A stretch of 60,928 nucleotides of DNA from positions 1 through 60,928 of IMG/VR virus record IMGVR_UViG_3300032315_000554, one strand, 5' to 3'. Origin of the DNA: a virus. A model generated the notes under the pieces. It was not told the DNA's origin. It searched no databases and saw only the letters and a list, made by a program, of their open reading frames with translations. Both the position numbers and the translations under genes were made by a program. How positions within the stretch are numbered: position 1 is the stretch's first letter; every line of letters starts with the position of its first letter. This document shows, in pieces, positions 1 through 60,928 of this stretch.

Positions 1-123
1 TGAAAAATAAAGCCACCCACTACGGAACCTGCCAACTTTGCGGTTCCTTACAGAAACTCCCGAGCGGCGTTTTAGCTCAGCACGGGTACCAAATCCACTG
101 GCACCAGTTCGAGGGCGTCTGCA
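1..123. repeat. 123-bp direct terminal repeat, left copy
   Basis: These bases are identical to 60806-60928. The repeat lies inside a coding sequence that reads smoothly across the join, so the simplest reading is a circular or circularly permuted genome of about 60,805 bp whose ends overlap in the assembly. A true short terminal redundancy would look the same. Confidence 0.95.
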
Positions 124-737
124 AAGGATCGGGACACCTCCCGTTCGAGCAGTCCAAATGCATTGCCGAGGCGCAGATCGTACTCAGCGAGGAGTACCTC
201 CAGTCCAACGCCAAGCCCGTTGATCCGGGTTGGAAGTTCAGGCACAACAGTCCCGAGAAGGTCGAGTACAATCACCTGCTCAACGTCCGTAGGGGACATG
301 AGAGTTGGCTTCGTTTCCTCAAGCCCCGTGTCTCGAAGTGGAGCGTGAAGCCGTTGAAAGAGGTTCGCGAAGAGGACGCCAAAGCCGAGACGATCAAGGT
401 CGCCTCGCGCAACGTCCGCCAACTCGCCTCGTTCCGAAATGACGCCAAGTACGACCTGAGCCTTGCCATCGATGCCGTTGACAAGATCGTCGGATGGTCC
501 GAGTTCGGTTGCCTCAACTCATCGAATGGCGTGAATGTCGCAACGCGCATCCTGAGCAGCAACGGCACCAACAGCTACGGCAATGCCTTCAGCCTCGACG
601 ATGCCGAAGCCGCCATCAGCCACCTCCTGACCGCTCAAGCCGTCTGGCTCGACGCCAAGGCCAAGGCGGACGAGGCCAAAGCAGCCTTCGAGGCGGACAA
701 GGCACAGGCTCGCCGGGAGGCCCGGAAAGCCGCCTAG
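1..737 (+). CDS. Zinc-finger-like early protein, spans the circle join
   Basis: The start codon spans the join: its A is base 60805 and its TG are bases 1-2. The full protein is 245 aa. The N-terminus has a C-x2-C pair (C11, C14), then H28 in an HGYQ motif, C41 and H46, which looks like a treble-clef or zinc-ribbon metal site. The C-terminal third is an Ala/Lys/Glu-rich helix ending in basic residues, suggesting nucleic-acid or protein binding. It is driven by the promoter at 60739-60773 and closed by the hairpin at 764-796. Exact function is unknown. The frame is certain because it continues through the repeated ends without a stop. Confidence 0.85.
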   Translation, partial: KNKATHYGTCQLCGSLQKLPSGVLAQHGYQIHWHQFEGVCKGSGHLPFEQSKCIAEAQIVLSEEYLQSNAKPVDPGWKFRHNSPEKVEYNHLLNVRRGHESWLRFLKPRVSKWSVKPLKEVREEDAKAETIKVASRNVRQLASFRNDAKYDLSLAIDAVDKIVGWSEFGCLNSSNGVNVATRILSSNGTNSYGNAFSLDDAEAAISHLLTAQAVWLDAKAKADEAKAAFEADKAQARREARKAA

Positions 738-792
738 AAGCCCCGTAGAGACCGTTTCCCGGTGCCCCGGAGGTTCGATTCCTCCGGGGCTT
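738..792 (+). other. tRNA-like fold overlapping the terminator
   Basis: Directly after the stop codon, AAGCCCC (738-744) is complementary to GGGGCTT (786-792). This would close a 7-bp acceptor-like stem beside a canonical T-arm: GGAGG, loop TTCGATT, CCTCC (769-785). A 4-bp arm ACCG/CGGT (751-763) sits between them. There is no full anticodon arm and no CCA. The same bases make the 10-bp terminator hairpin, so this may be a tRNA relic reused as a terminator, or chance. Confidence 0.35.
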
Positions 793-796
793 TTTT
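764..796 (+). terminator. Rho-independent terminator
   Basis: A perfect 10-bp stem GCCCCGGAGG/CCTCCGGGGC (764-773 with 781-790), a 7-nt loop and six T residues follow the stop codon of the first gene by 26 bases. It insulates that gene from the promoter at 849. Confidence 0.9.
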
Positions 797-848
797 CTGT
801 CCATCTGGTAGTGGCGAAAAAAAGTGACTACCACCCAAAAAAACCCGG

Positions 849-884
849 TTGACGAACCCAAGCAGCTTGGGGTAATGTCCTACT
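849..884 (+). promoter_or_regulatory. Early promoter with spacer palindrome and -10 dyad
   Basis: The -35 TTGACG (849-854) and -10 TAATGT (873-878) are 18 bp apart. The spacer is a palindrome, CCCAAGC-A-GCTTGGG (857-871). The -10 lies in GGTA-N6-TACT (871-884), a near copy of the GGTA-N6/7-TACC dyad found at four other early promoters. The predicted +1, near 885, is only about 4 nt before the ATG at 889. Confidence 0.75.
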
Positions 885-888
885 CGTT

Positions 889-1443
889 ATGGAAACACAT
901 ACCACCACAACGGGCGCGGGGAATTCCGCCGCGCACAACGTCTTGTACAAAGTTCGCAGCAAACAGGCGGGAAAGTTCTTCGGAAACGTGGGACGTTTTC
1001 CTAGCCTGTTCAACCCAGAGGTCGAGGTTGAGAAATGGGCATTCGGCGCGACCGAGCGTTACGCCTCGATTCTGACCGAAGATCGGGTCCGCAACTTGTA
1101 CCGCAACTTCGAGCCGTCCGATCTCGAAACGGTCCAACTCAACGGCAAAGGCACCGTGATCTTGAAAAACAAGCTCACCGGGAAGTACTACGCTGACGGC
1201 AAGAGCTTCAACGTAGACGAGGACGAGGCTACCGTGATCGCGATTCCTAGCCCCGAGTACCACACGATCAAGTACAGCTACGATCTGACCGAGGTCTGGC
1301 ACATCGTGCATCCCGGCGCTCCGGGTGCCAACGCCACTTGGGACAAGTTCCTAATCGACCTTAGCGACCTGTACCCGGTTGACGCCGAGGACTCGGCCAC
1401 AGACGAGGAACTGGCGCATGCAGGCGTCCGCCTGAGGCGCTAA
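889..1443 (+). CDS. Early protein of unknown function, 184 aa
   Basis: First gene after the promoter at 849; the transcript would be nearly leaderless. The N-terminus opens with a Thr run encoded by an ACCACCACAAC tract, an unstructured CA-rich 5' end also seen at the gene at 59837. The rest is a mixed alpha/beta soluble protein rich in Tyr, Phe and acidic residues, with no recognised catalytic motif or membrane segment. Its place in a dense cluster of small early genes suggests host takeover, but nothing in the sequence shows this directly. Confidence 0.8.
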   Translation: METHTTTTGAGNSAAHNVLYKVRSKQAGKFFGNVGRFPSLFNPEVEVEKWAFGATERYASILTEDRVRNLYRNFEPSDLETVQLNGKGTVILKNKLTGKYYADGKSFNVDEDEATVIAIPSPEYHTIKYSYDLTEVWHIVHPGAPGANATWDKFLIDLSDLYPVDAEDSATDEELAHAGVRLRR

Positions 1444-1451
1444 AAAACACG

Positions 1452-1500
1452 TTGACGGCATGGGGTGAAAGCCCCATGCTGGCAACGCTCAATAGAGCAT
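1452..1500 (+). promoter_or_regulatory. Candidate promoter and conserved leader hairpin
   Basis: TTGACG at 1452-1457 is followed by a 7-bp palindrome CATGGGG/CCCCATG (1459-1465 with 1472-1478). The -10 near 1475 is poor, so promoter strength is doubtful. Downstream, GCTC-AATA-GAGC (1487-1498) is a small hairpin also present at 2877-2888 before the gene at 2911, where the leader likewise runs on to ACATCAATG. Confidence 0.45.
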
Positions 1501-1515
1501 CAAATAAATACATCA

Positions 1516-1683
1516 ATGAAACTGCCACACGAAAAACTAGGTATCTCGGAACTGGCTTACAACCTTGCGTACTCGCAGGGCTACCGGGATGGATTCAGCA
1601 AAAGCAACACATCGTACAAGCGCGGGACTGCTCTGCGCCGTGCGTATGACAAAGGGCGCCGGGACGCTCGGAGGTTCTTCTAA
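1516..1683 (+). CDS. Small basic early protein, 55 aa
   Basis: ATG at 1516 was chosen because it follows the recurrent AAATAAATACATCA start context; an in-frame GTG at 1465 lies upstream of the conserved leader and is less likely. The protein is Tyr/Arg-rich with a strongly basic C-terminus (repeated RR and KGRR), consistent with binding nucleic acid or an acidic partner. Its TAA overlaps the next ATG by one base, so the two are translationally coupled. No family recognised. Confidence 0.7.
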   Translation: MKLPHEKLGISELAYNLAYSQGYRDGFSKSNTSYKRGTALRRAYDKGRRDARRFF

Positions 1684-1985
1684 TGGGACGCACCGATCTC
1701 ACCCCGGAGGCTTACAACCAAGCCGTCAGCATCCTCATCGCCAAGCTCAACGAGGCGCTGGATCGCAGCAAACTCGCACACGATGTCTATGTGCGTCACG
1801 AAACGCTCGGTGACACGCTTTACAGCTACGTCACCGTGACGGGTTCCAACCCGAAAAAGGAGACCATCCACAAGGTGCTCTACTTCCTGTCCGGGTTCAT
1901 CAATATCGGACTAGGACGTGGAGCCGGGCGCCACACCGATGACCGGGCGAGCTTCACGCTCAAACGCAAAATCGACAACGTGTGA
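1683..1985 (+). CDS. Early protein of unknown function, 100 aa
   Basis: Starts in the TAATG overlap with the preceding gene. Predicted helical N-terminus (LTPEAYNQAVSILIAKLNEAL), then beta-rich sequence and a basic tail. No motif is recognised. A GNRA-loop terminator follows 24 bases after the stop, so the genes at 889, 1516 and 1683 form one short early operon. Confidence 0.75.
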   Translation: MGRTDLTPEAYNQAVSILIAKLNEALDRSKLAHDVYVRHETLGDTLYSYVTVTGSNPKKETIHKVLYFLSGFINIGLGRGAGRHTDDRASFTLKRKIDNV

Positions 1986-2008
1986 GTCGAACGGTCGTTT
2001 GACAAAAG

Positions 2009-2034
2009 ACCCCGGAGGAAACTCCGGGGTTTTT
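2009..2034 (+). terminator. Rho-independent terminator with GAAA tetraloop
   Basis: Perfect stem ACCCCGGAG/CTCCGGGGT (2009-2017 with 2022-2030) capped by GAAA, followed by a T run. Almost the same stem sequence is used at 59686-59709. Confidence 0.9.
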
Positions 2035-2051
2035 CTCTGTAAAATTAGGTA

Positions 2052-2084
2052 TTGACCCCCATGCCGGGCGGTAGTAGTATTACC
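2052..2084 (+). promoter_or_regulatory. Early promoter with -10 dyad
   Basis: TTGACC (2052-2057), 17-bp spacer, TAGTAT (2075-2080). The -10 is enclosed by GGTA-N7-TACC (2070-2084). The predicted start near 2087 leaves about 4 nt before ATG 2091. Confidence 0.7.
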
Positions 2085-2090
2085 CCTGTT

Positions 2091-2765
2091 ATGCCAAAAC
2101 ATAGCACCACCATCCGACTGCGTCCCGTGAATCACGGGACGTGCGCGGCAGAACGCAACCGATTCTGCGGACCATCCGCATTGTCGGCTGCAACAGGCAT
2201 GCAGTCCGGCGAAGCCGCCAGACTGCTTCGTAAGGTCAGTGGTCGTAACAAGATCACTGGATGTCAGACGCACCACCTCCGTAGTGCGTTCGAGTTGTGC
2301 AACGTCACTGTGTCATACGTCCCCAACTGGCGTGATGGCGCCAAGACGCTCGGCCAATGGCTCAAGGCGTCAGCGTCATGGCGCAAGCGCAAGGTGTACC
2401 TCGTCGTTGCTGGCAACCACTTCCAACTGGTGCAGGGACGTAGCTACGTCTGCGGCATCAGCCGGGACGTGGTATCGCAGAAGCACCCGGTTGTTAAACG
2501 CAAGGCTCGCATCACCGAGGTGTACGAGTTGCGCGTGAAGCCGGGGTGCCACATCGAGATCCCGGCGGACGCTCGCAAGCCGAAGCTGACTCGGAAGGTT
2601 GACGAGAACTACCGAGACTTCCGGGCGTACTGCAAAGAGCGCGGACTGACGTACAGGATCGCGTACGATGACTACATCGAGTTCTCGGACGGAATCCAGT
2701 TCCCGTGGTACGGTTGCTGGAGCGAGGCGCTGGAGCGTCATCAGGACCGCTTTGGCGAGGAGTAG
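2091..2765 (+). CDS. Papain-like/C39-like cysteine peptidase fold candidate
   Basis: The 224-aa protein starts at ATG 2091; the in-frame TTG at 2052 is part of the -35 box and is rejected. Near the N-terminus FCGPSALSAATG places C26 at the head of a helix, the usual layout of the nucleophile helix in papain-like and C39 peptidases. GNHFQLV places H110 on a strand as expected for the partner. The C-terminal half is basic and rich in Lys/Arg/Tyr. Family knowledge suggests peptidase, deamidase or transglutaminase-type chemistry; the substrate is unknown. It could be an early effector that cleaves or modifies a host protein, but that is inference. Confidence 0.6.
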   Translation: MPKHSTTIRLRPVNHGTCAAERNRFCGPSALSAATGMQSGEAARLLRKVSGRNKITGCQTHHLRSAFELCNVTVSYVPNWRDGAKTLGQWLKASASWRKRKVYLVVAGNHFQLVQGRSYVCGISRDVVSQKHPVVKRKARITEVYELRVKPGCHIEIPADARKPKLTRKVDENYRDFRAYCKERGLTYRIAYDDYIEFSDGIQFPWYGCWSEALERHQDRFGEE

Positions 2766-2773
2766 CGTTACGG

Positions 2774-2804
2774 GTCCGGGCGGAGTTCAATCCCCTGCCC
2801 GGAC
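2774..2804 (+). promoter_or_regulatory. 8-bp hairpin after the papain-like gene
   Basis: Perfect arms GTCCGGGC (2774-2781) and GCCCGGAC (2797-2804) with a 15-nt loop, nine bases after the stop. No T run follows, so it may be a weak or Rho-assisted terminator or a transcript 3' end. Confidence 0.5.
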
Positions 2805-2841
2805 ATCCGAAATATCCCATTTAACAGAGTAAAAAAGTAGG

Positions 2842-2870
2842 TTGACTCCCCCCCGGGCATAGGCAATACT
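2842..2870 (+). promoter_or_regulatory. Early promoter
   Basis: TTGACT (2842-2847) and a -10-like AATACT (2865-2870), 17 bp apart, preceded by an ACAGAGTAAAAAA tract at 2825. The dyad that surrounds other early -10 boxes is degenerate here (GGCA rather than GGTA), so this promoter may be regulated differently. Confidence 0.6.
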
Positions 2871-2910
2871 TTCCATGCTCAATAGAGCAAAAACATCAAT
2901 ACATACATCA

Positions 2911-3645
2911 ATGAAAAATAACGGCTACTTCATCAGCACCGGGTTCAAAAACGGTTTCTACACACTCAAGCAGCTTGTCTTCGAGACTCGCTACGCACAG
3001 GGATGCAGCGGTCAATGGGTCGCAGCTTCCTGCGACGAGAAAGAAGTTTTCTACCAGAACCTCAGCACTGATCGTGATGAGGCGCTTCGCAAGGCCAAGG
3101 AGTTGACTGGCTATGACCTCAGCATCAACTTCGACCTCGACGAGATCGAGCGCCTCAAGGCCGAAGAGTACGCTCGCATCCGCGCCGAGAAGCAGGCGGC
3201 TTTCGAGGCGACTGACTGGAGCGTCTTCCAGTTTGGCAAGTACCAAGGTCTCTCGGTCTATGACGTGTTCGATAAAGATCCCGGATACGTCGAGTGGTTC
3301 GCCGGGACTGGCGTCAGCGTCAACGACGAGGGCAAGGCCCGTACCCGTCAATATTGCATCGAGCTTGCCGCGCCCGTCATCGAGGCCCGTAAGGCCAAGG
3401 AAAGCTCGGAGGCTCAAGCCATCATCGCCGCCTTGGGCGAGGACAAGGTCAAGCATGCCGCTGAATACACCGAAGGCTTTGCCTCTGACGTTAGCAGCCA
3501 ACTTCTGCACGGCGCGGTGCCTAGCACTAGGGCTTTGTGGATCCTCGCCGAGATCTTTGCCAAGCAATCCGGGCGCCGAAACAGCAAGGCGTACAAAGCG
3601 GCTTTCGAGAAGATCGAGGACGCACTGCAGATAGCACTCATCTAA
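2911..3645 (+). CDS. ExoX C-terminal-like domain protein, 244 aa
   Basis: ATG 2911 follows the leader shared with the gene at 1516; an in-frame ATG at 2875 sits almost on the -10 box and is less likely. Around residues 106-128 the protein has FQFGKYQG, then D-x-GY-x2-W, the signature of the small domain found at the C-terminus of exodeoxyribonuclease X and in many phage proteins. The preceding segment (about 60-105) is a charged, probably coiled helix. The C-terminal 80 residues are helical and unrecognised. No exonuclease DEDD motifs are visible, so a DNA or nucleotide binding role is more likely than nuclease activity. Confidence 0.65.
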   Translation: MKNNGYFISTGFKNGFYTLKQLVFETRYAQGCSGQWVAASCDEKEVFYQNLSTDRDEALRKAKELTGYDLSINFDLDEIERLKAEEYARIRAEKQAAFEATDWSVFQFGKYQGLSVYDVFDKDPGYVEWFAGTGVSVNDEGKARTRQYCIELAAPVIEARKAKESSEAQAIIAALGEDKVKHAAEYTEGFASDVSSQLLHGAVPSTRALWILAEIFAKQSGRRNSKAYKAAFEKIEDALQIALI

Positions 3646-3675
3646 ATTTCGCCAGCACAACACAAACCAAACAGT

Positions 3676-3704
3676 GGGGGCCGGGCGCTGGCGGCTCGGT
3701 CCCC
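3676..3704 (+). promoter_or_regulatory. GC-rich hairpin in the 79-bp gap
   Basis: GGGGGCCG (3676-3683) can pair with CGGTCCCC (3697-3704) over 8 bp with one G-T wobble. It sits between the ExoX-C-like gene and the HTH gene and lacks a T run. It could be an attenuator or an mRNA end. Confidence 0.4.
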
Positions 3705-3724
3705 GCACAATCAGAGATAAATAC

Positions 3725-3958
3725 ATGACACTGAAAAAACCACCAATGACGATCCGCATGGGTCAGGTCGCCGGGTTCATCGCGCTCGGCTACCTCAACA
3801 AAGAAACCGCCGACGAACTTGGCATCTCCGTCAAAACGGTCGAGAAGCACCGAGGCAGGCTGATGGCTGCTTTCGGGCTGCGTAACACGGCAGACATCAC
3901 CCGGTTCGCAATCCTGCACCGGATTATCTCGCTCAAGACCGAAAATCAGTTCAACTAA
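3725..3958 (+). CDS. LuxR/GerE-type helix-turn-helix regulator, 77 aa
   Basis: Starts at ATG 3725 in the motif GAGATAAATACATG. Almost the whole protein is a LuxR-type DNA-binding domain: a first helix around VAGFIALGYLN, then TADELGISVKTVEKHRGRLM, the turn and recognition helix, then the final helix with the usual R-NTADITRF-type ending. There is no receiver or autoinducer domain, so it is a free-standing HTH. It heads the recombination and replication block and is a good candidate for an early-to-middle transcription switch. Confidence 0.85.
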   Translation: MTLKKPPMTIRMGQVAGFIALGYLNKETADELGISVKTVEKHRGRLMAAFGLRNTADITRFAILHRIISLKTENQFN

Positions 3959-4021
3959 ATGGCACAATATTGCATTGACGCCCGGCGCCCGGCGCTTAGC
4001 CTCTCACCAATAAATACATTT

Positions 4022-4162
4022 ATGAACCTCACCCATCTCAAGCTGGTCCTCTCGGACCTCGCTTCACTCAGAACCGGGACTGACATCGTCATTGTTCTCG
4101 GCTTCGCAATACTCTTCGTGGGCATCGTGTTGATCCCGGTGATCGACGCACTCGCGAACTAA
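4022..4162 (+). CDS. Small single-span membrane protein, 46 aa
   Basis: ATG 4022 follows CCAATAAATACATTT. Residues about 18-42 form one hydrophobic segment (IVIVLGFAILFVGIVLIPVI) after a short polar N-terminus. No cleavable signal is evident. A holin role is possible, but a better candidate lies in the lysis cassette at 31 kb, so an early membrane-modifying or superinfection-exclusion role is equally likely. Short but supported by its start context and spacing. Confidence 0.6.
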   Translation: MNLTHLKLVLSDLASLRTGTDIVIVLGFAILFVGIVLIPVIDALAN

Positions 4163-4187
4163 CCCAAACACACACACCAATAAATAC

Positions 4188-4970
4188 ATGAGCAATCAAC
4201 TCACTGTTTCACCCGTGTCCGTTTCGGACATGGAACGCATGGCGACATCAATCGCCAAATCGGGTCTGTTCGGCATGAAAACTGTCGATCAGGCGTTGGC
4301 ACTAATGGTCGTAGCTGCAGCCGAGGGCAAGCACCCCGGCAGCGTTGCCGCCGAGTACCACATCATTCAAGGCAAAGCATCGCTCAAAGCCGATGCGATG
4401 CTCGCTCGCTTCCAGCAGGCAGGCGGCAAGGTCGAGTGGCATGACCACACCGACACCAAGGTCTCCGCGACCTTCTCTCACGCTCAGGGCGGATCGCTCC
4501 GCATTGACTGGGACTCGGCTCGGGCCAAGGCTGCTGGCTTGGGAGGCAAGGACAACTGGGCAAAGTACCCTCGCCAAATGCTCCGCGCCCGAGTGATCTC
4601 GGAAGGCGTCCGGGCGGTCTTCCCGGCAGTTTTGGGAGGCATGTACACGCCCGAGGAAGTCGTTGACTTCACGTCAGCGCCCGTCAGTGCCCCGGCGCCG
4701 ATCAAAGCGCCTGCAGCGCCCGTAAAGGCGCAGGAGGAGCCTCTGGTCATCGAGGCTGAACTGGTCGAGGACGATGGCGCCCCGGCATGGTACGAGGAGT
4801 TCAACAAGTCCTTTGGTCCGCATGAGGAGGCAATCAATGCTTTCCTGCTGGCTAAGGAGCAGATTGGCACCTTGGAGACATGGCGCGACCTGTCTGAGGG
4901 AGCGTACCGTAAACGCATCGTCGCTGCACCGGACAAGTTCCTTGCGGCGGTAGCCAAGGGAGCCAAGTGA
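4188..4970 (+). CDS. RecT-like single-strand annealing protein
   Basis: 260 aa, start context CCAATAAATACATG. The first 150 residues match the phage RecT-type family often paired with a RecB-like nuclease: a helix with SGLFGMK, QALALMVVAAAEGKHPG, EYHIIQGKASLKADAMLARF, an FSHAQGG beta segment, then YPRQMLRARVISEGVRAVFP and YTPEEV. A Pro/Ala linker (about 165-185) leads to a C-terminal helical domain. It should bind ssDNA and anneal complementary strands during replication-linked recombination. Its stop overlaps the next start (GTGA), so it is coupled to the exonuclease gene. Function is based on family pattern. Confidence 0.75.
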   Translation: MSNQLTVSPVSVSDMERMATSIAKSGLFGMKTVDQALALMVVAAAEGKHPGSVAAEYHIIQGKASLKADAMLARFQQAGGKVEWHDHTDTKVSATFSHAQGGSLRIDWDSARAKAAGLGGKDNWAKYPRQMLRARVISEGVRAVFPAVLGGMYTPEEVVDFTSAPVSAPAPIKAPAAPVKAQEEPLVIEAELVEDDGAPAWYEEFNKSFGPHEEAINAFLLAKEQIGTLETWRDLSEGAYRKRIVAAPDKFLAAVAKGAK

Positions 4971-6013
4971 GCACCAGCATTCGCCCATCGAGCCTGCCGA
5001 AATTGGCAGTCGCCAGTGGCGGATGCGCCTGCTTCGAGTCGTCGCCGGGGACATCCCCGGCGGCGGCAAGGGGCTTGCGTATGGACGCAGCGTTTCGCTC
5101 AGCTTTCGGTGGTGATTCGTCTCCGCTGCATGCGCTCGAACCCGAGGAGCAGGACGCCGTGACGTGGGCTGTAGCGACCACAAAACGATTCGCTGGCGAC
5201 AGCAACATCGTCACCGACGAGGATAACCTGAAGGTCGTTGTCCCCGGCATGGAGCACCACACCGGGACGGAAGACGCCCGAGTGCCTGACCTGTCGTTGT
5301 CTCTCGACTTGAAGTCTGGTCAGATCCGCAACTACCGGGAGCAGATGGCTGCATATGCGCTCGGAAACATGAACGCATACTTCGTTCCAAAGTGGACGTG
5401 CGTCTTGCTGTTCGCGGACCAGAAGGCTGAGATTGTCTTCGAGTTCACGTTCGACGAGGCGAAAGCCATCGTGGACGAGGTGCTCGCGGACTTCCATGAC
5501 CCGGACAAGGTTGCTACCCCGTGCGACTACTGCTGCTGGTGCGCGAAGAAGAACACTTGCACGGCACTCGTTCGTCCCATCGCCGAGTCGCTGGAGATCA
5601 TCGAGGCGCCGAAGCTGACGCTCGAAGACATGAAGCATCAGTTGGTGAGCAACCCTGTCCGTCTCGGTGCGTTCCTCGCAGCAGCCAACATCTTCAAAAA
5701 GGAGTTGTGGGACTACGCGAAGGATCACGCCAAGACCGTGATGGAGCGAGGCGAAGAGGTTCCCGGCTGGAAGCTCAGCAAGACCAAGGGGAGCGAGGTA
5801 TTCGACACGCTCGCCATCATCGAGGCTGCGCTCACCACCGAGGCTACGATGACAGACGTTGTCGAGTTGATGGGCGGAGAGATCGACGGCAAGAAGTTCC
5901 GCGAGTGGGCGGAGAAGCGTGGTTACACGCCTTCCGCACTCGAAGCGAAAAACAAACCCGGCTTCACGCGCATGCTTGAAGTCAAAGGAAAGAAGAAACA
6001 GCTAACTCAATAA
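4967..6013 (+). CDS. PD-(D/E)XK exonuclease, RecB/Cas4-like
   Basis: 348 aa, GTG start in the GTGA overlap with the RecT-like gene. Core motifs are an acidic TEDARVPDL stretch, the LDLKSG catalytic D-x-K, and YREQMAAYALG, the Q-x3-Y motif of RecB-family nucleases. A cysteine cluster CDYCCWCAKKNTC resembles the C-terminal Fe-S or zinc clamp seen in Cas4 and AddB-type nucleases. The C-terminal half resembles DUF2800-type phage proteins. It should make 3' single strands for its neighbour, giving a lambda Red/RecET-like two-gene system. Confidence 0.75.
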   Translation: MSTSIRPSSLPKLAVASGGCACFESSPGTSPAAARGLRMDAAFRSAFGGDSSPLHALEPEEQDAVTWAVATTKRFAGDSNIVTDEDNLKVVVPGMEHHTGTEDARVPDLSLSLDLKSGQIRNYREQMAAYALGNMNAYFVPKWTCVLLFADQKAEIVFEFTFDEAKAIVDEVLADFHDPDKVATPCDYCCWCAKKNTCTALVRPIAESLEIIEAPKLTLEDMKHQLVSNPVRLGAFLAAANIFKKELWDYAKDHAKTVMERGEEVPGWKLSKTKGSEVFDTLAIIEAALTTEATMTDVVELMGGEIDGKKFREWAEKRGYTPSALEAKNKPGFTRMLEVKGKKKQLTQ

Positions 6014-6017
6014 ATAC

Positions 6018-6323
6018 ATGAATACATTAGGTGCAGAATTGCGTGATCAGGGAGCCGCTCAGGTGAGCGGAAACACTCCTGACGAGTGGCGGAACTACGT
6101 TGACGGTCTCATCAGGACGATGGCGCTGTCAGGTCAGGAGTTCACCGCCGAGGACGTTCGAGACTACTCGGGAGATCCTCCGAATCATCCTAACGCTATG
6201 GGCGCCCGGTTCCTGAGCGCCGTGCGTCAAGGTGTCATCGTGCGAAGCGGCTTCGCAAACTCCCGGCGCCGTAGCAGGCATGCCGGGGTAATCGCGGTCT
6301 ACCGGGGGGCGTCCGATGTCTAA
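6018..6323 (+). CDS. Probable winged-helix protein, 101 aa
   Basis: Starts in CAATAAATACATG, four bases after the exonuclease stop. The pattern EWRNYVDGLIRTMA, FTAEDVRDYSG, NHPNAMGARFLSAVRQG, then basic RRRSRHAGVI-x-VYRG, fits a small winged helix with a basic wing. It overlaps the next gene by 8 bases and sits among replication genes, so an origin-binding or replication accessory role is plausible. Confidence 0.65.
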   Translation: MNTLGAELRDQGAAQVSGNTPDEWRNYVDGLIRTMALSGQEFTAEDVRDYSGDPPNHPNAMGARFLSAVRQGVIVRSGFANSRRRSRHAGVIAVYRGASDV

Positions 6324-7026
6324 GAAGAAGGCTCCCGCATTCCAGTTCTATCCCGGCGACTGGCTTGGATCCCAACGTGTCACCCTCATGTCTCTCGAAG
6401 AGGAGGGGGCATACATCCGGCTTCTGAGCTACTGCTGGCAACACGGCAGCATTCCCCGCGAACCCGAGAAGATCGCTCGCCTCATAGGCAAAGGCGCCTC
6501 GATCACTCTGGCTCAGTCTGTCGCAACCATGTTCCAACCACCCTTGGACAATGGTTCGATGGTTGGTGACGTGTTGGTTCACGATAGGTTGCAAGCACAA
6601 CGCGACGAGTACGATGCTTGGCTCGAAAAAAGCCGCCGAGGAGGCAAGGCATCAGCCGAGGCTCGGAGACGCAACAGAGTAGAAGGCGAACCACCCTTGC
6701 AACCACCCTTGCAACCAAACGGCAACACTACATCTTCATCTACATCTACAATAGATATAGAGAGAGAGAGAACGCCGTCACTCGACGAGGTGCTGGCCTT
6801 TGCCAATCAGATCGGTCTGGCGGCATGGCGAGCCGAGGACTGGTGGAACGAGATGGAGTCCGTCAACTGGCTCGATCACCGTGGGCGCCCGGTGCATAAG
6901 TGGCAGAATAGTCTCGCACGGGTGCGGACAAACTGGGCGGCACTTGGCAGTCCGATGCAGCCGATCAGCTACAGCAAGACTCAGAAAGATTCCAAGCCTG
7001 AGCGGAGGTCAAAGTATGAGTTCTGA
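6316..7026 (+). CDS. DUF1376-type replication initiation protein
   Basis: 236 aa. The N-terminal domain has FQFYPGDWL, LSLEEEGAY-IRLLSYCWQ and IPREPEKIARLIG, the DUF1376/YdaU signature found in replisome-organiser-like phage proteins. A basic linker with GGKASAEARRR and a low-complexity Ser/Thr stretch follow. The C-terminal block AAWRAEDWWNEM-x5-WLDHRG-x5-W-x2-SLARVRTNW is the aromatic motif seen at the end of many primosomal phage proteins. The next gene encodes a DnaC-like loader and overlaps it by 11 bases, so the pair likely recruits the host replicative helicase to the phage origin. Confidence 0.8.
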   Translation: MSKKKAPAFQFYPGDWLGSQRVTLMSLEEEGAYIRLLSYCWQHGSIPREPEKIARLIGKGASITLAQSVATMFQPPLDNGSMVGDVLVHDRLQAQRDEYDAWLEKSRRGGKASAEARRRNRVEGEPPLQPPLQPNGNTTSSSTSTIDIERERTPSLDEVLAFANQIGLAAWRAEDWWNEMESVNWLDHRGRPVHKWQNSLARVRTNWAALGSPMQPISYSKTQKDSKPERRSKYEF

Positions 7027-7747
7027 AGTCGCCGAGGTATCAAATGATACCGTCCGCAAGCGTGAGACCCGGCCATGCGCGGAGTGCTTCACTGATGTCG
7101 AGGCTGACGTGATCGAGTTCGCCGGGAGGCGCATCGAGTTCACCGTGGTCTGCGACGAGTGCGAGAAGAAACTACTCGCCGAGCAGGACGAGAAGGACAA
7201 TGTCGAGCGCAGTAGCAGGCTAATAAAGGAGTTTAATGACCTGTGTCCTCCGCTGTATCAGGACACTGACCTCACGCGCATCTACTCGGGCTTCGCTCGG
7301 GCGGCTACGCATTGGCCCTACGGACCAAAAGGCGTGACCCTGATCGGCGCGGCAGGTGAAGGCAAGACCCGTGCCGCATGGATGTTGCTCAAACGCATGC
7401 ATATGGCCGGGAAGAAGGTCTACGGATTGACAGGCACTCAGCTTGGAAAGTTTGCCGCTGACCAGTGGCACTCTCGGGCCGACGAGAAGCGCAACGCTGA
7501 GGAAGCTATCGACCGATGCAGGCAGTGCTCCCTGCTGCTCATCGATGACTTGGGCAAGCAGAAGTTCACCGAGAGGGCTGAGCTTGAGTTGTACGATATT
7601 TTAGAATATCGCACTTCGCACTTGCGCCCAACCATTGTGACTGCTAATTCGGACGGTAAGGAACTATTAAACATGCTTTCGGAGGACCGAGGAGAACCGA
7701 TCCTTCGCCGAATCCAAGAGTTCTCAACAACCATCAAGAAGAAATAA
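7016..7747 (+). CDS. DnaC-like AAA+ helicase loader
   Basis: 243 aa; ATG 7016 was chosen because it overlaps the end of the initiator gene, while a far upstream in-frame ATG would lie inside it. An N-terminal zinc ribbon has two C-x2-C pairs (CAEC and CDEC). Walker A is GAAGEGKTRAA (about 111-118), Walker B is LLLIDDLGK (about 171-179), and a sensor strand PTIVTANSD follows. This matches DnaC/IstB-type loaders. With no phage DNA polymerase or helicase in the window, it probably hands the host DnaB to the phage origin. Confidence 0.85.
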   Translation: MSSEVAEVSNDTVRKRETRPCAECFTDVEADVIEFAGRRIEFTVVCDECEKKLLAEQDEKDNVERSSRLIKEFNDLCPPLYQDTDLTRIYSGFARAATHWPYGPKGVTLIGAAGEGKTRAAWMLLKRMHMAGKKVYGLTGTQLGKFAADQWHSRADEKRNAEEAIDRCRQCSLLLIDDLGKQKFTERAELELYDILEYRTSHLRPTIVTANSDGKELLNMLSEDRGEPILRRIQEFSTTIKKK

Positions 7748-7749
7748 AT

Positions 7750-8088
7750 ATGAATACATATGATGGAACCTATCACGGGTTCCCCCTTAAAGCGCAGGAC
7801 GATAGTGAACCAGACTGTCGTAGAACAAGTTGGTCGGTGCTCGTAGACAACGAGTGGCATGAGATCGTTTGCTGCTCGCTGGACTGGCGTGAGAACGATG
7901 CAGCCAGCGCCATGATCAGTATCTTGAAGCGGAGCCGGGAGCATACCCGTGCGCTCGCAACCCAAGCACTGATGGAGGCTCAGGAAGTCGCAGGCAACGA
8001 ACCGACGAACGAACGGATTCGCCTGATCGCCAACTTGCTCAAGAGGGCGCTCAACTACGACGAGGAGTCCAAGCAGATCCCCGAGTGA
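7750..8088 (+). CDS. Unknown protein, 112 aa
   Basis: Starts in AAATAAATATG, two bases after the loader stop. The N-terminal half is beta-like with paired cysteines (IVCCSLDW). The C-terminal half is an amphipathic helix rich in Ala, Glu and Arg. No family recognised. It is coupled to the next gene by a TGATG overlap. Confidence 0.7.
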   Translation: MNTYDGTYHGFPLKAQDDSEPDCRRTSWSVLVDNEWHEIVCCSLDWRENDAASAMISILKRSREHTRALATQALMEAQEVAGNEPTNERIRLIANLLKRALNYDEESKQIPE

Positions 8089-8666
8089 TGATGTTCACAA
8101 AGTACGGTTCGATCCCGCATCACAAATACATCCTCGTCGATTCGAGCTTCACGCATGAGTCGCCGATAGGTTGGCAAGAAGCCATGTGGGTAGGAGTCAC
8201 ATCAATCCCCGGACGTGCGTGGGGACTAAACGTAGTGTTCCGGCTCGGCGGCATGCTTTACCGCAACGTGCCGCCGCATGCTGTCGCGTTCGCCCCGGAA
8301 CCCGAGTCGCTTTGGTGCGTGGACAACGCTCAGGCATGGAACTGCTACAGCGACCACTTCGTTGTCTACGACGATCCGGTGCTGTCCGGGATGAGGCTGA
8401 ACGCTAAGACATCCGCCGGGATCACTCCCGGTGAGTTCATGTTCGCCACTGGTCACATGCGTGACGGCTGGAGCGAGGCTCCCGAGCAGGACAAGATGTT
8501 CATGTGGTGCAGGCTCGACAACGGACGCCTGACGATTCAGCCAAACAATCACGTCACGTTTTTCGACTCGTCGTTCATCATCAATTGTTCGCCCACACCG
8601 AGGCTGCTGCTGCAGGAGACCTTCGCTCAGGTCGATGAGAAGCAGAACTACAAGTACGACTTCTAA
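8088..8666 (+). CDS. Unknown conserved-type phage protein, 192 aa
   Basis: ATG 8088 overlaps the previous TGA by one base; GTG 8085 and ATG 8091 are in-frame alternatives. The sequence is beta-rich, with many aromatic residues and a region of the form LYRNVPPHAVAF, then W-CYS-x2-F-VY, LDNGRLTIQPNN. I recall the same arrangement in phage proteins of unknown function that neighbour GP88. A small-molecule or protein binding beta-barrel is possible; no catalytic residues stand out. Confidence 0.7.
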   Translation: MMFTKYGSIPHHKYILVDSSFTHESPIGWQEAMWVGVTSIPGRAWGLNVVFRLGGMLYRNVPPHAVAFAPEPESLWCVDNAQAWNCYSDHFVVYDDPVLSGMRLNAKTSAGITPGEFMFATGHMRDGWSEAPEQDKMFMWCRLDNGRLTIQPNNHVTFFDSSFIINCSPTPRLLLQETFAQVDEKQNYKYDF

Positions 8667-9313
8667 TGATCCCGGCATTCACCAAGGTCAACAAGTACGT
8701 CTTTGATGACAAGGCGTACTCATGGTCGCTGCCGTCCGGGACCACATGCCCCGGCGCCGAGAAGTGTCTGGCTATAGCAGACAGGCACACCGGGAAGGTC
8801 TGGAACGGTCCAAAGCAGGAGTTCCGTTGCTACTCAGCGGTATACGAACGGTACCCGAGCGTACGCAATCGACTATGGTGCAACTTCGATGCCATCAAGG
8901 GCAAGACGCCTCATCAGGTCTGCTCGATCTTAGACCGTGCGAAGCCCCGGAAGATGGAACGGTGCCGCATCCACACTGCCGGGGACTTCTTCTCGCAGAC
9001 CTACTTCGACGGTTGGCTGCTCTTCGTCGAGGCCAACCCTGACATACACTTTTGGGCATTCACCAAGTCGCTTCCCTTTTGGGTCGCACGGCTTGGTCAG
9101 ATCCCCAAGAACCTGAACCTGCAGGCGTCCTGCGGGGGCCGACACGATCACCTGATCGCAATACATAACCTGAAGTTTGCCAAAGTAGTGTGGAGCGAGG
9201 ACACCGCTCAGCGGCTCGGGCTAGTCATCGACACCGATGACTACCTCGCCGCTTACGGTTCCAAACCCTTCGCGCTCTTGGAAAACTTCTCCAATAAGAA
9301 AACCAAAGTATGA
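8666..9313 (+). CDS. GP88 family protein (PF17338-like)
   Basis: 215 aa, one-base overlap with the preceding gene. It shows the family order: YSWSLPSGTTCPGA with C-x4-C, CYS-AVYERYPSVRNRLWCNF, a helix, then RCRIHTAGDFFSQ-Y, PDIHFWAFTKSLPFW, P-NLNLQASCGG. Conserved Cys, His, Asp and Arg residues suggest a metal- or nucleotide-dependent enzyme, but the family has no established activity that I can cite. Its position in the replication block suggests a DNA or nucleotide role. Confidence 0.8.
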   Translation: MIPAFTKVNKYVFDDKAYSWSLPSGTTCPGAEKCLAIADRHTGKVWNGPKQEFRCYSAVYERYPSVRNRLWCNFDAIKGKTPHQVCSILDRAKPRKMERCRIHTAGDFFSQTYFDGWLLFVEANPDIHFWAFTKSLPFWVARLGQIPKNLNLQASCGGRHDHLIAIHNLKFAKVVWSEDTAQRLGLVIDTDDYLAAYGSKPFALLENFSNKKTKV

Positions 9314-9447
9314 GTCTGTACGAGAACATCAATAAACGTAAGAAAGCCGGGACATCGCGCCCGAAGTCCAAATCAACCATCGCTCCCAAAACCTTCGCCA
9401 AGATGAAGGCTAAGCGCGGCGGCTTCGCTGCCAAGAAAGGAAAGTAA
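9310..9447 (+). CDS. Small basic protein, 45 aa
   Basis: ATG 9310 overlaps the GP88 stop by 4 bases and its TAA overlaps the next ATG by one. The sequence begins MSLYENINKRKKAGTSR and ends in a Lys/Gly-rich tail (GGFAAKKGK). The SLY-NIN-RKKAGTSR pattern recurs in very small phage proteins of unknown function. Both-end overlaps make it a convincing gene despite its size. Likely nucleic-acid binding by charge. Confidence 0.75.
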   Translation: MSLYENINKRKKAGTSRPKSKSTIAPKTFAKMKAKRGGFAAKKGK

Positions 9448-9758
9448 TGGGACGCCCACCGAAACCGACACGCCTTCAGTTTGGCGTCAGGACCGCGAAG
9501 CGTAGGGCGCAGCCCAACGAGTTCAACGTCACGTTGAAGATGGAGCATCAGCAATGCATCGCGTGGTACGAGTACATCCACAGCGAACTTGTCAAGATCG
9601 CAAAGGTGCTCGAAACTCAAGCGTATCCTCCGGGATGCGTGATCGGCGCCGAGCAGTCACACAAGCTCGACGCTCCCCGCGAGATTGAGTCGGTAAAGTC
9701 CGTCTTGGATTATACCAGTGCTCCCACTGAACCCACAACCACCACAACAGAAGTCTAA
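9447..9758 (+). CDS. Unknown small protein, 103 aa
   Basis: Coupled to the previous gene by TAATG. Basic N-terminus (GRPPKPTRLQFG, RTAKRRAQ), a central helix with Cys and Trp, and a C-terminal tail ending in a Pro/Thr run encoded by ACCACAACCACC. No family recognised. The basic N-terminus and setting suggest DNA association. Confidence 0.7.
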   Translation: MGRPPKPTRLQFGVRTAKRRAQPNEFNVTLKMEHQQCIAWYEYIHSELVKIAKVLETQAYPPGCVIGAEQSHKLDAPREIESVKSVLDYTSAPTEPTTTTTEV

Positions 9759-9763
9759 ATCAT

Positions 9764-10288
9764 ATGGCAAAAGAAACTCAGTACGTTGACGCAGAGGGCA
9801 AGTTCGTCTGCACAGTGAAACGCCCCGGCAACGGTTGGCTCGACGAGACCAAGTCAGGCACCCCGTTTGTCCGTATCCCGTGCATCGTAAGCGAGCCGGG
9901 CGACCAAGAGGGCAAAGAGATCGTCTGGCGCGGCTACCTCAGCGAGAAAGCCAAGCCCCGGACTGTCGAGACGCTGATCCAAGCATTCGACTGGGACGGC
10001 AACTGGAACGACCTCAACTTCGACGGCATTCAGTGCATGATCGTGACCGAGGCGGAGGAGTACAACGGTGAGACTCGCATCAAGGCGAGATGGCTCAACC
10101 GTCTCAGCAACAAAGCAGCGGACGAGGTAGCCGCTCGTATCGCGGCCCGAATGATCGCCGAGGACGAGGGCAAGCCTGTGCCTGAGGACACGTCCAAGGC
10201 CAAGGCTGAAGCCGCCAAGGCCAAGGCTATGGGATCCAAGCCGTCCGAGAAGGAAGAGGAACTGGAAGACGATGACATTCCATTCTGA
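9764..10288 (+). CDS. Single-stranded DNA-binding protein candidate (SSB-like tail)
   Basis: 174 aa. The N-terminal 110 residues are beta-rich with the alternating pattern expected of an OB-fold (FVCTVKRPGNGWL, PFVRIPCIV, EIVWRGYLS, MIVTEAEEY). An Ala/Lys-rich helix leads to the acidic tip EEELEDDDIPF, the classic C-terminal tail by which SSBs recruit replication partners. It lies beside recombination genes. The fold is inferred; the tail is directly visible. Confidence 0.75.
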   Translation: MAKETQYVDAEGKFVCTVKRPGNGWLDETKSGTPFVRIPCIVSEPGDQEGKEIVWRGYLSEKAKPRTVETLIQAFDWDGNWNDLNFDGIQCMIVTEAEEYNGETRIKARWLNRLSNKAADEVAARIAARMIAEDEGKPVPEDTSKAKAEAAKAKAMGSKPSEKEEELEDDDIPF

Positions 10289-10294
10289 CGCTGG

Positions 10295-10774
10295 ATGACA
10301 ATCGTCCTCACCAAGACGGAGTTCTCGGCGGCAGTCGATGGAGCAAACAAACGCTTCATCACTGCCGCCACAGGACGGTGGGCGGGGCACCGTGACCCCG
10401 AGCAGACCGAGATAAAGCGCATGACAAACGACATCATCGCCGTCATGGCGGAGATCGCTGTCGCCAAGGCGCTCGGAGTCTTCTTCGTTCCTACGTTCAA
10501 CACGTTTCACAAGCAGCCTGATATCGAGCCGGATATCGAGGTAAGATCAACCCCCGAGGAGGACAATAGCCTGTTGATCCGGGACAACGATGACCTCGAC
10601 AGAAAGTTCGTACTCGTCATCGTCAGCGACCTCTCCTGCCGCATCGCAGGTTGGTGCTACGGGTACGAACGTGACGATCTAGGACGCATCAGAAACCCTA
10701 ACGGTATGGGCGCTGCACACTTCGTTCCGCAATTTAACTTACGACCGTTCGACGAGCTTCTTTTCGGATTTTAA
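10295..10774 (+). CDS. PD-(D/E)XK nuclease-like phage protein, 159 aa
   Basis: Starts six bases after the SSB-like gene. The helix MAEIAVAKALGV with a conserved Glu, then IEPDIEVRSTPEEDNSLLIRDND, a YVLVIV-like strand and AGWCYGYER match a group of phage proteins with a restriction-endonuclease-like fold. The usual Lys of the E-x-K triad is Arg here (EVR), so activity is uncertain. A DNA-processing or structural role is possible. Confidence 0.6.
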   Translation: MTIVLTKTEFSAAVDGANKRFITAATGRWAGHRDPEQTEIKRMTNDIIAVMAEIAVAKALGVFFVPTFNTFHKQPDIEPDIEVRSTPEEDNSLLIRDNDDLDRKFVLVIVSDLSCRIAGWCYGYERDDLGRIRNPNGMGAAHFVPQFNLRPFDELLFGF

Positions 10775-10845
10775 CCAATGGTGGAGGTGCTCAAAGGCTT
10801 TGCCGGGGAGACCCGGACTCCACCCACCCACTTTTATCTATATCT

Positions 10846-10986
10846 ATGCACAACCAACTAGAAACCCTACCTGACGAGGCGCCCGACAACGAGACGCCCA
10901 CCAACGACCTCTGCCTCCACGGCAAGCCGATCAACCAATGCAACCCCTGCGACTACGCAGCACAACTCTCATTCGATGGCAACTAA
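10846..10986 (+). CDS. Tiny zinc-binding protein, 46 aa
   Basis: ATG 10846 follows TTTTATCTATATCT. An acidic, Pro/Asn-rich N-terminus leads to LCLHGKPINQCNPCDY, giving C-x2-H-x6-C-x2-C, a compact zinc knuckle. It overlaps the start of the next gene by 11 bases. Likely an adaptor or nucleic-acid binder. Confidence 0.65.
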   Translation: MHNQLETLPDEAPDNETPTNDLCLHGKPINQCNPCDYAAQLSFDGN

Positions 10987-11386
10987 ACCTAAGCGCAAGA
11001 TATCTAAGCCGTTCAAACCGGACGAACTGACATGGTGCGAACTCGACGTGATCGGCACCTTCCTCGTCGAGCGTAAAGACCTGTTCCGGGACCATATCAA
11101 ACAATTCGGTTACAGCGAATACGAGGCTTTGATCATGCAACGCGACATCGCAAACAGGATCTGGAACAAGATGCTAAACATCGACCCAAAGACCTTCAGC
11201 AAACCCCTGTTCCGACACCTATTAGCGTCCATGACCGCATCAAAGCCGTCCTCAGTGACGATGAGACCGTCCAACTCGCCACCGGACTCGAAGACGCCTT
11301 CATTGGTATCGGGCGCCAGTTCAACACGCCCATCGCCATTTACTCACGCTCCAAAGCTATACAGTGCTTTATTGACCAAGGAATGA
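10976..11386 (+). CDS. Unknown basic protein; reading frame likely lost near 11210
   Basis: The first 75 residues look like real protein: a basic start (KPKRKISKPFKPDEL), then FLVERKDLFRDHIKQFGYSEYEALIMQRDIA and a Trp helix, with strongly C-rich third codon positions. After about 11210 this frame becomes a Ser/Pro/Thr-rich string, and the coding signature moves to the frame one base back (11221-11499). The annotated end at 11386 is therefore probably not natural. Either there is a frameshift (programmed or an indel), or the gene simply runs on in a poor frame over the next gene. Confidence 0.55.
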   Translation: MATKPKRKISKPFKPDELTWCELDVIGTFLVERKDLFRDHIKQFGYSEYEALIMQRDIANRIWNKMLNIDPKTFSKPLFRHLLASMTASKPSSVTMRPSNSPPDSKTPSLVSGASSTRPSPFTHAPKLYSALLTKE

Positions 11387-11499
11387 CCGAGGAAGAAGCC
11401 GAGGAGTACTTCGAGTTCAACACTGCTGGCGCATGGATCGGCAGTCAGACCCCCATCTTCATGGAGGACGAACCTTCTCACCACAATGACCAAAGATGA
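11221..11499 (+). CDS. Coding region without a canonical start codon
   Basis: From ATT 11221 the frame reads ISVHDRIKAVLSDDETVQ, then EDAFIGIGRQFNTPIAIYSR, IDQGMTEEEAEEYFEF and AWIGSQTPIF, a compact acidic phage-type protein of about 92 residues with codons like its neighbours. There is no ATG, GTG or TTG in frame back to the stop at 11074; only CTG 11161 or ATT 11221 could serve. Alternatively it is the second half of a frameshifted product of the gene at 10976. Its end overlaps the start of the RusA-like gene by 14 bases. Confidence 0.6.
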   Translation: MSVHDRIKAVLSDDETVQLATGLEDAFIGIGRQFNTPIAIYSRSKAIQCFIDQGMTEEEAEEYFEFNTAGAWIGSQTPIFMEDEPSHHNDQR

Positions 11500-11872
11500 C
11501 ATACTCAAGCTCGGCTTCGTCGAACAGCCCGATGGATCCTTCTCAAAGGTTCCAGCGACCGTTCACAATTCAAATCAATCTCGGCCCGTACCTAACCCCG
11601 TCTCTCAACACTCTCCTCAACAAGCACTGGTCGCACTTGCACAAGGAAAAGGCAAAGGCGGCAGACGCATTACGGTCAGCATTAATCGCCGATCCACTCG
11701 TACGCTCGATCTGGACAACTTTGCTGGAGGCTGCAAACCTCTCATCGACCAACTTCGCTACGCACAACTCATCCCGGACGATGACCCGGCGTCAGTCGAG
11801 ATCATCTTCACGCAAGAAAAAGTCGCGCACCAAAACCAGCAAGGAACGTCCGTCAAGATAGTCTACCACTAA
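11486..11872 (+). CDS. RusA-like Holliday junction resolvase
   Basis: 128 aa. After a disordered N-terminus (residues 1-55) the protein has RRITVSINRRS, then LDLDNFAGGCKPLIDQLRYA and LIPDDDPASVEI, matching the RusA core in which clustered Asp residues bind metal and cut four-way junctions. It ends with a T-x-V-K-I-strand typical of the family. It closes the recombination block and would resolve branched DNA before packaging. Confidence 0.75.
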   Translation: MTKDDILKLGFVEQPDGSFSKVPATVHNSNQSRPVPNPVSQHSPQQALVALAQGKGKGGRRITVSINRRSTRTLDLDNFAGGCKPLIDQLRYAQLIPDDDPASVEIIFTQEKVAHQNQQGTSVKIVYH

Positions 11873-11976
11873 TCATTCTCTCCTCATCTCGCCTCGCCTC
11901 ATCTCTCATCTCTGCTCGTCGCTTGCTCCGATTTTAACGTGGTGCTTTACTCTGTCAATATTATAGTCACAACTCC

Positions 11977-12459
11977 ATGAATCCCAACGCTCCAAAAGTC
12001 GGGCGACCTTCCTCATTCACTCAGCAACTCGCTGATGAAATATGTGAGCGTATCGCACTCGGTGAAACACTTCGTTCTATATGCTTGGATAATCACATCC
12101 CTGACAGAATCACCGTTCTCCGATGGCTAAAGAAGCATAACGATTTCCGCAACCAATACACGCAGGCGCGACTCGACCAAGCCGACACCTTCGCCGAAGA
12201 GATCATCGATATCGGTCGCACTGCAGGAGACGCTCAACTCGGTCGCCTTCAGATGGACGCACTCAAATGGGCGTCCTCGAAGATCGCTCCGAAGAAGTAC
12301 GGTGAGAAAGTCGAGCATGAAGTCAACGGATCTCAGAAGCTGAACCTGACGTTCACCATTGGCGGACGTGACGATACTGTGGACGGGGACTTTACCCTGA
12401 TGGACTCGAAGCCTGTTCCTGCTCTAGAATCCCCGGAGAACGATCATGCTGAGCCTTAA
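11977..12459 (+). CDS. terS: Terminase small subunit
   Basis: 160 aa. N-terminal GRPSSFTQQLADEICERIALGETLRSICLD, then a helix-turn-helix (ITVLRWLKKHNDFRNQYTQA), a helical central part with ADTFAEEIIDI and LKWASSKIAPKKYGEKV. This is the Sf6-like TerS pattern: DNA-binding N-terminus, oligomerising core, and a flexible tail that contacts the large subunit. An ACTCTGTCAATATTATAG stretch precedes it and may hold the promoter. A pyrimidine-rich tract fills 11873-11940. The packaging site is expected close by. Confidence 0.85.
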   Translation: MNPNAPKVGRPSSFTQQLADEICERIALGETLRSICLDNHIPDRITVLRWLKKHNDFRNQYTQARLDQADTFAEEIIDIGRTAGDAQLGRLQMDALKWASSKIAPKKYGEKVEHEVNGSQKLNLTFTIGGRDDTVDGDFTLMDSKPVPALESPENDHAEP

Positions 12460-12673
12460 ACGCATCGATGGACATATCGAGATCCACACTGATTTCGGTA
12501 TCGTCGGACCTCGCCTCGAACGAGGATCACCGTTCCCGAAGTTCCGGGACCGCTATCCTGACACCGCTGACGGCGAAGCTGAGGCAATGTTTGACATGGC
12601 GAAGATCGTCGAGTACATCGATCTGCATAACGACAAGAAACACAGCAGGTTGTACCGAAAGCGCCGTCCATAA
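12446..12673 (+). CDS. Unknown small protein, 75 aa
   Basis: ATG 12446 overlaps the end of terS by 14 bases. The sequence is acidic in the middle (DTADGEAEAMFDM) with a basic C-terminus (KKHSRLYRKRRP). No family recognised. Coupling to terS suggests a packaging-related or merely co-expressed role. Confidence 0.6.
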   Translation: MLSLKRIDGHIEIHTDFGIVGPRLERGSPFPKFRDRYPDTADGEAEAMFDMAKIVEYIDLHNDKKHSRLYRKRRP

Positions 12674-12694
12674 CACGATATAAGACCCATCATG

Positions 12695-12700
12695 TATAAT
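12695..12700 (+). promoter_or_regulatory. Perfect -10 box in the 190-bp gap
   Basis: TATAAT at 12695-12700 has no convincing -35 at the right distance. If used, transcription would begin near 12707 and include the whole structured element at 12759-12857 as the leader of the deaminase mRNA. Confidence 0.4.
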
Positions 12701-12758
12701 GGCTTGGAGCGTTCTATCATATTTCCAGCTATCACATAACACTGAAGATCAACACTTT

Positions 12759-12857
12759 GCTACGCTCGGGACCGATTCAACCGTTAATTGGACAGCTTCG
12801 TGGGGGAGTTGTCCGCGCCAACTAGTTGACCCCCGAGCGTAGCACCCCCCCTCCCCC
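12759..12857 (+). ncRNA. Candidate pseudoknotted leader RNA
   Basis: Three nested helices are visible: a 12-bp perfect stem GCTACGCTCGGG (12759-12770) with CCCGAGCGTAGC (12832-12843), a 5-bp stem TCAAC (12777-12781) with GTTGA (12825-12829), and a 5-bp stem GGACA (12790-12794) with TGTCC (12810-12814). The apical loop contains GGGGGAG (12802-12808), which is complementary to CTCCCCC (12851-12857), only six bases before the deaminase ATG. This could be a regulatory RNA, or DNA-level structure tied to packaging near terS. Confidence 0.6.
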
Positions 12858-12863
12858 CCTCCC

Positions 12864-13268
12864 ATGCTCTCTTGGCACCAGTACGCACTCAGCATCGCTC
12901 AGGCGGTCTCCCGGAAGAGCAAAGACCCTTGGCAGCAGGTCGGCGCCTGTATCCTCCGCCATGACAACTCAGTGGCGTCTGTCGGCTACAATGGCTTCCC
13001 GGCAGGCATGCCAGAGGACTGGAGCGACCGGGACGGTAGGAGGCGCTTCGTGGTGCATGCCGAGGCCAATGCGCTTCGCTACGTTCAGCCCGGAGACGCA
13101 TGGCTCCTCGCAAGCACACTGCTCCCCTGCAACGACTGTCTGCGCCTCATAGCGTCCTACCGCATCAGGACCATCGTGTACGGAGACACCTATGCGCTCG
13201 ACAACTCTACGCATGAACTAGCGTCAGCCTTCGACATAGAACTGATCCACATGCCACACTTCAAATGA
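12864..13268 (+). CDS. Deoxycytidylate deaminase family
   Basis: 134 aa. Zinc site residues are H65 in HAEANAL, with the catalytic E67, and C89 and C92 in PCNDC, the standard dCMP/CMP deaminase layout. It would convert dCMP to dUMP, feeding dTMP synthesis for phage DNA, or modify the nucleotide pool. The length matches short phage dCMP deaminases. The ATG is preceded by an unusual C-rich tract with no ribosome-binding site, which may be sequestered by the structured leader. Confidence 0.85.
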   Translation: MLSWHQYALSIAQAVSRKSKDPWQQVGACILRHDNSVASVGYNGFPAGMPEDWSDRDGRRRFVVHAEANALRYVQPGDAWLLASTLLPCNDCLRLIASYRIRTIVYGDTYALDNSTHELASAFDIELIHMPHFK

Positions 13269-13540
13269 TTGACCCCCCTAGCATCAGCAGAATGGCGCTG
13301 AGCTTCTTCAAGTCAGCAGCGGTCTTCGTAGCTGCAGGGATGCCCCGTGCAAGCGTCGAGGAGATCGAGCAGCGTCTAGGCATATGCAACGCATGCCCGA
13401 GCTTCGACAAGGACGGGTACGGAGGCTCAGGGCAGTGCCGGGTATGCGGCTGCAACATGGAGATCAAGACCGTCATGGCTACCGAGGCTTGCCCGGAAGG
13501 CAAGTGGCAGAAGATCAACCCCGAGAAGGAGGACAAATGA
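13265..13540 (+). CDS. Cysteine-rich putative zinc protein, 91 aa
   Basis: ATGA overlap with the deaminase. A hydrophobic N-terminal helix (LSFFKSAAVFVAAGM) is followed by ICNACPSF, CRVCGCNM and EACPEGKW: six to seven Cys in C-x2-C pairs, a pattern found in small phage and bacterial proteins that bind zinc or Fe-S. Function unknown. Confidence 0.75.
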   Translation: MIDPPSISRMALSFFKSAAVFVAAGMPRASVEEIEQRLGICNACPSFDKDGYGGSGQCRVCGCNMEIKTVMATEACPEGKWQKINPEKEDK

Positions 13541-13725
13541 CAGACGCGATTAAAGCAGCAATTGCGCTGCATGACTTCATAAGGTCGAACGCAGGCGAGA
13601 ACGCTGATTGGCCCATACAGATTACATCGTCAGAAGCTGGTGCGCTTGAAAGGCTCGACATGTTATTGAGAGACTTCAAGAATGCTGTTAAAGCAGTTGA
13701 AAAAAACGAGGGGGTAGCCACATGA
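13537..13725 (+). CDS. Unknown small protein, 62 aa
   Basis: ATG 13537 lies in an ATGA overlap with the preceding gene; longer in-frame extensions lie inside that gene and are rejected. Mostly helical and mildly acidic (ALHDFIRSNAGENADW, ERLDMLLRDFKNAV). It ends in an ATGA overlap with the next gene. No family recognised. Confidence 0.7.
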   Translation: MTDAIKAAIALHDFIRSNAGENADWPIQITSSEAGALERLDMLLRDFKNAVKAVEKNEGVAT

Positions 13726-13913
13726 AACGAAGCAGACTGATCACAAATCGCGCAACGGACGGGCTGGGCGACATGATTGTCCTGACCATTACGGTGCTCG
13801 CGGGAGCCATTCTCTTCGCCTTGCTAGGCAGCATGCTTGACGGGATGAGGGCGGAGCACCCTGAGCCAGACCTGAGCCTATGTCCATTCTGCGATCAGCC
13901 TGTGCAGTACTAG
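13722..13913 (+). CDS. Membrane protein with zinc knuckle tail, 63 aa
   Basis: A basic N-terminus is followed by a single membrane span (MIVLTITVLAGAILFALLG) and a short C-terminal tail with CPFC. Could be an i-spanin- or holin-like partner of the overlapping lipoprotein gene at 13880, but the protein is short for a spanin. Confidence 0.65.
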   Translation: MKRSRLITNRATDGLGDMIVLTITVLAGAILFALLGSMLDGMRAEHPEPDLSLCPFCDQPVQY

Positions 13914-14002
13914 CACTGCTGACAGCGGGATGCTCCAGCACCGAGGTGGCGTACGACCATGAGACAAAGATGCTATGGGTGGGACTGAAGAAAACATTCT
14001 GA
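13880..14002 (+). CDS. Tiny lipoprotein, 40 aa
   Basis: Reads MSILRSACAVLALLTAGCSS; LLTAGC is a clear lipobox with cleavage before the Cys, leaving a mature peptide of about 23 residues. It begins inside the end of the membrane-protein gene at 13722 in another frame. Overlap of a lipoprotein with a membrane protein resembles Rz/Rz1 spanins, but the mature part is very short and not Pro-rich. A second lipoprotein lies at 30781. Confidence 0.6.
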   Translation: MSILRSACAVLALLTAGCSSTEVAYDHETKMLWVGLKKTF

Positions 14003-14124
14003 GGGAGTTTGCGGCTAGAGTGGAACTTGACGCAGAGACGTGCGAAGCTCTGGTGCAGAAGCGATGCTATTATGAGATCAAAGAACAACACTGGTACCAA
14101 GAAACAGAAGGCAAAGATCAATGA
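13975..14124 (+). CDS. Tiny acidic protein, 49 aa
   Basis: ATG 13975 opens inside the lipoprotein gene in another frame. The product (MGGTEENILREFAARVELD, then ETCEALVQKRCYYEIKEQHW) has a protein-like amphipathic composition and ends 53 bases into the next gene. Supported only by composition and tight overlap, so moderate confidence. Confidence 0.5.
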   Translation: MGGTEENILREFAARVELDAETCEALVQKRCYYEIKEQHWYQETEGKDQ

Positions 14125-14401
14125 GGACGGCGAGACGTTCTTCAAGGTGATGCTGGTGCCCGAGTTTGAGTCGGCGATGCTTGGCATAGCCAGACACAAC
14201 GGGAACATGGTGGCAGTGTACGACATGAACGCCTGCATCGATATCATGGTTGCGGACGGCATGAAGCCGGGGTGCGCTGTGAGATACCTGACGAGCAAGA
14301 TCGACAACGAGTACAACGAGGACCACTGTCCTGCGTTTGTAGTGACGTACTCGGACAAGAATGCCACGAAGATGGGCCTGACGCTAAACGGGAAGAACTA
14401 G
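14072..14401 (+). CDS. Unknown protein, 109 aa
   Basis: ATG 14072 is preferred over the upstream in-frame TTG at 14009; ATG 14147 is another option. A basic N-terminus (RSKNNTGTKKQKAK) is followed by a mixed alpha/beta domain (FFKVMLVPEFESAMLGIA, VAVYDMNACIDIMVADGM). No family recognised. It ends the GC-rich packaging-side cluster. Confidence 0.65.
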   Translation: MRSKNNTGTKKQKAKINEDGETFFKVMLVPEFESAMLGIARHNGNMVAVYDMNACIDIMVADGMKPGCAVRYLTSKIDNEYNEDHCPAFVVTYSDKNATKMGLTLNGKN

Positions 14402-14469
14402 AAAATTATCTTTAGGAACCCACAAGATTAACTTGTAAGAATCCAATCGGCATATAAATTTCTTAGATT

Positions 14470-14943
14470 ATGGCAAACATCGATATTCAGAGTAATCTTT
14501 CTACAGCAAAGTTCAGGCAGTCTGTTTTGCAGGAACTTGTGAGCGGTCTCACTATTAGTGGCTCAACGACTCCGATTCCCGTTACGTTGCGAACGGATTC
14601 TAGCGGGTATAAGCTATTCCATAAAGCGCAGTCTGCAGCATCTACAAATGCTACAGTTGTTAAATCAGCGCCTGCTTCAATTGGGTTACTCTCGATGTTT
14701 CATGCTAGTGGTTCAGGTGGCAGTAAGTTTGTAAAAATCTACAACAAGGCAACAACTCCAACAGCTTCAGACGTTCCAATTTTCACGTTTGTGATTCGCC
14801 CAAATGAAACTATTAACATCGTTCCTGCCATTCCTTTCTTTTTTGACCAAGGTTTGTCATATCGCATGACGGCTAACTATGCAGACTCAGATAATACGGG
14901 TGTAGCTGCAGGCGAGCTTGCGATTAATGTGGCTTATGCTTGA
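14470..14943 (+). CDS. Probable virion surface or decoration protein, 157 aa
   Basis: Beta-rich, Ser/Thr/Gly-rich protein with the pattern LLSMFHASGSGGSKFVKIYN, IFTFVIRPNETINI and FFDQGLSYRMTANYADSDNT, which I recognise from phage structural proteins with a compact beta-sandwich. Base use is clearly more AT-rich than the flanking small genes and terL, and an AT-rich gap with a TATAAA precedes it, suggesting separate origin and its own promoter. Its place between terS and terL is odd for a virion protein. Confidence 0.6.
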   Translation: MANIDIQSNLSTAKFRQSVLQELVSGLTISGSTTPIPVTLRTDSSGYKLFHKAQSAASTNATVVKSAPASIGLLSMFHASGSGGSKFVKIYNKATTPTASDVPIFTFVIRPNETINIVPAIPFFFDQGLSYRMTANYADSDNTGVAAGELAINVAYA

Positions 14944-16814
14944 TGGAGATAACTAAGTCAGTAGAGAACGCGATTCGTCTGGCGTCGAGGATCAGGCAGG
15001 AGGCCGAGCGGAGCGACGAGGATGGCGTGGTCTATGCAGCGGCTTACATCATGCAGCATGCGTCGAAGCCGTCTGGCAAGCAGACGGTGACGCTCGACGA
15101 GAAGGAGGCGAGGGCGATTGTGCTGCAGTTTGTTCAGCACCTGTTGGACAAGGACCAGTTCGAGGCGGCGGCTACGATTCTTTGGGGCGAGCAGGTGTAC
15201 GACTGGAGGCCGAGCAGCGCACGGGACGCATGGCGGTGCCTGTTCGAGAACGACAAGCTACTTATTCAGGGGGCGGGAGCGATGGGAAAGACGTTCAATG
15301 CGGCGGCATGGTTCCTCTTGGACTGGATGCGAGACCCGTACTACACCTGCATCAAAGTGGTCTCGCTGACCGAGGCGCATGCTCAGCGCAACGTGTTTGC
15401 TGCCATTAAGAACTTTTATAGGACAGCACTGGTGAAGCCCGAGTACGAGGGGGGCGAGGAGTTGGTGAAGTCGATTCAGGCGAACGACGATGACAAGAAC
15501 GGGATCCACTTGGTGGCGGTGCCGAAGGGAGACAGCGGAACGGGAACGCTGCGCGGCTTTCACCCGGCGCCGAGGGCAGGCAAGCCGCACCCGAGGTGGG
15601 GAGTGATGAGCAGGACGCATGTGGTGCTCGACGAGGCGGAGGAGGTGCCAGCAGGCGTCTGGGAAGGCTTGCAGAACATCCTGTCGGCGGCGGACACCGA
15701 GGGCGCAAAAGGTCGCATTAAGATTTTCGGAGCGTCGAACCCGAAGGACAGGACGAGTGAATTCGGGAAGCGGTGCGAGCCTGAGCGTGGGTGGCCGAGC
15801 GTGGACTGCGAAGATGACTTTGAGTGGGACAGCAGGGAGGGGTGGCATGTGCTGAGGCTGGATGCGGCGAGGTGCGAGAACGTGACCGAGAAGAAGATTA
15901 TCTTCCCCGGCTTCCAGACGTACGAGGGGTACATGGCGTACGAGGCCAAGGGCAAGACGGCAGAATATTACACGATGGCTCGGGGATTCTTTCCTCAGGA
16001 AGGCATCAGCATGGCGATTATCACGCCAGCGATGATGGACAACTCGGTGGGCATCGCACGGTTCATTGGCCCGGTGGTCCCGCTCGCGGCTTTCGATCTG
16101 GCGCTGGAGGGCAACGATCAGGTGCTGTGCAGCTACGGTCGCTACGGTCTGTCGGACGGATGGACGCCGAGGAGCGGGAAGTTCATCCAGTTCAAAACGC
16201 CGAGGACGGTGTTGCAGTTGGACAGTCAGATATCTTTTCCAAAGAAGCCTACGCTGGAGCAGACGCAAGCGATCATAAGGTTCTGCAAACAGATGCGTAT
16301 TGCACCAAATTGGTTGTGCGTGGACAGGACGGGTAACGGCGCCGGGATTCACGATGCATTATGCAGTCTTTTTGGATCTGAGGTGATGGGCGTGAATTAT
16401 AGCTGGGCGGCTTCAGAGACGCATATACTTGGAGACGATAGTCAGAGGGCGAACGAGTTGTACAGTGGGGTGGTGACCGAATTGGTCTTTGGCTTGGCGA
16501 AGTATCTGGAGTTTGAGTACCTGAAGATTTCGCCCGGATTCGGCAACGACGAACTGGTTAAGCAGGCAATCGGGCGAAGGTACAAGCAGCAAGGCAAGGG
16601 ACTGGTGCGTGTCGAGAGCAAGGCTGACTATGTGAAGCGGACGAGGCAGCACAGTCCTGACTCGTTAGACTCGCTGTCTTTATTGGTATATTTGATGCGT
16701 CAACGTGCCGGGGCGGTGGCAACGATGACCGAGCCGAAGCCTGAACCCGTGTTGCGCCGGGAGAGAAACTTGGGATACATAGACAAATTAGAGTTTGTAG
16801 ATTTCAGCGAATAA
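14943..16814 (+). CDS. terL: Terminase large subunit
   Basis: 623 aa; ATG 14943 overlaps the previous TGA by one base. ATPase motor: Walker A IQGAGAMGKT (about 108-117) and Walker B HVVLDEAEEV (about 226-234), with the catalytic Glu in DEAEE, then a coupling segment GASNPKD. Nuclease domain: AAFDLAL (D near 384), CVDRTGNG (D near 461) and a C-terminal DSLDSL. It packages DNA into the prohead with terS and cuts it by a headful or site-specific mechanism. Confidence 0.9.
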   Translation: MEITKSVENAIRLASRIRQEAERSDEDGVVYAAAYIMQHASKPSGKQTVTLDEKEARAIVLQFVQHLLDKDQFEAAATILWGEQVYDWRPSSARDAWRCLFENDKLLIQGAGAMGKTFNAAAWFLLDWMRDPYYTCIKVVSLTEAHAQRNVFAAIKNFYRTALVKPEYEGGEELVKSIQANDDDKNGIHLVAVPKGDSGTGTLRGFHPAPRAGKPHPRWGVMSRTHVVLDEAEEVPAGVWEGLQNILSAADTEGAKGRIKIFGASNPKDRTSEFGKRCEPERGWPSVDCEDDFEWDSREGWHVLRLDAARCENVTEKKIIFPGFQTYEGYMAYEAKGKTAEYYTMARGFFPQEGISMAIITPAMMDNSVGIARFIGPVVPLAAFDLALEGNDQVLCSYGRYGLSDGWTPRSGKFIQFKTPRTVLQLDSQISFPKKPTLEQTQAIIRFCKQMRIAPNWLCVDRTGNGAGIHDALCSLFGSEVMGVNYSWAASETHILGDDSQRANELYSGVVTELVFGLAKYLEFEYLKISPGFGNDELVKQAIGRRYKQQGKGLVRVESKADYVKRTRQHSPDSLDSLSLLVYLMRQRAGAVATMTEPKPEPVLRRERNLGYIDKLEFVDFSE

Positions 16815-16829
16815 TCTAGAAGTAACCAC

Positions 16830-17408
16830 ATGCAAGAGTCCAAAAAAGCTATGCTCAGGCGATTTTCTGACGCAAATGAGTTAGATTTTTGGAAAAACGT
16901 ATTCAGAGGCAACGGAATTGACGTGGGTTCTGGAGACGATCTCATCGCTGTGGACGGGGTTCGCGGCTTTGATGTCGATGACGGTGACGCAAACAGCCTG
17001 CACCTATACTTTGAATCGAACTTTTTTGATTACGTTCATGCCAGTCAGTGCCTTGAGCACATGCATGACCCAAAAGCGGCGTTAGAAAGTTGGCTCAAGG
17101 TTCTAAAGCCCAACGGGTATTTGGTTGTCACTGTGCCGAGTTGGGAACTGTACGAGGGAATGGTGTGGCCGAGCAGGTACAACCCTGATCACAAGATCAC
17201 CTTTAGCATGTGGCAGAAGGACACCCCCGCTCCGCACCATGTAAAATGCCCGGAGTGGCTAACAAAAAACTTCCCGCAACACACGGTTATGATGTGCCGA
17301 TTGGTGGACACAAATTACAACTACAAGGTCGGGACTAGAGTAGACCAGACCTATAAATTTGAAGACCGTGTGGAAGCGTTTATCGAGTTTGTGATACAGA
17401 AGAAGTAG
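16830..17408 (+). CDS. SAM-dependent methyltransferase
   Basis: 192 aa, class I fold: motif I GIDVGSGDD (about 30-38), an acidic loop DVDDGD, motif IV FFDYVHASQCLEHMHDP, and LKPNGYLVVTVPSW. This is the Methyltransf_11 layout usual for sugar, lipid or small-molecule methylation rather than DNA methylation (no DPPY or target domain). It sits between terL and portal and could act with the glycosyltransferases at 21-26 kb on a glycan. Confidence 0.8.
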   Translation: MQESKKAMLRRFSDANELDFWKNVFRGNGIDVGSGDDLIAVDGVRGFDVDDGDANSLHLYFESNFFDYVHASQCLEHMHDPKAALESWLKVLKPNGYLVVTVPSWELYEGMVWPSRYNPDHKITFSMWQKDTPAPHHVKCPEWLTKNFPQHTVMMCRLVDTNYNYKVGTRVDQTYKFEDRVEAFIEFVIQKK

Positions 17409-17410
17409 CT

Positions 17411-17989
17411 ATGGCAAAGCCGATTCCACAGTGGCATCCTCCCGGAGGGTTTCATTACTTCGAGGGAGACGTTAAGCTCGAAGCCAGTACGCTGGAAAAA
17501 CTGTACAAGACCGTCGAGAGCTACCGTGCGGAGAACTACCTGCCTTCCGGTGACGTGGAGGGAGACGTTAACATGTACATATGCGGAAATTGGCCGACAT
17601 ACTGCTACGGAGTGGACATGGTTGTAGTGACAAGCGTGAATCCAGCCACAGCGGCTACCGAGTTGCTTAACGACATCACGATTTGGGCAAAAAATATACT
17701 GCATTCCACCAAAAGACGTGTAACTGTCTCCGACGATCTTGCTGAGCAGAGGGCGAAAATATGTCTAGGATGCAAATACAACATAAATTGGAGAAGCGGA
17801 TGCGGTGCTTGTATAATCGCGGCGGAAAGAATTTCAGCGTCTGTGCGTCAGGCTCGGGAAACAAAGTCTTCACAAGTGCTTGGCGGATGCGCCAAGATGA
17901 GGCATGACAATAGATCGGCTATATTTTTCGACCGCGATGAATTCGTCACAACAGGAAACCTCCCAGACCACTGCTGGCTGAAAGTATAA
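17411..17989 (+). CDS. Cysteine-rich unknown protein, 192 aa
   Basis: The first 110 residues are mixed alpha/beta. From about residue 115 there is ICLGCKYN and GCGACIIAAE, two C-x2-C pairs 9-10 residues apart, followed by LGGCAKMRHDN and DHCW. This looks like a zinc ribbon with extra Cys. It lies between the methyltransferase and portal and is tightly spaced with both. Function unknown. Confidence 0.7.
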   Translation: MAKPIPQWHPPGGFHYFEGDVKLEASTLEKLYKTVESYRAENYLPSGDVEGDVNMYICGNWPTYCYGVDMVVVTSVNPATAATELLNDITIWAKNILHSTKRRVTVSDDLAEQRAKICLGCKYNINWRSGCGACIIAAERISASVRQARETKSSQVLGGCAKMRHDNRSAIFFDRDEFVTTGNLPDHCWLKV

Positions 17990-17991
17990 TT

Positions 17992-20418
17992 ATGGCAGAC
18001 ACAGTAAAACCGTTGCCCCCCATTGTCACGCAGACGTACGGAAACGCTGCTGCCAGAATCGCTGACGCTACGGACAAGACGAGAATCCTTGACCTTAGGA
18101 TGTCTTCCGGTGACTCGCAGACGAGTGACGTTGTCGATCCAGACAATTTCAAGGTACGAAGGACGTTTAAGGATGCGGCTCAGGCTTACAGCGCATACAA
18201 GCGGCTGAAGCAGCAGAACGTCGAGCGCAACCGTAAGAATCAACTCATCCAGAAGAAGCTGAACAACGAACCCCCGTACTCTCCGAAGAAACTTGAGAGT
18301 ATGGGTCAGAACTGGAGAAGTAACCGTCCGACAGGTTTTTTATCGACGATGGTGTCTAGGATTCAGCCGCCATTTCGTCAGGTCATTGAGGCTTCACAGA
18401 CGCTGACCTATACAAAGTTTCCGGGAGAAGGAATTGATTCGGAGCAGAAGACCAAAGTCTTCCGCGAAGAGATCACCAAATGCATTCGCGGATGGAACGG
18501 TCACACGGATCTCATCACTCAGGTGGTGCATGAGAATACAACTTTTGGGTTCACCGCAATGTGTTGGGACGATCCCCGCGACTGGAAGCCAGAGTTTTTG
18601 CGTCAGGACTACACGTTTTTTTCGATTGAGACTCCTCAGGAAGCCGATGCAACTCCAATTTGGGCGCGGAAGCGGAGGTACCAAATTGCCGAATTGCTCC
18701 CGGTGCTTGAGGATCCCGAGCTTTCTGCTCTTGCCGGATGGCATATCAACAACTTGGTCAAATCGATCAACAACGCTACCCCGGCGGGACGTACGTTGGA
18801 CTCCGACGACGATGCCAGACGGTACGAAGACTGGATTCGGGAGGGATCCTACGGCGCCTCGTACGAGAACGATGCCAAGTACGTCGAGCTTGGAGAGATT
18901 CTGGTCAAGGAGCCTAACGGAAAAATTTCCCGATTCCTCTTCGATGACAAGTCAGGCGACGAAATTTGTACTCAGTTGGACCGATACAACCGCATGAGCG
19001 AGTCGATTGCGTTGTTCGCCATCGAAATCGGCTCAGGCTCGCTGATGTCCTCGCGGGGCGCCGGGCGTGATCTCTACAACACGCACATCGCTGTCGATAA
19101 GGCGCGGAACCTTGTGGTCGATAACGTCTATCTCAAGGGAATGCTTCTCCTGAAAAAAGGTCCGACATCGAAGTCTGGTGTGCCGCCGCTCACGGTGAAC
19201 CATCCTGTGGCGTTTATCGCTGAGGGATACGAGGTCATTCCTCAGCAGTTGCCGTCTGACGTTAGTGATTTCCTCAGTCTAGATCAGTTTATCTCGGGAC
19301 TGGCTGAGATTCAGGTCGGAACCTTTCTGCCCGGCGAGGCAATCGGTCGCGAGACACGTCAAAAGACTGCCAGCGAGGTCAACCGCATCGCTGCAATCGA
19401 GGGACAGATCCGAGAAGGCATCCTGATGCGTTGGATGAAGCAGTATTCCAAGGCAGTCGAGCGCATGCAGCGTGGAATCTGCCATCCCGAGCACGTCAAA
19501 GTCGCTTCCGAGTTAAAAACCAAGCTCGATACGGCTCGATTAGAAAATCCAAAGGTGGTTTGGGCGCGAAAAGAGGTCGCTGAGGCTTTTGAGCGGTCTA
19601 CGATGGAGATGCCTAGCTTCATGGTGCCATTCGAGGTTCCTAATCACCTCGACGAGGACGCAGTTTATTGCGTTTTGAACATGCTCGACCGCAACTTGCC
19701 GCCGAGCGACATCCTTTTGATGGCGTTTTCGCCTGCGACCGAGTTGCTGCCAGACAATATCGCGCAGGAAGACATGGTCTTGGACCTTCTCATCCAGCGT
19801 TACACCGGAAACCCGGCGATCAACCAAGACGAACTGATCAAACTCGACTGGAGCCGCAAGGTAGGGGAGTCCATCGCCAACTCGGTCATCCTTCCCAAGG
19901 ATCAGGTCGAGGCGCTCGCCATCGAGGCGACACGTCAGCAGGTTATCGAGCTACAAAGCATCATCGCTGGCGACGATGTCCCGGTCTCTCCGCGAGACAA
20001 CGACATTATTCACCTTCAGACGATGGCTCAGAAGCTCTTCCCGATCATAGCGTCTGCTCCGAAGGGAGCATTGCCTCAGGAGATGGCTCAGCCGTTTATG
20101 AAAGCTATCGAGCACTTTGGTCAGCACCTTGCTGCAGCAGAGGCGAAAGGCGCAGACTCGAAGACGATTAACGAATTCCGGGCGATGGCGAAGCAAGCTG
20201 TCGATCACCTCACAGCGAGCATGGCGCCTCAGGCTCCTCAGGGCGCTATGCCTGCAGCGGCGGTGGGAATGCCCACCGGGGCGGCTCCTATGGGGCGCCC
20301 GAGACGTGTGTCTATGGCTCAGGCCGAAGGGGTGGCGGATTCCGTTCAGCCTAACCAATCGATGACGGGAGTCGTTAACGAAGTTGCCGCTCCTCCTAAC
20401 CCTCCAACAGCAGCGTAA
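17992..20418 (+). CDS. Portal (head-tail connector) protein
   Basis: 808 aa, large for a podovirus portal but within the range of larger short-tailed phages. After a basic coiled start it has a long mixed domain; the segment DKARNLVVDNVYLKGML and QKTASEVNRIAAIEGQI is the helical part typical of connectors, where a T-A-x-E-x-R/N helix lines the channel. The C-terminus is an Ala/Gln/Pro-rich barrel-like extension. Position directly after the terminase and before the scaffold-like gene supports this. Confidence 0.75.
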   Translation: MADTVKPLPPIVTQTYGNAAARIADATDKTRILDLRMSSGDSQTSDVVDPDNFKVRRTFKDAAQAYSAYKRLKQQNVERNRKNQLIQKKLNNEPPYSPKKLESMGQNWRSNRPTGFLSTMVSRIQPPFRQVIEASQTLTYTKFPGEGIDSEQKTKVFREEITKCIRGWNGHTDLITQVVHENTTFGFTAMCWDDPRDWKPEFLRQDYTFFSIETPQEADATPIWARKRRYQIAELLPVLEDPELSALAGWHINNLVKSINNATPAGRTLDSDDDARRYEDWIREGSYGASYENDAKYVELGEILVKEPNGKISRFLFDDKSGDEICTQLDRYNRMSESIALFAIEIGSGSLMSSRGAGRDLYNTHIAVDKARNLVVDNVYLKGMLLLKKGPTSKSGVPPLTVNHPVAFIAEGYEVIPQQLPSDVSDFLSLDQFISGLAEIQVGTFLPGEAIGRETRQKTASEVNRIAAIEGQIREGILMRWMKQYSKAVERMQRGICHPEHVKVASELKTKLDTARLENPKVVWARKEVAEAFERSTMEMPSFMVPFEVPNHLDEDAVYCVLNMLDRNLPPSDILLMAFSPATELLPDNIAQEDMVLDLLIQRYTGNPAINQDELIKLDWSRKVGESIANSVILPKDQVEALAIEATRQQVIELQSIIAGDDVPVSPRDNDIIHLQTMAQKLFPIIASAPKGALPQEMAQPFMKAIEHFGQHLAAAEAKGADSKTINEFRAMAKQAVDHLTASMAPQAPQGAMPAAAVGMPTGAAPMGRPRRVSMAQAEGVADSVQPNQSMTGVVNEVAAPPNPPTAA

Positions 20419-20437
20419 AATTCAACCAACCAAACAT

Positions 20438-20824
20438 ATGCCACAACAACCTAAAAAAATGATGATGATGAAGCCCTATAAAAACATGGGCGCCATTACG
20501 AACAAAGAGCGCAAGATGCTCGAAAAGATCGACTATGCAGGCGACTTCGACAGAGAGCTTGCTAAGTTTGAAAAAGTCGTAGCGCCAAAGAAAATCGACA
20601 GAGATGTCGCCAAATTTGGAAAAATCGTAAGTCCAAAAGAACCTCGCCGTCAGCAGGCCCGTGAAATGATGCGGACATCAAAGCCGGAAGTCAGGGAGAC
20701 AAAGCAAGACATGATTCGTCGCAAGAAAAATGATTTGGGTATTCGCGGACAAATCACCGAGGGCGAGATGGCTAGGATCAAGCGATCCATGACTGCCAAA
20801 GAGCGCAATATGTTCAATAAATAA
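20438..20824 (+). CDS. Highly basic small protein, 128 aa
   Basis: ATG 20438 follows CCAAACAT after the portal stop. Lys/Arg/Met-rich throughout, with an internal repeat: DRELAKFEKVVAPKK and DRDVAKFGKIVSPKE. Likely disordered or helical and able to bind DNA. In this position it may be a minor head protein or packaged DNA-binding protein. Confidence 0.65.
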   Translation: MPQQPKKMMMMKPYKNMGAITNKERKMLEKIDYAGDFDRELAKFEKVVAPKKIDRDVAKFGKIVSPKEPRRQQAREMMRTSKPEVRETKQDMIRRKKNDLGIRGQITEGEMARIKRSMTAKERNMFNK

Positions 20825-20828
20825 ACCA

Positions 20829-20981
20829 ATGAAGACACAGATCCTGAGCGTAATCCGATGGCTAAAGGGTAAATTCGATGAGGAAAAAAAACAAACCGAA
20901 GTCGAAAAACCCAAAGCAGCCAAAGCGCCACGAAAAACGTGTTCGTGTAATACGAAGAAAGCTCGGGCGCGAAAAGGCTGA
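20829..20981 (+). CDS. Small Lys-rich protein overlapping the zincin gene, 50 aa
   Basis: ATG 20829 is in CAATAAATAAACCA context. It reads MKTQILSVIRWLKGKFDEE, then a Lys/Ala stretch and TCSCNTKK. It overlaps the next gene by 104 bases in another frame. The composition is protein-like, but one of the two frames may be incidental at its N-terminus. Confidence 0.4.
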   Translation: MKTQILSVIRWLKGKFDEEKKQTEVEKPKAAKAPRKTCSCNTKKARARKG

Positions 20982-21171
20982 TGGAATTTGCTTTTTTGAC
21001 GGAAAAGTACACGTCGATGAAAGGTTGAGGGGGATCCACCTTCTAGAGACACTCATCCACGAACTTCTTCACCATGAATTTCCTCAACTGTCAGAAGACG
21101 CTGTAGAAAAGTCATCGAAATCTATGGCAGTTACGATGTACGATGACAAATGGAGAAGGATCGAAGAATAA
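20878..21171 (+). CDS. Putative zinc metallopeptidase, 97 aa
   Basis: A basic N-terminus is followed by RVRVIRRKLGREKADGI, KVHVDERLRG and LLETLIHELLHHEFPQLSE. HELLH (H61, E62, H65) is a zincin motif, and the SEDAVEKSS helix supplies a Glu that could be the third ligand. It resembles short SprT-like or phage minimal zincins. A role in head maturation or host-factor cleavage is possible. It precedes the glycosyltransferase island. Confidence 0.65.
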   Translation: MRKKNKPKSKNPKQPKRHEKRVRVIRRKLGREKADGICFFDGKVHVDERLRGIHLLETLIHELLHHEFPQLSEDAVEKSSKSMAVTMYDDKWRRIEE

Positions 21172-21175
21172 ATAT

Positions 21176-21184
21176 ATGAACTAG
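21176..21184 (+). other. In-frame start with amber codon at codon 3
   Basis: GAATAAATATATG-AAC-TAG: the conserved start box and ATG at 21176 are in frame with the downstream glycosyltransferase, but the third codon is TAG (21182-21184). The same start box followed by ATG AAC TGG opens the gene at 21903. Between the amber and GTG 21215 the frame is open. Confidence 0.75.
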
Positions 21185-21214
21185 GAACAAAACAAACCGA
21201 TAAATAAACTTCCA

Positions 21215-21898
21215 GTGATCACATTTATCCACGTCTGTAAACGCGACGAGCAACTCTTTGCCAAGTGGCTTCGCCACACCAAGGAGCTTGGTATGCCTGA
21301 CATGGTCATCTGGACCGAGCCGGGCGTAAACGTGGATCACAAAATTGACCGCATCTTCCAGTCTCCCTACGAGTATCCTGAGATCAACACTCACGTCTGG
21401 TATGAAGCCTGCACCAAGTTGCGCGAACCAGTGCTCTATTTAGAGCCAGATGCTTGGCCCGTAGCCAAAAATTGGGCAAAGGCAATTGAAACTGAATACG
21501 AAAACTTTGGTCAACCGCCTGCTTTAATTACTGCCTCAACCGATCACGCAGAAGCTACGGCTGGAAATCGTAGTATCGATCCCCCGTATTATGTGTGCAG
21601 CGGAATTGGCGTTTATGATGCAGTGCAGCTACCTCTAGGAGATTACGAAGAGTTCCGCCAAAAGATTCCATACAGAATGGCTTGGGATTGGTGGATCCCG
21701 CAGCAAACGGGGATTAAACGCACTCCTCTGATACGACATAGCTACGGGATCTACAGTAACGGAGAAGTGGTTGGGTGGCATGCCTTCTTCTCTCGTAACC
21801 ATTTCCAGAGGATGTGCGAGGGTGCCGCCATTTTTCATAAAGATCCAGTGGGTTCATGCGTTCAATGGGTGGACAAGGTCAATAATCTAAAGGAATAA
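21215..21898 (+). CDS. Putative glycosyltransferase A
   Basis: 227 aa from GTG 21215, the first usable start after the amber. ITFIHVCKRDEQLFAKWL opens like a GT-A N-terminal strand. VLYLEPDAWPVAKNWAKAIE contains the E/D-x-D-like metal site (EPD) seen in phage GT-A enzymes. Later segments SIDPPYYVCSGIGVYD and MAWDWWIP fit the acceptor side. It would add a sugar to an unknown acceptor. Efficient expression would need amber suppression or reinitiation at GTG. Confidence 0.65.
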   Translation: MITFIHVCKRDEQLFAKWLRHTKELGMPDMVIWTEPGVNVDHKIDRIFQSPYEYPEINTHVWYEACTKLREPVLYLEPDAWPVAKNWAKAIETEYENFGQPPALITASTDHAEATAGNRSIDPPYYVCSGIGVYDAVQLPLGDYEEFRQKIPYRMAWDWWIPQQTGIKRTPLIRHSYGIYSNGEVVGWHAFFSRNHFQRMCEGAAIFHKDPVGSCVQWVDKVNNLKE

Positions 21899-21902
21899 AT
21901 AT

Positions 21903-22142
21903 ATGAACTGGAGAGACTCAGACTCAGCAAAGCTACGAGAATACAACCAGAAATCTGGAGGAGCATTGGTCAGGCTAATGAAGTCCCGTGTTCCTCGATG
22001 CACCGGGAAGAATATTGAAGCCGTTGCGCTTCAGGCAAAGTTCAAAGAAGGCTACGAGACCGCTATTCAGGACATTGAGGATCTTCTCAAGGAGCAGTTC
22101 GACAATTCCGATGCGTCGAACGGCAAATTCCAAAGCATGTAG
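21903..22142 (+). CDS. Unknown helical protein, 79 aa
   Basis: Starts in GAATAAATATATG, directly after the glycosyltransferase TAA. The sequence has a YNQKSGG start, a Cys/Arg patch and a charged helix (FKEGYETAIQDIEDLLKEQF). No family recognised. Confidence 0.65.
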   Translation: MNWRDSDSAKLREYNQKSGGALVRLMKSRVPRCTGKNIEAVALQAKFKEGYETAIQDIEDLLKEQFDNSDASNGKFQSM

Positions 22143-22143
22143 T

Positions 22144-22401
22144 ATGGCTACTATCAAAAAACGCTTTACGAAGATCGTGACCAATAAGGCTACGGGAAGA
22201 ACCCGTACCGTGAAGTATGGTCAGGCCGGAAAGGCGAAGGACGGCAAGGACCGCATCCGCCCCGGAACCAAAAAGGGTGATGCTTACTGCGCCCGATCAT
22301 TGAAGATCAAGGGCGACTGGAAAAAGGATAAAAATTCCCCCAACAGCCTGTCCCGGAAAAAGTGGAAATGCCGTGGAGCAAAGTCCATGCGATCAAAATA
22401 A
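22144..22401 (+). CDS. Basic DUF6321-like protein, 85 aa
   Basis: ATG 22144; a longer in-frame extension overlaps the previous gene and is rejected. Lys/Arg-rich with TVKYGQAGKAKDGKDRIRPG, KKGDAYCARS and SLSRKKWKCRG. The G-D-A-Y-C-A-R-S and S-P-N-x-L-S-R-KKW-C-G pattern is common in virus-encoded small proteins of unknown function. Its position before the scaffold suggests a DNA- or head-associated role. Confidence 0.7.
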   Translation: MATIKKRFTKIVTNKATGRTRTVKYGQAGKAKDGKDRIRPGTKKGDAYCARSLKIKGDWKKDKNSPNSLSRKKWKCRGAKSMRSK

Positions 22402-22404
22402 TTT

Positions 22405-23712
22405 ATGAGCACAGAAATAGATAACGATACAAGCATAGACAACGAGTCAAACGTAGTTTCAGAACCCACAGCAGCGTCCGGGTTTGGAAATCCATCATTG
22501 GACGCTGACAAAATCGACGACAGCACCGAAGCTCGCATCGATGCACTTCTCGACGAATCCATTCGCGATACGAATCCAGACTTCAAAGAAAGCGATTCGT
22601 CTAGCGAGGAGGATTCTGAAAATCTTCTTTCGGCGGAAAATCCAAAGATTGAGCGGGATTCAAGATCCGCTGAGGCTGTTGCCCAACCGAATCAGGTTGA
22701 GGCTACTCCTGTAGCTGAGATTGATCCTGAAATTGCTGCCATTGAGCAGCCAAGAAATCTTTCCGAGAAGAACCAGAGCAACTGGAGAAAACTTCAAGAG
22801 ACCGCTTCCGTTTACAAGAAGCAGGCAGAAGAGGCTGATCAACTTCGTTCCAGACTGCAGGAGTTGGAGGCGCAGTCTCCTCAGGTGCAGACTCCCACTG
22901 ATTACGAAGAGTTGAAGAAGTTCAGGCAAATTTTTGACATCAAAAATGACCCCGAGTTTAAGTCCAAGTACGAGAAGCCACTCAGTCAGGCCAAGGAAAA
23001 CATCTACGGCATCCTGAAAAAGCATGGCGCCTCAGACGAGGTGATCCAATCAATCGAGAAAGCCGGGGGACCGGACAAGATCGATCAGACGTGGTGGAAA
23101 AACAACGCTATCGACAAACTCCCGCTTACAGACTCCGAAAGGCTGAAGCGAAATCTTGTTGACGTTGTTGACCTGAAAGAGAATCAGGAAAAAGAGTTGG
23201 AGTTTGTTGCTCAAAACGCCGAGCAGATCATGCAGGAGCGTCAGATGGAAACGTATCACTGGTACGAATCCGAAAACCAAAACATCGAGCAGCATGTTGA
23301 CCAACTCACAAAGGATCTTCCTTGGGCTAGATATATGGACGTTCCTCAGGGTGCTTCGCAAGAAGAGGCGTCAAAAATCCAACAACACAATGCTGCCGTG
23401 GATTCATTGTCTGAAAAATTCAACGCCGCTCTGTGGCCTCAGACGGCTCAAGATAGGACGAACGTAGCCGCCGCAGCGGTATTCTCTCATGTCTTGACCG
23501 AAGAGCTTCAGAAGACGCAAAAGGCTTACGCCGATACTCAGAGTCAGTTGAAAAAACTGACAGAAGAAAACAACAGGCTAAAAGGCGCAGGAAAGCTGCC
23601 AAGGTCTAATGTTGGATCTTCTAATTCTGTCAAAGCAAACTCTCTTAGCGACCGCATAAAGATGTCCCCGATGGACGCCATCGATTTCGGTCTTGATGAA
23701 GCAGGTTCCTAA
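22405..23712 (+). CDS. Scaffold-like protein
   Basis: 435 aa. Acidic, low-complexity N-terminus (Asp/Glu/Ser-rich to about residue 95), long coiled-coil segments (NWRKLQETASVYKKQAEEAD, LRSRLQELE, LKKLTEENNRLK) and a short structured C-terminus ending MSPMDAIDFGLDEAGS. Composition and position upstream of capsid match phage scaffolding proteins, which guide capsid assembly and then exit. Its stop overlaps the next start by one base. Unusually, four genes separate it from the capsid gene. Confidence 0.7.
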   Translation: MSTEIDNDTSIDNESNVVSEPTAASGFGNPSLDADKIDDSTEARIDALLDESIRDTNPDFKESDSSSEEDSENLLSAENPKIERDSRSAEAVAQPNQVEATPVAEIDPEIAAIEQPRNLSEKNQSNWRKLQETASVYKKQAEEADQLRSRLQELEAQSPQVQTPTDYEELKKFRQIFDIKNDPEFKSKYEKPLSQAKENIYGILKKHGASDEVIQSIEKAGGPDKIDQTWWKNNAIDKLPLTDSERLKRNLVDVVDLKENQEKELEFVAQNAEQIMQERQMETYHWYESENQNIEQHVDQLTKDLPWARYMDVPQGASQEEASKIQQHNAAVDSLSEKFNAALWPQTAQDRTNVAAAAVFSHVLTEELQKTQKAYADTQSQLKKLTEENNRLKGAGKLPRSNVGSSNSVKANSLSDRIKMSPMDAIDFGLDEAGS

Positions 23713-24803
23713 TGGAAGAAAAACCCTCTGTTTTTGGCGGTCTAAAAAACCTCGTAAAAAGAGGCATCGATAAATTTATGAACACACGCATCAGTCCAGA
23801 TGAGCAGATCACACTAAACGCACTCGACTCGTTCGATCCGTTTTCGAGACCCGGCCAAACGACTCCTCCTCCTCCTCCTAAAAAAACAGAAGAGGTTGCT
23901 CCTATTGCAACTGAACCCGTGCGCGAGGAGGCTCCTATCAGAAAAATAATTGTGACTGATACGAAGCCGAAGAAGTCTCAGGCAAAAAAGAAGCAAGAGC
24001 CTCAGGAGGAAAATAGTGACGTTCTTCAGAACGCCCCGGAAGTTGCATTTTCTGACGTTGTGGCAAGAGAAAATCCGATTCAAGAGTCACGAAGTCCTGA
24101 GGGTCTTCCATCGTACCGATGTGAGTTCTCGGGGAGAGACGTGTTTGTTGGATTCCCATGCTACAAAACGACAAACCCGGTAACGGCATTCGCTATGATA
24201 GCTATGGCGCTAGACTTTGGCAGGGACAAGATTCGCTTCGATATGTCCATTGGAGACGCAATGATCTATCACTCGCGAAACGTACTGGCACAGAAGTTCC
24301 TTGAAACTGATGCAAAGTATCTCTTGATGATCGACGATGATATTATTCCCTGCATAGGTAGGCCAGCGTGGATGAGATCAACAGTCGCAGCAGCCAGAAA
24401 CATAGCAGAACAACCGTTGCAGAGGCATGTTATCCACCGTCTGGTTGGCTCCGGTAAGACGTTGATCGGTGGGGCATACTTTGGTCGCCAAGAAGGCGCC
24501 CCGCTAATGTGCTCAAACAGAGACTTGGCGAGCCAAGCTCGCGAGTACCGTGACTTCTATCACCCGGTAGACTGGGTAGGAACTGGATGCATTCTTATCC
24601 ATCGAAAGGTATTCGAGGACATCGAGCAAAAGTTTCCAGAGCTAAATCCAGAGAAGGAAGGCGAACCGTTCGATTACTTCCATCCGATCAAATCGACAAT
24701 GGGAGAAGACGTTTCTTTCTGCCACAGGGCAAAGATCGCCGGGCATCAGCCGTTTATTGATCTCGGGACACCTGTCTTTCACGTTGGCTACAAGACCTAC
24801 TGA
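23712..24803 (+). CDS. Putative GT2-like glycosyltransferase B
   Basis: 363 aa. Residues 1-130 are a Pro/Lys/Glu-rich unstructured extension (PPPPPKK, then KKSQAKKKQEPQEE). The catalytic domain has IGDAMIYHSRNVLAQKFLE, then YLLMIDDDIIP with the D-x-D metal site near residue 208, VDWVGTGCILIHRKVF, and GEDVSFCHRAKIAGHQPFID near the C-terminus with the catalytic ED. This is the GT-A layout of phage and virus GT2-type enzymes. Coupled to its neighbours by one-base overlaps. Confidence 0.8.
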   Translation: MEEKPSVFGGLKNLVKRGIDKFMNTRISPDEQITLNALDSFDPFSRPGQTTPPPPPKKTEEVAPIATEPVREEAPIRKIIVTDTKPKKSQAKKKQEPQEENSDVLQNAPEVAFSDVVARENPIQESRSPEGLPSYRCEFSGRDVFVGFPCYKTTNPVTAFAMIAMALDFGRDKIRFDMSIGDAMIYHSRNVLAQKFLETDAKYLLMIDDDIIPCIGRPAWMRSTVAAARNIAEQPLQRHVIHRLVGSGKTLIGGAYFGRQEGAPLMCSNRDLASQAREYRDFYHPVDWVGTGCILIHRKVFEDIEQKFPELNPEKEGEPFDYFHPIKSTMGEDVSFCHRAKIAGHQPFIDLGTPVFHVGYKTY

Positions 24804-25390
24804 TGAAAAAGAAGATATTTGCCTACTACGAACCCATTCAGGAGTACTCTCAAAAAGAAGAGTTTCCGAGGGCAAACGCATGGAAGCACACTTGGCAAAA
24901 CCAAGGATGGGAATGCGTCATGCTCAATAGGAGCCATGCTGAGCATGAAAAGCAGCAGTCTAAGCTGATGAAGCACATGATGATGGAGGGCAATAGAATG
25001 CCACAGGACAAGCTGAACGACTTCAAGAAGATGCTGGCTAGGTACAAAAGATGGTGTGCCTTATACATGTGCGGCGGAGGGTGGATGTCTGACTACGATG
25101 TTGCGAATATAGCGTTTACTCCGAGTCTGGCTGAAGAGCTAGAGAAGGAGAAAACGCTGCACATCATCACCGGAGAACCTGCCTACTTGTTTTACGCAAC
25201 TCAGGACCATTGCCGGGCTGCAATATTAAAGTTTATGTCTTCCAGTTTTTACAAGGACGGAAGAATTCAGTTTGAGTCAGACATTCTTGAGGCGGAAGAA
25301 AGCATAAACCATCTGACTAATCTATTGTTCCACGGGGAACAGGGTTCTTCTGAACCCAAGTCGCAGCAAATGCTAAAGTATTGCACCTAA
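24803..25390 (+). CDS. Putative GT32-like glycosyltransferase C
   Basis: 195 aa. KKIFAYYEPIQEY starts a Rossmann strand; LARYKRWCALYMCGGGWMSDYDV contains the conserved sugar-binding region with D-x-D (D97, D99), typical of capsular or mannosyl GT32 proteins. The C-terminal third is helical. One-base overlap with the previous gene indicates coordinated translation in the glycosylation island. Confidence 0.75.
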   Translation: MKKKIFAYYEPIQEYSQKEEFPRANAWKHTWQNQGWECVMLNRSHAEHEKQQSKLMKHMMMEGNRMPQDKLNDFKKMLARYKRWCALYMCGGGWMSDYDVANIAFTPSLAEELEKEKTLHIITGEPAYLFYATQDHCRAAILKFMSSSFYKDGRIQFESDILEAEESINHLTNLLFHGEQGSSEPKSQQMLKYCT

Positions 25391-25399
25391 TATCACGGT

Positions 25400-26107
25400 A
25401 TGCGCTTCCTTCACTCAGGCTCCATAGGAGATATAATTGCGTTTCTGCCGTGCATGAGAGCACTCGGTGGCGGAGATCTCGTTATAACAGATCACCCCGA
25501 GCTTTGTATGGGAGGGTTCAAGTATGACTCCGTAAAGCCGCTGCTCGAAGCACAGGACTATGTACAGTCGGTATCGTATACAAGGCATCCCGAAGGCATA
25601 GACTACGATGCCTGTGGGTTCAGGAGGTACTGGGGACAGGGTTCAATTATAGAAATGCAAGCCAAAGAGCTTGGCATACCAGTGCCGTACTTGTCTGCTT
25701 GGATTAAAGTGCAGCCTGACCCCACTACCGTTGGGAGAATAGTTTGCTGCAGGTCGCATAGATACAGAAACGATAAATTCCCTTGGGCGCAGGTAGTTGA
25801 TCAGTTCCGTGAAAAAATAATCTTTATTGGCCTATATGATGAGTACGGAGACTTCACAAATAACTACGGACACGTCGATAAACTTTGCGTCAAAGACTTG
25901 CTGGAATTTGCTCAGTTGATCGCCGGAAGCGATATTTTCATAGGCAACCAGTCTTCTCCATTTTGGATCGCCGCAGGAATGAACCATCCTCTTGTGCAGG
26001 AAACTCATCAGCATATACGCGACTCGGTGGTTCCGTACGGCAACGCATTCTACTCGGAAGATGGAAGTTTCGAGCGAATAAATGATTTTATAAAAAAAAA
26101 ACTTTGA
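25400..26107 (+). CDS. Putative GT-B (GT9-like) glycosyltransferase D
   Basis: 235 aa. MRFLHSGSIGDIIAFLPCMRAL is the glycine-rich N-terminal loop of heptosyltransferase-like GT9 enzymes. LIAGSDIFIGNQSSPFWIAAGMNHP is the nucleotide-sugar side seen in this family. It would use an activated sugar donor in the cytoplasm. The TGA stop lies inside a TTGACA box (26104-26109), so the gene end and a promoter overlap. Confidence 0.75.
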   Translation: MRFLHSGSIGDIIAFLPCMRALGGGDLVITDHPELCMGGFKYDSVKPLLEAQDYVQSVSYTRHPEGIDYDACGFRRYWGQGSIIEMQAKELGIPVPYLSAWIKVQPDPTTVGRIVCCRSHRYRNDKFPWAQVVDQFREKIIFIGLYDEYGDFTNNYGHVDKLCVKDLLEFAQLIAGSDIFIGNQSSPFWIAAGMNHPLVQETHQHIRDSVVPYGNAFYSEDGSFERINDFIKKKL

Positions 26108-26132
26108 CAAAAAAACGAAATCTACTTAGTTT
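26104..26132 (+). promoter_or_regulatory. Candidate major capsid promoter
   Basis: Perfect -35 TTGACA (26104-26109), 17-bp spacer, weak -10 TAGTTT (26127-26132). It leads into a 220-nt leader before the capsid gene. The -10 is poor, so an activator may be needed. Confidence 0.45.
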
Positions 26133-26355
26133 TCTAGCAGATCGGAATACTGCTTCCGTTATAGCAGCGACCAGCAGTGGTCACCAAGCACTGCAAGCAG
26201 GCCGAAAACAATGCACCAACGTGCCGGGTGCGACCAGAAAAGCAACTTCCCGCACCCGTGGGAAAAAACGCTTTTGGAGTCGCCCCGGTTTTTTCTTGGG
26301 GTGGTTTCAAAAGCAAAGAAACCAAAACAAAACTTAACCAAGAAAAACTAAAATT
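26133..26355 (+). promoter_or_regulatory. Hairpin-rich leader of the capsid gene
   Basis: No convincing gene. Visible helices: CTGCT/AGCAG (26150-26154 with 26163-26167), GACCA/TGGTC (26169-26182, GCAG loop), CTGC/GCAG (26191-26200), an 8-bp perfect CGGGTGCG/CGCACCCG (26225-26232 with 26251-26258), CGCCCC/GGGGTG around a T run (26281-26303) and GGTTTC/GAAACC (26303-26308 with 26318-26323). The last 30 bases before ATG are A-rich and open. It may stabilise the most abundant late mRNA or regulate it. Confidence 0.55.
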
Positions 26356-27564
26356 ATGTCGTATGATTGCATTCCCTTGGCGACGATCCAAAACTTCGCC
26401 GCTAAGGACGTTGACCGTATCATTGGTCAGATTGGCCGGGTTCTCGCCCGGAAGTCTCCTTACATTAACTCCATCGATGGTGGAACGCTACCTAACGTCT
26501 CTGACGTGGTTCGCTCTGTTGTCGAGGAAATGGCTGTTCCTGCGTCCTCGCTCGCGGCTCCTGTTTTCGTCAATGACACCACACTCTGTGGCGTTGGCGC
26601 CAACCCGGACCTCGTCGGCAGCACCGAGTACAGCTTCCAACTCCAAACCCTTCGCGGTGCTGGTCCCCGTGTCTGCGTCAAGCAGGCTCGCACGGCATTC
26701 AAGGGAAGCTATCTGCAGGCTCAGGTCTCTCTTGAGAAGACCATCCTGCAGATCATCAACGCTGACATCCGGTACCAGTACCTGATCCAGTCGGGCATCA
26801 AGTTTGTCGCCAACAGCACCCGTGCGTTCACACAGAACCTCACGGGCGACATGCAGGCGCTCAACACGAAGTTCGCGGCAGTCCTCCCGGATGCTCCGAT
26901 GAACTTCAAGACGCTCTACAAGATCGGCAGCTTCCTGCGCGAAGAGATGCTGGCTGAACCCTTCGCGACCCGTGACGGAGAATTCTTCCAAGTCTTGGCG
27001 AGCGCAGATCAGATCGAAAACTTCCGCAATGACGCTGATGTCAAAGAGGACTTGATCGGTCTGACCACTGGCTCCTTCCGCCTCGGCGAGGAGAGCATCG
27101 CTGGCTACCAGTTCATGGGCTACCGGGGCTTTGCTTTCGGCATCGACCAGCAGCCTCTCCGGGCGACTGGATTCGACGGAAGTAACAACCTTGTTCTGGT
27201 CAACCCGATCATCAGCCAGTCCGTGGACAACGGCTTCGCTCAGCGCCGTAACCCTGCTTGGGTTAGTGCTCCGTACGAGGTCATGTTCGTCATCGCTGGC
27301 GAAGCGTTCAAGCGCCTCGTCCCCGAGTCGTACACTGGTGAGGGAACCTTCAAGTTCGCTCCTCAGCTTGCGATGGGCGAACTGGAGTGGACCTACTTCC
27401 GCGACAACGACTGCAACCTGTACGGTGACTTTGGTCAGCACATCTACCAAATTCAACGTGCGATTCAGCCGATCCGTCCGCAGAACGTCTGCGCCATCGT
27501 CTACAAGCGTTGCCCGTTTGACGGTCTGCCTCTGGCTTGCTCGACCAGCACGACTGGTCTCTAG
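26356..27564 (+). CDS. Major capsid protein
   Basis: 402 aa, GC-rich with codon use typical of a highly expressed gene (many C-ending codons). Sequence features: an N-terminal arm, YEVMFVIAGEAFKRLVPESYTGEG, ELEWTYFRDNDCNLYGDFGQHIYQIQRAIQPI and a Cys-containing C-terminus. Size, unique long leader, strong downstream hairpin and place between the head-assembly and fibre genes support an HK97-fold capsid protein. The fold is inferred rather than matched by motif. Confidence 0.75.
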   Translation: MSYDCIPLATIQNFAAKDVDRIIGQIGRVLARKSPYINSIDGGTLPNVSDVVRSVVEEMAVPASSLAAPVFVNDTTLCGVGANPDLVGSTEYSFQLQTLRGAGPRVCVKQARTAFKGSYLQAQVSLEKTILQIINADIRYQYLIQSGIKFVANSTRAFTQNLTGDMQALNTKFAAVLPDAPMNFKTLYKIGSFLREEMLAEPFATRDGEFFQVLASADQIENFRNDADVKEDLIGLTTGSFRLGEESIAGYQFMGYRGFAFGIDQQPLRATGFDGSNNLVLVNPIISQSVDNGFAQRRNPAWVSAPYEVMFVIAGEAFKRLVPESYTGEGTFKFAPQLAMGELEWTYFRDNDCNLYGDFGQHIYQIQRAIQPIRPQNVCAIVYKRCPFDGLPLACSTSTTGL

Positions 27565-27572
27565 TCTAAGAG

Positions 27573-27624
27573 TCATCTGATCACGGCGGGGGATGAGCAA
27601 TCACTCCCCCGCCCCATCAGGTGA
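27573..27624 (+). terminator. Long hairpin after the capsid gene
   Basis: Two stacked stems: GGCGGGGGA/TCCCCCGCC (27585-27593 with 27605-27613), flanked by TCATCTGAT/ATCAGGTGA (27573-27581 with 27616-27624, one wobble). No T run follows, so it may act as an RNase block or attenuator rather than a full terminator. Confidence 0.7.
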
Positions 27625-27663
27625 TTCTGTGCATAGGTCACGGGCTTACCGCTTTAAGAATAC

Positions 27664-29976
27664 ATGAGCAGTCCTAGTATTTTAGATACAGCGGAGTATC
27701 GTAAATTGGCGCTTATTGCTGCTGGAGTGAACCTTTCCTCTATTCCTCCAATACTAGATACAGCAACTTGGCGACATCTTATGCTTGCCGCTCTGTATGA
27801 AATCGGCAGCGGCGGAGGAGGAGGAGGAGGATATATTAATGGTATAGTCAATACTTATAACGACTTGCCAGTGACGATAGGAACACCTGCAATCAATTCA
27901 GTTTATCTTGTGCGATTTTCCACAGGAATATGGCTAATCAACAGACACCCGGCTGGACTGTATATTCGTATATCCGATTTGGGAAATTTAGACGATTGGG
28001 AATATCTAGGAACATTTCCTGAGGTTCAGTCAGACTCGCGCTGGCGAGTTTATAATGAAGCCGCCCCAACTAAGGAAGTTGCTCTGGATGTCAGCGGGGT
28101 AACCTCAGGGGTCACAAGAACTTTATCCGTACCGAATGCGTCTGGTCGCATCCAAGTCGAGGGCCAGCCAATAGGAAACACCGCGCCAGCCGCAGGCACC
28201 TTCACCACCCTCACCGCGAACACCTCTCTTGCCGTAGCAGGCGGAATTATCACTGGCGCATCAAACGTCATTGAGATGGTCAATGCAAGCAACACACAAA
28301 CATTTCGCATCTACAGCAGTTTTTCATTAGCTAACATTTTTTCTCGGCTGTCGATTCGCGGTGCAAATCCATTTAGCGGCAACCACATCATTGCGACTGA
28401 AAAGGGAACCAGTGGCGGCGCGGCAAAGGGACTTGATCTTCAGACTGACAGCGTTACACGCTTGACGTTAGGCGAAACTGGAGGGGTGACGGTAGCCAGC
28501 GGCAACCTCGTTGTCACAGACAACACGGGAGGCGAAACCGCAACCTTCGACGCGCAGAATAAGCTGACGGCAAATCGGACGTATAATCTGCCTAATGCCA
28601 CTGGAACTATCGCGCTTAACGAAACCTTCGCCGCCCCGCCAGCCATCGGCAGCACCACGCCAGCCGCCGGATCGTTTACGACTTTGAGCGCGAGCGATTA
28701 CCTCACCGCATCCAACGCAACGGCCAGCCCACCGACAACTCTTACAGCGGCGAGAGGTATTCAATGGTCTGGTCTGGGCGGCACTTTTTCCAACACTGCG
28801 TCGATCTACGGATCATACAACGGCGGAATTCCGACTTTCGGAATCGGCACAGGAGCGTCAGCTGGTTCCACGACAGAAATCGCAGCGTTCAACTCAAGCG
28901 GTATTACTTTTAATAATGTGCTCAACATTCCAGACGGCTCCAGAACCGCGCTACCCTTCCGCTTCACCAGCGAAACCAACAACGGATTTTATCGTCGAGG
29001 CGCAAACACGCTGACTTTTGTGAACGGCGGCAGCAATCGCTTTGAGATCAGCGGAACGCAAGTTCGTTTGGAGGTCAACCAGAGCTTTGGTTGGGTTTCC
29101 AACGATTTAACTGGTTCAATAGATTTGAATTTTGTTCGTGATGCCGCCGATACCCTCGGTCAACGCCGTGGTTTAGTTGCCCAGCGTTACAACCTCTACG
29201 GCACATTCACCAGCACCACGAATTTTGAACGTCTGTTTCTGGACTACAACGCCACAGCGTTAGCCTTCCGTATCGGCACGGAGAAGGGAACCAGTGGATC
29301 TGCGAGGGCGTTGGAGTTTCAGACGGATGGGGTGACGAGGATGACGCTTGGCGCAACTGGAATTTTCACCTATAGCGCGGCTGCAACTTTCAACGTCAAT
29401 ACCACTGGTTCTGGGAACAATACGTTAACTCTTGATAATGGCGGGACGGCTGGCTCGGCGAGGATGCTTGTTGGTGCTGGAGGATCACATAGTCAAACGA
29501 TAACAATGGACCCTCGCGGGGTAAGCACAGGACAGCCCACGATAAATGCCGCTTCTAATCCAGCATGGCTTCATCTTCAAACGGGAGCGACCACTCGTTT
29601 AAGTCTTGGCCCAAGCGAGGCCAATTTTACCGTGCCAATCATTCGCATCGGCGGCACAACCAGTCTTTTCCCCGCGCTGAAGCGCAGCAGCACAACGCTG
29701 CAAGTGAGGCTGGCGGATGATACCGACTTCGCCCCGCTCTCCTGCGGTGCCTTGACCCTCAACGGCAACCTCGACGCCTCCACGCGAAACATTGTCACCG
29801 ACACCACAACAGGAACCAAGATCGGCACGGCAACCACGCAGAAGATCGGGTTCTTCAACGCAACGCCTGTAGTGCAGCCGACCGCCGTGGCAGACGCAAC
29901 GGACGCCGCAACCGTGATTACTCAACTCAACGCCTTGCTTGCGCGTGTGCGAACACTCGGCCTCATCGCCAACTAA
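27664..29976 (+). CDS. Tail fibre protein with internal repeats
   Basis: 770 aa. The N-terminal 130 residues contain a G-rich hinge (SGGGGGGGY) and an attachment-like domain. The middle is Ser/Thr/Gly-rich beta-repeat sequence with two visible repeats: GTAPAAG-type TFTTLTA/SFTTLSA units, and EKGTSGGAAKGLDLQTDSVT matched by EKGTSGSARALEFQTDGVT. The C-terminus has TKIGTATTQKIGFFNATPVV, a common phage fibre-end motif, then a trimerising helix. Likely receptor-binding fibre or part of its shaft. Confidence 0.8.
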   Translation: MSSPSILDTAEYRKLALIAAGVNLSSIPPILDTATWRHLMLAALYEIGSGGGGGGGYINGIVNTYNDLPVTIGTPAINSVYLVRFSTGIWLINRHPAGLYIRISDLGNLDDWEYLGTFPEVQSDSRWRVYNEAAPTKEVALDVSGVTSGVTRTLSVPNASGRIQVEGQPIGNTAPAAGTFTTLTANTSLAVAGGIITGASNVIEMVNASNTQTFRIYSSFSLANIFSRLSIRGANPFSGNHIIATEKGTSGGAAKGLDLQTDSVTRLTLGETGGVTVASGNLVVTDNTGGETATFDAQNKLTANRTYNLPNATGTIALNETFAAPPAIGSTTPAAGSFTTLSASDYLTASNATASPPTTLTAARGIQWSGLGGTFSNTASIYGSYNGGIPTFGIGTGASAGSTTEIAAFNSSGITFNNVLNIPDGSRTALPFRFTSETNNGFYRRGANTLTFVNGGSNRFEISGTQVRLEVNQSFGWVSNDLTGSIDLNFVRDAADTLGQRRGLVAQRYNLYGTFTSTTNFERLFLDYNATALAFRIGTEKGTSGSARALEFQTDGVTRMTLGATGIFTYSAAATFNVNTTGSGNNTLTLDNGGTAGSARMLVGAGGSHSQTITMDPRGVSTGQPTINAASNPAWLHLQTGATTRLSLGPSEANFTVPIIRIGGTTSLFPALKRSSTTLQVRLADDTDFAPLSCGALTLNGNLDASTRNIVTDTTTGTKIGTATTQKIGFFNATPVVQPTAVADATDAATVITQLNALLARVRTLGLIAN

Positions 29977-29980
29977 CTTT

Positions 29981-30307
29981 ATGCTAACCAACCCAACCCC
30001 AATAGTGACGGACCCCGTTCCGTCGAAAACCTACGACAAGCTACATGTGTATACGCTCTCCGCGATCCAGCCTACGGCGGATTCGGGAAGCATTACCGTG
30101 GAGCTTCTGCCATCTACTTCGGATGGACAGCTTGCTTCGGGAGACAAAGTCCAGCGCATGACCGCGCCCCTGAACCCTGAAATCATGGTAGCCGTGCCAG
30201 AGTTGAAAGCTGCGTTCGATGCCGTGATTGCGGCGATCCCCGCCACACAAGCCTATCTGGCGAGCCAGCAAGAAACCGTCGAACAGGAGGAAACTATCAA
30301 TGAATAA
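29981..30307 (+). CDS. Fibre-associated small protein, 108 aa
   Basis: ATG 29981 was chosen over upstream in-frame non-ATG starts inside the fibre gene. A beta-rich N-terminus (VHVYTLSAIQ-like, SGSITVELLPS) is followed by an Ala-rich helix and a Glu/Gln-rich tail (SQQETVEQEETINE). Directly behind the fibre gene, so possibly a fibre-tip or assembly protein. No family recognised. Confidence 0.65.
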   Translation: MLTNPTPIVTDPVPSKTYDKLHVYTLSAIQPTADSGSITVELLPSTSDGQLASGDKVQRMTAPLNPEIMVAVPELKAAFDAVIAAIPATQAYLASQQETVEQEETINE

Positions 30308-30458
30308 GACAGTCACACTAACAGAGGAAGAAGCTCGCATCGTGATGCAAGCTCTGGATATTGCTACAAAAACCGGGGGGCTGAATGCTGCCGCGCAACT
30401 TTTGCCTGTTGCGGTGTCCATTGAGAAGCAGTTAACAAATAAAGAAGAATCGTCATAG
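30300..30458 (+). CDS. Small helical protein, 52 aa
   Basis: ATG 30300 overlaps the preceding gene by 8 bases. VTLTEEEARIVMQALDIATK and a second helix LLPVAVSIEKQL make a two-helix protein, a common type next to phage lysis genes. Function unknown. Confidence 0.65.
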   Translation: MNKTVTLTEEEARIVMQALDIATKTGGLNAAAQLLPVAVSIEKQLTNKEESS

Positions 30459-30469
30459 AGTGCAAAACA

Positions 30470-30784
30470 ATGAATCCTCAGGCTGTAATTGATGCCACTA
30501 ACCATGCGGCAGCGCAAAGCGACAGATGGATGTTTGTCGCCTTGCTGGTAATTGGACTTCTTGCAATAGGATACTTGTTCCGGTTTTTTACGCAGCGAAT
30601 CGATGCGCTTCAAACGCGAATGGACGTTCAGAGCGGCGACTTTATTAGCCATCTGCAAAAAGCAAACAAGGAAATGCTGGAGGTCATCAGCCTTGCACAA
30701 TCGACAATCTCAAAAAATTCTATGCTGATGGAACGGGTAGAAAGAAGGTTAAACGAGGGCGGCAGGAGAATAAGTGACACATGA
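30470..30784 (+). CDS. i-spanin or holin-like membrane protein, 104 aa
   Basis: A 20-residue polar N-terminus, one strong membrane span (WMFVALLVIGLLAIGYLF), then about 65 residues of charged coiled coil (RIDALQTRMDVQ, LMERVERRLNEG). This is the topology of an inner-membrane spanin. Its ATGA overlap with the lipoprotein gene at 30781 strengthens an i-spanin/o-spanin pair that fuses inner and outer membranes at lysis. Confidence 0.7.
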   Translation: MNPQAVIDATNHAAAQSDRWMFVALLVIGLLAIGYLFRFFTQRIDALQTRMDVQSGDFISHLQKANKEMLEVISLAQSTISKNSMLMERVERRLNEGGRRISDT

Positions 30785-30999
30785 AGCCCAAACAGATTTC
30801 ATTAGTACTCGTAATTGCACTTGCAATAGCAATGCTTGCATTGCTTACGGGATGCGTGAGCGTACCTATACCGCCGGGCGGCGACAATTCAGGAAAACTT
30901 GGAAGACTGGAACTTAAACTGGTCTTCATACCGAATATCTCTGGAGCTATCGACTATCTCTGGAGCCAACAACAACCAAAACCAACATCATCAAAATGA
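30781..30999 (+). CDS. o-spanin-like lipoprotein, 72 aa
   Basis: A signal sequence (ISLVLVIALAIAMLALLTGC) ends in the lipobox LLTGC; the mature part starts CVSVPIPPGG and ends with QQQPKPTSSK. Outer-membrane lipoprotein character plus ATGA overlap with the coiled-coil membrane protein fits an Rz/Rz1-type spanin pair. Its presence argues for a Gram-negative host. It is itself coupled to the next gene by ATGA. Confidence 0.75.
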   Translation: MKPKQISLVLVIALAIAMLALLTGCVSVPIPPGGDNSGKLGRLELKLVFIPNISGAIDYLWSQQQPKPTSSK

Positions 31000-31172
31000 A
31001 AAACATCCTCAGCGTTCTGCTTCAAAAACTAACCGAGAATTCCACTTGGCGCGGACTCATCCTTCTTAGCACCGCACTTGGACTCCGGTTAGAACCCGAG
31101 TTGCAGACGCAAATCATCTCCGCTGGCCTCGCCTTGGTCGGCGTCATCAACGTCATCCGCAAAGGAAAGTAA
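30996..31172 (+). CDS. Holin-like protein, 58 aa
   Basis: ATGA overlap with the lipoprotein gene. Two moderately hydrophobic segments, WRGLILLSTALGLRL and IISAGLALVGVINVI, joined by a short polar turn, with a basic C-terminus RKGK: the shape of a small class II holin. Its stop overlaps the endolysin-like gene start, consistent with a lysis operon. Confidence 0.65.
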   Translation: MKNILSVLLQKLTENSTWRGLILLSTALGLRLEPELQTQIISAGLALVGVINVIRKGK

Positions 31173-31723
31173 TGGTTCCTCGCTCAAAGCCGAAACAGTC
31201 TAAGGACGCAACTGAGAAGTTGCTCCGAAGGGCTGGAGTCACTGAGAAGGTGGCTCTTGTCGGCGTTCGGGGATACTACAAAAACACTCTAGGCAAGCCC
31301 AACGAAAACGACATCGGGATATACGACGATGCTGTTTTCTTGGTCTCGCCAGAGGTGTATGCGGCGTTCAATGCAAACGTAGATCCATCAGTGCTGAAGC
31401 CGAATGTCGCGACACTGGTTCCGGGCGTCTACATGTACAAGAAAGGGAAGCATGGCATATCCCGTGGACCCGGATACCCGGCGCTCAGGCCAGCGACTGC
31501 TGGCGAAAGGCTTCCTGTTCGCAGGTGGAACGAGAAAACTAACGACTACTACTACGACACTGGAGTAGCCATAAACGTCCACAAAGGATCTCTAAGATCA
31601 ACCTCGTCTGATGGTTGTCAGACAATATACCCAAGCCAGTACGATGCGTTTATAAGTCTCGTCTACAGCGAGATGAAACGATTTTCCCAAAAACTAATCC
31701 CGTACCTTTTAGTAGAATATTAG
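31172..31723 (+). CDS. Putative endolysin, YkuD-like peptidoglycan enzyme
   Basis: 183 aa. After a basic start it has VALVGVRGYYKNTLGKPNEN, NDIGIYDDAVFLVSP, VPGVYMYKKGKHG and, near the C-terminus, INVHKGSLRSTSSDGCQTI. The last resembles the H-x-S/T-x-GC catalytic signature of L,D-transpeptidase-fold enzymes, some of which are carboxypeptidases or amidases in phages. Position after the holin and spanins supports cell-wall cleavage. No signal peptide is seen, so export would need the holin. Confidence 0.65.
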   Translation: MVPRSKPKQSKDATEKLLRRAGVTEKVALVGVRGYYKNTLGKPNENDIGIYDDAVFLVSPEVYAAFNANVDPSVLKPNVATLVPGVYMYKKGKHGISRGPGYPALRPATAGERLPVRRWNEKTNDYYYDTGVAINVHKGSLRSTSSDGCQTIYPSQYDAFISLVYSEMKRFSQKLIPYLLVEY

Positions 31724-31724
31724 T

Positions 31725-32162
31725 ATGAATCCAAAAAATAGAATCCTAGCACACATCAAGCGAACCGGGTGCAAAGACCCTGAACGCATCCGCAAGTTCT
31801 TCAGCAAGAGCGAAGAGGGGTCAATTTCTATGGCGATTATTCGTCAGGTTGTTGGTAACGGCTCAGAAGAAAAGAGCTACCAGAATACTCCGAAGACCAA
31901 GTTGCGGATCAAGAAGCACTCGTTGGACGATTTTCGCGTAGAGAACGACTTCAGCTTCAAGATCGAGAAAGCTATCGACGAGTTGGGTGACGGTTACCTG
32001 ACCGAGAACGAGTTCAAGCTGGTTTGCGGAGTCCCCGCGAGCTACTTCAGGCGCTTCGCCGATCTCCCCGAGTTTCGGAACAATCACTTCAGGTTGCGCG
32101 ATGTTGTCTATTGGGCTTCCGAGAAAACCATCAAACAGATGAAAGAAATAGTGGGGATCTAA
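31725..32162 (+). CDS. Possible DNA-binding protein, 145 aa
   Basis: Basic N-terminal helical bundle (HIKRTGCKDPERIRKFF), a Lys-rich linker and a C-terminal segment LTENEFKLVCGVPASYFRRF, RLRDVVYWASEKTI that resembles a MerR-like or small HTH unit. It sits immediately before the phosphoesterase, three bases apart, so the two are probably translated together and may act together. Confidence 0.6.
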   Translation: MNPKNRILAHIKRTGCKDPERIRKFFSKSEEGSISMAIIRQVVGNGSEEKSYQNTPKTKLRIKKHSLDDFRVENDFSFKIEKAIDELGDGYLTENEFKLVCGVPASYFRRFADLPEFRNNHFRLRDVVYWASEKTIKQMKEIVGI

Positions 32163-32164
32163 CC

Positions 32165-33004
32165 ATGAAAAAGAAGCCCAAAACCGTACAGCAGTTCGAG
32201 AACGAATATATTGCCTCTCCTGCTGGTCAGGAGCGCATCAGCGGCATGAGTCGCATTCTGGAGCACCTGCAAAACACGAAGAGGACTACCTCCATCAAGA
32301 TTCCCGAAGACACCATCAGGGTCGGCATTTTTGGAGACACGCATTTCGGTTCGTTGTACGAGGATCTTGAGGCGCTAAATGCCTACGCTGACGCATGCCG
32401 CAAGCGTGGGGTTCAGGCTATGGTACACGCCGGGGACGTTCTCGAAGGGCACAAGCTGTTTCGTGGTCAAGAGTACGAGACCCACAAGCATGGGTGGGAA
32501 GCTCAGAGCAAGTGGTTCGCCGAGGTGGCGCCTGACTTTGGCGTCCCGGTCCACTTTATCACTGGCAACCATGATATCAGCCTGAAACGTGCCGCTGGCA
32601 TCAGTGTTGGGAGCGGACTTGAGCAGTTGCGCCCCGATTGGATCTTCCTTGGCGAGGATCATGGAGAGATCAATTTCTCCATGAAAAATGGCAGGAGTAT
32701 TAAATTCGGCTTATTGCACCCCGGAGGAGGCTCGTCCTACGCACTCTCCTACCGCGCCCAAAAGATAGTTGAGCAGATCGAGGGCGGAACTAAGCCTGAC
32801 GTTCTGGCTATTGGGAACTACCATAAGAGCGATTGGCTCCCATCGTACCGCAACGTGTCGGTCTTGCAGGTCGGATGCTTCCAGCGCCAAACGCCATTTA
32901 TGCTAACCAAAGGTCTTTCGGCTATGGTCGGAGGATGGATTTTGGAGATTGGAATGGGAGAAGGTTGCTCTCGCCAGAGAGCAGAGTTTTTTCCGTTCTA
33001 TTAA
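32165..33004 (+). CDS. Calcineurin-like metallophosphoesterase
   Basis: 279 aa; ATG 32165 was chosen because longer in-frame extensions overlap the preceding gene. Five metal motifs are clear: GDTHFGS, MVHAGDVLEG, ITGNHD, LLHPGG and GNYHKSDW. This is the dinuclear phosphoesterase fold (Mre11/MPE type), acting on phosphomonoesters, cyclic nucleotides or DNA ends. No capping domain is evident. It could remove host signalling nucleotides or process DNA; the sequence alone does not decide. Confidence 0.85.
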   Translation: MKKKPKTVQQFENEYIASPAGQERISGMSRILEHLQNTKRTTSIKIPEDTIRVGIFGDTHFGSLYEDLEALNAYADACRKRGVQAMVHAGDVLEGHKLFRGQEYETHKHGWEAQSKWFAEVAPDFGVPVHFITGNHDISLKRAAGISVGSGLEQLRPDWIFLGEDHGEINFSMKNGRSIKFGLLHPGGGSSYALSYRAQKIVEQIEGGTKPDVLAIGNYHKSDWLPSYRNVSVLQVGCFQRQTPFMLTKGLSAMVGGWILEIGMGEGCSRQRAEFFPFY

Positions 33005-33011
33005 AAAGTGT

Positions 33012-33039
33012 TTGCATTACTCTAAACGGAAAATAATCT
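33012..33039 (+). promoter_or_regulatory. Weak candidate promoter for second fibre cluster
   Basis: TTGCAT (33012-33017) and TAATCT (33034-33039) are 16 bp apart in an AT-rich 53-bp gap. Modest matches only. Confidence 0.35.
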
Positions 33040-33057
33040 CAAACAAACCTTACGCAT

Positions 33058-33750
33058 ATGTCGAACTGCAGCGATCCCTATAACAATGTATGTCGTCAGG
33101 ATATTCCTTATCCTCAGGTCAGCCCCGAGAGCGTTCCTTCACTGATCGATAATCTTGTTACTGCTCTCTACGGATCTTTTTACAATCCTCAAACTGGCAC
33201 TGGCTTTATTACAAAGTCTGTGGTTAATGGTCGCGTTGTTTGGAACATTGCTTGCGATCCTCAAAATAATCCGGCGGACGTTCCGACAATACCTCGACTT
33301 CCCGGAGAAGGAACGCTGTGCTATTTGCTTAGAATTTTCGAGCTTACAGTTCCACAATATGCCTTGGGAGTTCCCCAAGGAGGATTGCGTTGGTCGCTTG
33401 CCGGAAACGATGTGGCGACAACGCTAAGCCTAACAGGTGCCGTAAGCACCAGCACAACAGCTTATATTGTATCTGTAGGGGGCGTAATACAGGATCCTAG
33501 TAGTTACACCCTTAACACAGCGTCTCTACCGTACACTTTAGTTATGCCAGCACCGATACCAACTGGCGTGGATCTTGTTGCGGTAAGCATCAATAGCCCT
33601 GTTGCTGGATGGTATAGCGCATCAGGAGTACCAAACGGTCTTATCACTGCTCCTGTCGGAAGTATTTACACAAATACGTCTGGAGGCGCCAACCAAACAC
33701 TTTGGGTCAAAGAGTCTGGTTCTGGAAATACTGGATGGGTTGCTAAATAG
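33058..33750 (+). CDS. Tail appendage protein, 230 aa
   Basis: The N-terminal 90 residues are mixed, with Cys and Pro. The middle is beta-rich with GVIQDPSSYTLN and TLVMPAPIPTGVDLVAVSIN, the form of phage adhesin or collagen-like fibre domains. It ends PVGSIYTNTSGGANQTLWVK and a Gly-Trp tip, as in many tail fibre C-termini. Likely a second fibre or a fibre adaptor for the gene at 33774. Confidence 0.7.
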   Translation: MSNCSDPYNNVCRQDIPYPQVSPESVPSLIDNLVTALYGSFYNPQTGTGFITKSVVNGRVVWNIACDPQNNPADVPTIPRLPGEGTLCYLLRIFELTVPQYALGVPQGGLRWSLAGNDVATTLSLTGAVSTSTTAYIVSVGGVIQDPSSYTLNTASLPYTLVMPAPIPTGVDLVAVSINSPVAGWYSASGVPNGLITAPVGSIYTNTSGGANQTLWVKESGSGNTGWVAK

Positions 33751-33773
33751 TAATATCAACCAACAACAAAGCT

Positions 33774-35114
33774 ATGTCATTAATACGAATCAAAAGTCCG
33801 GTCATTGAAAATGGCACAATTGTTAATGCGGATCTCAGCCCGTCTGCAGCAATTGACTTTAGCAAGCTGGCTGCACTGGATAGCGCCAATATTCTCGTAG
33901 GAAACGGTAGTAATGTCGCGACCAAGGTTGCCGTTACAGGAGATGTAACGATCAACAATACGGGTGTGACAGCTATCGCAAATTTGGCTGTTACCGCCGG
34001 AAAAATTGCTGACAGTGCTATTAACGATTTGAAGCTCGCAAACAATGCGGTTACGAGTGCGAAAATAAATAACAATGCGGTAACACTCTCGAAGTTGGCT
34101 AATCCGCAGTACACTGGTTTACGCAATCGGATCATCAACGGCGACTTTCGCGTAGCTCAGCGTGGTACAAGTTTTGTTTCAGGATCCAACAACGACGATA
34201 CTTATAATCTTGACCGTTGGTATGTTCTTTCTGACGGCAACGATGTGGTAGACATCACGCGCACAACGACAGAAATTCCTACTGGAGGATTTTCTGCCAT
34301 TGCCTTGGACGTAGAAACGATAAACAAGAAATTCGGCATTGCTCAGATTATTGAACAACAGAACTGCATAGGATTGATTGGCGGCAATGTGACGCTGACA
34401 TTCAAGGCAAGGGTTAGCTCTGTCGCAAAACTGGACAATATCAAAGCGGCGGTTGTTGCGTGGACGGGTGCTGCTGATGCTGTTACAAGCGATATTATTT
34501 CTGCATGGGGAGCCGAAGGAACTAATCCCACCTTGATCGCTGATGCCGTATACGAAAACACTCCGGTTAATCTTGCCGTCACAACAGCTTACGCGACTTA
34601 TTCCATTGCTGCCAACGTGGATACAGCCAACGCAAAAAACATTATCGTGTTCATATGGAGTGACGTAGATGACACGACACTTGGCGATTTTCTTTACATC
34701 ACCGATGTTCAGCTTGAACCGGGAACTGCTGCTACTCCGTTTGAGGTGCGACCAATTGGTGAAGAACTGGCTTTGTGTCAGAGATATTATTACCGTTCTG
34801 CCGCAAGCACGAACGCAGACCGTTTTGGCGGAGGCTTCACTACTACAACAGCAGTCGCAAATGCGCTTATTTCGTTTCCGGTTACCATGAGAGGCGCCCC
34901 AACGGCACTTGAGCAGACTGGAAACGTGGCGGACTATCGTTTGTTTCATCTTGCGACCAGCACGACATCCACTGTCGTTCCATCATTTGTCACTGCGTCC
35001 CCCAATATGGCGACAGTGGCAGTTACTGCAGGAGCCGCTCTGGTCGCCGGGCAAGGAGCGGCGATTGCCGCTGCCACTACTAACGCATTTCTAGGATTCT
35101 CTGCAGAACTTTAA
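33774..35114 (+). CDS. Tail fibre with carbohydrate-binding-like domain
   Basis: 446 aa. The N-terminus has short Ala/Asn/Ile beta repeats (GKIADSAINDLKLANNAVTS, then KINNNAVTLSKL) typical of triple-helical shafts. It is followed by RNRIINGDFRVAQRG and a jelly-roll-like region ending VQLEPGTAATPFEVRPIGEE and LCQRYYY, a motif widely seen in phage fibre heads. Probably a receptor or capsule-binding fibre, alternative or additional to the one at 27664. Confidence 0.8.
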   Translation: MSLIRIKSPVIENGTIVNADLSPSAAIDFSKLAALDSANILVGNGSNVATKVAVTGDVTINNTGVTAIANLAVTAGKIADSAINDLKLANNAVTSAKINNNAVTLSKLANPQYTGLRNRIINGDFRVAQRGTSFVSGSNNDDTYNLDRWYVLSDGNDVVDITRTTTEIPTGGFSAIALDVETINKKFGIAQIIEQQNCIGLIGGNVTLTFKARVSSVAKLDNIKAAVVAWTGAADAVTSDIISAWGAEGTNPTLIADAVYENTPVNLAVTTAYATYSIAANVDTANAKNIIVFIWSDVDDTTLGDFLYITDVQLEPGTAATPFEVRPIGEELALCQRYYYRSAASTNADRFGGGFTTTTAVANALISFPVTMRGAPTALEQTGNVADYRLFHLATSTTSTVVPSFVTASPNMATVAVTAGAALVAGQGAAIAAATTNAFLGFSAEL

Positions 35115-35126
35115 TACCTGAAAAAT

Positions 35127-35522
35127 ATGGCATACACCGACAAAAAAATGGAACTTCCTGATGGATTTATCGATCTCGGAGAAAAAATTTCTTCTTCCGA
35201 TTTAAGACCGATGGAGGTGAAGGATGTTTCCTACCACTATCCATCTCTTTACTTCGCTGATGCAAAGGGAATGGAGTCGCTCCCAGAAAGTGGCACGGCG
35301 ACAATCCATTTCAAAAAGGTGATGGAACGCAAGGAGACGGTTTCTACCGAAAACGGCACCGAGAAGCGTTACAGCGTTGAGCTTCAGATTTGTGGAATTA
35401 AGCCCGACGAAGATTCTGTGGATTTAGAGGAGAAAGAAGACCCCGAAGACATTTTTGAGCGCGAACTTTCCAAGTACGAATCTGAAGAAGAGGAAGACGA
35501 GTCGGAAGAAGAAGAGGACTAA
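35127..35522 (+). CDS. Acidic unknown protein, 131 aa
   Basis: A small beta-rich domain (residues 1-95, with SYHYPSLYFADAKG and a VELQICGI strand) followed by a long Glu/Asp tail (DLEEKEDPEDIFERELSK, then EEEEDESEEEED). Acidic tails mimic DNA or engage basic partners. Placed between fibre and adaptor genes, it may be a minor virion or assembly factor. Confidence 0.65.
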   Translation: MAYTDKKMELPDGFIDLGEKISSSDLRPMEVKDVSYHYPSLYFADAKGMESLPESGTATIHFKKVMERKETVSTENGTEKRYSVELQICGIKPDEDSVDLEEKEDPEDIFERELSKYESEEEEDESEEEED

Positions 35523-35525
35523 TTT

Positions 35526-35888
35526 ATGGCTAAAAAAACAGACAAAAATCCGGCTCCAAACGCCGATGCAATGATGCCTGAAAACGCACCCGTGGACATG
35601 GGCGCCGGGGAGCCTATGCTCCCCATGCCTATGGGCGCCGAAATGCCCGAGGGCGGCGGCAAGGTGATGATGCAGATTCCCAAGGAAACCTTTATGGGAG
35701 TCCATCAGATCGTTGTCCAACTGGCTACGGCGCTAGACGAATTGGCTGCAGGTATTGCCAGTCAGGACGCCGCAGAGACCGTTGTCGCTGACGCTGAGAT
35801 GGCTCCAGAGGGCGCCCCGATGGCTCCAGCCGACGAGGCGTTCTTGGAGGAAATGGCGATGCAGGGCAGTCAGCGTGGAGTTGTGTAA
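35526..35888 (+). CDS. Met/Pro/Ala-rich unknown protein, 120 aa
   Basis: Low-complexity N-terminus rich in Met, Pro and Gly (GEPMLPMPMGAEMPEGGG), a central helix (FMGVHQIVVQLATALDELAAG) and an acidic/Ala tail. No family recognised. Four bases after the preceding stop and six before the adaptor, so co-translated with tail genes. Confidence 0.65.
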   Translation: MAKKTDKNPAPNADAMMPENAPVDMGAGEPMLPMPMGAEMPEGGGKVMMQIPKETFMGVHQIVVQLATALDELAAGIASQDAAETVVADAEMAPEGAPMAPADEAFLEEMAMQGSQRGVV

Positions 35889-35893
35889 GCACT

Positions 35894-38800
35894 ATGTTTG
35901 TCTCGCAGATATTTGACGAGGCAGCAGAGATTCTTGGCACCACTGATACTGCCAAGATATTCCGAAAACTGACTCAAGCCCTACAGACTCTCATGGAGTC
36001 TGGTCACTGGATGCACGTCACCAGTGAGGTGGATGTGTGTACCGGATGGGACAAGTGTACCGTCACGCTACCAAGAGAAATCGAGGTTCCACTAGCCATT
36101 AACGTCGATGGAAGCCCTGTCTATTTCAGGAACCGTCTTTTCCAGTATCACGTCAATAAGGGCGGAGTCTACAACACGGTAGACTGGGCATGGGATGACC
36201 GGGGCTTTGTTGCGACCATGATGGACATCGTTCAGCCGTCACAATTGATTGCTGTCGCAGAATCTGACAATGACGCCGGGAAGCACCTCAGGATATTGGG
36301 TACAGACTCAAACAATAGAATCCTTAGGAGCCAGACAACAAACGGAGTTGGTGTAGACGGTCTCATTCTTCCGATCCACAGCCAGAGCGACTTTCAGTTT
36401 GGTACCATCACCCCTGACGGATCGACGATCCGCACTCGGGACGCCGCAATCACACCTCTCGGAAAATTTACTACCACAACTCCGCACACGCTCAACTCTG
36501 GAGAGGGCGGATCAATCACTGCTATAACAGGAACTATCCCGGAGCCGCTTCAGAACGGACAGCGGTACTATGTAGGGGTTGTAGACTCTTTAACTATTCA
36601 GCTTTACAGCGACTCTCTAAATGCTCAAGCGGGAGACTACCACATTCAATTACAAAGTGTCTTAGATGCTGGTCAGATTAAGTTTTCTGACTCCCGGTCT
36701 TCTCACGTTGTTACTGCCTTAAAACTTTCTCAAACCCCCCTTGTCGCAATCGATGCGGCGAATCCGGTAACTTTCCCGGCGCAACTTCTTCCGGCACCGT
36801 TAATCTCTGGAGCAACATACTTTGCCAACCTCATTGATCCTCTAAATCTTCAGATATTTGCATCGCTGTCTGACGCTCAAAACAATCGTGATCCCGTATA
36901 CACCTCGGGATCCATAAACTCGATAAATGTCGATATCCGTAAAAGTGTATCTCCACAAACCGAGCTAGAATTCAATGTGGATCACTTTTTTGCTACCGGA
37001 GATCAGGTTCAAGCAGTGACCAATGGTGGCGTACTCCCTCAACCGTTGATCGGAGGAAGCAACTACTATGTTCGGGCAATTAATTCCAAGACGGTAACTC
37101 TTCACCCGTCCGCATCTGACGCATTCACTAATACAAACGCCATTAATATGGTGTCATCTGGAAGCGGGACAAACTCGTTGGTAAAACTTTTACCTGCTTC
37201 TGTTTCTGTCGGTTCACAAAACAACATAATCGTAGACGGATTTAATCTTCCAGCGGCTTCGGGAACTGGTGGCGCAGCCAAGGGATATCCCTCTGGAATT
37301 GTCACATCGTTTACGGCTGCATTTCCCATTGGAAGCGGATACACGTCAGCGCCGACAGTCTCTTTTTCGGACGCTGGCGGAGACGGGTATGTTTCTGGTC
37401 AAGTTACTCTTGAGATTTCTGGCAGCAATACAACGCCCGGATCTTTTGCTATAACAGTGACAAGTGGAGTCATAACTTCTGTGGCAGTAAGCTCTGCTGG
37501 TTCTGGTTATCAACCTGATGCCACTGTAAAAGTTATCGATCTTAGCGTTGCTCAAAACGGACGTGGAGCAGAAGTTGCCATCACGGGACTTACCCCAACT
37601 GGAGGAATCGCTGGATTTCAGATTCGAGAAGTTGGAAGCGGAGCCACTGCTACGGCACAGATTAATGCGACCAATAACATCGCTGGAATTATTCTAAACA
37701 GTCCCGGATCTGGGTATATTATTCCTCCTAGAATGTCGTTTAGTGGCGGCGGAGGTACCGTACCCTCAGGATCGATACCAGTTGTTTCTATTACGACATC
37801 ATTTTTAGAAGAAATTGTAGTAACAAGTAAGGGATCAGGTTACCAAACAGCCCCGGCTGTTGTCATCACTGGCGGTGGTGGTTCCGGTGCAGTCGCGACT
37901 TCTGTCGTTCAGAATGGGCAGATCGTTGAGGTAAATATTATAACGAAGGGTACGGGATACACGTCTCCACCCACTATTGCTTTTAGACCTTCAACCGGAG
38001 TGTTCGTCTCATTCTCTACGACCGGAACTTTCCCGTCTCCTTTGACGCAAGGTTCTTCATACCGAGCGGAGGCTCCGTTCTCAACGTCAGGGTTCACGGC
38101 AGTAAACGTGGACTACAGTCCCGTGAACATTACAAGTACGGGCACTGGTCAGTTCTATGTATTGCTGTCCAGACCGTTCTCGGTGGGTTGGACGAATAGA
38201 TGGTCTGGTGACTTTTCGGGCTTGACAACTCCTGCTCCGGTATTCTTTGGAACAGACTTTGCGCTTCCATCAACATCCCCAGCAATCGACAACGGTGTCA
38301 CGCAATTCTGGCTGAACATTGATCCGACATTCGAGACTGCCAGAGCTTACAATAGCCAAACAAACGCTCAAAACGGAGGGACCGATGGGCTTGTCACGAT
38401 ACTATCGTTTGGCACTGGTCAGTCTTACTATGCTGTCAGGACATCAGTTATTCCTCAGCCTTACGACAACTTGATCGAACCCGACACGGTTGAGTTTCTT
38501 CAAGACGGAGAAGTTGTGAGGGCGTCATCTTCTGGAACGCTTCCGAGTCCACTGGTTGATGGCGTAGACTACACGGTCAAAATTTTCGGAAACAATGTCA
38601 GGCTATATGACTCCTTGGGAAACCTTGTGATCATTACCACTCCGGGCATTGGTCACCTGAGCATCGACATCGAAAGAATGTTGACGGCTCAGCCTTCCAC
38701 AAGCATCGATGCGGAAGCATCGTTGTATTACACAGGACAGTCCATAACGGTACGTCCAAGAGACGGGGACACTCTTCCAAGTCCTCTGGTTGCGGGGACG

Positions 38801-39391
38801 AGTTACTATGTGAGAAAACTGGACGCGAACTCCTTTGAGCTTTATGCCACCAAAGCGAACGCTACGAATGAACCGTCTACAACGGGAAGAATCAGTTTTC
38901 TAACAGCAGGCAACTCGGCGGACAGCACGTTTATCATCGATGCTGTTGAGGATCCAATCTTCGTCAAGTCTGTCTCTAATGTTGAGAAGCCTTTGACCGA
39001 TGGATTTGTTTCTCTTTATGCGTTCGACTTCGGTCGCACGAATGACATGACGCTTATCGGGCAATATCACCCGAGTGAGGTCAATCCAATGTATAGAAGA
39101 GTTCGCGTTGGAAAACCGTGTGCGTGGGTAAGGATTATCTACCGGGTTAAGACGCCAAATATCACGTCTATTTACGACTATATTCCAATCGAGCATGAAC
39201 GTGCGATTCTGACAGCACTGCATGCTGTTGATCTCGAAGACAAAGACTTTGCCGATCAAGCTACTCGTTACTGGGGGATAGCGTTTAACTACCTCAGGAA
39301 CCAGCAGGACAGCTTGGACGGTCATGCGATGGCAACTCCTCAGATTAACAACATTACCTATGGAGACGGAACTGACCCGGTAATGACGTAG
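35894..39391 (+). CDS. Tail-tube adaptor protein with a large repeat insertion
   Basis: 1165 aa. The first ~130 residues (FDEAAEILGTTDTAKIFRKL, LQTLMESGHWMH) and the last ~150 (YAFDFGRTNDMTLIGQYHP, IPIEHERAILTALHAVDLED) look like the two halves of a podovirus adaptor/tail-tubular A protein of about 200-300 residues. Between them lie six P-x-PLV-x-G-x2-YYV units (near residues 215, 300, 380, 714, 886, 963) and five G-S/T-GY-x3-P units (near 480, 535, 605, 648, 686). The insertion probably forms extra beta domains on the tail surface. Confidence 0.75.
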   Translation: MFVSQIFDEAAEILGTTDTAKIFRKLTQALQTLMESGHWMHVTSEVDVCTGWDKCTVTLPREIEVPLAINVDGSPVYFRNRLFQYHVNKGGVYNTVDWAWDDRGFVATMMDIVQPSQLIAVAESDNDAGKHLRILGTDSNNRILRSQTTNGVGVDGLILPIHSQSDFQFGTITPDGSTIRTRDAAITPLGKFTTTTPHTLNSGEGGSITAITGTIPEPLQNGQRYYVGVVDSLTIQLYSDSLNAQAGDYHIQLQSVLDAGQIKFSDSRSSHVVTALKLSQTPLVAIDAANPVTFPAQLLPAPLISGATYFANLIDPLNLQIFASLSDAQNNRDPVYTSGSINSINVDIRKSVSPQTELEFNVDHFFATGDQVQAVTNGGVLPQPLIGGSNYYVRAINSKTVTLHPSASDAFTNTNAINMVSSGSGTNSLVKLLPASVSVGSQNNIIVDGFNLPAASGTGGAAKGYPSGIVTSFTAAFPIGSGYTSAPTVSFSDAGGDGYVSGQVTLEISGSNTTPGSFAITVTSGVITSVAVSSAGSGYQPDATVKVIDLSVAQNGRGAEVAITGLTPTGGIAGFQIREVGSGATATAQINATNNIAGIILNSPGSGYIIPPRMSFSGGGGTVPSGSIPVVSITTSFLEEIVVTSKGSGYQTAPAVVITGGGGSGAVATSVVQNGQIVEVNIITKGTGYTSPPTIAFRPSTGVFVSFSTTGTFPSPLTQGSSYRAEAPFSTSGFTAVNVDYSPVNITSTGTGQFYVLLSRPFSVGWTNRWSGDFSGLTTPAPVFFGTDFALPSTSPAIDNGVTQFWLNIDPTFETARAYNSQTNAQNGGTDGLVTILSFGTGQSYYAVRTSVIPQPYDNLIEPDTVEFLQDGEVVRASSSGTLPSPLVDGVDYTVKIFGNNVRLYDSLGNLVIITTPGIGHLSIDIERMLTAQPSTSIDAEASLYYTGQSITVRPRDGDTLPSPLVAGTSYYVRKLDANSFELYATKANATNEPSTTGRISFLTAGNSADSTFIIDAVEDPIFVKSVSNVEKPLTDGFVSLYAFDFGRTNDMTLIGQYHPSEVNPMYRRVRVGKPCAWVRIIYRVKTPNITSIYDYIPIEHERAILTALHAVDLEDKDFADQATRYWGIAFNYLRNQQDSLDGHAMATPQINNITYGDGTDPVMT

Positions 39392-39392
39392 C

Positions 39393-41522
39393 ATGAAATC
39401 CGATCAGATTAACTCTGGAAGACTTGTAAAGGTCAGCACTGGTTGGACTCAGGGCGTCAATAGTGTACGCAACCCGTGGGCGCTACCGGAGAACCAATTA
39501 AAGTGGGGAGTAAACGTCACTGTGCGCGGAGGAATTGCACAGACTCGACCGGGGTATTCCATGCGCCTATCTCTTCCTGCTGGAAATTTTCAAGGAGGCA
39601 TATTCTTTGCGAGCAACAAGCAGTTTAGCGCACCGATAAAAAACACGGTTGGTGGTAAACAAGTAATTTCCCCGGCAAAAATATTTACACCTGATGGCAA
39701 TGGAGTTGTGGCCTCAGAAATCCCGTACATCGTTTTTGCTGTGGATGGCATTGTTTACTACGCACCGTTTCCATTGTCGCAGCCAAAGAACTGGTCTGAC
39801 TACCAGCTTACAGGAATAGAGATGGATCCCAACGTCAGCCAGTGTGTGTTTGCTCTGGCTACGCAGTCCGCGAGCATTAGCTCTGGAGGTGATGCTACCG
39901 TTACGCCTGCACATCGTATGGTAATGATTCAGGACGGCGTTTCTGCGCCTTCTTATTGGGACGGCTCAAACACAACTGGAGTTCAGTCAGAAAACATTCC
40001 GGTCGGAACATGGATGGCTTACTCTGGCAATCGAATGTGGATAGCGGACAAGAACATTGTGCTGGCTTCTGACTTGGGCGACCCAACAAGTTGGAGGGAA
40101 AGAACAACTGGCGCCGGAAGAGGTGATTTTAGCTTTTCCAGACCAGTCACAGGCTTGGTCTCATACGTTGGTCAAAACACAGACACTCGCTTGATCGTAT
40201 TCACTGACAGGTCCACTTTCTCGTTGGCTTCAGGTGTGCTTGATCGTGAATCGTGGACGAGCACACAAAACTTTCAAAACACGTTATACCCAACCGTGGG
40301 ATGCATCGCCGGGAAGAGCATAGCTTTTCAAGCAGGTCAAATGTGGTGGTATTCTCAGGGAGGTCTTGTCGCTGCTGACGTTGCTGCAGCCTCGTATCTC
40401 TCGTCTCAGGTTCTCTACAAGGACATTGAGATGGCGCGGACAAAGCGTTTCATATCCGGCAACCAAGAAGCCATATGCGCCACATCTTTCGAGAACTATC
40501 TCCTCTACTCGGTCCCATACCTTGAAAATATTAATTCGGCTACGATGGTTTTGGACTATGCGGCTGCTTCAGAGTGGGGACAGTCCCGAAACCCGGCTTG
40601 GTGCGGCGTGTGGGTCGGAACAAGACCTATTGAGTGGGCTACTGGAACAGTAGACGGTCAGCCTAGATGCTTTCAGTTTTCCATCGACTATGCCGCTACC
40701 AACGATGGTTCATACAATCATTTGTGGGAATCATTCATGCCCGAGCGTGTGGACTCATATCTAAATATTAATGCAGACGGATCAACGACCTCTTTGTTCC
40801 AAAGGATATACGCTCAGATAGAAACAGCCATGCTTGGAGACGGCATGGACCTGAAGCAGTTTGTGTACGCAGAAATCGAGGGCACAGAGATTGGAGGAAC
40901 AGTTGACGTAAAGGTAAGCTATCGTGGAAGTAAGGGTTCTTACCAAGAAGTTTTACAAAAAAGAATTCTGTCTGTTACTGACAGGTATCAGTACGAGCAT
41001 TCACCGTTTGTCGATGAGATAGACAAACTTGGTTTTTTGAATACACAGTATCGGAGACTTGTGACCGAAAGCGCCACAAGAAAGCCTTCTTACGTTACTT
41101 GCGAAAGCCCAAACACCGCTGACATCGACAAGGCGTTTACAATTTTAATAGAATGGTGCGGAGAATTTGGCGTGGAAATTGTAAGACAATTTCAAGACCC
41201 GTGGGGTGAAAAATCTATTGGATCTCCAACATCTAACGAAACCATATCATGTGTTGTTGGGGAGTCTGGAGACAGTATATCAGTTGACCTGAAAGAAAGC
41301 CCGTACGACACCGGGATAGGTGATGCCAAATCTTGGTACGCAAAGGTATACAAGACCGTAAATGTGCCATGCAGCAACAGTCCCTCGTCTGTTTCTGCGA
41401 CAGCTTCGGCCACATATCTTTCATTTATTTCATACTCTCATGCCGAAGAAGAGGCTGGAGTGCTTGCTCTTCAAGCCGCCAATGCAGCGGCTCAGCAATA
41501 CAAAGCACGGAATCCCTGCTAA
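39393..41522 (+). CDS. Tail nozzle / tail tubular B-like protein
   Basis: 709 aa. Beta-rich with repeated blade-like segments: VSTGWTQGVNSVRNPWALPEN, MVMIQDGVSAPSYWDG, GNRMWIADKNIVLASDLGDP, YLLYSVPYLENI, and an FVDEIDKLGFLNTQYRRLVT region near the C-terminus. This is the pattern of podovirus nozzle proteins, in which a beta-propeller-like core forms the tail tube end. Starts two bases after the adaptor stop. The last 60 residues contain an Ala-rich helix. Confidence 0.75.
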   Translation: MKSDQINSGRLVKVSTGWTQGVNSVRNPWALPENQLKWGVNVTVRGGIAQTRPGYSMRLSLPAGNFQGGIFFASNKQFSAPIKNTVGGKQVISPAKIFTPDGNGVVASEIPYIVFAVDGIVYYAPFPLSQPKNWSDYQLTGIEMDPNVSQCVFALATQSASISSGGDATVTPAHRMVMIQDGVSAPSYWDGSNTTGVQSENIPVGTWMAYSGNRMWIADKNIVLASDLGDPTSWRERTTGAGRGDFSFSRPVTGLVSYVGQNTDTRLIVFTDRSTFSLASGVLDRESWTSTQNFQNTLYPTVGCIAGKSIAFQAGQMWWYSQGGLVAADVAAASYLSSQVLYKDIEMARTKRFISGNQEAICATSFENYLLYSVPYLENINSATMVLDYAAASEWGQSRNPAWCGVWVGTRPIEWATGTVDGQPRCFQFSIDYAATNDGSYNHLWESFMPERVDSYLNINADGSTTSLFQRIYAQIETAMLGDGMDLKQFVYAEIEGTEIGGTVDVKVSYRGSKGSYQEVLQKRILSVTDRYQYEHSPFVDEIDKLGFLNTQYRRLVTESATRKPSYVTCESPNTADIDKAFTILIEWCGEFGVEIVRQFQDPWGEKSIGSPTSNETISCVVGESGDSISVDLKESPYDTGIGDAKSWYAKVYKTVNVPCSNSPSSVSATASATYLSFISYSHAEEEAGVLALQAANAAAQQYKARNPC

Positions 41523-41523
41523 C

Positions 41524-41766
41524 ATGCCAACTATCTCACAGGTTTCTGTACCAGTTACAGAGTTTCCAAACAGGTTTATTAGCCCATTTGCTGATGATCC
41601 GATACCGCCGCTTTACTCTTCTATTCCTATACGGCTTGCGAATCAATCATGCTTACCTTGTGCAATTTGCGAAACAAGTCAGCAACGCGCAGCGATTATT
41701 CAGGAGCAAGCAAGAAAATTCTCTGGTTTCTCTGGTCAAAACGAAACATTTGTCGGAATAATATAA
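41524..41766 (+). CDS. Unknown small tail-region protein, 80 aa
   Basis: ATG 41524, two bases after the nozzle stop; longer in-frame extension lies within the nozzle gene. Pro-rich N-terminus (VSVPVTEFPNRFISPFADD), a CLPCAIC cluster and a C-terminal helix. No family recognised. Confidence 0.55.
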   Translation: MPTISQVSVPVTEFPNRFISPFADDPIPPLYSSIPIRLANQSCLPCAICETSQQRAAIIQEQARKFSGFSGQNETFVGII

Positions 41767-41768
41767 AT

Positions 41769-42152
41769 ATGGACTCAAGTCGTATAGACTACCAATTTTT
41801 GGTACCCGGAACTCAAGCGTTTGAGGAGGTCAAGAGATTTGCCAAAGACTTCGACCACGAAATCGTCGAGAGTCCACACGTTTCATTGTGTGCTCACGTT
41901 AAAAACGGTCAATTGGTTGGGTATTCGGACCACGTTTTTGCTCCTGTCGTATACCCTGCATTTCACCCAAAATACAGTAGTCCGCGAGACGCTGTTCGAG
42001 TTATGAACGACTACAAGAGTCACGTTCAGTTCGCCAAGGGGATTGGCTATATCGGCGTACCCTTAGAGACAGACAGACCAACTTTTACAAACGAGGTGAT
42101 GACTCGATTAGGATTGACTAGAATGTACAGAGAGATTTACTGCATAACTTAA
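41769..42152 (+). CDS. Unknown protein, possible GNAT-like fold, 127 aa
   Basis: ATG 41769 in ATATAAATATG context. A strand-turn-strand start, GQLVGYSDHVFAPVVYPAFH, a helix DAVRVMNDYKSHVQFAKG and TNEVMTRLGLTRMYREIYCI are reminiscent of phage acetyltransferase-like proteins, but the acetyl-CoA R/Q-x-x-G-x-G/A loop is not clear. Treat as unknown. Confidence 0.55.
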   Translation: MDSSRIDYQFLVPGTQAFEEVKRFAKDFDHEIVESPHVSLCAHVKNGQLVGYSDHVFAPVVYPAFHPKYSSPRDAVRVMNDYKSHVQFAKGIGYIGVPLETDRPTFTNEVMTRLGLTRMYREIYCIT

Positions 42153-42166
42153 ACAGAAGGAACTAT

Positions 42167-43024
42167 ATGGGAGGACAAACAGTAAGCCCCGGAAAATACA
42201 TCTCCAAACCGGATAACACGGTGGAGACGATGACTCTTAATGCCAAGTTGGCTGCTGATAACTTGAATTTTCAGCTTGGAATGCTCGGTTTTGAGCAGCA
42301 AGCAAAGAGTCAAGAGAGGGCGCTAAAATTAGCAGCACAACTTGCCCCGAATCTTCAGCAATTCAACGCCGCGAAGACATCCGAAGAGGCGGCTGAGATG
42401 GGCATGGCAAACCTTTCTAGGTCCAGACAGTTTGAGCAGTTGGCTGATCCTGAGACTGCAAAAATGCGTAGGCAGATCGGCAAGCGTGTCGCGGACGCAA
42501 CTTCTTCAGAGGCGCTGGAGAAGTACATGAATGAGTTTGCAAAGCGCAAAGGCGTTACTGACCTCGATCAGACTGGAATTTCTCGGGACTCTACCATTGG
42601 TAGGTCTGCTATCTTTGACCAAGCAACACAGGCTGCTCGTCAATTCAATCTAGAAAATTTAGCCGCTCAGCAGGGGTATCTCGCGGCGACTCAGGCGCCA
42701 ACAGGCGGACTGGATCCGGGAGCACTCATGGAGGCAAAGCAGGCATCCGAGTCCGCAAACTTGGCAAACCTGACCGGGTGGCAGCAGAACATCATCAATG
42801 CCGCTCGGGGCATGCAGCTACAGTCTCCAATGTTTGTTCCTACCGCCGGATATCAAGACATTCTTGGACTGCAACAAGCTAACCAGCAAAACAGGCAGAA
42901 TTATCAGCAGGCAATGTATCAGGCGGCGGCTCAGAATGCCTCAAATCAAAACCAGATGACTGGTGCATACATTGGCGCTGGCGGCGCAGTTGCAGGCGCC
43001 GCTCTTGGCGCTGTAATCATCTGA
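42167..43024 (+). CDS. Internal virion/ejection protein candidate, 285 aa
   Basis: Starts MGG, as do three later genes in this cassette. Largely helical, Ala/Gln-rich, with Asn/Gln-rich linker near the C-terminus and a final glycine-zipper AYIGAGGAVAGAALGAVII that could insert into membrane. These are traits of podovirus internal core proteins that form a channel during DNA ejection. Tyr and Trp are sparse. Function inferred from composition and order. Confidence 0.6.
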   Translation: MGGQTVSPGKYISKPDNTVETMTLNAKLAADNLNFQLGMLGFEQQAKSQERALKLAAQLAPNLQQFNAAKTSEEAAEMGMANLSRSRQFEQLADPETAKMRRQIGKRVADATSSEALEKYMNEFAKRKGVTDLDQTGISRDSTIGRSAIFDQATQAARQFNLENLAAQQGYLAATQAPTGGLDPGALMEAKQASESANLANLTGWQQNIINAARGMQLQSPMFVPTAGYQDILGLQQANQQNRQNYQQAMYQAAAQNASNQNQMTGAYIGAGGAVAGAALGAVII

Positions 43025-43026
43025 CC

Positions 43027-43866
43027 ATGCAAAACCTCATAGATACAACGATAGAAAAAGCCATAAGTTGGCACAAACGCTGGCCGCGATCTGTTGTGCT
43101 TTGGTCTGGTGGAAAGGATTCCACTGCGCTGCTGCACCTTCTACGGTTTAGATGCAAGATAGACGTTCCGGTCATTCAGTACAGGGAGCCGAAGTTGCGC
43201 TGGCGTTACGCATACTCCGACAAATTAATCAAAGACTGGAATCTGGAGGTATACGACTATGCTCCGTCCAAGGTAGCCATTACTGATGGACCTGACGTAG
43301 AAACGGGCGAGCCTCGCTTCGACATGCTCAAGTACTACCAGTGGGGTTCTAAGTGCGTTGGGATGTCTTTGGGAACCGAGCGCCCGAAACCGGGTGAAGA
43401 CTTCTTGTGCGGCGTTGATGACTTTCTTTATCGTCCTACGGGCACGTTTAATTGGGTGTGGGGAGCCGTATATATTGGAACAAAATACTGCGACACTGAT
43501 TTGATCAAGGGTCACGTTCCTTTGGCTATGGACATTCGGTACAACGAAGGTTCTCCGGTTTCCTTGTATCCGATGCGAGACTGGTCAGATAAAGATATTT
43601 TTCAGTACCTAGAAGACAATGGTGTCGAGCCAGATCCAACCAGATACATCAAGGTGGATGGAAGGTGGATCAATAATCCTGACAAATCTCTTAACGCAGA
43701 CTTTTATCCAGTGTGCTTTAATTGCGTCGATAGGCACCAAGGAAGACATGTTTTCTGCCCAAAGCTAAACGCGACCATCAGCAACATATCGGATGCAGCG
43801 CCGTACGAGGATGTAGTCATCCCTGATCTTGGTTTTCGTCCGATAGTCTGGAACAAGGAGAAATAA
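43027..43866 (+). CDS. PAPS reductase / adenosine-phosphosulfate sulfotransferase-like PP-loop protein
   Basis: 279 aa. SGGKDSTALLHLLR (about 27-40) is the PP-loop of the N-type ATP pyrophosphatase family, and WSDKDIFQYLEDNGV with later Cys (PVCFNCVDRHQG, VFCPK) follows the phage PAPS-reductase-like pattern. Family members reduce PAPS, or as DndC-type enzymes take part in sulfur transfer to DNA; which applies is unknown. It is unusual to find it inside the ejection-protein cassette, sandwiched with 2- and 1-base gaps, so it may be co-expressed with virion proteins. Confidence 0.8.
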   Translation: MQNLIDTTIEKAISWHKRWPRSVVLWSGGKDSTALLHLLRFRCKIDVPVIQYREPKLRWRYAYSDKLIKDWNLEVYDYAPSKVAITDGPDVETGEPRFDMLKYYQWGSKCVGMSLGTERPKPGEDFLCGVDDFLYRPTGTFNWVWGAVYIGTKYCDTDLIKGHVPLAMDIRYNEGSPVSLYPMRDWSDKDIFQYLEDNGVEPDPTRYIKVDGRWINNPDKSLNADFYPVCFNCVDRHQGRHVFCPKLNATISNISDAAPYEDVVIPDLGFRPIVWNKEK

Positions 43867-43867
43867 T

Positions 43868-44296
43868 ATGGGAGGAGCAAATAAACAGAGCGGATCACCA
43901 ACTTCAGGCGCGATGCCCGAAGTTCGCACGGCAACGATTCCAACTCAACAAGATTGGAGAAATGAAATCTCCGCTCAGAGGGGCGAGCAAGACCGCGCAA
44001 ACATGGCTAAACTTTTTCTCGGGGCGTCTCAGGACATTTCCAAGCAATTTGGTCAAATGGGATCAACACAACCCAAGCCGCTTAACCAGTGGCGCGATGT
44101 GCAGAAGTACAGTCAGAATCCTTCGTCAAACAACTTGCAGTTCACGCCGCTTTCTCCTGTTGAAATCTACAATGATGAACGCTTTGCGGTTCAAAAAGGT
44201 TTGGTTTCTGGAGTTGGAAACCTAGCAAGTGGAATTCTTAGCGGACTTTCTTACCGTGGGAGCGGATCAGGATCCAATATTAACTACAAAGGATAG
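43868..44296 (+). CDS. MGG-type virion protein, 142 aa
   Basis: Starts MGG in AATATGGGAGG, one base after the PP-loop gene. Polar, Gly/Ser/Gln-rich with a central helix (MAKLFLGASQDISKQFGQMG) and a Gly/Ser-rich C-terminus (GLVSGVGNLASGILSGLS). Little fold information; grouped with the ejection cassette by position and start. Confidence 0.6.
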   Translation: MGGANKQSGSPTSGAMPEVRTATIPTQQDWRNEISAQRGEQDRANMAKLFLGASQDISKQFGQMGSTQPKPLNQWRDVQKYSQNPSSNNLQFTPLSPVEIYNDERFAVQKGLVSGVGNLASGILSGLSYRGSGSGSNINYKG

Positions 44297-44402
44297 TGAA
44301 ATATTGCGACAACCTTGCAAATCTTCGGCTCGGCGAATTGCTGCGTAAATAATCACGACAAAACGCCGGACTTATTGTATAAACAAACCAACCAAAAAAA
44401 CT

Positions 44403-44408
44403 AGGAGG
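44403..44408 (+). promoter_or_regulatory. Strong Shine-Dalgarno site
   Basis: AGGAGG, 8 nt before ATG 44417. This is a rare clear ribosome-binding site in a genome where most genes lack one. The 120-bp gap before it (44297-44416) also holds an AT-rich TATAAA near 44377 but no convincing complete promoter. Confidence 0.75.
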
Positions 44409-44416
44409 ATAATAAT

Positions 44417-44980
44417 ATGGGAGGCAGAGGCGGCGGAAAATCTAAACCAGCACCAGCACCTGACAACAGTGCAATGATTGCATTGATTCAGTCGCAGATG
44501 GCACAACAGGCTGCACAATTTGAAGCGGCACAAACTGCAGCTAAAGAAGCTGAGGAACGTGCCCGTGTTGAGCAGGAAAAGGCTGCTTTAAGAGCAGAAA
44601 ATGTTGCCGCAAGCGAGAAGATGCAACAGAGCTTCACAAACGCTCAGTCCAATCTTGCTAATCTAGAAGCACGTCAACAGTTGGAAGATGCTCAGGCGCA
44701 AGAGACTGCCGCTCTGCAGTACGCCGCTACTGGCGCTGCTGCAACTGGTGGCGGATACGATATCAATGCTGCGCGTGAAGAGGCTTTGAAGAACCTTGGA
44801 GCGGCTTCTGGCACCCTTCCTAGCACGGCAATGAACCGTGTGGGCGCGGCTGCTGGACAAAATCCGGCAATGACTACTGCAGCCTCACAGCTTGCAAACA
44901 TGGGAGCAGGAGGAAGTTCTCAACGCCAAAATACTTTCACACTTCCACAAGCAAAAAATATAACATTCGGAGGATCATAA
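44417..44980 (+). CDS. MGG-family virion protein paralog 1, 187 aa
   Basis: N-terminus MGGRGGGKSKPAPAPDNS, long Ala/Gln/Glu coiled coil (AAKEAEERARVEQEKAALRA), then AATGGGYDINAAREEALKNL and a C-terminus FTLPQAKNITFGGS. The last two elements are shared with the next gene, showing a tandem duplication. Likely an internal virion protein or ejection component. Confidence 0.65.
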   Translation: MGGRGGGKSKPAPAPDNSAMIALIQSQMAQQAAQFEAAQTAAKEAEERARVEQEKAALRAENVAASEKMQQSFTNAQSNLANLEARQQLEDAQAQETAALQYAATGAAATGGGYDINAAREEALKNLGAASGTLPSTAMNRVGAAAGQNPAMTTAASQLANMGAGGSSQRQNTFTLPQAKNITFGGS

Positions 44981-44981
44981 T

Positions 44982-45590
44982 ATGGGAGGCTCAAAGGGTA
45001 AAAATAATAAAGCGCAGCAGCAAGCAGCGCAACGTGCAGCACAACAAGCGGCTGCGCTAAGGGCACAACAAGCGGCGGCGGCGGCTCACGCTGCAGCTAT
45101 AGCTAGAGCACAACAGCAGGCCGCGCAAAATGCGCTTGCCGCTCAGCAGGCTGCAGATGCACAGGCTGCTTTGAACGCTCAAAACACTGGAGCGTATAAC
45201 GCTATGCAGGAGAGTTTTACAACAGCAACAGAAGGTGTGCTTCCTCGTCTTGCACAAGAGTCTAGGAGCGAAGACGTTGCTCGTCAGGAAATTCAAGATG
45301 CTCAATACACTGCTGCTGGTGGCGCGGCTACTGGTGGCGGAGTTGACCTTGGATCGATTCGTCAGCAGGCTTTGTCAAACCTTGGAGTTAGTGCTCCGCT
45401 TCAAATTGGCGGAGCCATTGCTGGTCCCGCGAGCACCAATAACAACCCTGCTGCGAATACTCCTACAGGAGCCGCTTCAGGCGACATGGGTGCGATGATT
45501 GCCGCCAACAAAATGGGTGGCGGAAGAAACACACCGGGCAACGTATTTCGACTTCCAAAAGCTCCGAATCTTGCATTTGGCGGATCGTAA
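44982..45590 (+). CDS. MGG-family virion protein paralog 2, 202 aa
   Basis: Begins MGGSKGKNNKAQQQAAQ, with an extremely Ala/Gln-rich helix, then AATGGGVDLGSIRQQALSNL and a C-terminus FRLPKAPNLAFGGS. Diverged tandem copy of the preceding gene, one base apart. The Ala/Gln helices could form a coiled-coil tube. Confidence 0.65.
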   Translation: MGGSKGKNNKAQQQAAQRAAQQAAALRAQQAAAAAHAAAIARAQQQAAQNALAAQQAADAQAALNAQNTGAYNAMQESFTTATEGVLPRLAQESRSEDVARQEIQDAQYTAAGGAATGGGVDLGSIRQQALSNLGVSAPLQIGGAIAGPASTNNNPAANTPTGAASGDMGAMIAANKMGGGRNTPGNVFRLPKAPNLAFGGS

Positions 45591-45602
45591 AAAGGTTTAG
45601 CT

Positions 45603-47369
45603 ATGGCTTACAAGACCGCTGGGTACCAATTCAGCCCTCGCATCAGCACCGGAGGCGCCGGGGCGCTGGCTGACATGCCGCGCATTCAGGAAGTTGTTGT
45701 TCCTGAAAGTGCTGGCCTTAGGTTCGCGGCTCTTCCTGCTCCAGTGGTTCTGCCAGATCAGAGCGGTCTTGTTGGTCAATCAATTGCTTCTGCCATCACC
45801 GACATTGGCAAGGGAGTGATCTCTGGTTACATGACTCGGCGCGAAGAGGATCTAGCTCTTGCAAAAGAAGAGCGTAATTGGAACCGCAAGATGGAGCTAG
45901 AGCTTCTAAAGCAAGAACGATACGAAGAAGCAGAAAAGAAGCGAGACGAGAGACTTAACAAAACAATTCAGTCAAGGCTCGATCTTGTTGGTGCAAGAAA
46001 GGCGGCAGAGGAAGAAGCAGAACTCGAAGAAGAGATTGATTTTCTCGACGATGAAGAAAACTTGAGCGACAGGGTGAGCGATGGAACGGAGCCGTCAGTC
46101 TATAAAGATGACGGTACTGTCGCCGTGGAGGACATGCCCAATGACGAGCCTACCAGAGATATTCCGATGGAAGGTGGCGCCGTAAGAGTTCCGACAAATC
46201 CTCTTATCCCTGACGAGGAATTGGAGACTGCAGATCTTCCGCCGCTCAGCCAAGTTGCTCCGTACGGATTTCAAAACATTGGTGCACTTCCCGGAGCACA
46301 ACCGGGCATGGCTGAGGCGGACATTTCCGCGATTCCTCCCGAGTATCTTATGGCTCAAGCTCAGGGCGTTCCCCCGGCGGCTCCCGTTGACGAGTTGCCG
46401 CTCAAAGACATTGGCCTGAGCTTGGAAGACATTGACGTTTCTTTTGTCACTCCCGAAATGGAGCGAGAGGTTCGCGAAGCCCGAGGCGGATATCGCCAAC
46501 AGCTTGCAAGCGCATTGCTTGAGCAGGCTGCAAGAGCACAGGGAGGTCAGCCTCTGGCTGAAATGGAACCTGTCGGTGAAAAACCCAAGGGTCTCCCCAA
46601 AGGATTTAAGCCGGGACCGTATCGCTCAGCAGAAAGAGCGTACGAGATGTCCAATATGCAGATGCCGGAAGGATTTGCTCCTCCTAAAGTGGATACACTC
46701 AAAGATAAAAAAGGGGGCGTGTACTTCATGGTCAACATGCCAGAGCGACTTACTCCAAAAGAAGAAAAGACCGCTGAAGGTGGCGGAGGAAAGACATTGA
46801 CCTCAACGGAAGCGAAGACCTTGGGTGACTTTGATTCGGTCGTATACACGCTTAATGTCATCAATGATAAACTTACCAAACTTGAGCAGCGTGGACCGAT
46901 TGTTGGTCGTGTTCGCGGGGCAAACCCCTATGATGTTGACGCTCAAGAAATTGAAAATCTTGTAACCAGTGTTGTTCCGGGATTGGCTCGCGGCGTGTTT
47001 GGCGAGGTGGGTGTCCTTACAGACACTGACGTGGCTAGGTACATGAAGTTGGTACCAAACATCAAAACATATCCAGCATTAGTTCTGAGAGAATTTAGGA
47101 ATCTCAGTGACAAAGTGATGATGTCAAAACTTTCAAAACTTAATGCACTTAGAGATTCAGGTTATGATGTTAGTGGATTTGCTGGTCAGATGAAGGCAGC
47201 AGAGCAGCGAATGGAAGAGACAACAGGAGTTCTAAACGAACAGGTTCGTTCGCTCGCAACGCAATTGATGTCGATGAAGAAGGGCACACCAGAATACGAA
47301 GCGTCTTGGAAGCAGTTGCTAGAACTTAGAAAACGCCAACGCGCAGCAGAAGAAAAAGAATCTCAATAG
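45603..47369 (+). CDS. Internal virion protein candidate, 588 aa
   Basis: N-terminal beta-like region, a charged coiled coil (MTRREEDLALAKEERNWNRK, then ELELLKQERYEEAEKKRDER), an acidic/Pro-rich middle, and a C-terminal helical domain with YTLNVINDKLTKLEQRGPIV, VRGANPYDVDAQEIENL, LARGVFGEVGVLTDTDVARY and LREFRNLSDKVM. The last domain resembles one repeated in core/ejection proteins of some podoviruses. It directly precedes the giant polyvalent gene. Confidence 0.65.
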   Translation: MAYKTAGYQFSPRISTGGAGALADMPRIQEVVVPESAGLRFAALPAPVVLPDQSGLVGQSIASAITDIGKGVISGYMTRREEDLALAKEERNWNRKMELELLKQERYEEAEKKRDERLNKTIQSRLDLVGARKAAEEEAELEEEIDFLDDEENLSDRVSDGTEPSVYKDDGTVAVEDMPNDEPTRDIPMEGGAVRVPTNPLIPDEELETADLPPLSQVAPYGFQNIGALPGAQPGMAEADISAIPPEYLMAQAQGVPPAAPVDELPLKDIGLSLEDIDVSFVTPEMEREVREARGGYRQQLASALLEQAARAQGGQPLAEMEPVGEKPKGLPKGFKPGPYRSAERAYEMSNMQMPEGFAPPKVDTLKDKKGGVYFMVNMPERLTPKEEKTAEGGGGKTLTSTEAKTLGDFDSVVYTLNVINDKLTKLEQRGPIVGRVRGANPYDVDAQEIENLVTSVVPGLARGVFGEVGVLTDTDVARYMKLVPNIKTYPALVLREFRNLSDKVMMSKLSKLNALRDSGYDVSGFAGQMKAAEQRMEETTGVLNEQVRSLATQLMSMKKGTPEYEASWKQLLELRKRQRAAEEKESQ

Positions 47370-47378
47370 TCCCGGCGT

Positions 47379-50300
47379 ATGACCATCGAAGATATTATGG
47401 CGGAAGCCGATTCCGCTATCGATTCCGAGGAGGGCAAGGAACCGGAAGAGGAACAGCAAGAGACTCCAGAGTCCTTAATGGCTAAGGCGGACGAAGAAAT
47501 AGACAAAGAGCCTGAAGATCCTTCAAGACTTTTGGCGCCGGAACCCATAAGCGAGCTAGATGCTCTTAAACCTAAAGCACCAACTCCTGAGCCGCAAAAA
47601 GTAGAGGCTCCTCCAGAAGATGCCGTGGACATCTTGCTGCAGATGACTCAGGGACAGACGCCTGATCAATACGACGAGAAGGTTTTTCAATGGAGGGACA
47701 CGCTCACTCCTCAACAGTTTGCAAAACTGTCCAAGCAAGATGAAGCATTTCCGCTGACAGACACCCAAGAAAGAGCGGCTTACGATTACCTTCGCAAGAG
47801 TGATGATCCGTTCAAGATTCCGCGCAACTTTGAAGATTGGTACGGCATCGCCGAGTACACTGCCGGGATGGTTCCGATGGTCGCGGAACAAGTTAAAGAC
47901 TCTGCCGTAGGGTTTGTTAAGGGTGGATATAAGTTCGGCAAGGGACTTGTCGATTACGCCACAGCCGAGAATTTTGCTTGGAAGGACGCTTACGAGACGC
48001 TTCCTGACGATGCTAAGGAGCGTGTCCGCGAGCAACTAGGCTCAATCCCCGGAGGATTTTTCAATCCCAAGGCTCTTCCTGACGCAGAGATCAGCAAAAT
48101 TGTATTCTCTGAATTGCCGCAACAAGAGCAGAAGAAATTTGAGGAGCAGTCTGCGGCAGGAACAGAAGCCGGGCGTACTGCCATGTTCAGTGCTCTTGAG
48201 CCACTGGTAGGTCTTCCGATCAGCATGGCCGAAACAGCCACAAAGGTGGCTACTGGTGGCATCTCAGCTTGGGACAGAGTCACAGAGGCTACTGGCATTC
48301 GCTCTTACGAGGACTCGTTTGAAAACTGGAGGAATCGCAGACTGTTCGACGGGTCAATGCAGCGTTGGAACGCCGAAAGGCCGACATCGTACGCGAAATT
48401 TTTGGAAATCATCTCCCCGGCTATTGTCTCAATTGCAAAGTTAGACGGTCCAACCGTCGAAGACTACATGCGCGAGGAGGGTCTGACACGCGAGCAGGCC
48501 GAGCTTGCGCGTGACTACGATGCCGAGCAACGGACGCTGGCGTCAATCGATCAGGTGCAAGAGGAAAGGATTCCTGACATCGATGAAGATATCAGGATTT
48601 TTGGCGAGTTTGCGCTTCCCGCCGGGTTCGGTCTCGACCAATTCGGTTACGCGATGAACTTGATGCGTGTCGGATCGTGGATGACACCGAAGCTGTACGC
48701 AAAGCTACGACTCGCTGGAAAAACGCCGGAAGAGATCAACCAGTATTACACCGCAAGAACAAATGCCGCCAAAGAGTCCGCTAAGAAGCAACTTGAAAGA
48801 CGCTCGAAGCCAACGGTCACCGGGACGGTTGCTGGAAAAACAGCCGATCAGATCGAGCGCATTCAAGCGGCTATGGATCAGAGCGCATTTTGGAAACGCA
48901 TTCGCCAAGCATCCCCGTATGTCGCTGGCGCTGCTGTCGGCTACGGCGTCACCGAGGATCCACTGGCGTTCCTTTACGGATCAATTGGTGGTCGCCTCGC
49001 CACTAGCTTCCCTCGTTTCATAAGCGACTGGGACGAAGCTCGACGCATTTCTGCAGGTGGACGGCAGGGAACTTTTGCGACACTAGCTGAGGTTAGACAG
49101 GACAGGGCGAACGCACGTCGAGGCAGACCGTTTGACCCTGAGGCTAAACCAGAGATCAAGCTGAAGGGTAGCGTGAGCGAGCGCATTCAGGACTATGGCG
49201 GAGAGAAGATTGACAATATCTTAGGCAATATCGGCGATTATGTCCGTATTGGCGTCGAGCCTACGCTGATTGGAATCGGTGTCGGCGCCATCAACTCGTC
49301 TGACGATGAAGAGTTGGCTTCCATGATCGGCAACGGCTTGGTCTTCAGCTTGGGAGGACGAGGGATTCAGCAGATACGAAACAAGTTATTCGGGGGCTAC
49401 GATCCCGTCATCGAGGGCAGGAGACTGCGTCAGGACATGGTTGACTTTCAAAAGCTATACCGTGACTCATCCCCGGAAAGCCGTAAACAGATCGACCGTC
49501 TTTCAGACTGGAACACGGTTGTTGACGCCAAAAAGCGTGACTTAGAGGCTGCACAAAAAAGGCTCCAAGATGCTGAGGCTGCTGCCCAAAAAGCCAGAGA
49601 TGGGGATCCCACAAAATTCAGGACCGAGGCGGATCGAATTTCAGAGGTAGGTTCCGCACTTGAAAAAGTTTCAGTTGCTCGCAAAGGGGTTGAGTTGCGT
49701 CAGGCGACTCTGGACCGTGTTAGCCGGGCAAACTTACAGACTCGAAACGAGTACAGCAGGCTATGGCTTAGGAATTTGGCTCGGGTCAACGTACTTGGAA
49801 ACGGAACGCTCCGCGAGGGCATGAATAACGTAGGCATCAATGTCCTCTCGTCTGCCGAGATCTACAAGCTGATGCGCCGGAACCCCGAGAACGCATCTCT
49901 CTCCAACGAGAGACTGTGGCAGTCTGCTACGCAATCGGGGTTTTATAGCTCCCCTGACGGCACAACGGTATTCAAGCCGGGTTCGCCGCTGAACGAGCAG
50001 GGAGGAAAGATGATCTTCGACTCGAAGCGCCCATCTGTGGTGGTCAATGCGGACTACATTCGCCAGACCGCTGGAAAGACAGGACAGCTTCCCATCTTTG
50101 CGTTGAATCACGAATTTGGACACCACCTCAAAAATGTCCCCGAGTATGCAGAGCTAATTAAGGATTCCGAGAGCATGCTGTTCGCTCAGGAGGTCAAAGA
50201 CTTGAGCGGCAATACGGTTGCTGTGACCCCCGGAAAGTATTCGCAATCGGATTTGGTGGACATGTACTGGAACAGGTATCTCGCCGGGTACACCAGAGCG

Positions 50301-53300
50301 GAAAAAACGCAGTTCGCTCAGATGAACGGGCTGCTCGACGAGACTACCGGACAACTCAAGCCAGAGGAGACAGCGGCTTACATGCGAAACGAGGTCATGG
50401 CGGACCTCACTGCAGAAAGCGTTTCTAGGTTTATCGATCCTCAGAAAGACGGTGCCGTCAAAGACATCTACGACCGGGCTTTGCTCAAGTTTAGGACCAA
50501 GAGACTTGCTAATCTTGTGGACAAGTTACGCAGGCTCGGCGGCACCGGGGACGTGATCACCGACAACACGGGCGCGGGGTTGTCTCCCGAAGTAGTACAG
50601 ACGGCTACGGACGCCTTGAAGGCATACGATGCGCTGAAGAATCAGGTCAGTCCCGCTGTGCCTCAGCCTGAGCGTCCAAAGATTAGCAAGGCACAGATGA
50701 TGGGTGACCGTGCGGTGCAGGCCAGATACGGCTCGGACAGTCCTCTCTTCAGTACAAGCGTCAAGGCTCAGGTATTCGATGCAAGCGGCAAGCCCATTGG
50801 CACCAGCATTCCTATCGATATGAAAGACCCGGCGCTTTCGGAAGGCGTATGGGAACGTACTGAGACGGGCGTTAAACAAATCGGTGGATACGGTCGCTTG
50901 AGTCGACAAATTGATCTTACCGGGGTTCCCGTTGGTTCACGCATTGTAATATCGAACCAACTTGACTATCAGCCAGACGGCGTAACGCCAATTATACTGA
51001 ATCCGAAACAAGCGAAAAAACGTGGCAAGGATAGGTTTCAAATTGTTCGCTCAGTACTCGACAACACACCTGACTACGGAGCGCCGAATCGATTCCAGCC
51101 AGTTGCTCCGGGTTCAGACACTTATCGCGGGACGTTCACACCTCTGCAGATGAAGGCACTGATGGACATACCCGAGTCAGTGGTTCCAAAGTCGATCAAA
51201 GAGAAGATCATTGCCATAAACACTGCTCTAGCTCGCAACGATGGAACCCGAATGATCGTGGACTATGCCGCTGTGATGACTGATAGCGGCAAGTATCAGG
51301 CTTTCTCCCCAAAGGTTTACGATGTCGTTCCTATCGGGATGATGTTCTCGAAGGACGGCAACTTCCTCGCCACTACGATCTCGGTTACACGGTTATTCGA
51401 CAAGCTCAACGCATGGTCTGACCGCATGCCTGCTCGTCTCGATTTCTGGAACGGATCGAAAGACAAGTTTTGGGATGACTTCTCGAAGAAGTACCTAGCC
51501 AACTGGCAAAAGGGCATTGAGGGGAGCGGATACACCAAAAAGGGCGAGCTTGTTGAGGGATCTACACCGCTAGACGCTGACGCAGAAATCGCAAAACAGA
51601 AGGCGAATATATTCAACGACTTCCTAAACCTGTTCGACAAAGAAACGGAAGGATTGAACCCTGATAGAACCGCGACCCCTCGACGCAAGGGAGATCCTAG
51701 AGACAAAAACATTGATCGAACGATCATGTCGTTGCGTATCGATCACATTGCCGAGATCATCGAGAACCCGATGGGCAAGCTGCCGATTGTATACGGGTAT
51801 GCGAAGCAAAACTTTTTACCTAAGAGTCCAGAGCAAAAAAATCGCAGCAAGAAACCGTCTGAATCAGACCTTGCGTATTTAAAAGCAATTGAATCTGGTG
51901 ACATTGATTCAGTCGAACCAGTCTTAAAAAATTTAGAGGATAGGGCGCAGAGTTTAATCAATTCTCTTGGAAGTCCAAAAGAAAGCGAAAAACGTGGCGA
52001 CTGGTATTCTGCTAATAGCGTCCTGCAGTGGGTGAATAGTGTAAGAAGTGGCAAAAAGCCTTCTAGATCCATTTCTTTTGAGCGTGGACAATCTAAATTA
52101 GTTCCAGAAAGCACAGATAGATTTCTTGAAAGGATTTCCGATAATTACTCAGGTATAAAGCTGCCATCAGATGCAGAAATTGCTTTAAGTAAAGCTGAAC
52201 AAATTTCAGGTACTGACATCCGCTATCTTCCTCGTAAGAAAATCGAAGGCGAAGAAATGCCGTTCAAGGTTGTCACTCAAAACCGTGACCCTGAAATGCA
52301 GGCAGCGGCACAGCGTTTGATTCGCGGAGAGATTGACGCTGCAGAGTACCAAGCTCTTGTTCGAGACAGGTCTCCGTACGAGGATCTTGATGATGTTCCC
52401 GAGCCACAATCTGTCGATCAGATCAAAGTGACGATGGGCGGCAGGGAAGAAAAGCCCAGTGCTCGCTCCGCAAAAGTTGGAGTCGCAAAGGCTGCAGGAT
52501 TAAAGCAGGGAGACTTGGCCGAGTCGCGCATCGACATCAGGGCATACTTGGACAAGGGAGAACACGTCAATGTGTTGCATCAGCCAACTTCCAAGGAGAT
52601 TGGTGGCAGTGCGTCTGGAGTTATTTCGTACGAACCAACAATTCATATGAAAGACGTGAAGTTCATGGTGAATCCAACAACGTCTTTGGAGATCGCTGCT
52701 GGAAGATCTAAGTCAACCATTGCACGAATCAACGGCAAGTGGCAGGACACGTCTCCAGAGGTTGCATTTGAGACGGCTAACGAGAAGTTCAATGATCCTG
52801 AATGGGTGCAGTTGGGGATGAACCCTACTCGCCAATCGAACTTCTACATCCGCTCTACCGGGGAACCAGTTAAGTCAGCAGACGAGATCATTCAAATCGG
52901 CAAGTTTGTTCTGGCGAAGAACGCGAAGAAGGTGACGCCGGAAGAGATGCCCGAGCGCACGATGACCGATTACGGCATGCAGTTCTTGCCGCGCCCGAAG
53001 AGGGCTGAGGAGGGCGAGCGAAAGACCCCGGTGCTGTCTGGCGTCGAGCCTCCCGTGCGGTTTGTCGGACCTCAGGGAGGTGCGCTGGAGGGCATCACGG
53101 TCGAGTACCAACCCGAAGCGAAGACGCTGGAAGGCATCAGCTTCCTGCCTCGTCCGAAGACTGACCGATACAAGTTTGCTTTCACGGTAGCCAGCGACCG
53201 CATCAAGCTGGTTGACGATCTGATCAAAGCGAAAGACTGGCAGGGCATTCGCGACCTGAATCAAGCGACCGTGCGTCACGCAATGTCTGACCTTCGCGGA

Positions 53301-56297
53301 GTCAATTACACGATCAAAGATGTGCTCGGTGCGTTCGAGAACGGGCGAGAAGTGTCCGCAATCGTGGAGGTAAACACCCCGGACCCCGAGATGGTTGCCG
53401 AGGTCAGGAAGCGCATGGTTGCTTTAGGTGAGCTATGGAAGCAAACAGAGGTTCTCGAAGAGATGGTTGGAATGGGAGATAAAGACCTACTAGGCACAAT
53501 CGATAACGATGGCTTCTTGCACATTGCCAAGCACGAACTAGAATTTGACAAGCTGACTTCACGAATGGTGGAAAAGGCTCGATTGGATGCTGGGATCCAA
53601 TCGATGACCATCGACGGAAACAACGTAATATTTTATGACACGGACAATATCGGAGCAGGATTTGCCGAAAGAGTTGGAGCTTTTGCGAAAAGTGTCGCCG
53701 AAGCAGGCGGAATCTTTCGAGGTTCTTCAACGGATAACGCAGCAGTTAGGAGCTACCGCGACCCTGAAAGTGTCAAAGCCGGATCCCTCTACTACACCGA
53801 CAACCCGGTTCAGCTTTTCGGTGCAGGACAACTCCCCGACAGACTCCGAAGCCCAGTCTACCGAGTAGTCTCCGAGCTTCTCGGAAGACCTCTCCCGCCG
53901 CCGAAAGACGGCAAGCGTTCGTACTTCACCAAGGAGGACGTTACTCCGAAGCAGGTCAAGCTGCAGAACGCTATCGGCAACTCGCAGGACCGTGTTGTAC
54001 TGAACGACCGGAAGAACAAAGACGTTGTCAAAGCGTACGAGGAGCTAAACGCAGAGCTTGTTAAGCAATACGATGCTTTGGTCGCTGCTGGAATGCGCTT
54101 CGAGGCGCTCAACGACTACGAGACGTACAGCAAAACATACCCGAATTCTTCTGCTGTGATCAGGGATATCAGGAACAACAACCAACTGATGTTCCTCAAG
54201 ACAAATCACGAGACCTTTGGACCGTTGAAAAATGGCAAGCCGATGGACTTCAGCTTCCATCCGCTTCTGCAGGATTCTGGAAGAACGGACTCCACCGGGA
54301 ACAAACTCAACTACAACAACATTCTTCGAGTGGTGCATGACGCAATAGCTCACGGCACATACGCTGCTGAGTTTGGACCTATCGGTGAGGAGTCTGCATG
54401 GCACACACACATCCGCACCATCGACAACCCGTGGGCTAGGTGGGCGCTGACGATGGAGACGAGAGGGCAAAATAGCTTCGTCAACTACCGTGACGTGCGG
54501 ATCGGCAAAGACAAGATGCCGCTCAAGCCCGGCGATGACGGCTATGTGCCCATCCCGGATCGTGACTATGCAGAGCAGAAGTTTGCGTTGATCCCTCTCA
54601 AGTATTCGCTGACCGGAGACGCCAAGGTCGATAAGCCTGTCAAAGAATTGATGGCTCAGATCGGCAAGAAACGGGCCGAAGGAAGCGCCGAGAAAGAACC
54701 GGACTGGATGCCATCGAAAGCAAAAGCAAAAGAGGTTCTTAGCAAAGTTCCTCAGCCTGTGGGAAACCCGAAAACGATGGTAGCTGACGCTACAGCGGTG
54801 ATGGGCAAGCCCACAAAAGCTGACGAGGCTTCGAGCGTCCCAGTCATTGTCAGCAAGGAGTGGGTGCAGAAGAAGGCAAAGAAAGACGATGAAGAGATCG
54901 GAGACGATGAAAGCGACACGATAACGGTTGGCGAGGCTCAACTCAAAGACGTGGTCAAATACGAACTTACTGGCATGCCGATTGTCGTTCGTCCGTTGCC
55001 AAACTACGCTGCGGCGAACAATGCTACGAAGGTAGCGAAAGATGTTTTGAAAATTGCTGAGCGCCCGGAGCAGTACAAAGAATACTCGGACAGGGTAGTC
55101 GCCGCCGGGGAAAAGGTCCGCAACGACCCTCAGCGGTTCACTACACTTTCCGGCTACCTCGAATTCATGCGTGAGTCCGGTGCGTCCGGGAACCTGCTCA
55201 TGCCTCCTACGCAATTGGTCGAGTTGGTTAAGAACGCGCAGAGCATTCTGAACCTCTGGAACGGTGGTTATCATGGCGCCAAGACGGCGCCGGGGACTGT
55301 CAAGGCGGCTAAGGAAGGTCTCGACGGCGTCAACGAGATGAAGAGTCTGATGACCGAGAACGGTGTGAACTTGGGTCCGACACCAATGATCACGGCGCTT
55401 CACCACCTGTGGGGAATCCTTTCGCGACAGCTAGATCCGCTCAACCAAGAGGGCATGTGGATGCGTCTGGTAAGCAACCCTCGCGTACTTGAACAAATTC
55501 AAAGGTCGATAGACGGCGAGTACAACCTGACCCGTGAGCAGTGGAAAGACATCGTTCAGAAAGCCCGGCGAGACACTAAAGGCGATTACGCCAAGATCGG
55601 CAACAACGCTACAGCGAACGCCAACTCGTTCGCTTTGATGCTGGAACGCCACAACGGCAAATGGGACCAACTAGCCTCGATCTACCGTCTCGACGATCCG
55701 GTCGCCATGACCAATGCGTTTTGGGGTCTGAATGTCGGACCTACCGGGATCAAAAACAAGGTGCAGCGATTCATTGGCCTGACGTTCGGCATTCATGGAT
55801 CGGTGCTGGACCGCTGGCGCTTCGTCTCGCTCAACCTTCCTATGGCTATGAAGCTGACCGGGAAGCCTGTCCCCGAGTCCTACTTCAAGTACTACGGGCG
55901 CAACAAGACGATCCCGGAGGATCCTGTGGGCATCTACAAGAGCTACGGCACCGTGGAGAACGGTAACCCGGTGTACTCGACGGCGCTCTACACGGGCATC
56001 GACCGGACCATCGAGGGAGTCATCGCCAACAGCCCGGCGCTACGCAACTTCCTTGGAGTTCATGCGACTCCCGGCGGATTCCATTGGGTTGACTGGAACA
56101 CTGTCAAAAACGAAGCCGTGGGTCATAGCTCGCTCGACCTGACCAAGGAATTCCTGAAACAGAAGGGGCGTGACGCCACTGTGGAGGACTTCCTCGATGT
56201 GGTGCAAAATAGCACCGTATACACACGGGCGGATCAGGACGGGAAAATTTTGGACTTGGTCATGGAGAACGGTGTGTTCAGAATTCGCGAAGACTAA
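47379..56297 (+). CDS. Giant polyvalent virion protein with zincin motif, 2972 aa
   Basis: The largest gene, at the end of the ejection cassette. Acidic low-complexity start to about residue 80, helical domains to about 750, then a zinc-peptidase-like region: LNHEFGHHLKNVPE (H911, E912, H915) and a downstream NEVMADLTAE (E1005). LPK or LPR linkers at residues 1480, 1617, 1870 and 1923 separate modules. Nearer the end, YNNILRVVHDAIAHGTYAAE with WALTMETRGQNSFVNY resembles phage polyvalent-protein domains, and the last 300 residues are mostly helical. Such proteins are thought to be packaged and injected; no polymerase motifs are seen. Confidence 0.75.
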   Translation: MTIEDIMAEADSAIDSEEGKEPEEEQQETPESLMAKADEEIDKEPEDPSRLLAPEPISELDALKPKAPTPEPQKVEAPPEDAVDILLQMTQGQTPDQYDEKVFQWRDTLTPQQFAKLSKQDEAFPLTDTQERAAYDYLRKSDDPFKIPRNFEDWYGIAEYTAGMVPMVAEQVKDSAVGFVKGGYKFGKGLVDYATAENFAWKDAYETLPDDAKERVREQLGSIPGGFFNPKALPDAEISKIVFSELPQQEQKKFEEQSAAGTEAGRTAMFSALEPLVGLPISMAETATKVATGGISAWDRVTEATGIRSYEDSFENWRNRRLFDGSMQRWNAERPTSYAKFLEIISPAIVSIAKLDGPTVEDYMREEGLTREQAELARDYDAEQRTLASIDQVQEERIPDIDEDIRIFGEFALPAGFGLDQFGYAMNLMRVGSWMTPKLYAKLRLAGKTPEEINQYYTARTNAAKESAKKQLERRSKPTVTGTVAGKTADQIERIQAAMDQSAFWKRIRQASPYVAGAAVGYGVTEDPLAFLYGSIGGRLATSFPRFISDWDEARRISAGGRQGTFATLAEVRQDRANARRGRPFDPEAKPEIKLKGSVSERIQDYGGEKIDNILGNIGDYVRIGVEPTLIGIGVGAINSSDDEELASMIGNGLVFSLGGRGIQQIRNKLFGGYDPVIEGRRLRQDMVDFQKLYRDSSPESRKQIDRLSDWNTVVDAKKRDLEAAQKRLQDAEAAAQKARDGDPTKFRTEADRISEVGSALEKVSVARKGVELRQATLDRVSRANLQTRNEYSRLWLRNLARVNVLGNGTLREGMNNVGINVLSSAEIYKLMRRNPENASLSNERLWQSATQSGFYSSPDGTTVFKPGSPLNEQGGKMIFDSKRPSVVVNADYIRQTAGKTGQLPIFALNHEFGHHLKNVPEYAELIKDSESMLFAQEVKDLSGNTVAVTPGKYSQSDLVDMYWNRYLAGYTRAEKTQFAQMNGLLDETTGQLKPEETAAYMRNEVMADLTAESVSRFIDPQKDGAVKDIYDRALLKFRTKRLANLVDKLRRLGGTGDVITDNTGAGLSPEVVQTATDALKAYDALKNQVSPAVPQPERPKISKAQMMGDRAVQARYGSDSPLFSTSVKAQVFDASGKPIGTSIPIDMKDPALSEGVWERTETGVKQIGGYGRLSRQIDLTGVPVGSRIVISNQLDYQPDGVTPIILNPKQAKKRGKDRFQIVRSVLDNTPDYGAPNRFQPVAPGSDTYRGTFTPLQMKALMDIPESVVPKSIKEKIIAINTALARNDGTRMIVDYAAVMTDSGKYQAFSPKVYDVVPIGMMFSKDGNFLATTISVTRLFDKLNAWSDRMPARLDFWNGSKDKFWDDFSKKYLANWQKGIEGSGYTKKGELVEGSTPLDADAEIAKQKANIFNDFLNLFDKETEGLNPDRTATPRRKGDPRDKNIDRTIMSLRIDHIAEIIENPMGKLPIVYGYAKQNFLPKSPEQKNRSKKPSESDLAYLKAIESGDIDSVEPVLKNLEDRAQSLINSLGSPKESEKRGDWYSANSVLQWVNSVRSGKKPSRSISFERGQSKLVPESTDRFLERISDNYSGIKLPSDAEIALSKAEQISGTDIRYLPRKKIEGEEMPFKVVTQNRDPEMQAAAQRLIRGEIDAAEYQALVRDRSPYEDLDDVPEPQSVDQIKVTMGGREEKPSARSAKVGVAKAAGLKQGDLAESRIDIRAYLDKGEHVNVLHQPTSKEIGGSASGVISYEPTIHMKDVKFMVNPTTSLEIAAGRSKSTIARINGKWQDTSPEVAFETANEKFNDPEWVQLGMNPTRQSNFYIRSTGEPVKSADEIIQIGKFVLAKNAKKVTPEEMPERTMTDYGMQFLPRPKRAEEGERKTPVLSGVEPPVRFVGPQGGALEGITVEYQPEAKTLEGISFLPRPKTDRYKFAFTVASDRIKLVDDLIKAKDWQGIRDLNQATVRHAMSDLRGVNYTIKDVLGAFENGREVSAIVEVNTPDPEMVAEVRKRMVALGELWKQTEVLEEMVGMGDKDLLGTIDNDGFLHIAKHELEFDKLTSRMVEKARLDAGIQSMTIDGNNVIFYDTDNIGAGFAERVGAFAKSVAEAGGIFRGSSTDNAAVRSYRDPESVKAGSLYYTDNPVQLFGAGQLPDRLRSPVYRVVSELLGRPLPPPKDGKRSYFTKEDVTPKQVKLQNAIGNSQDRVVLNDRKNKDVVKAYEELNAELVKQYDALVAAGMRFEALNDYETYSKTYPNSSAVIRDIRNNNQLMFLKTNHETFGPLKNGKPMDFSFHPLLQDSGRTDSTGNKLNYNNILRVVHDAIAHGTYAAEFGPIGEESAWHTHIRTIDNPWARWALTMETRGQNSFVNYRDVRIGKDKMPLKPGDDGYVPIPDRDYAEQKFALIPLKYSLTGDAKVDKPVKELMAQIGKKRAEGSAEKEPDWMPSKAKAKEVLSKVPQPVGNPKTMVADATAVMGKPTKADEASSVPVIVSKEWVQKKAKKDDEEIGDDESDTITVGEAQLKDVVKYELTGMPIVVRPLPNYAAANNATKVAKDVLKIAERPEQYKEYSDRVVAAGEKVRNDPQRFTTLSGYLEFMRESGASGNLLMPPTQLVELVKNAQSILNLWNGGYHGAKTAPGTVKAAKEGLDGVNEMKSLMTENGVNLGPTPMITALHHLWGILSRQLDPLNQEGMWMRLVSNPRVLEQIQRSIDGEYNLTREQWKDIVQKARRDTKGDYAKIGNNATANANSFALMLERHNGKWDQLASIYRLDDPVAMTNAFWGLNVGPTGIKNKVQRFIGLTFGIHGSVLDRWRFVSLNLPMAMKLTGKPVPESYFKYYGRNKTIPEDPVGIYKSYGTVENGNPVYSTALYTGIDRTIEGVIANSPALRNFLGVHATPGGFHWVDWNTVKNEAVGHSSLDLTKEFLKQKGRDATVEDFLDVVQNSTVYTRADQDGKILDLVMENGVFRIRED

Positions 56298-56298
56298 T

Positions 56299-56496
56299 AT
56301 GCCAGCGTTTCCATGCGACAATACCGGGGACTTCGTTCCAGACGAGATGTACGACATCGTTCGGGACGAGCTTGAGAGGAAGAGGCAAGAGCTTGGCCGC
56401 GACCTCACTCAAGACGAGATCGACAAGTGCTACACCGACGAGGGTTTCGAGCCTCCAACCGAGTCGTATATCCCGCCAATGGAACCGGAGGAATAA
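56299..56496 (+). CDS. Small acidic protein, 65 aa
   Basis: ATG 56299 directly follows the giant gene stop (GACTAATATG). Acidic, Pro-rich C-terminus (PPTESYIPPMEPEE) and a helix DIVRDELERKRQELGRDLTQ. No family recognised. Confidence 0.6.
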   Translation: MPAFPCDNTGDFVPDEMYDIVRDELERKRQELGRDLTQDEIDKCYTDEGFEPPTESYIPPMEPEE

Positions 56497-56497
56497 T

Positions 56498-56641
56498 ATG
56501 CCGATCAGAAAATGCGCCTCACAAAACTGCTTCGTCAGGAATTTGAAGACTGAGTTGAAGGCAGGCAGACCCAAGAAGCAGGCGCTTGCCATCGCTTACT
56601 CGGTTCAGCGCGAGGCAAAGAAAAAGCAACGTGCGAAGTGA
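56498..56641 (+). CDS. Small basic protein, 47 aa
   Basis: ATG 56498 after GAATAAT. Reads MPIRKCASQNCFVRNLK, then KAGRPKKQALAIAYSVQREA and a Lys/Arg tail. The GRPKKQA-AIA pattern is common in tiny phage proteins. Probably DNA-binding. Confidence 0.65.
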   Translation: MPIRKCASQNCFVRNLKTELKAGRPKKQALAIAYSVQREAKKKQRAK

Positions 56642-56647
56642 TTTAAT

Positions 56648-56724
56648 TGCGGGATCGACAAGTCTGGTTAAGTCAGAGGTTTCATAAGCCTCCATGCGTG
56701 GGTTCAAATCCCACTCCCGCTACC
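56648..56724 (+). tRNA. tRNA with anticodon CAU (Met or Ile2)
   Basis: Acceptor 5' strand 56648-56654 pairs with TCCCGCT (56715-56721) except for a T-T mismatch at the first pair. D-stem GAC/GTC (56657-56659 with 56672-56674), anticodon stem GAGGT/GCCTC (56676-56680 with 56688-56692), loop TTCATAA with anticodon CAT (56683-56685), T-arm GTGGG-TTCAAAT-CCCAC (56698-56714), discriminator A, then CC. The anticodon stem lacks the three G-C pairs of an initiator, so elongator Met or a lysidine-modified Ile tRNA is likelier. Confidence 0.85.
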
Positions 56725-56771
56725 TCTTGAAAAACCTTGCCCGGCGGCTTGGGTTCGATGACTCTCACGGG

Positions 56772-57023
56772 ATGGCTATTAGTCGTAAAAGAAAACCACA
56801 CAACCACCCGGCGTTCCCGGTCCCGGCGTTTCCCGGAGACCAGAATACTCCTCCGATCCGCCCGAATAGTGGCATGGGTATGCGTGACTGGTTCGCCGGG
56901 CTTGCGATGCAAGCGTTTGTATCGAAGTTGAACAAGTCCAACGATGGACTTGATGACATTGAAATTGCACACATTGCTTATGACATTGCTGACGCAATGA
57001 TGGAGTACAAAGAGAACGAATGA
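56772..57023 (+). CDS. Unknown phage protein, 83 aa
   Basis: ATG 56772 was chosen because an in-frame upstream start (56694) lies within the tRNA. Basic/Pro-rich N-terminus, then GMGMRDWFAGLAMQAFV and IAYDIADAMMEYK, a pattern I know from many small phage proteins (G-M-x-x-RDWFA ... A-x-x-AY-x-I-ADAM). Function not established. Confidence 0.7.
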   Translation: MAISRKRKPHNHPAFPVPAFPGDQNTPPIRPNSGMGMRDWFAGLAMQAFVSKLNKSNDGLDDIEIAHIAYDIADAMMEYKENE

Positions 57024-57027
57024 TTTT

Positions 57028-57366
57028 ATGAGCACAGAACAAACCCAACCCGAAAACAACGAACAGCCGCAGCAGCAAGAAGCCATCAACGGTGACGCTG
57101 CAAATGCTGTCGATCAAGTCCTGTCGAAGATCGATTTCGACAAGGTCTCCAAGGATGATGTCTTTTCTGACATCATGCACAACTCGCGCATCTTCGCTTT
57201 CCGCCTAATGGTGGGAGCGGCAGTGCTCGAACAAGTCATTCTCCGCGAACGTGCGAAAGCCGCTGGCGCCGAGTTGCAGCCCAACGAGGTGGTCAATCCT
57301 CCCGCCGAGGAGCCGAGTCAGGAACAACCTGACCTCACGGTGGTGCGCGATGAAGAACCAAAGTGA
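57028..57366 (+). CDS. Unknown protein, 112 aa
   Basis: Gln/Asn/Glu-rich disordered N-terminus, a helical core (VDQVLSKIDFDKVSKDDVFS, FAFRLMVGAAVLEQVI) and a Pro/Glu-rich C-terminus. Overlaps the next gene by 17 bases. No family recognised. Confidence 0.65.
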   Translation: MSTEQTQPENNEQPQQQEAINGDAANAVDQVLSKIDFDKVSKDDVFSDIMHNSRIFAFRLMVGAAVLEQVILRERAKAAGAELQPNEVVNPPAEEPSQEQPDLTVVRDEEPK

Positions 57367-57508
57367 CGTGCCTGCAGCCGTTCGGAAATTTCTTTCCGAT
57401 ATCGGACGCAAGGGCGGATCGTCTTGCAGCGAACGCAAGCGAATTGCCGCCGCAAAAAACGGTGCAAAAGGTGGTAGACCAAAACGCAAAGATGTTGTAG
57501 TTGAGTAG
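57350..57508 (+). CDS. Small basic Gly/Arg-rich protein, 52 aa
   Basis: ATG 57350 starts inside the end of the preceding gene. FLSDIGRKGGSS, then AAKNGAKGGRPKRK: a repeated G-x-KGG pattern suggesting nucleic-acid binding. It ends the late transcription unit, 34 bases before the terminator hairpin. Confidence 0.6.
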   Translation: MKNQSDVPAAVRKFLSDIGRKGGSSCSERKRIAAAKNGAKGGRPKRKDVVVE

Positions 57509-57542
57509 TCGCAGGCGGCTAGTCTGCGTGGGCATAACAACG

Positions 57543-57586
57543 GGGGGGAGAGTGCTGGTGGGGCACTTTCCCCCCTAATTTTTTTT
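57543..57586 (+). terminator. Strong late terminator
   Basis: A 13-bp stem GGGGGGAGAGTGC/GCACTTTCCCCCC (57543-57555 with 57563-57575, one G-T wobble), a 7-nt loop, then TAA and eight T residues. It separates the late region from the early promoters that follow. Confidence 0.92.
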
Positions 57587-57610
57587 CGATTTACTCTGTA
57601 AAAAAGGCAT

Positions 57611-57645
57611 TTGACAACCCAACCGGGTTGGGGTAATGTTCTACC
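57611..57645 (+). promoter_or_regulatory. Early promoter, clearest dyad example
   Basis: TTGACA (57611-57616), 17-bp spacer containing the palindrome CCCAAC-CGG-GTTGGG, -10 TAATGT (57634-57639). The -10 is inside GGTA-ATGTTC-TACC (57632-57645). An ACTCTGTAAAAAA tract lies at 57593. Predicted +1 near 57646 is about two bases before ATG 57648. Confidence 0.8.
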
Positions 57646-57647
57646 TG

Positions 57648-57836
57648 ATGAACGAACTATACGTTGGATATGCAGACCGGATGAGCGGCGAAGAGCCGTT
57701 CGTCGTTAACGGAAAGAAGTACGAATTCGTTTGGGCTAACTACTCGAACGGGCGCCGAGATATCGGTGTGTACGCTTTCAGCGAGGACAGGACGTTTGGT
57801 TATCTCGCATGGCGCGAGATGAACAATCTGAACTAA
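57648..57836 (+). CDS. Small early protein, 62 aa
   Basis: ATG 57648 was chosen; an in-frame ATG at 57636 is part of the -10 box. Aromatic and acidic (YVGYADRMSGEEPFVVNG, YEFVWANYSNGRRDIGVYAF), probably a small beta protein. First gene of the early region after the late terminator and nearly leaderless, so likely among the first expressed. Confidence 0.7.
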   Translation: MNELYVGYADRMSGEEPFVVNGKKYEFVWANYSNGRRDIGVYAFSEDRTFGYLAWREMNNLN

Positions 57837-57873
57837 CCCTCATCAACCACAACCACCACACCACCACCACCAC

Positions 57874-58410
57874 ATGAGTAAGTACGAAACAGTCACCATC
57901 CCCGGCGCCTTCTACGACCTCGCTTTCGAGCGGGGTCTGGAGGTTCCTCTCGACGAGGAGTTCCGCCGGGTTGGCAAGGGCAAGCAGTACACCGTCCGCA
58001 AGGACGAGTTGTTCGACAACCTCGTCGCCGAGGCTGACAAGTTCCTCACCGAGGAACATCACGGGACCAAGCTGCATTACGCTGCAGTCGCGTTCCTCCG
58101 CTCGCTCCGCAAGAGCGGCGTGAGGTTCAACATCACCAATGAACTCCCGGCGCAAAGCCGCCGCCGGATCACATGGGTGAAGACAGGCGCTGTGCTCGGG
58201 CCGGGATTCGGCAAGTACAGCGGACGCAACCTCGTTGGCGGAATCGACGAGTCGAACGGCAACGTCATCATCCGAGTGCATGGCACTCAACAGGTTCAGG
58301 TCTTCAACCTCGCCAATGCGTTTGCTCAGCAGACGCAGGCTCAGGCCCGGCGCATTGCGGACCAGAAGAAAGCCGCGAAGAAAGCCGCGAAGGCTGCTCG
58401 TCGCCGCTGA
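57874..58410 (+). CDS. Basic early protein, 178 aa
   Basis: Preceded by an ACC-rich leader (CACCACCACCACCACATG) with no ribosome-binding site. N-terminal beta-like (YETVTIPGAFYDLAFERGLE), a helix with EEHHGTKLHYAAVAFLRSL, and a strongly basic C-terminus (QARRIADQKKAAKKAAKAAR). Probable nucleic-acid binder. A strong hairpin follows the stop. Confidence 0.7.
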   Translation: MSKYETVTIPGAFYDLAFERGLEVPLDEEFRRVGKGKQYTVRKDELFDNLVAEADKFLTEEHHGTKLHYAAVAFLRSLRKSGVRFNITNELPAQSRRRITWVKTGAVLGPGFGKYSGRNLVGGIDESNGNVIIRVHGTQQVQVFNLANAFAQQTQAQARRIADQKKAAKKAAKAARRR

Positions 58411-58418
58411 CGTTCATC

Positions 58419-58443
58419 GTGCCGGGGGCACCACCCCCGGCAC
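58419..58443 (+). promoter_or_regulatory. 10-bp GC hairpin
   Basis: Perfect arms GTGCCGGGGG/CCCCCGGCAC (58419-58428 with 58434-58443) with loop CACCA, nine bases after a stop and without a T run. Could be an mRNA 3' stabiliser or a weak terminator between early genes. Confidence 0.55.
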
Positions 58444-58456
58444 CATTAAGCGCCAG

Positions 58457-58720
58457 ATGATCACGAAAAAACAAATCAACCGGGCTGTCAGCCACCTCGA
58501 CCTGTACGTTGTCGGCAACGGTGACGGGTACTTCTACTGGGTGTGCAAGCGCACCGGGAGCACCATTGGCGCCAATTGCGATTGGCCCCGGCTGAACATG
58601 CTCACACTCGACCAGTGGGTCGCTGAGGCAGAGTATGCTCGTAGGTCCGGTATCGTTAACGGCTTTGCACCGGACGAGGACGAGAAGTGGCTCGCCCGGT
58701 ACGGGAGGGACTGGAAATGA
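58457..58720 (+). CDS. Small early protein, 87 aa
   Basis: ATG 58457 was chosen; upstream in-frame sequence crosses the hairpin and the previous gene. Aromatic, with GDGYFYWVCKRTGSTIGANC, LTLDQWVAEAEYARRSG and a charged end. Overlaps the next gene by ATGA. No family recognised. Confidence 0.7.
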   Translation: MITKKQINRAVSHLDLYVVGNGDGYFYWVCKRTGSTIGANCDWPRLNMLTLDQWVAEAEYARRSGIVNGFAPDEDEKWLARYGRDWK

Positions 58721-58917
58721 TCGTGCATCCACAAGACGCCGTGTGCCCGGAGTGTGGCGGCACCGTCATCGAGACCGAGTGCCCATACAGCTACATTGGT
58801 CTTACCTGCGAAAGGTGCGAGTGGCATGAGACGCAAAAAAAAGATTTGCCGCCGGGCCGGGCATGGGCAAAAGTACCCGTGTCCATTACGGACAAAACCA
58901 AAAACCAAAATAGATAA
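58717..58917 (+). CDS. Zinc-ribbon early protein, 66 aa
   Basis: ATGA overlap with the preceding gene. Two C-x2-C pairs, CPECGG and CERCEW, separated by about 18 residues, with a conserved CPYS between: a classic four-Cys zinc ribbon. C-terminus basic. Likely binds a host protein or nucleic acid. Confidence 0.75.
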   Translation: MIVHPQDAVCPECGGTVIETECPYSYIGLTCERCEWHETQKKDLPPGRAWAKVPVSITDKTKNQNR

Positions 58918-58926
58918 ATAACCACC

Positions 58927-59667
58927 ATGATAAGTAACCTCGACTACAACACCGCACTGACTCCTCTCGAAGCGAGTCACGCTGCGTCCACGACAAGTGA
59001 TCGCTACGGGTTCATCTCGACCCGGCAGATCATCACCAACCTCGAAGAACACGGCTTCACGCCTCGCACTGTGGAGATCTGCAGGGCGAACAAGGCGGAG
59101 ACCAAAGGCTTCCAGAAACACGTTGTCCGCCTCACGCACAAAGACATCCTCCCGGTTGTCGATGGCGAGGGTCACCCGGAGATCGTCCTCATCAACTCGC
59201 ACGATGCGAAGTCGGCGCTGACGTTTGCGCTCGGCTACTTCCGTTTCGTTTGCTCGAACGGTCTGATCGCCGGATCATCGATCTACAAGACCCGGATCAT
59301 TCACCGGAGCATCAACGCGAGCAGCGTTCACGATGCCGTCAGCCGGATCGCTGGCCGCGCACCGGAGTTGATCGACAGCATCCAGCGCCTCAAGTCCCAC
59401 AAGCTCGATGCGCTGACTGAACAGACGTTCGTGCGCGAAGCCGCCAAGCTACGTTGGGAAGAGCCGTCTGACCGGGCGCTGCACTTCCTCAGTGCTCCCC
59501 GGCGCCAAGAGGACGCACAGCCCAACTTGTGGCAGGTGTACAACCGTGTGCAGGAGAGCCTGACGAAAGGCAATCGCTACTACGGCGTCCGCCGCATCAC
59601 CTCGCCGTCGAAAGACGTGCAGTTGAACGAGCAGATCTGGAACCTCGCTCAGAGCTTCGTCAACTAG
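58927..59667 (+). CDS. DUF932-like phage/plasmid protein, 246 aa
   Basis: Starts after AGATAAATAACCACC. The layout YGFISTRQIITNLEEHGF, GFQKHVVRLTHKDIL, EIVLINSHDAKSALTF, GYFRFVCSNGLIAG and a helical C-terminus matches the DUF932/TIGR03299 family found on phages and plasmids. The family is linked to DNA metabolism near recombination genes but has no firm activity. A terminator follows 18 bases later. Confidence 0.8.
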   Translation: MISNLDYNTALTPLEASHAASTTSDRYGFISTRQIITNLEEHGFTPRTVEICRANKAETKGFQKHVVRLTHKDILPVVDGEGHPEIVLINSHDAKSALTFALGYFRFVCSNGLIAGSSIYKTRIIHRSINASSVHDAVSRIAGRAPELIDSIQRLKSHKLDALTEQTFVREAAKLRWEEPSDRALHFLSAPRRQEDAQPNLWQVYNRVQESLTKGNRYYGVRRITSPSKDVQLNEQIWNLAQSFVN

Positions 59668-59685
59668 GCTCAGCGCACTCAGCAG

Positions 59686-59712
59686 ACCCCGGAGTTAACG
59701 CTCCGGGGTTTT
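59686..59712 (+). terminator. Rho-independent terminator
   Basis: ACCCCGGAG/CTCCGGGGT (59686-59694 with 59701-59709), loop TTAACG, then TTTT. The stem is the same as at 2009-2030, a repeated terminator cassette. Confidence 0.88.
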
Positions 59713-59797
59713 GCTTTTCCGGGGTATGTCCCGGCGCCCGGCGCATGCAAAAACACACTTTTTTACTCTGTTAAGTGGGGGGGAGAGAAAAAAAACT

Positions 59798-59832
59798 TTG
59801 CTTACCCCTACCAAGGTAGGTAAAGTCCTACC
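59798..59832 (+). promoter_or_regulatory. Early promoter with two dyads
   Basis: TTGCTT (59798-59803), 17-bp spacer, TAAAGT (59821-59826). Spacer palindrome CCTACC-AA-GGTAGG (59807-59820), then GGTA-AAGTCC-TACC (59819-59832) around the -10. ACTCTGTTAAG at 59765 lies upstream. About four bases separate the predicted +1 from ATG 59837. Confidence 0.72.
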
Positions 59833-59836
59833 TGTT

Positions 59837-60469
59837 ATGAAAAACACCACCACCACCACCAACGACGACAAGACTTACTACGGTAACGTCTTGGCAGTCA
59901 CCGAGAACAACGGCTACAGCGATAGCGATTTCTTCGCCATCGTTTGGGACGACGAGAAGCAGTGCATCCGCAAGATCTCAGACGGCACCACACGGTACGC
60001 CGCTCCCTCGATCTATCATCGCTCTGACGCAAGCCCCGAGGTTCGCGCCAAAGCTCAGCAGTGGCTGCTCAACGTCTACCTGCCACCGTTCGCTAAGGAA
60101 CTCCTCATCAAGGAGCGCACTCGCATCCAGTCGCTGCAGTTTGGCGAGCAGGTCGTCATCTACAAGGGACGCAAGTACCCGATTGGCACCCGGGGCGAAG
60201 TCTTCGGCGTGTATGACAACCAGTTCTTCCGCGACTACAGCAGCAGCCGGAAGTCTTGGTCGATCCAGATCAAGCGGTTCAACCCGAAGTCCAAGAACGT
60301 GGGCATCCGTCTCGCTGACGGTAGCCGCATCTTCACGTCACTCGATAACGTCGAGCGCACCGCAATCGCCGTTCCTACCGAGGATGAAGTCCGCAAAAAA
60401 ACCGAGTACCTCGCCAGTCTCGGTGTCCACAGCATCTTCAGCGGCTACTTCGCGCTGAGCTTCCTCTAA
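59837..60469 (+). CDS. Early protein of unknown function, 210 aa
   Basis: ATG 59837 was chosen since an in-frame ATG at 59711 precedes the promoter. N-terminus MKNTTTTT is encoded by ACCACCACCACC. The middle is alpha/beta (DFFAIVWDDEKQCIRKISDG, YLPPFAKELLIKERTRIQSL); the C-terminal half is basic and beta-rich with QVVIYKGRKYPIGTRGEVFG, a KOW- or SH3-like look. Could bind nucleic acid. Nearly leaderless transcript expected. Confidence 0.7.
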   Translation: MKNTTTTTNDDKTYYGNVLAVTENNGYSDSDFFAIVWDDEKQCIRKISDGTTRYAAPSIYHRSDASPEVRAKAQQWLLNVYLPPFAKELLIKERTRIQSLQFGEQVVIYKGRKYPIGTRGEVFGVYDNQFFRDYSSSRKSWSIQIKRFNPKSKNVGIRLADGSRIFTSLDNVERTAIAVPTEDEVRKKTEYLASLGVHSIFSGYFALSFL

Positions 60470-60509
60470 CACAACCTCGCCGGGGTCCGATCCCCCGGCG
60501 CCCACAACC

Positions 60510-60728
60510 ATGAACATCCAAGCTATTCTGGACAAACAAGCAGGCTCGGCGGCTTACCTAGTAAACCGATTGAAGGAAGGTCTCACCATCACCAAGCAGG
60601 ACAGCAAGTTTCTGAATGCTTGGCTGAGCGCCGAGAAGGCTCGGGCAGCAGTTGCCGCTGGCAAGCCCATCCCCAAGTGCGGTCGAGCCGGGCGCCGGAA
60701 GAAAATTCTCACCGGATACGGGAACTGA
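60510..60728 (+). CDS. Small helical early protein, 72 aa
   Basis: Follows a short gap containing a GCCGGGG/CCCCGGC hairpin (60479-60499). Helical N-terminus (IQAILDKQAGSAAYLVNRLK), then FLNAWLSAEKARAAVAAGK and a basic C-terminus (RAGRRKK). No family recognised. Confidence 0.65.
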   Translation: MNIQAILDKQAGSAAYLVNRLKEGLTITKQDSKFLNAWLSAEKARAAVAAGKPIPKCGRAGRRKKILTGYGN

Positions 60729-60738
60729 AAAAAACCCG

Positions 60739-60773
60739 TTGACGCCTTTCCCGGCATGGGTAATACTCCTACC
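60739..60773 (+). promoter_or_regulatory. Early promoter of the join-spanning gene
   Basis: TTGACG (60739-60744), 16-bp spacer, TAATAC (60761-60766) within GGTA-ATACTCC-TACC (60759-60773). Unlike its sister promoters it leaves about 30 nt of CA-rich leader (AACCACCAACCCACAACTA) before ATG 60805. Confidence 0.75.
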
Positions 60774-60804
60774 CGTCAGTTAACCACCAACCCACAACTA
60801 CCAC

Positions 60805-60928
60805 ATGAAAAATAAAGCCACCCACTACGGAACCTGCCAACTTTGCGGTTCCTTACAGAAACTCCCGAGCGGCGTTTTAGCTCAGCACGGGTACCAAATC
60901 CACTGGCACCAGTTCGAGGGCGTCTGCA
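60805..60928 (+). CDS. 5' end of the join-spanning zinc-finger-like gene
   Basis: ATG 60805 and the following 121 bases repeat the start of the gene annotated at 1-737. The protein is the same 245-aa product; see that entry. Confidence 0.85.
   Translation, partial: MKNKATHYGTCQLCGSLQKLPSGVLAQHGYQIHWHQFEGVC
60806..60928. repeat. 123-bp direct terminal repeat, right copy
   Basis: Identical to 1-123. Proves overlap of the two ends and the circular reading of the window. Confidence 0.95.

Follow-up and report, generated by a model that had tools for sequence, protein, structure and literature searches.

A covarying structured RNA beside the terminase genes of an uncultivated phage clade, possibly a cis-acting leader

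To our knowledge, RNA-only control of a phage operon is known from very few cases, and the put RNA of HK022 is the classic one. The put RNA is a structured nascent RNA of about 70-90 nt that binds the zinc-binding domain of the RNA polymerase beta' subunit and acts on the polymerase without a dedicated protein. It comprises two stem-loops and occurs in two copies (putL and putR) at the early promoters of the lambdoid phage, with putL just downstream of its promoter and ahead of the phage operon (PMC9378689). Here, we analysed a virus record of 60,928 bp (this whole stretch is called the window), in which positions 12758-12844 of the + strand encode a structured RNA that is real and conserved. 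Like HK022 put, it is a structured RNA independent of which gene comes next; unlike put, it has a single composite stem that carries a G-rich loop, and it lies beside terminase genes. Rather than the two adjacent stem-loops of put, most copies carry a single element, and a second hairpin was found only in two of them (L058 and L112). By analogy, we consider the HK022 put RNA the nearest working parallel and claim no membership in the put family.

Two further systems were compared. The packaging RNA of phi29 is a phage RNA with loop-based pairing, and it serves a different terminase type from the one encoded here. The element shares the likeness of a phage RNA with loop-based pairing and is tied to packaging genes by its position; we know of no fold common to the two. 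In pseudoknotted translational riboswitches (preQ1 and similar), a hairpin loop pairs with a 3' tail near the start codon. The element may form a similar contact between its hairpin loop and a 3' tail close to a start codon; unlike these riboswitches, it has no aptamer signature and no Rfam match, and it is not tied to a metabolic gene.

For the fold, positions 12740-12880 were compared with dinucleotide shuffles. The + strand gave an energy of -47.6 kcal/mol and a z-score of -3.3, whereas the opposite strand reached a z-score of -0.45 only. All features described below lie on the + strand unless stated otherwise. The outer helix, P1, pairs 12758-12770 (TGCTACGCTCGGG) with 12832-12844 (CCCGAGCGTAGCA) according to the fold, the alignments, and the covariation. 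In the window, P1 is a perfect helix of 13 bp and the longest perfect arm pair of the whole window; shuffled sequence contained 0.3 arm pairs of at least 12 bp per 61 kb. An optional helix between TCAAC (12777-12781) and GTTGA (12825-12829) was folded in the window, L059, and L112, and the other copies do not form it the same way. The P2 hairpin, obtained from the fold and the covariance model, pairs 12790-12799 with 12805-12814 (GGAGTTGTCC) in 10 bp, or 11 bp when 12789 and 12815 are included; GGACA (12790-12794) and TGTCC (12810-12814) form its lower part. The fold leaves a G-rich apical loop, GTGGG (12800-12804), which is a GGGG tetraloop in most other copies and has five bases in L061. P2 is followed on its 3' side by a conserved joint, GCGCC (12815-12819), whose CGCC is present in 9/11 distinct copies. 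A pyrimidine tail, a possible partner of the G loop, occupies 12845-12863 and runs to the ATG; in all 11 copies the tail starts with five pyrimidines, after an A in one subgroup. The copies therefore share one plan: P1 of about 13 bp, often an A-rich 5' joint, P2 with an apical G run, GCGCC or a variant right after P2, the returning P1 strand, and a pyrimidine run. The initial annotation had described three nested helices at this place. All three were recovered, the outer one with 13 bp instead of 12 and the third one extended to 10-11 bp. It had also located GGGGGAG at 12802-12808, CTCCCCC at 12851-12857, the ATG at 12864, and TATAAT at 12695-12700, and these coordinates were correct. On the minus strand, 12845-12863 reads GGGAGGGGGGGAGGGGGGG, a potential G-quadruplex that the other copies do not keep.

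The structure is judged genuine because homologues carry compensatory changes. Model R1 was built from a plain MAFFT alignment of four relatives, with the window left out. In this alignment, two-sided compensatory changes were found in 11/23 pairs, 98.9% of the cells pair, and slid registers all fell far short of the true one; the covariance check in related phages proposed by the initial annotation was thus answered in favour of the stems, which are kept. Against the window, R1 gave a single match in 61 kb, the element itself, with E = 1.6e-22, a value that is rough, like all E-values of the model by the tool's own statement. R1 further detected a second subgroup, with a shorter element, at the corresponding genomic position (E = 0.002-0.009 in 576 kb), and this subgroup, aligned separately, had two-sided changes in 5/13 pairs of P1. 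An initial MAFFT alignment that covered every copy placed P1 of the short subgroup wrongly, and the pair counts do not draw on it. In alignments fitted to the structure, and therefore biased in its favour, two-sided changes rose to 22/23 pairs with 9 copies and 23/23 with 12 distinct rows including L171. The L171 row is a probable copy at 8716-8780 (E 5e-4) that could equally be a terminator. Among the pair cells, G-U occurred 19 times and A-C 3 times; therefore, it is the sense transcript that folds, and a structure at the DNA level is disfavoured. A further match of model R2, at 27730-27792 of G024 (E 0.02), was a terminator-like nested hairpin and was left uncounted.

In the GenBank phage collection, neither a DNA search with the region nor a tblastn search with the terminase large subunit (TerL) returned a relative. 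In IMG/VR, 305 stretches encode a relative of the TerL fragment, which indicates a large uncultivated clade, and the best 80 of the 305 were fetched. Copies were gathered by scans with the deaminase, the terminase small subunit (TerS), TerL, the element-containing ORF, and an upstream box described below. As a result, 11 distinct copies were obtained in 17 contigs, window included, all from one uncultivated phage clade; truly independent lineages are few: the two subgroups and, as an uncertain addition to the 11, the copy in L171. Each genome has one copy at the same genomic place, and the 61 kb of the window contained no further one. Model R2 found a copy in 12/39 whole records, one per genome, and missed the L061 type, of which a later search gave three further records. 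A scan with a conserved 17-mer found nothing beyond two already known contigs, and TerL alignment scans, whose seed patterns were poor, gave no matches. The box pattern had no match in the genome contigs, and accordingly neither a host nor a prophage was identified. For a GP88-like protein of the window (8666-9313), the best GenBank matches came from Synechococcus phages, at about 40%.

The whole window was also confronted with Rfam 15, which returned tRNA only; the element alone, with E up to 10, gave chance matches, the best of them on the opposite strand (E 2.7). No Rfam match indicated a self-cleaving ribozyme, and no slippery site for a frameshift or bypass element was seen by eye. The earlier view of an RNA with no described counterpart holds against Rfam, in which no family matches. 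The element is thus a structured RNA with strong covariation outside the Rfam families, in a clade for which the GenBank phage collection yielded no close relative.

The position of the element is constant, while the next gene varies. In the window, the terminase small subunit gene terS (11977-12459; PF20901 E 2.7e-36, phrog_1482 E 8e-43) is followed by a 75-aa ORF (12446-12673), the end of which marks the element position in the clade comparison. A dCMP deaminase (12864-13268; PF00383 E 2e-16, phrog_174 E 5e-33) happens to come next, and TerL is encoded further downstream (14940-16814; phrog_2 E 6e-9). Wherever examined, the element comes after the 75-aa ORF beside terS. The deaminase is the next gene in 3/11 distinct copies (window, L059, and L060). 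In two copies, L058 and L112, a second hairpin precedes an unrelated MYIVIR-type ORF, and the deaminase of L112 is found two genes further on. The remaining six (L120, L122, L146, L098, L149, and L061) lie inside the 5' part of another ORF, whose length is constant at 106 aa though the length of the element varies by 6 nt. In L120 (1650-2000) and its relatives, the RNA lies in frame within the 5' portion of the 106-aa ORF, and the L112 homologue of this ORF does not have that N-terminal part. Such embedding of the same RNA in an ORF in one subgroup is unusual. The second hairpin (TTTGCTTCCGG...CCGGAAGCA) stands in tandem behind the element at 3683-3744 of L058 and 1865-1925 of L112; it has TTTGCT/AGCA ends as in the element and a different interior.

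Upstream, alignment and scans revealed a conserved promoter-like box of 32 bp (12669-12700, CATAACACGATATAAGACCCATCATGTATAAT) with a TATAAT-like hexamer at its end. It lies about 58 nt upstream of the element, aligns upstream of all 11 distinct copies, and occurs only once in the window, where it scores 37.3 and the runner-up site 9.4. A standard -35 is absent, and the promoter scan did not select the box; from its resemblance and conservation only, we infer that it is a promoter. Scanning IMG/VR with the box pattern resulted in single matches in 14 contigs, 12 from the RNA-bearing clade and two others, L171 and L174, from phages otherwise different in gene content. In both (658-840 of L171 and 2512-2690 of L174), the same box precedes CGACC-GGGGGGGCGGG-GGTCG, a hairpin that contains seven consecutive G, and then six consecutive C (CCCCCC). 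Downstream of the box and the G-run hairpin, L171 has a replication-initiation O-like gene, and L174 encodes a DnaB-like helicase at a greater distance.

Our preferred reading, with a probability of roughly 0.45, is that the element heads a phage transcription unit as a structured leader RNA that acts in cis, possibly in a put-like manner. We favour the transcript or RNA polymerase as its target because the location, orientation, and upstream box do not change from copy to copy, whereas the next gene does. Transcription would start at the conserved box (12669-12700), and the nascent RNA would fold into P1 and P2 some 50 nt further on, with the G-rich loop possibly docking on the pyrimidine tail. 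The target would then be the transcript or the transcribing polymerase rather than the start codon of one gene, and we infer that transcription is what the element controls. In the simplest outcome, the polymerase would thereby be able to continue into the genes for packaging and morphogenesis, as with HK022 put RNA; alternatively, the same leader would set the fate of the transcript 5' end. The recurrence of the box with a G-run hairpin and C run in L171 and L174, in L171 ahead of the replication-initiator gene, supports the leader reading. The six copies inside an ORF count against it because ribosomes would unfold the element there. A bolder version, which we consider speculative and rather doubtful, is a new family of RNA-only transcription control. 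A fixed promoter box and a G-loop RNA would modify the polymerase or time the late operon without a phage protein, would be reused at the replication operon of other phages, and would tolerate translation as the start of an ORF. If true, this independent RNA-only case would suggest that phages invented such control more than once, and it would provide a compact promoter-plus-RNA part.

The main rival is translational control through the C-rich start region, in which the G loop would pair with the C-rich stretch beside the start codon and block or time initiation, with no nucleotide sensing. The initial annotation had taken GGGGGAG (12802-12808) as a loop that pairs with CTCCCCC. The sequence is there, but its GGAG (12805-12808) belongs to the 3' strand of the conserved P2 and is paired there, and the 7-bp pseudoknot is not supported because four conserved P2 pairs compete with it. 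A shorter contact of 3-4 bp between the G loop and the C tail is compatible with P2 and plausible, and can be drawn in most copies. The loop G's are invariant across copies; because they never vary, the contact is beyond the reach of covariation. CCCC occurs within the 9-nt tail of 7/11 distinct copies, compared with about 1-2% of 9-nt windows; the other four have weaker C/U tails, three of them with CCCC upstream of P1 and the fourth, L060, with CCC in the tail. This distribution of C runs fits a G-loop/C-run contact, which itself is putative. In the window, L059, and L060, the tail runs directly up to the deaminase ATG, the six-copy subgroup has another CCCC run just before an upstream CATATG start, and overall a C run adjoins a start codon in 9/11 copies, as translational control would predict. 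Nevertheless, the tail of L112 and L058 leads to the second hairpin with no start nearby, and its duplex with the loop is weak (-3.1 and -3.5 kcal/mol); together with the invariant loop G's and the conflict of the 7-bp helix with P2, this makes translational control possible but unlikely. The deaminase start had been called SD-less, which is nothing special here: by eye, many gene starts in the start list of the window have no obvious Shine-Dalgarno sequence.

The long near-perfect stems of every copy and the site near the predicted 5' end would also suit a processing or stability element, with P1 and P2 (about 23 bp with an internal loop) as an RNase III substrate or a 5' stabiliser of late mRNA. 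Such a role needs no conserved loop G's, GCGCC, or pyrimidine tail, and we consider it improbable. A strong stem with a pyrimidine tail, U-rich in L060 (CCCUUUUUC) and L058 (UCUCUUUUC), recalls an attenuator or intrinsic terminator, and R2 also picked the terminator-like hairpin of G024. However, an intrinsic terminator combines a GC-rich hairpin with a U tract, and the window tail is CCCCCCCTCCCCCCCTCCC; C-rich tails with no U tract were likewise found in L059, L120, L122, L098, and L061. The element was also missing from the output of the terminator scan, whose loop limit of 8 would exclude it anyway. Termination is thus very unlikely, and we give as little weight to a packaging element, either a pac/cos-associated structure or a motor RNA with a role like that of phi29 pRNA. 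The element does adjoin terS upstream of terL in the clade copies, and another terL follows the probable copy in L171 at a distance of about 700 nt, but the G-U pairs on one strand point to RNA, not DNA. In addition, R2 found no copy in sampled phages with TerL 75-79% identical and a similar packaging enzyme, and we know of no RNA partner for this terminase type.

The leader reading retains from the initial annotation a cis-acting regulatory RNA with sense-strand structure, a conserved box, and no Rfam match, but not the proposed pyrimidine-nucleotide switch of the dCMP deaminase. This riboswitch owes its appeal to the window and two close relatives, in which the element adjoins the deaminase. 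Clade deaminases are 53-67% identical, and most start within or right behind coding DNA with no element, which elsewhere precedes or overlaps unrelated genes. Gene context across the clade thus argues against a deaminase switch, and nucleotide sensing is hardly credible. The literature search pairing dCMP deaminase with riboswitches found nothing relevant. In two other phages, about 580 nt of apparently non-coding, strongly folding sequence lie directly upstream of a dCMP deaminase (2332-2910 of L005 and 2204-2771 of L004). These stretches match no Rfam family, are 82% identical, and possibly represent a different large structured RNA.
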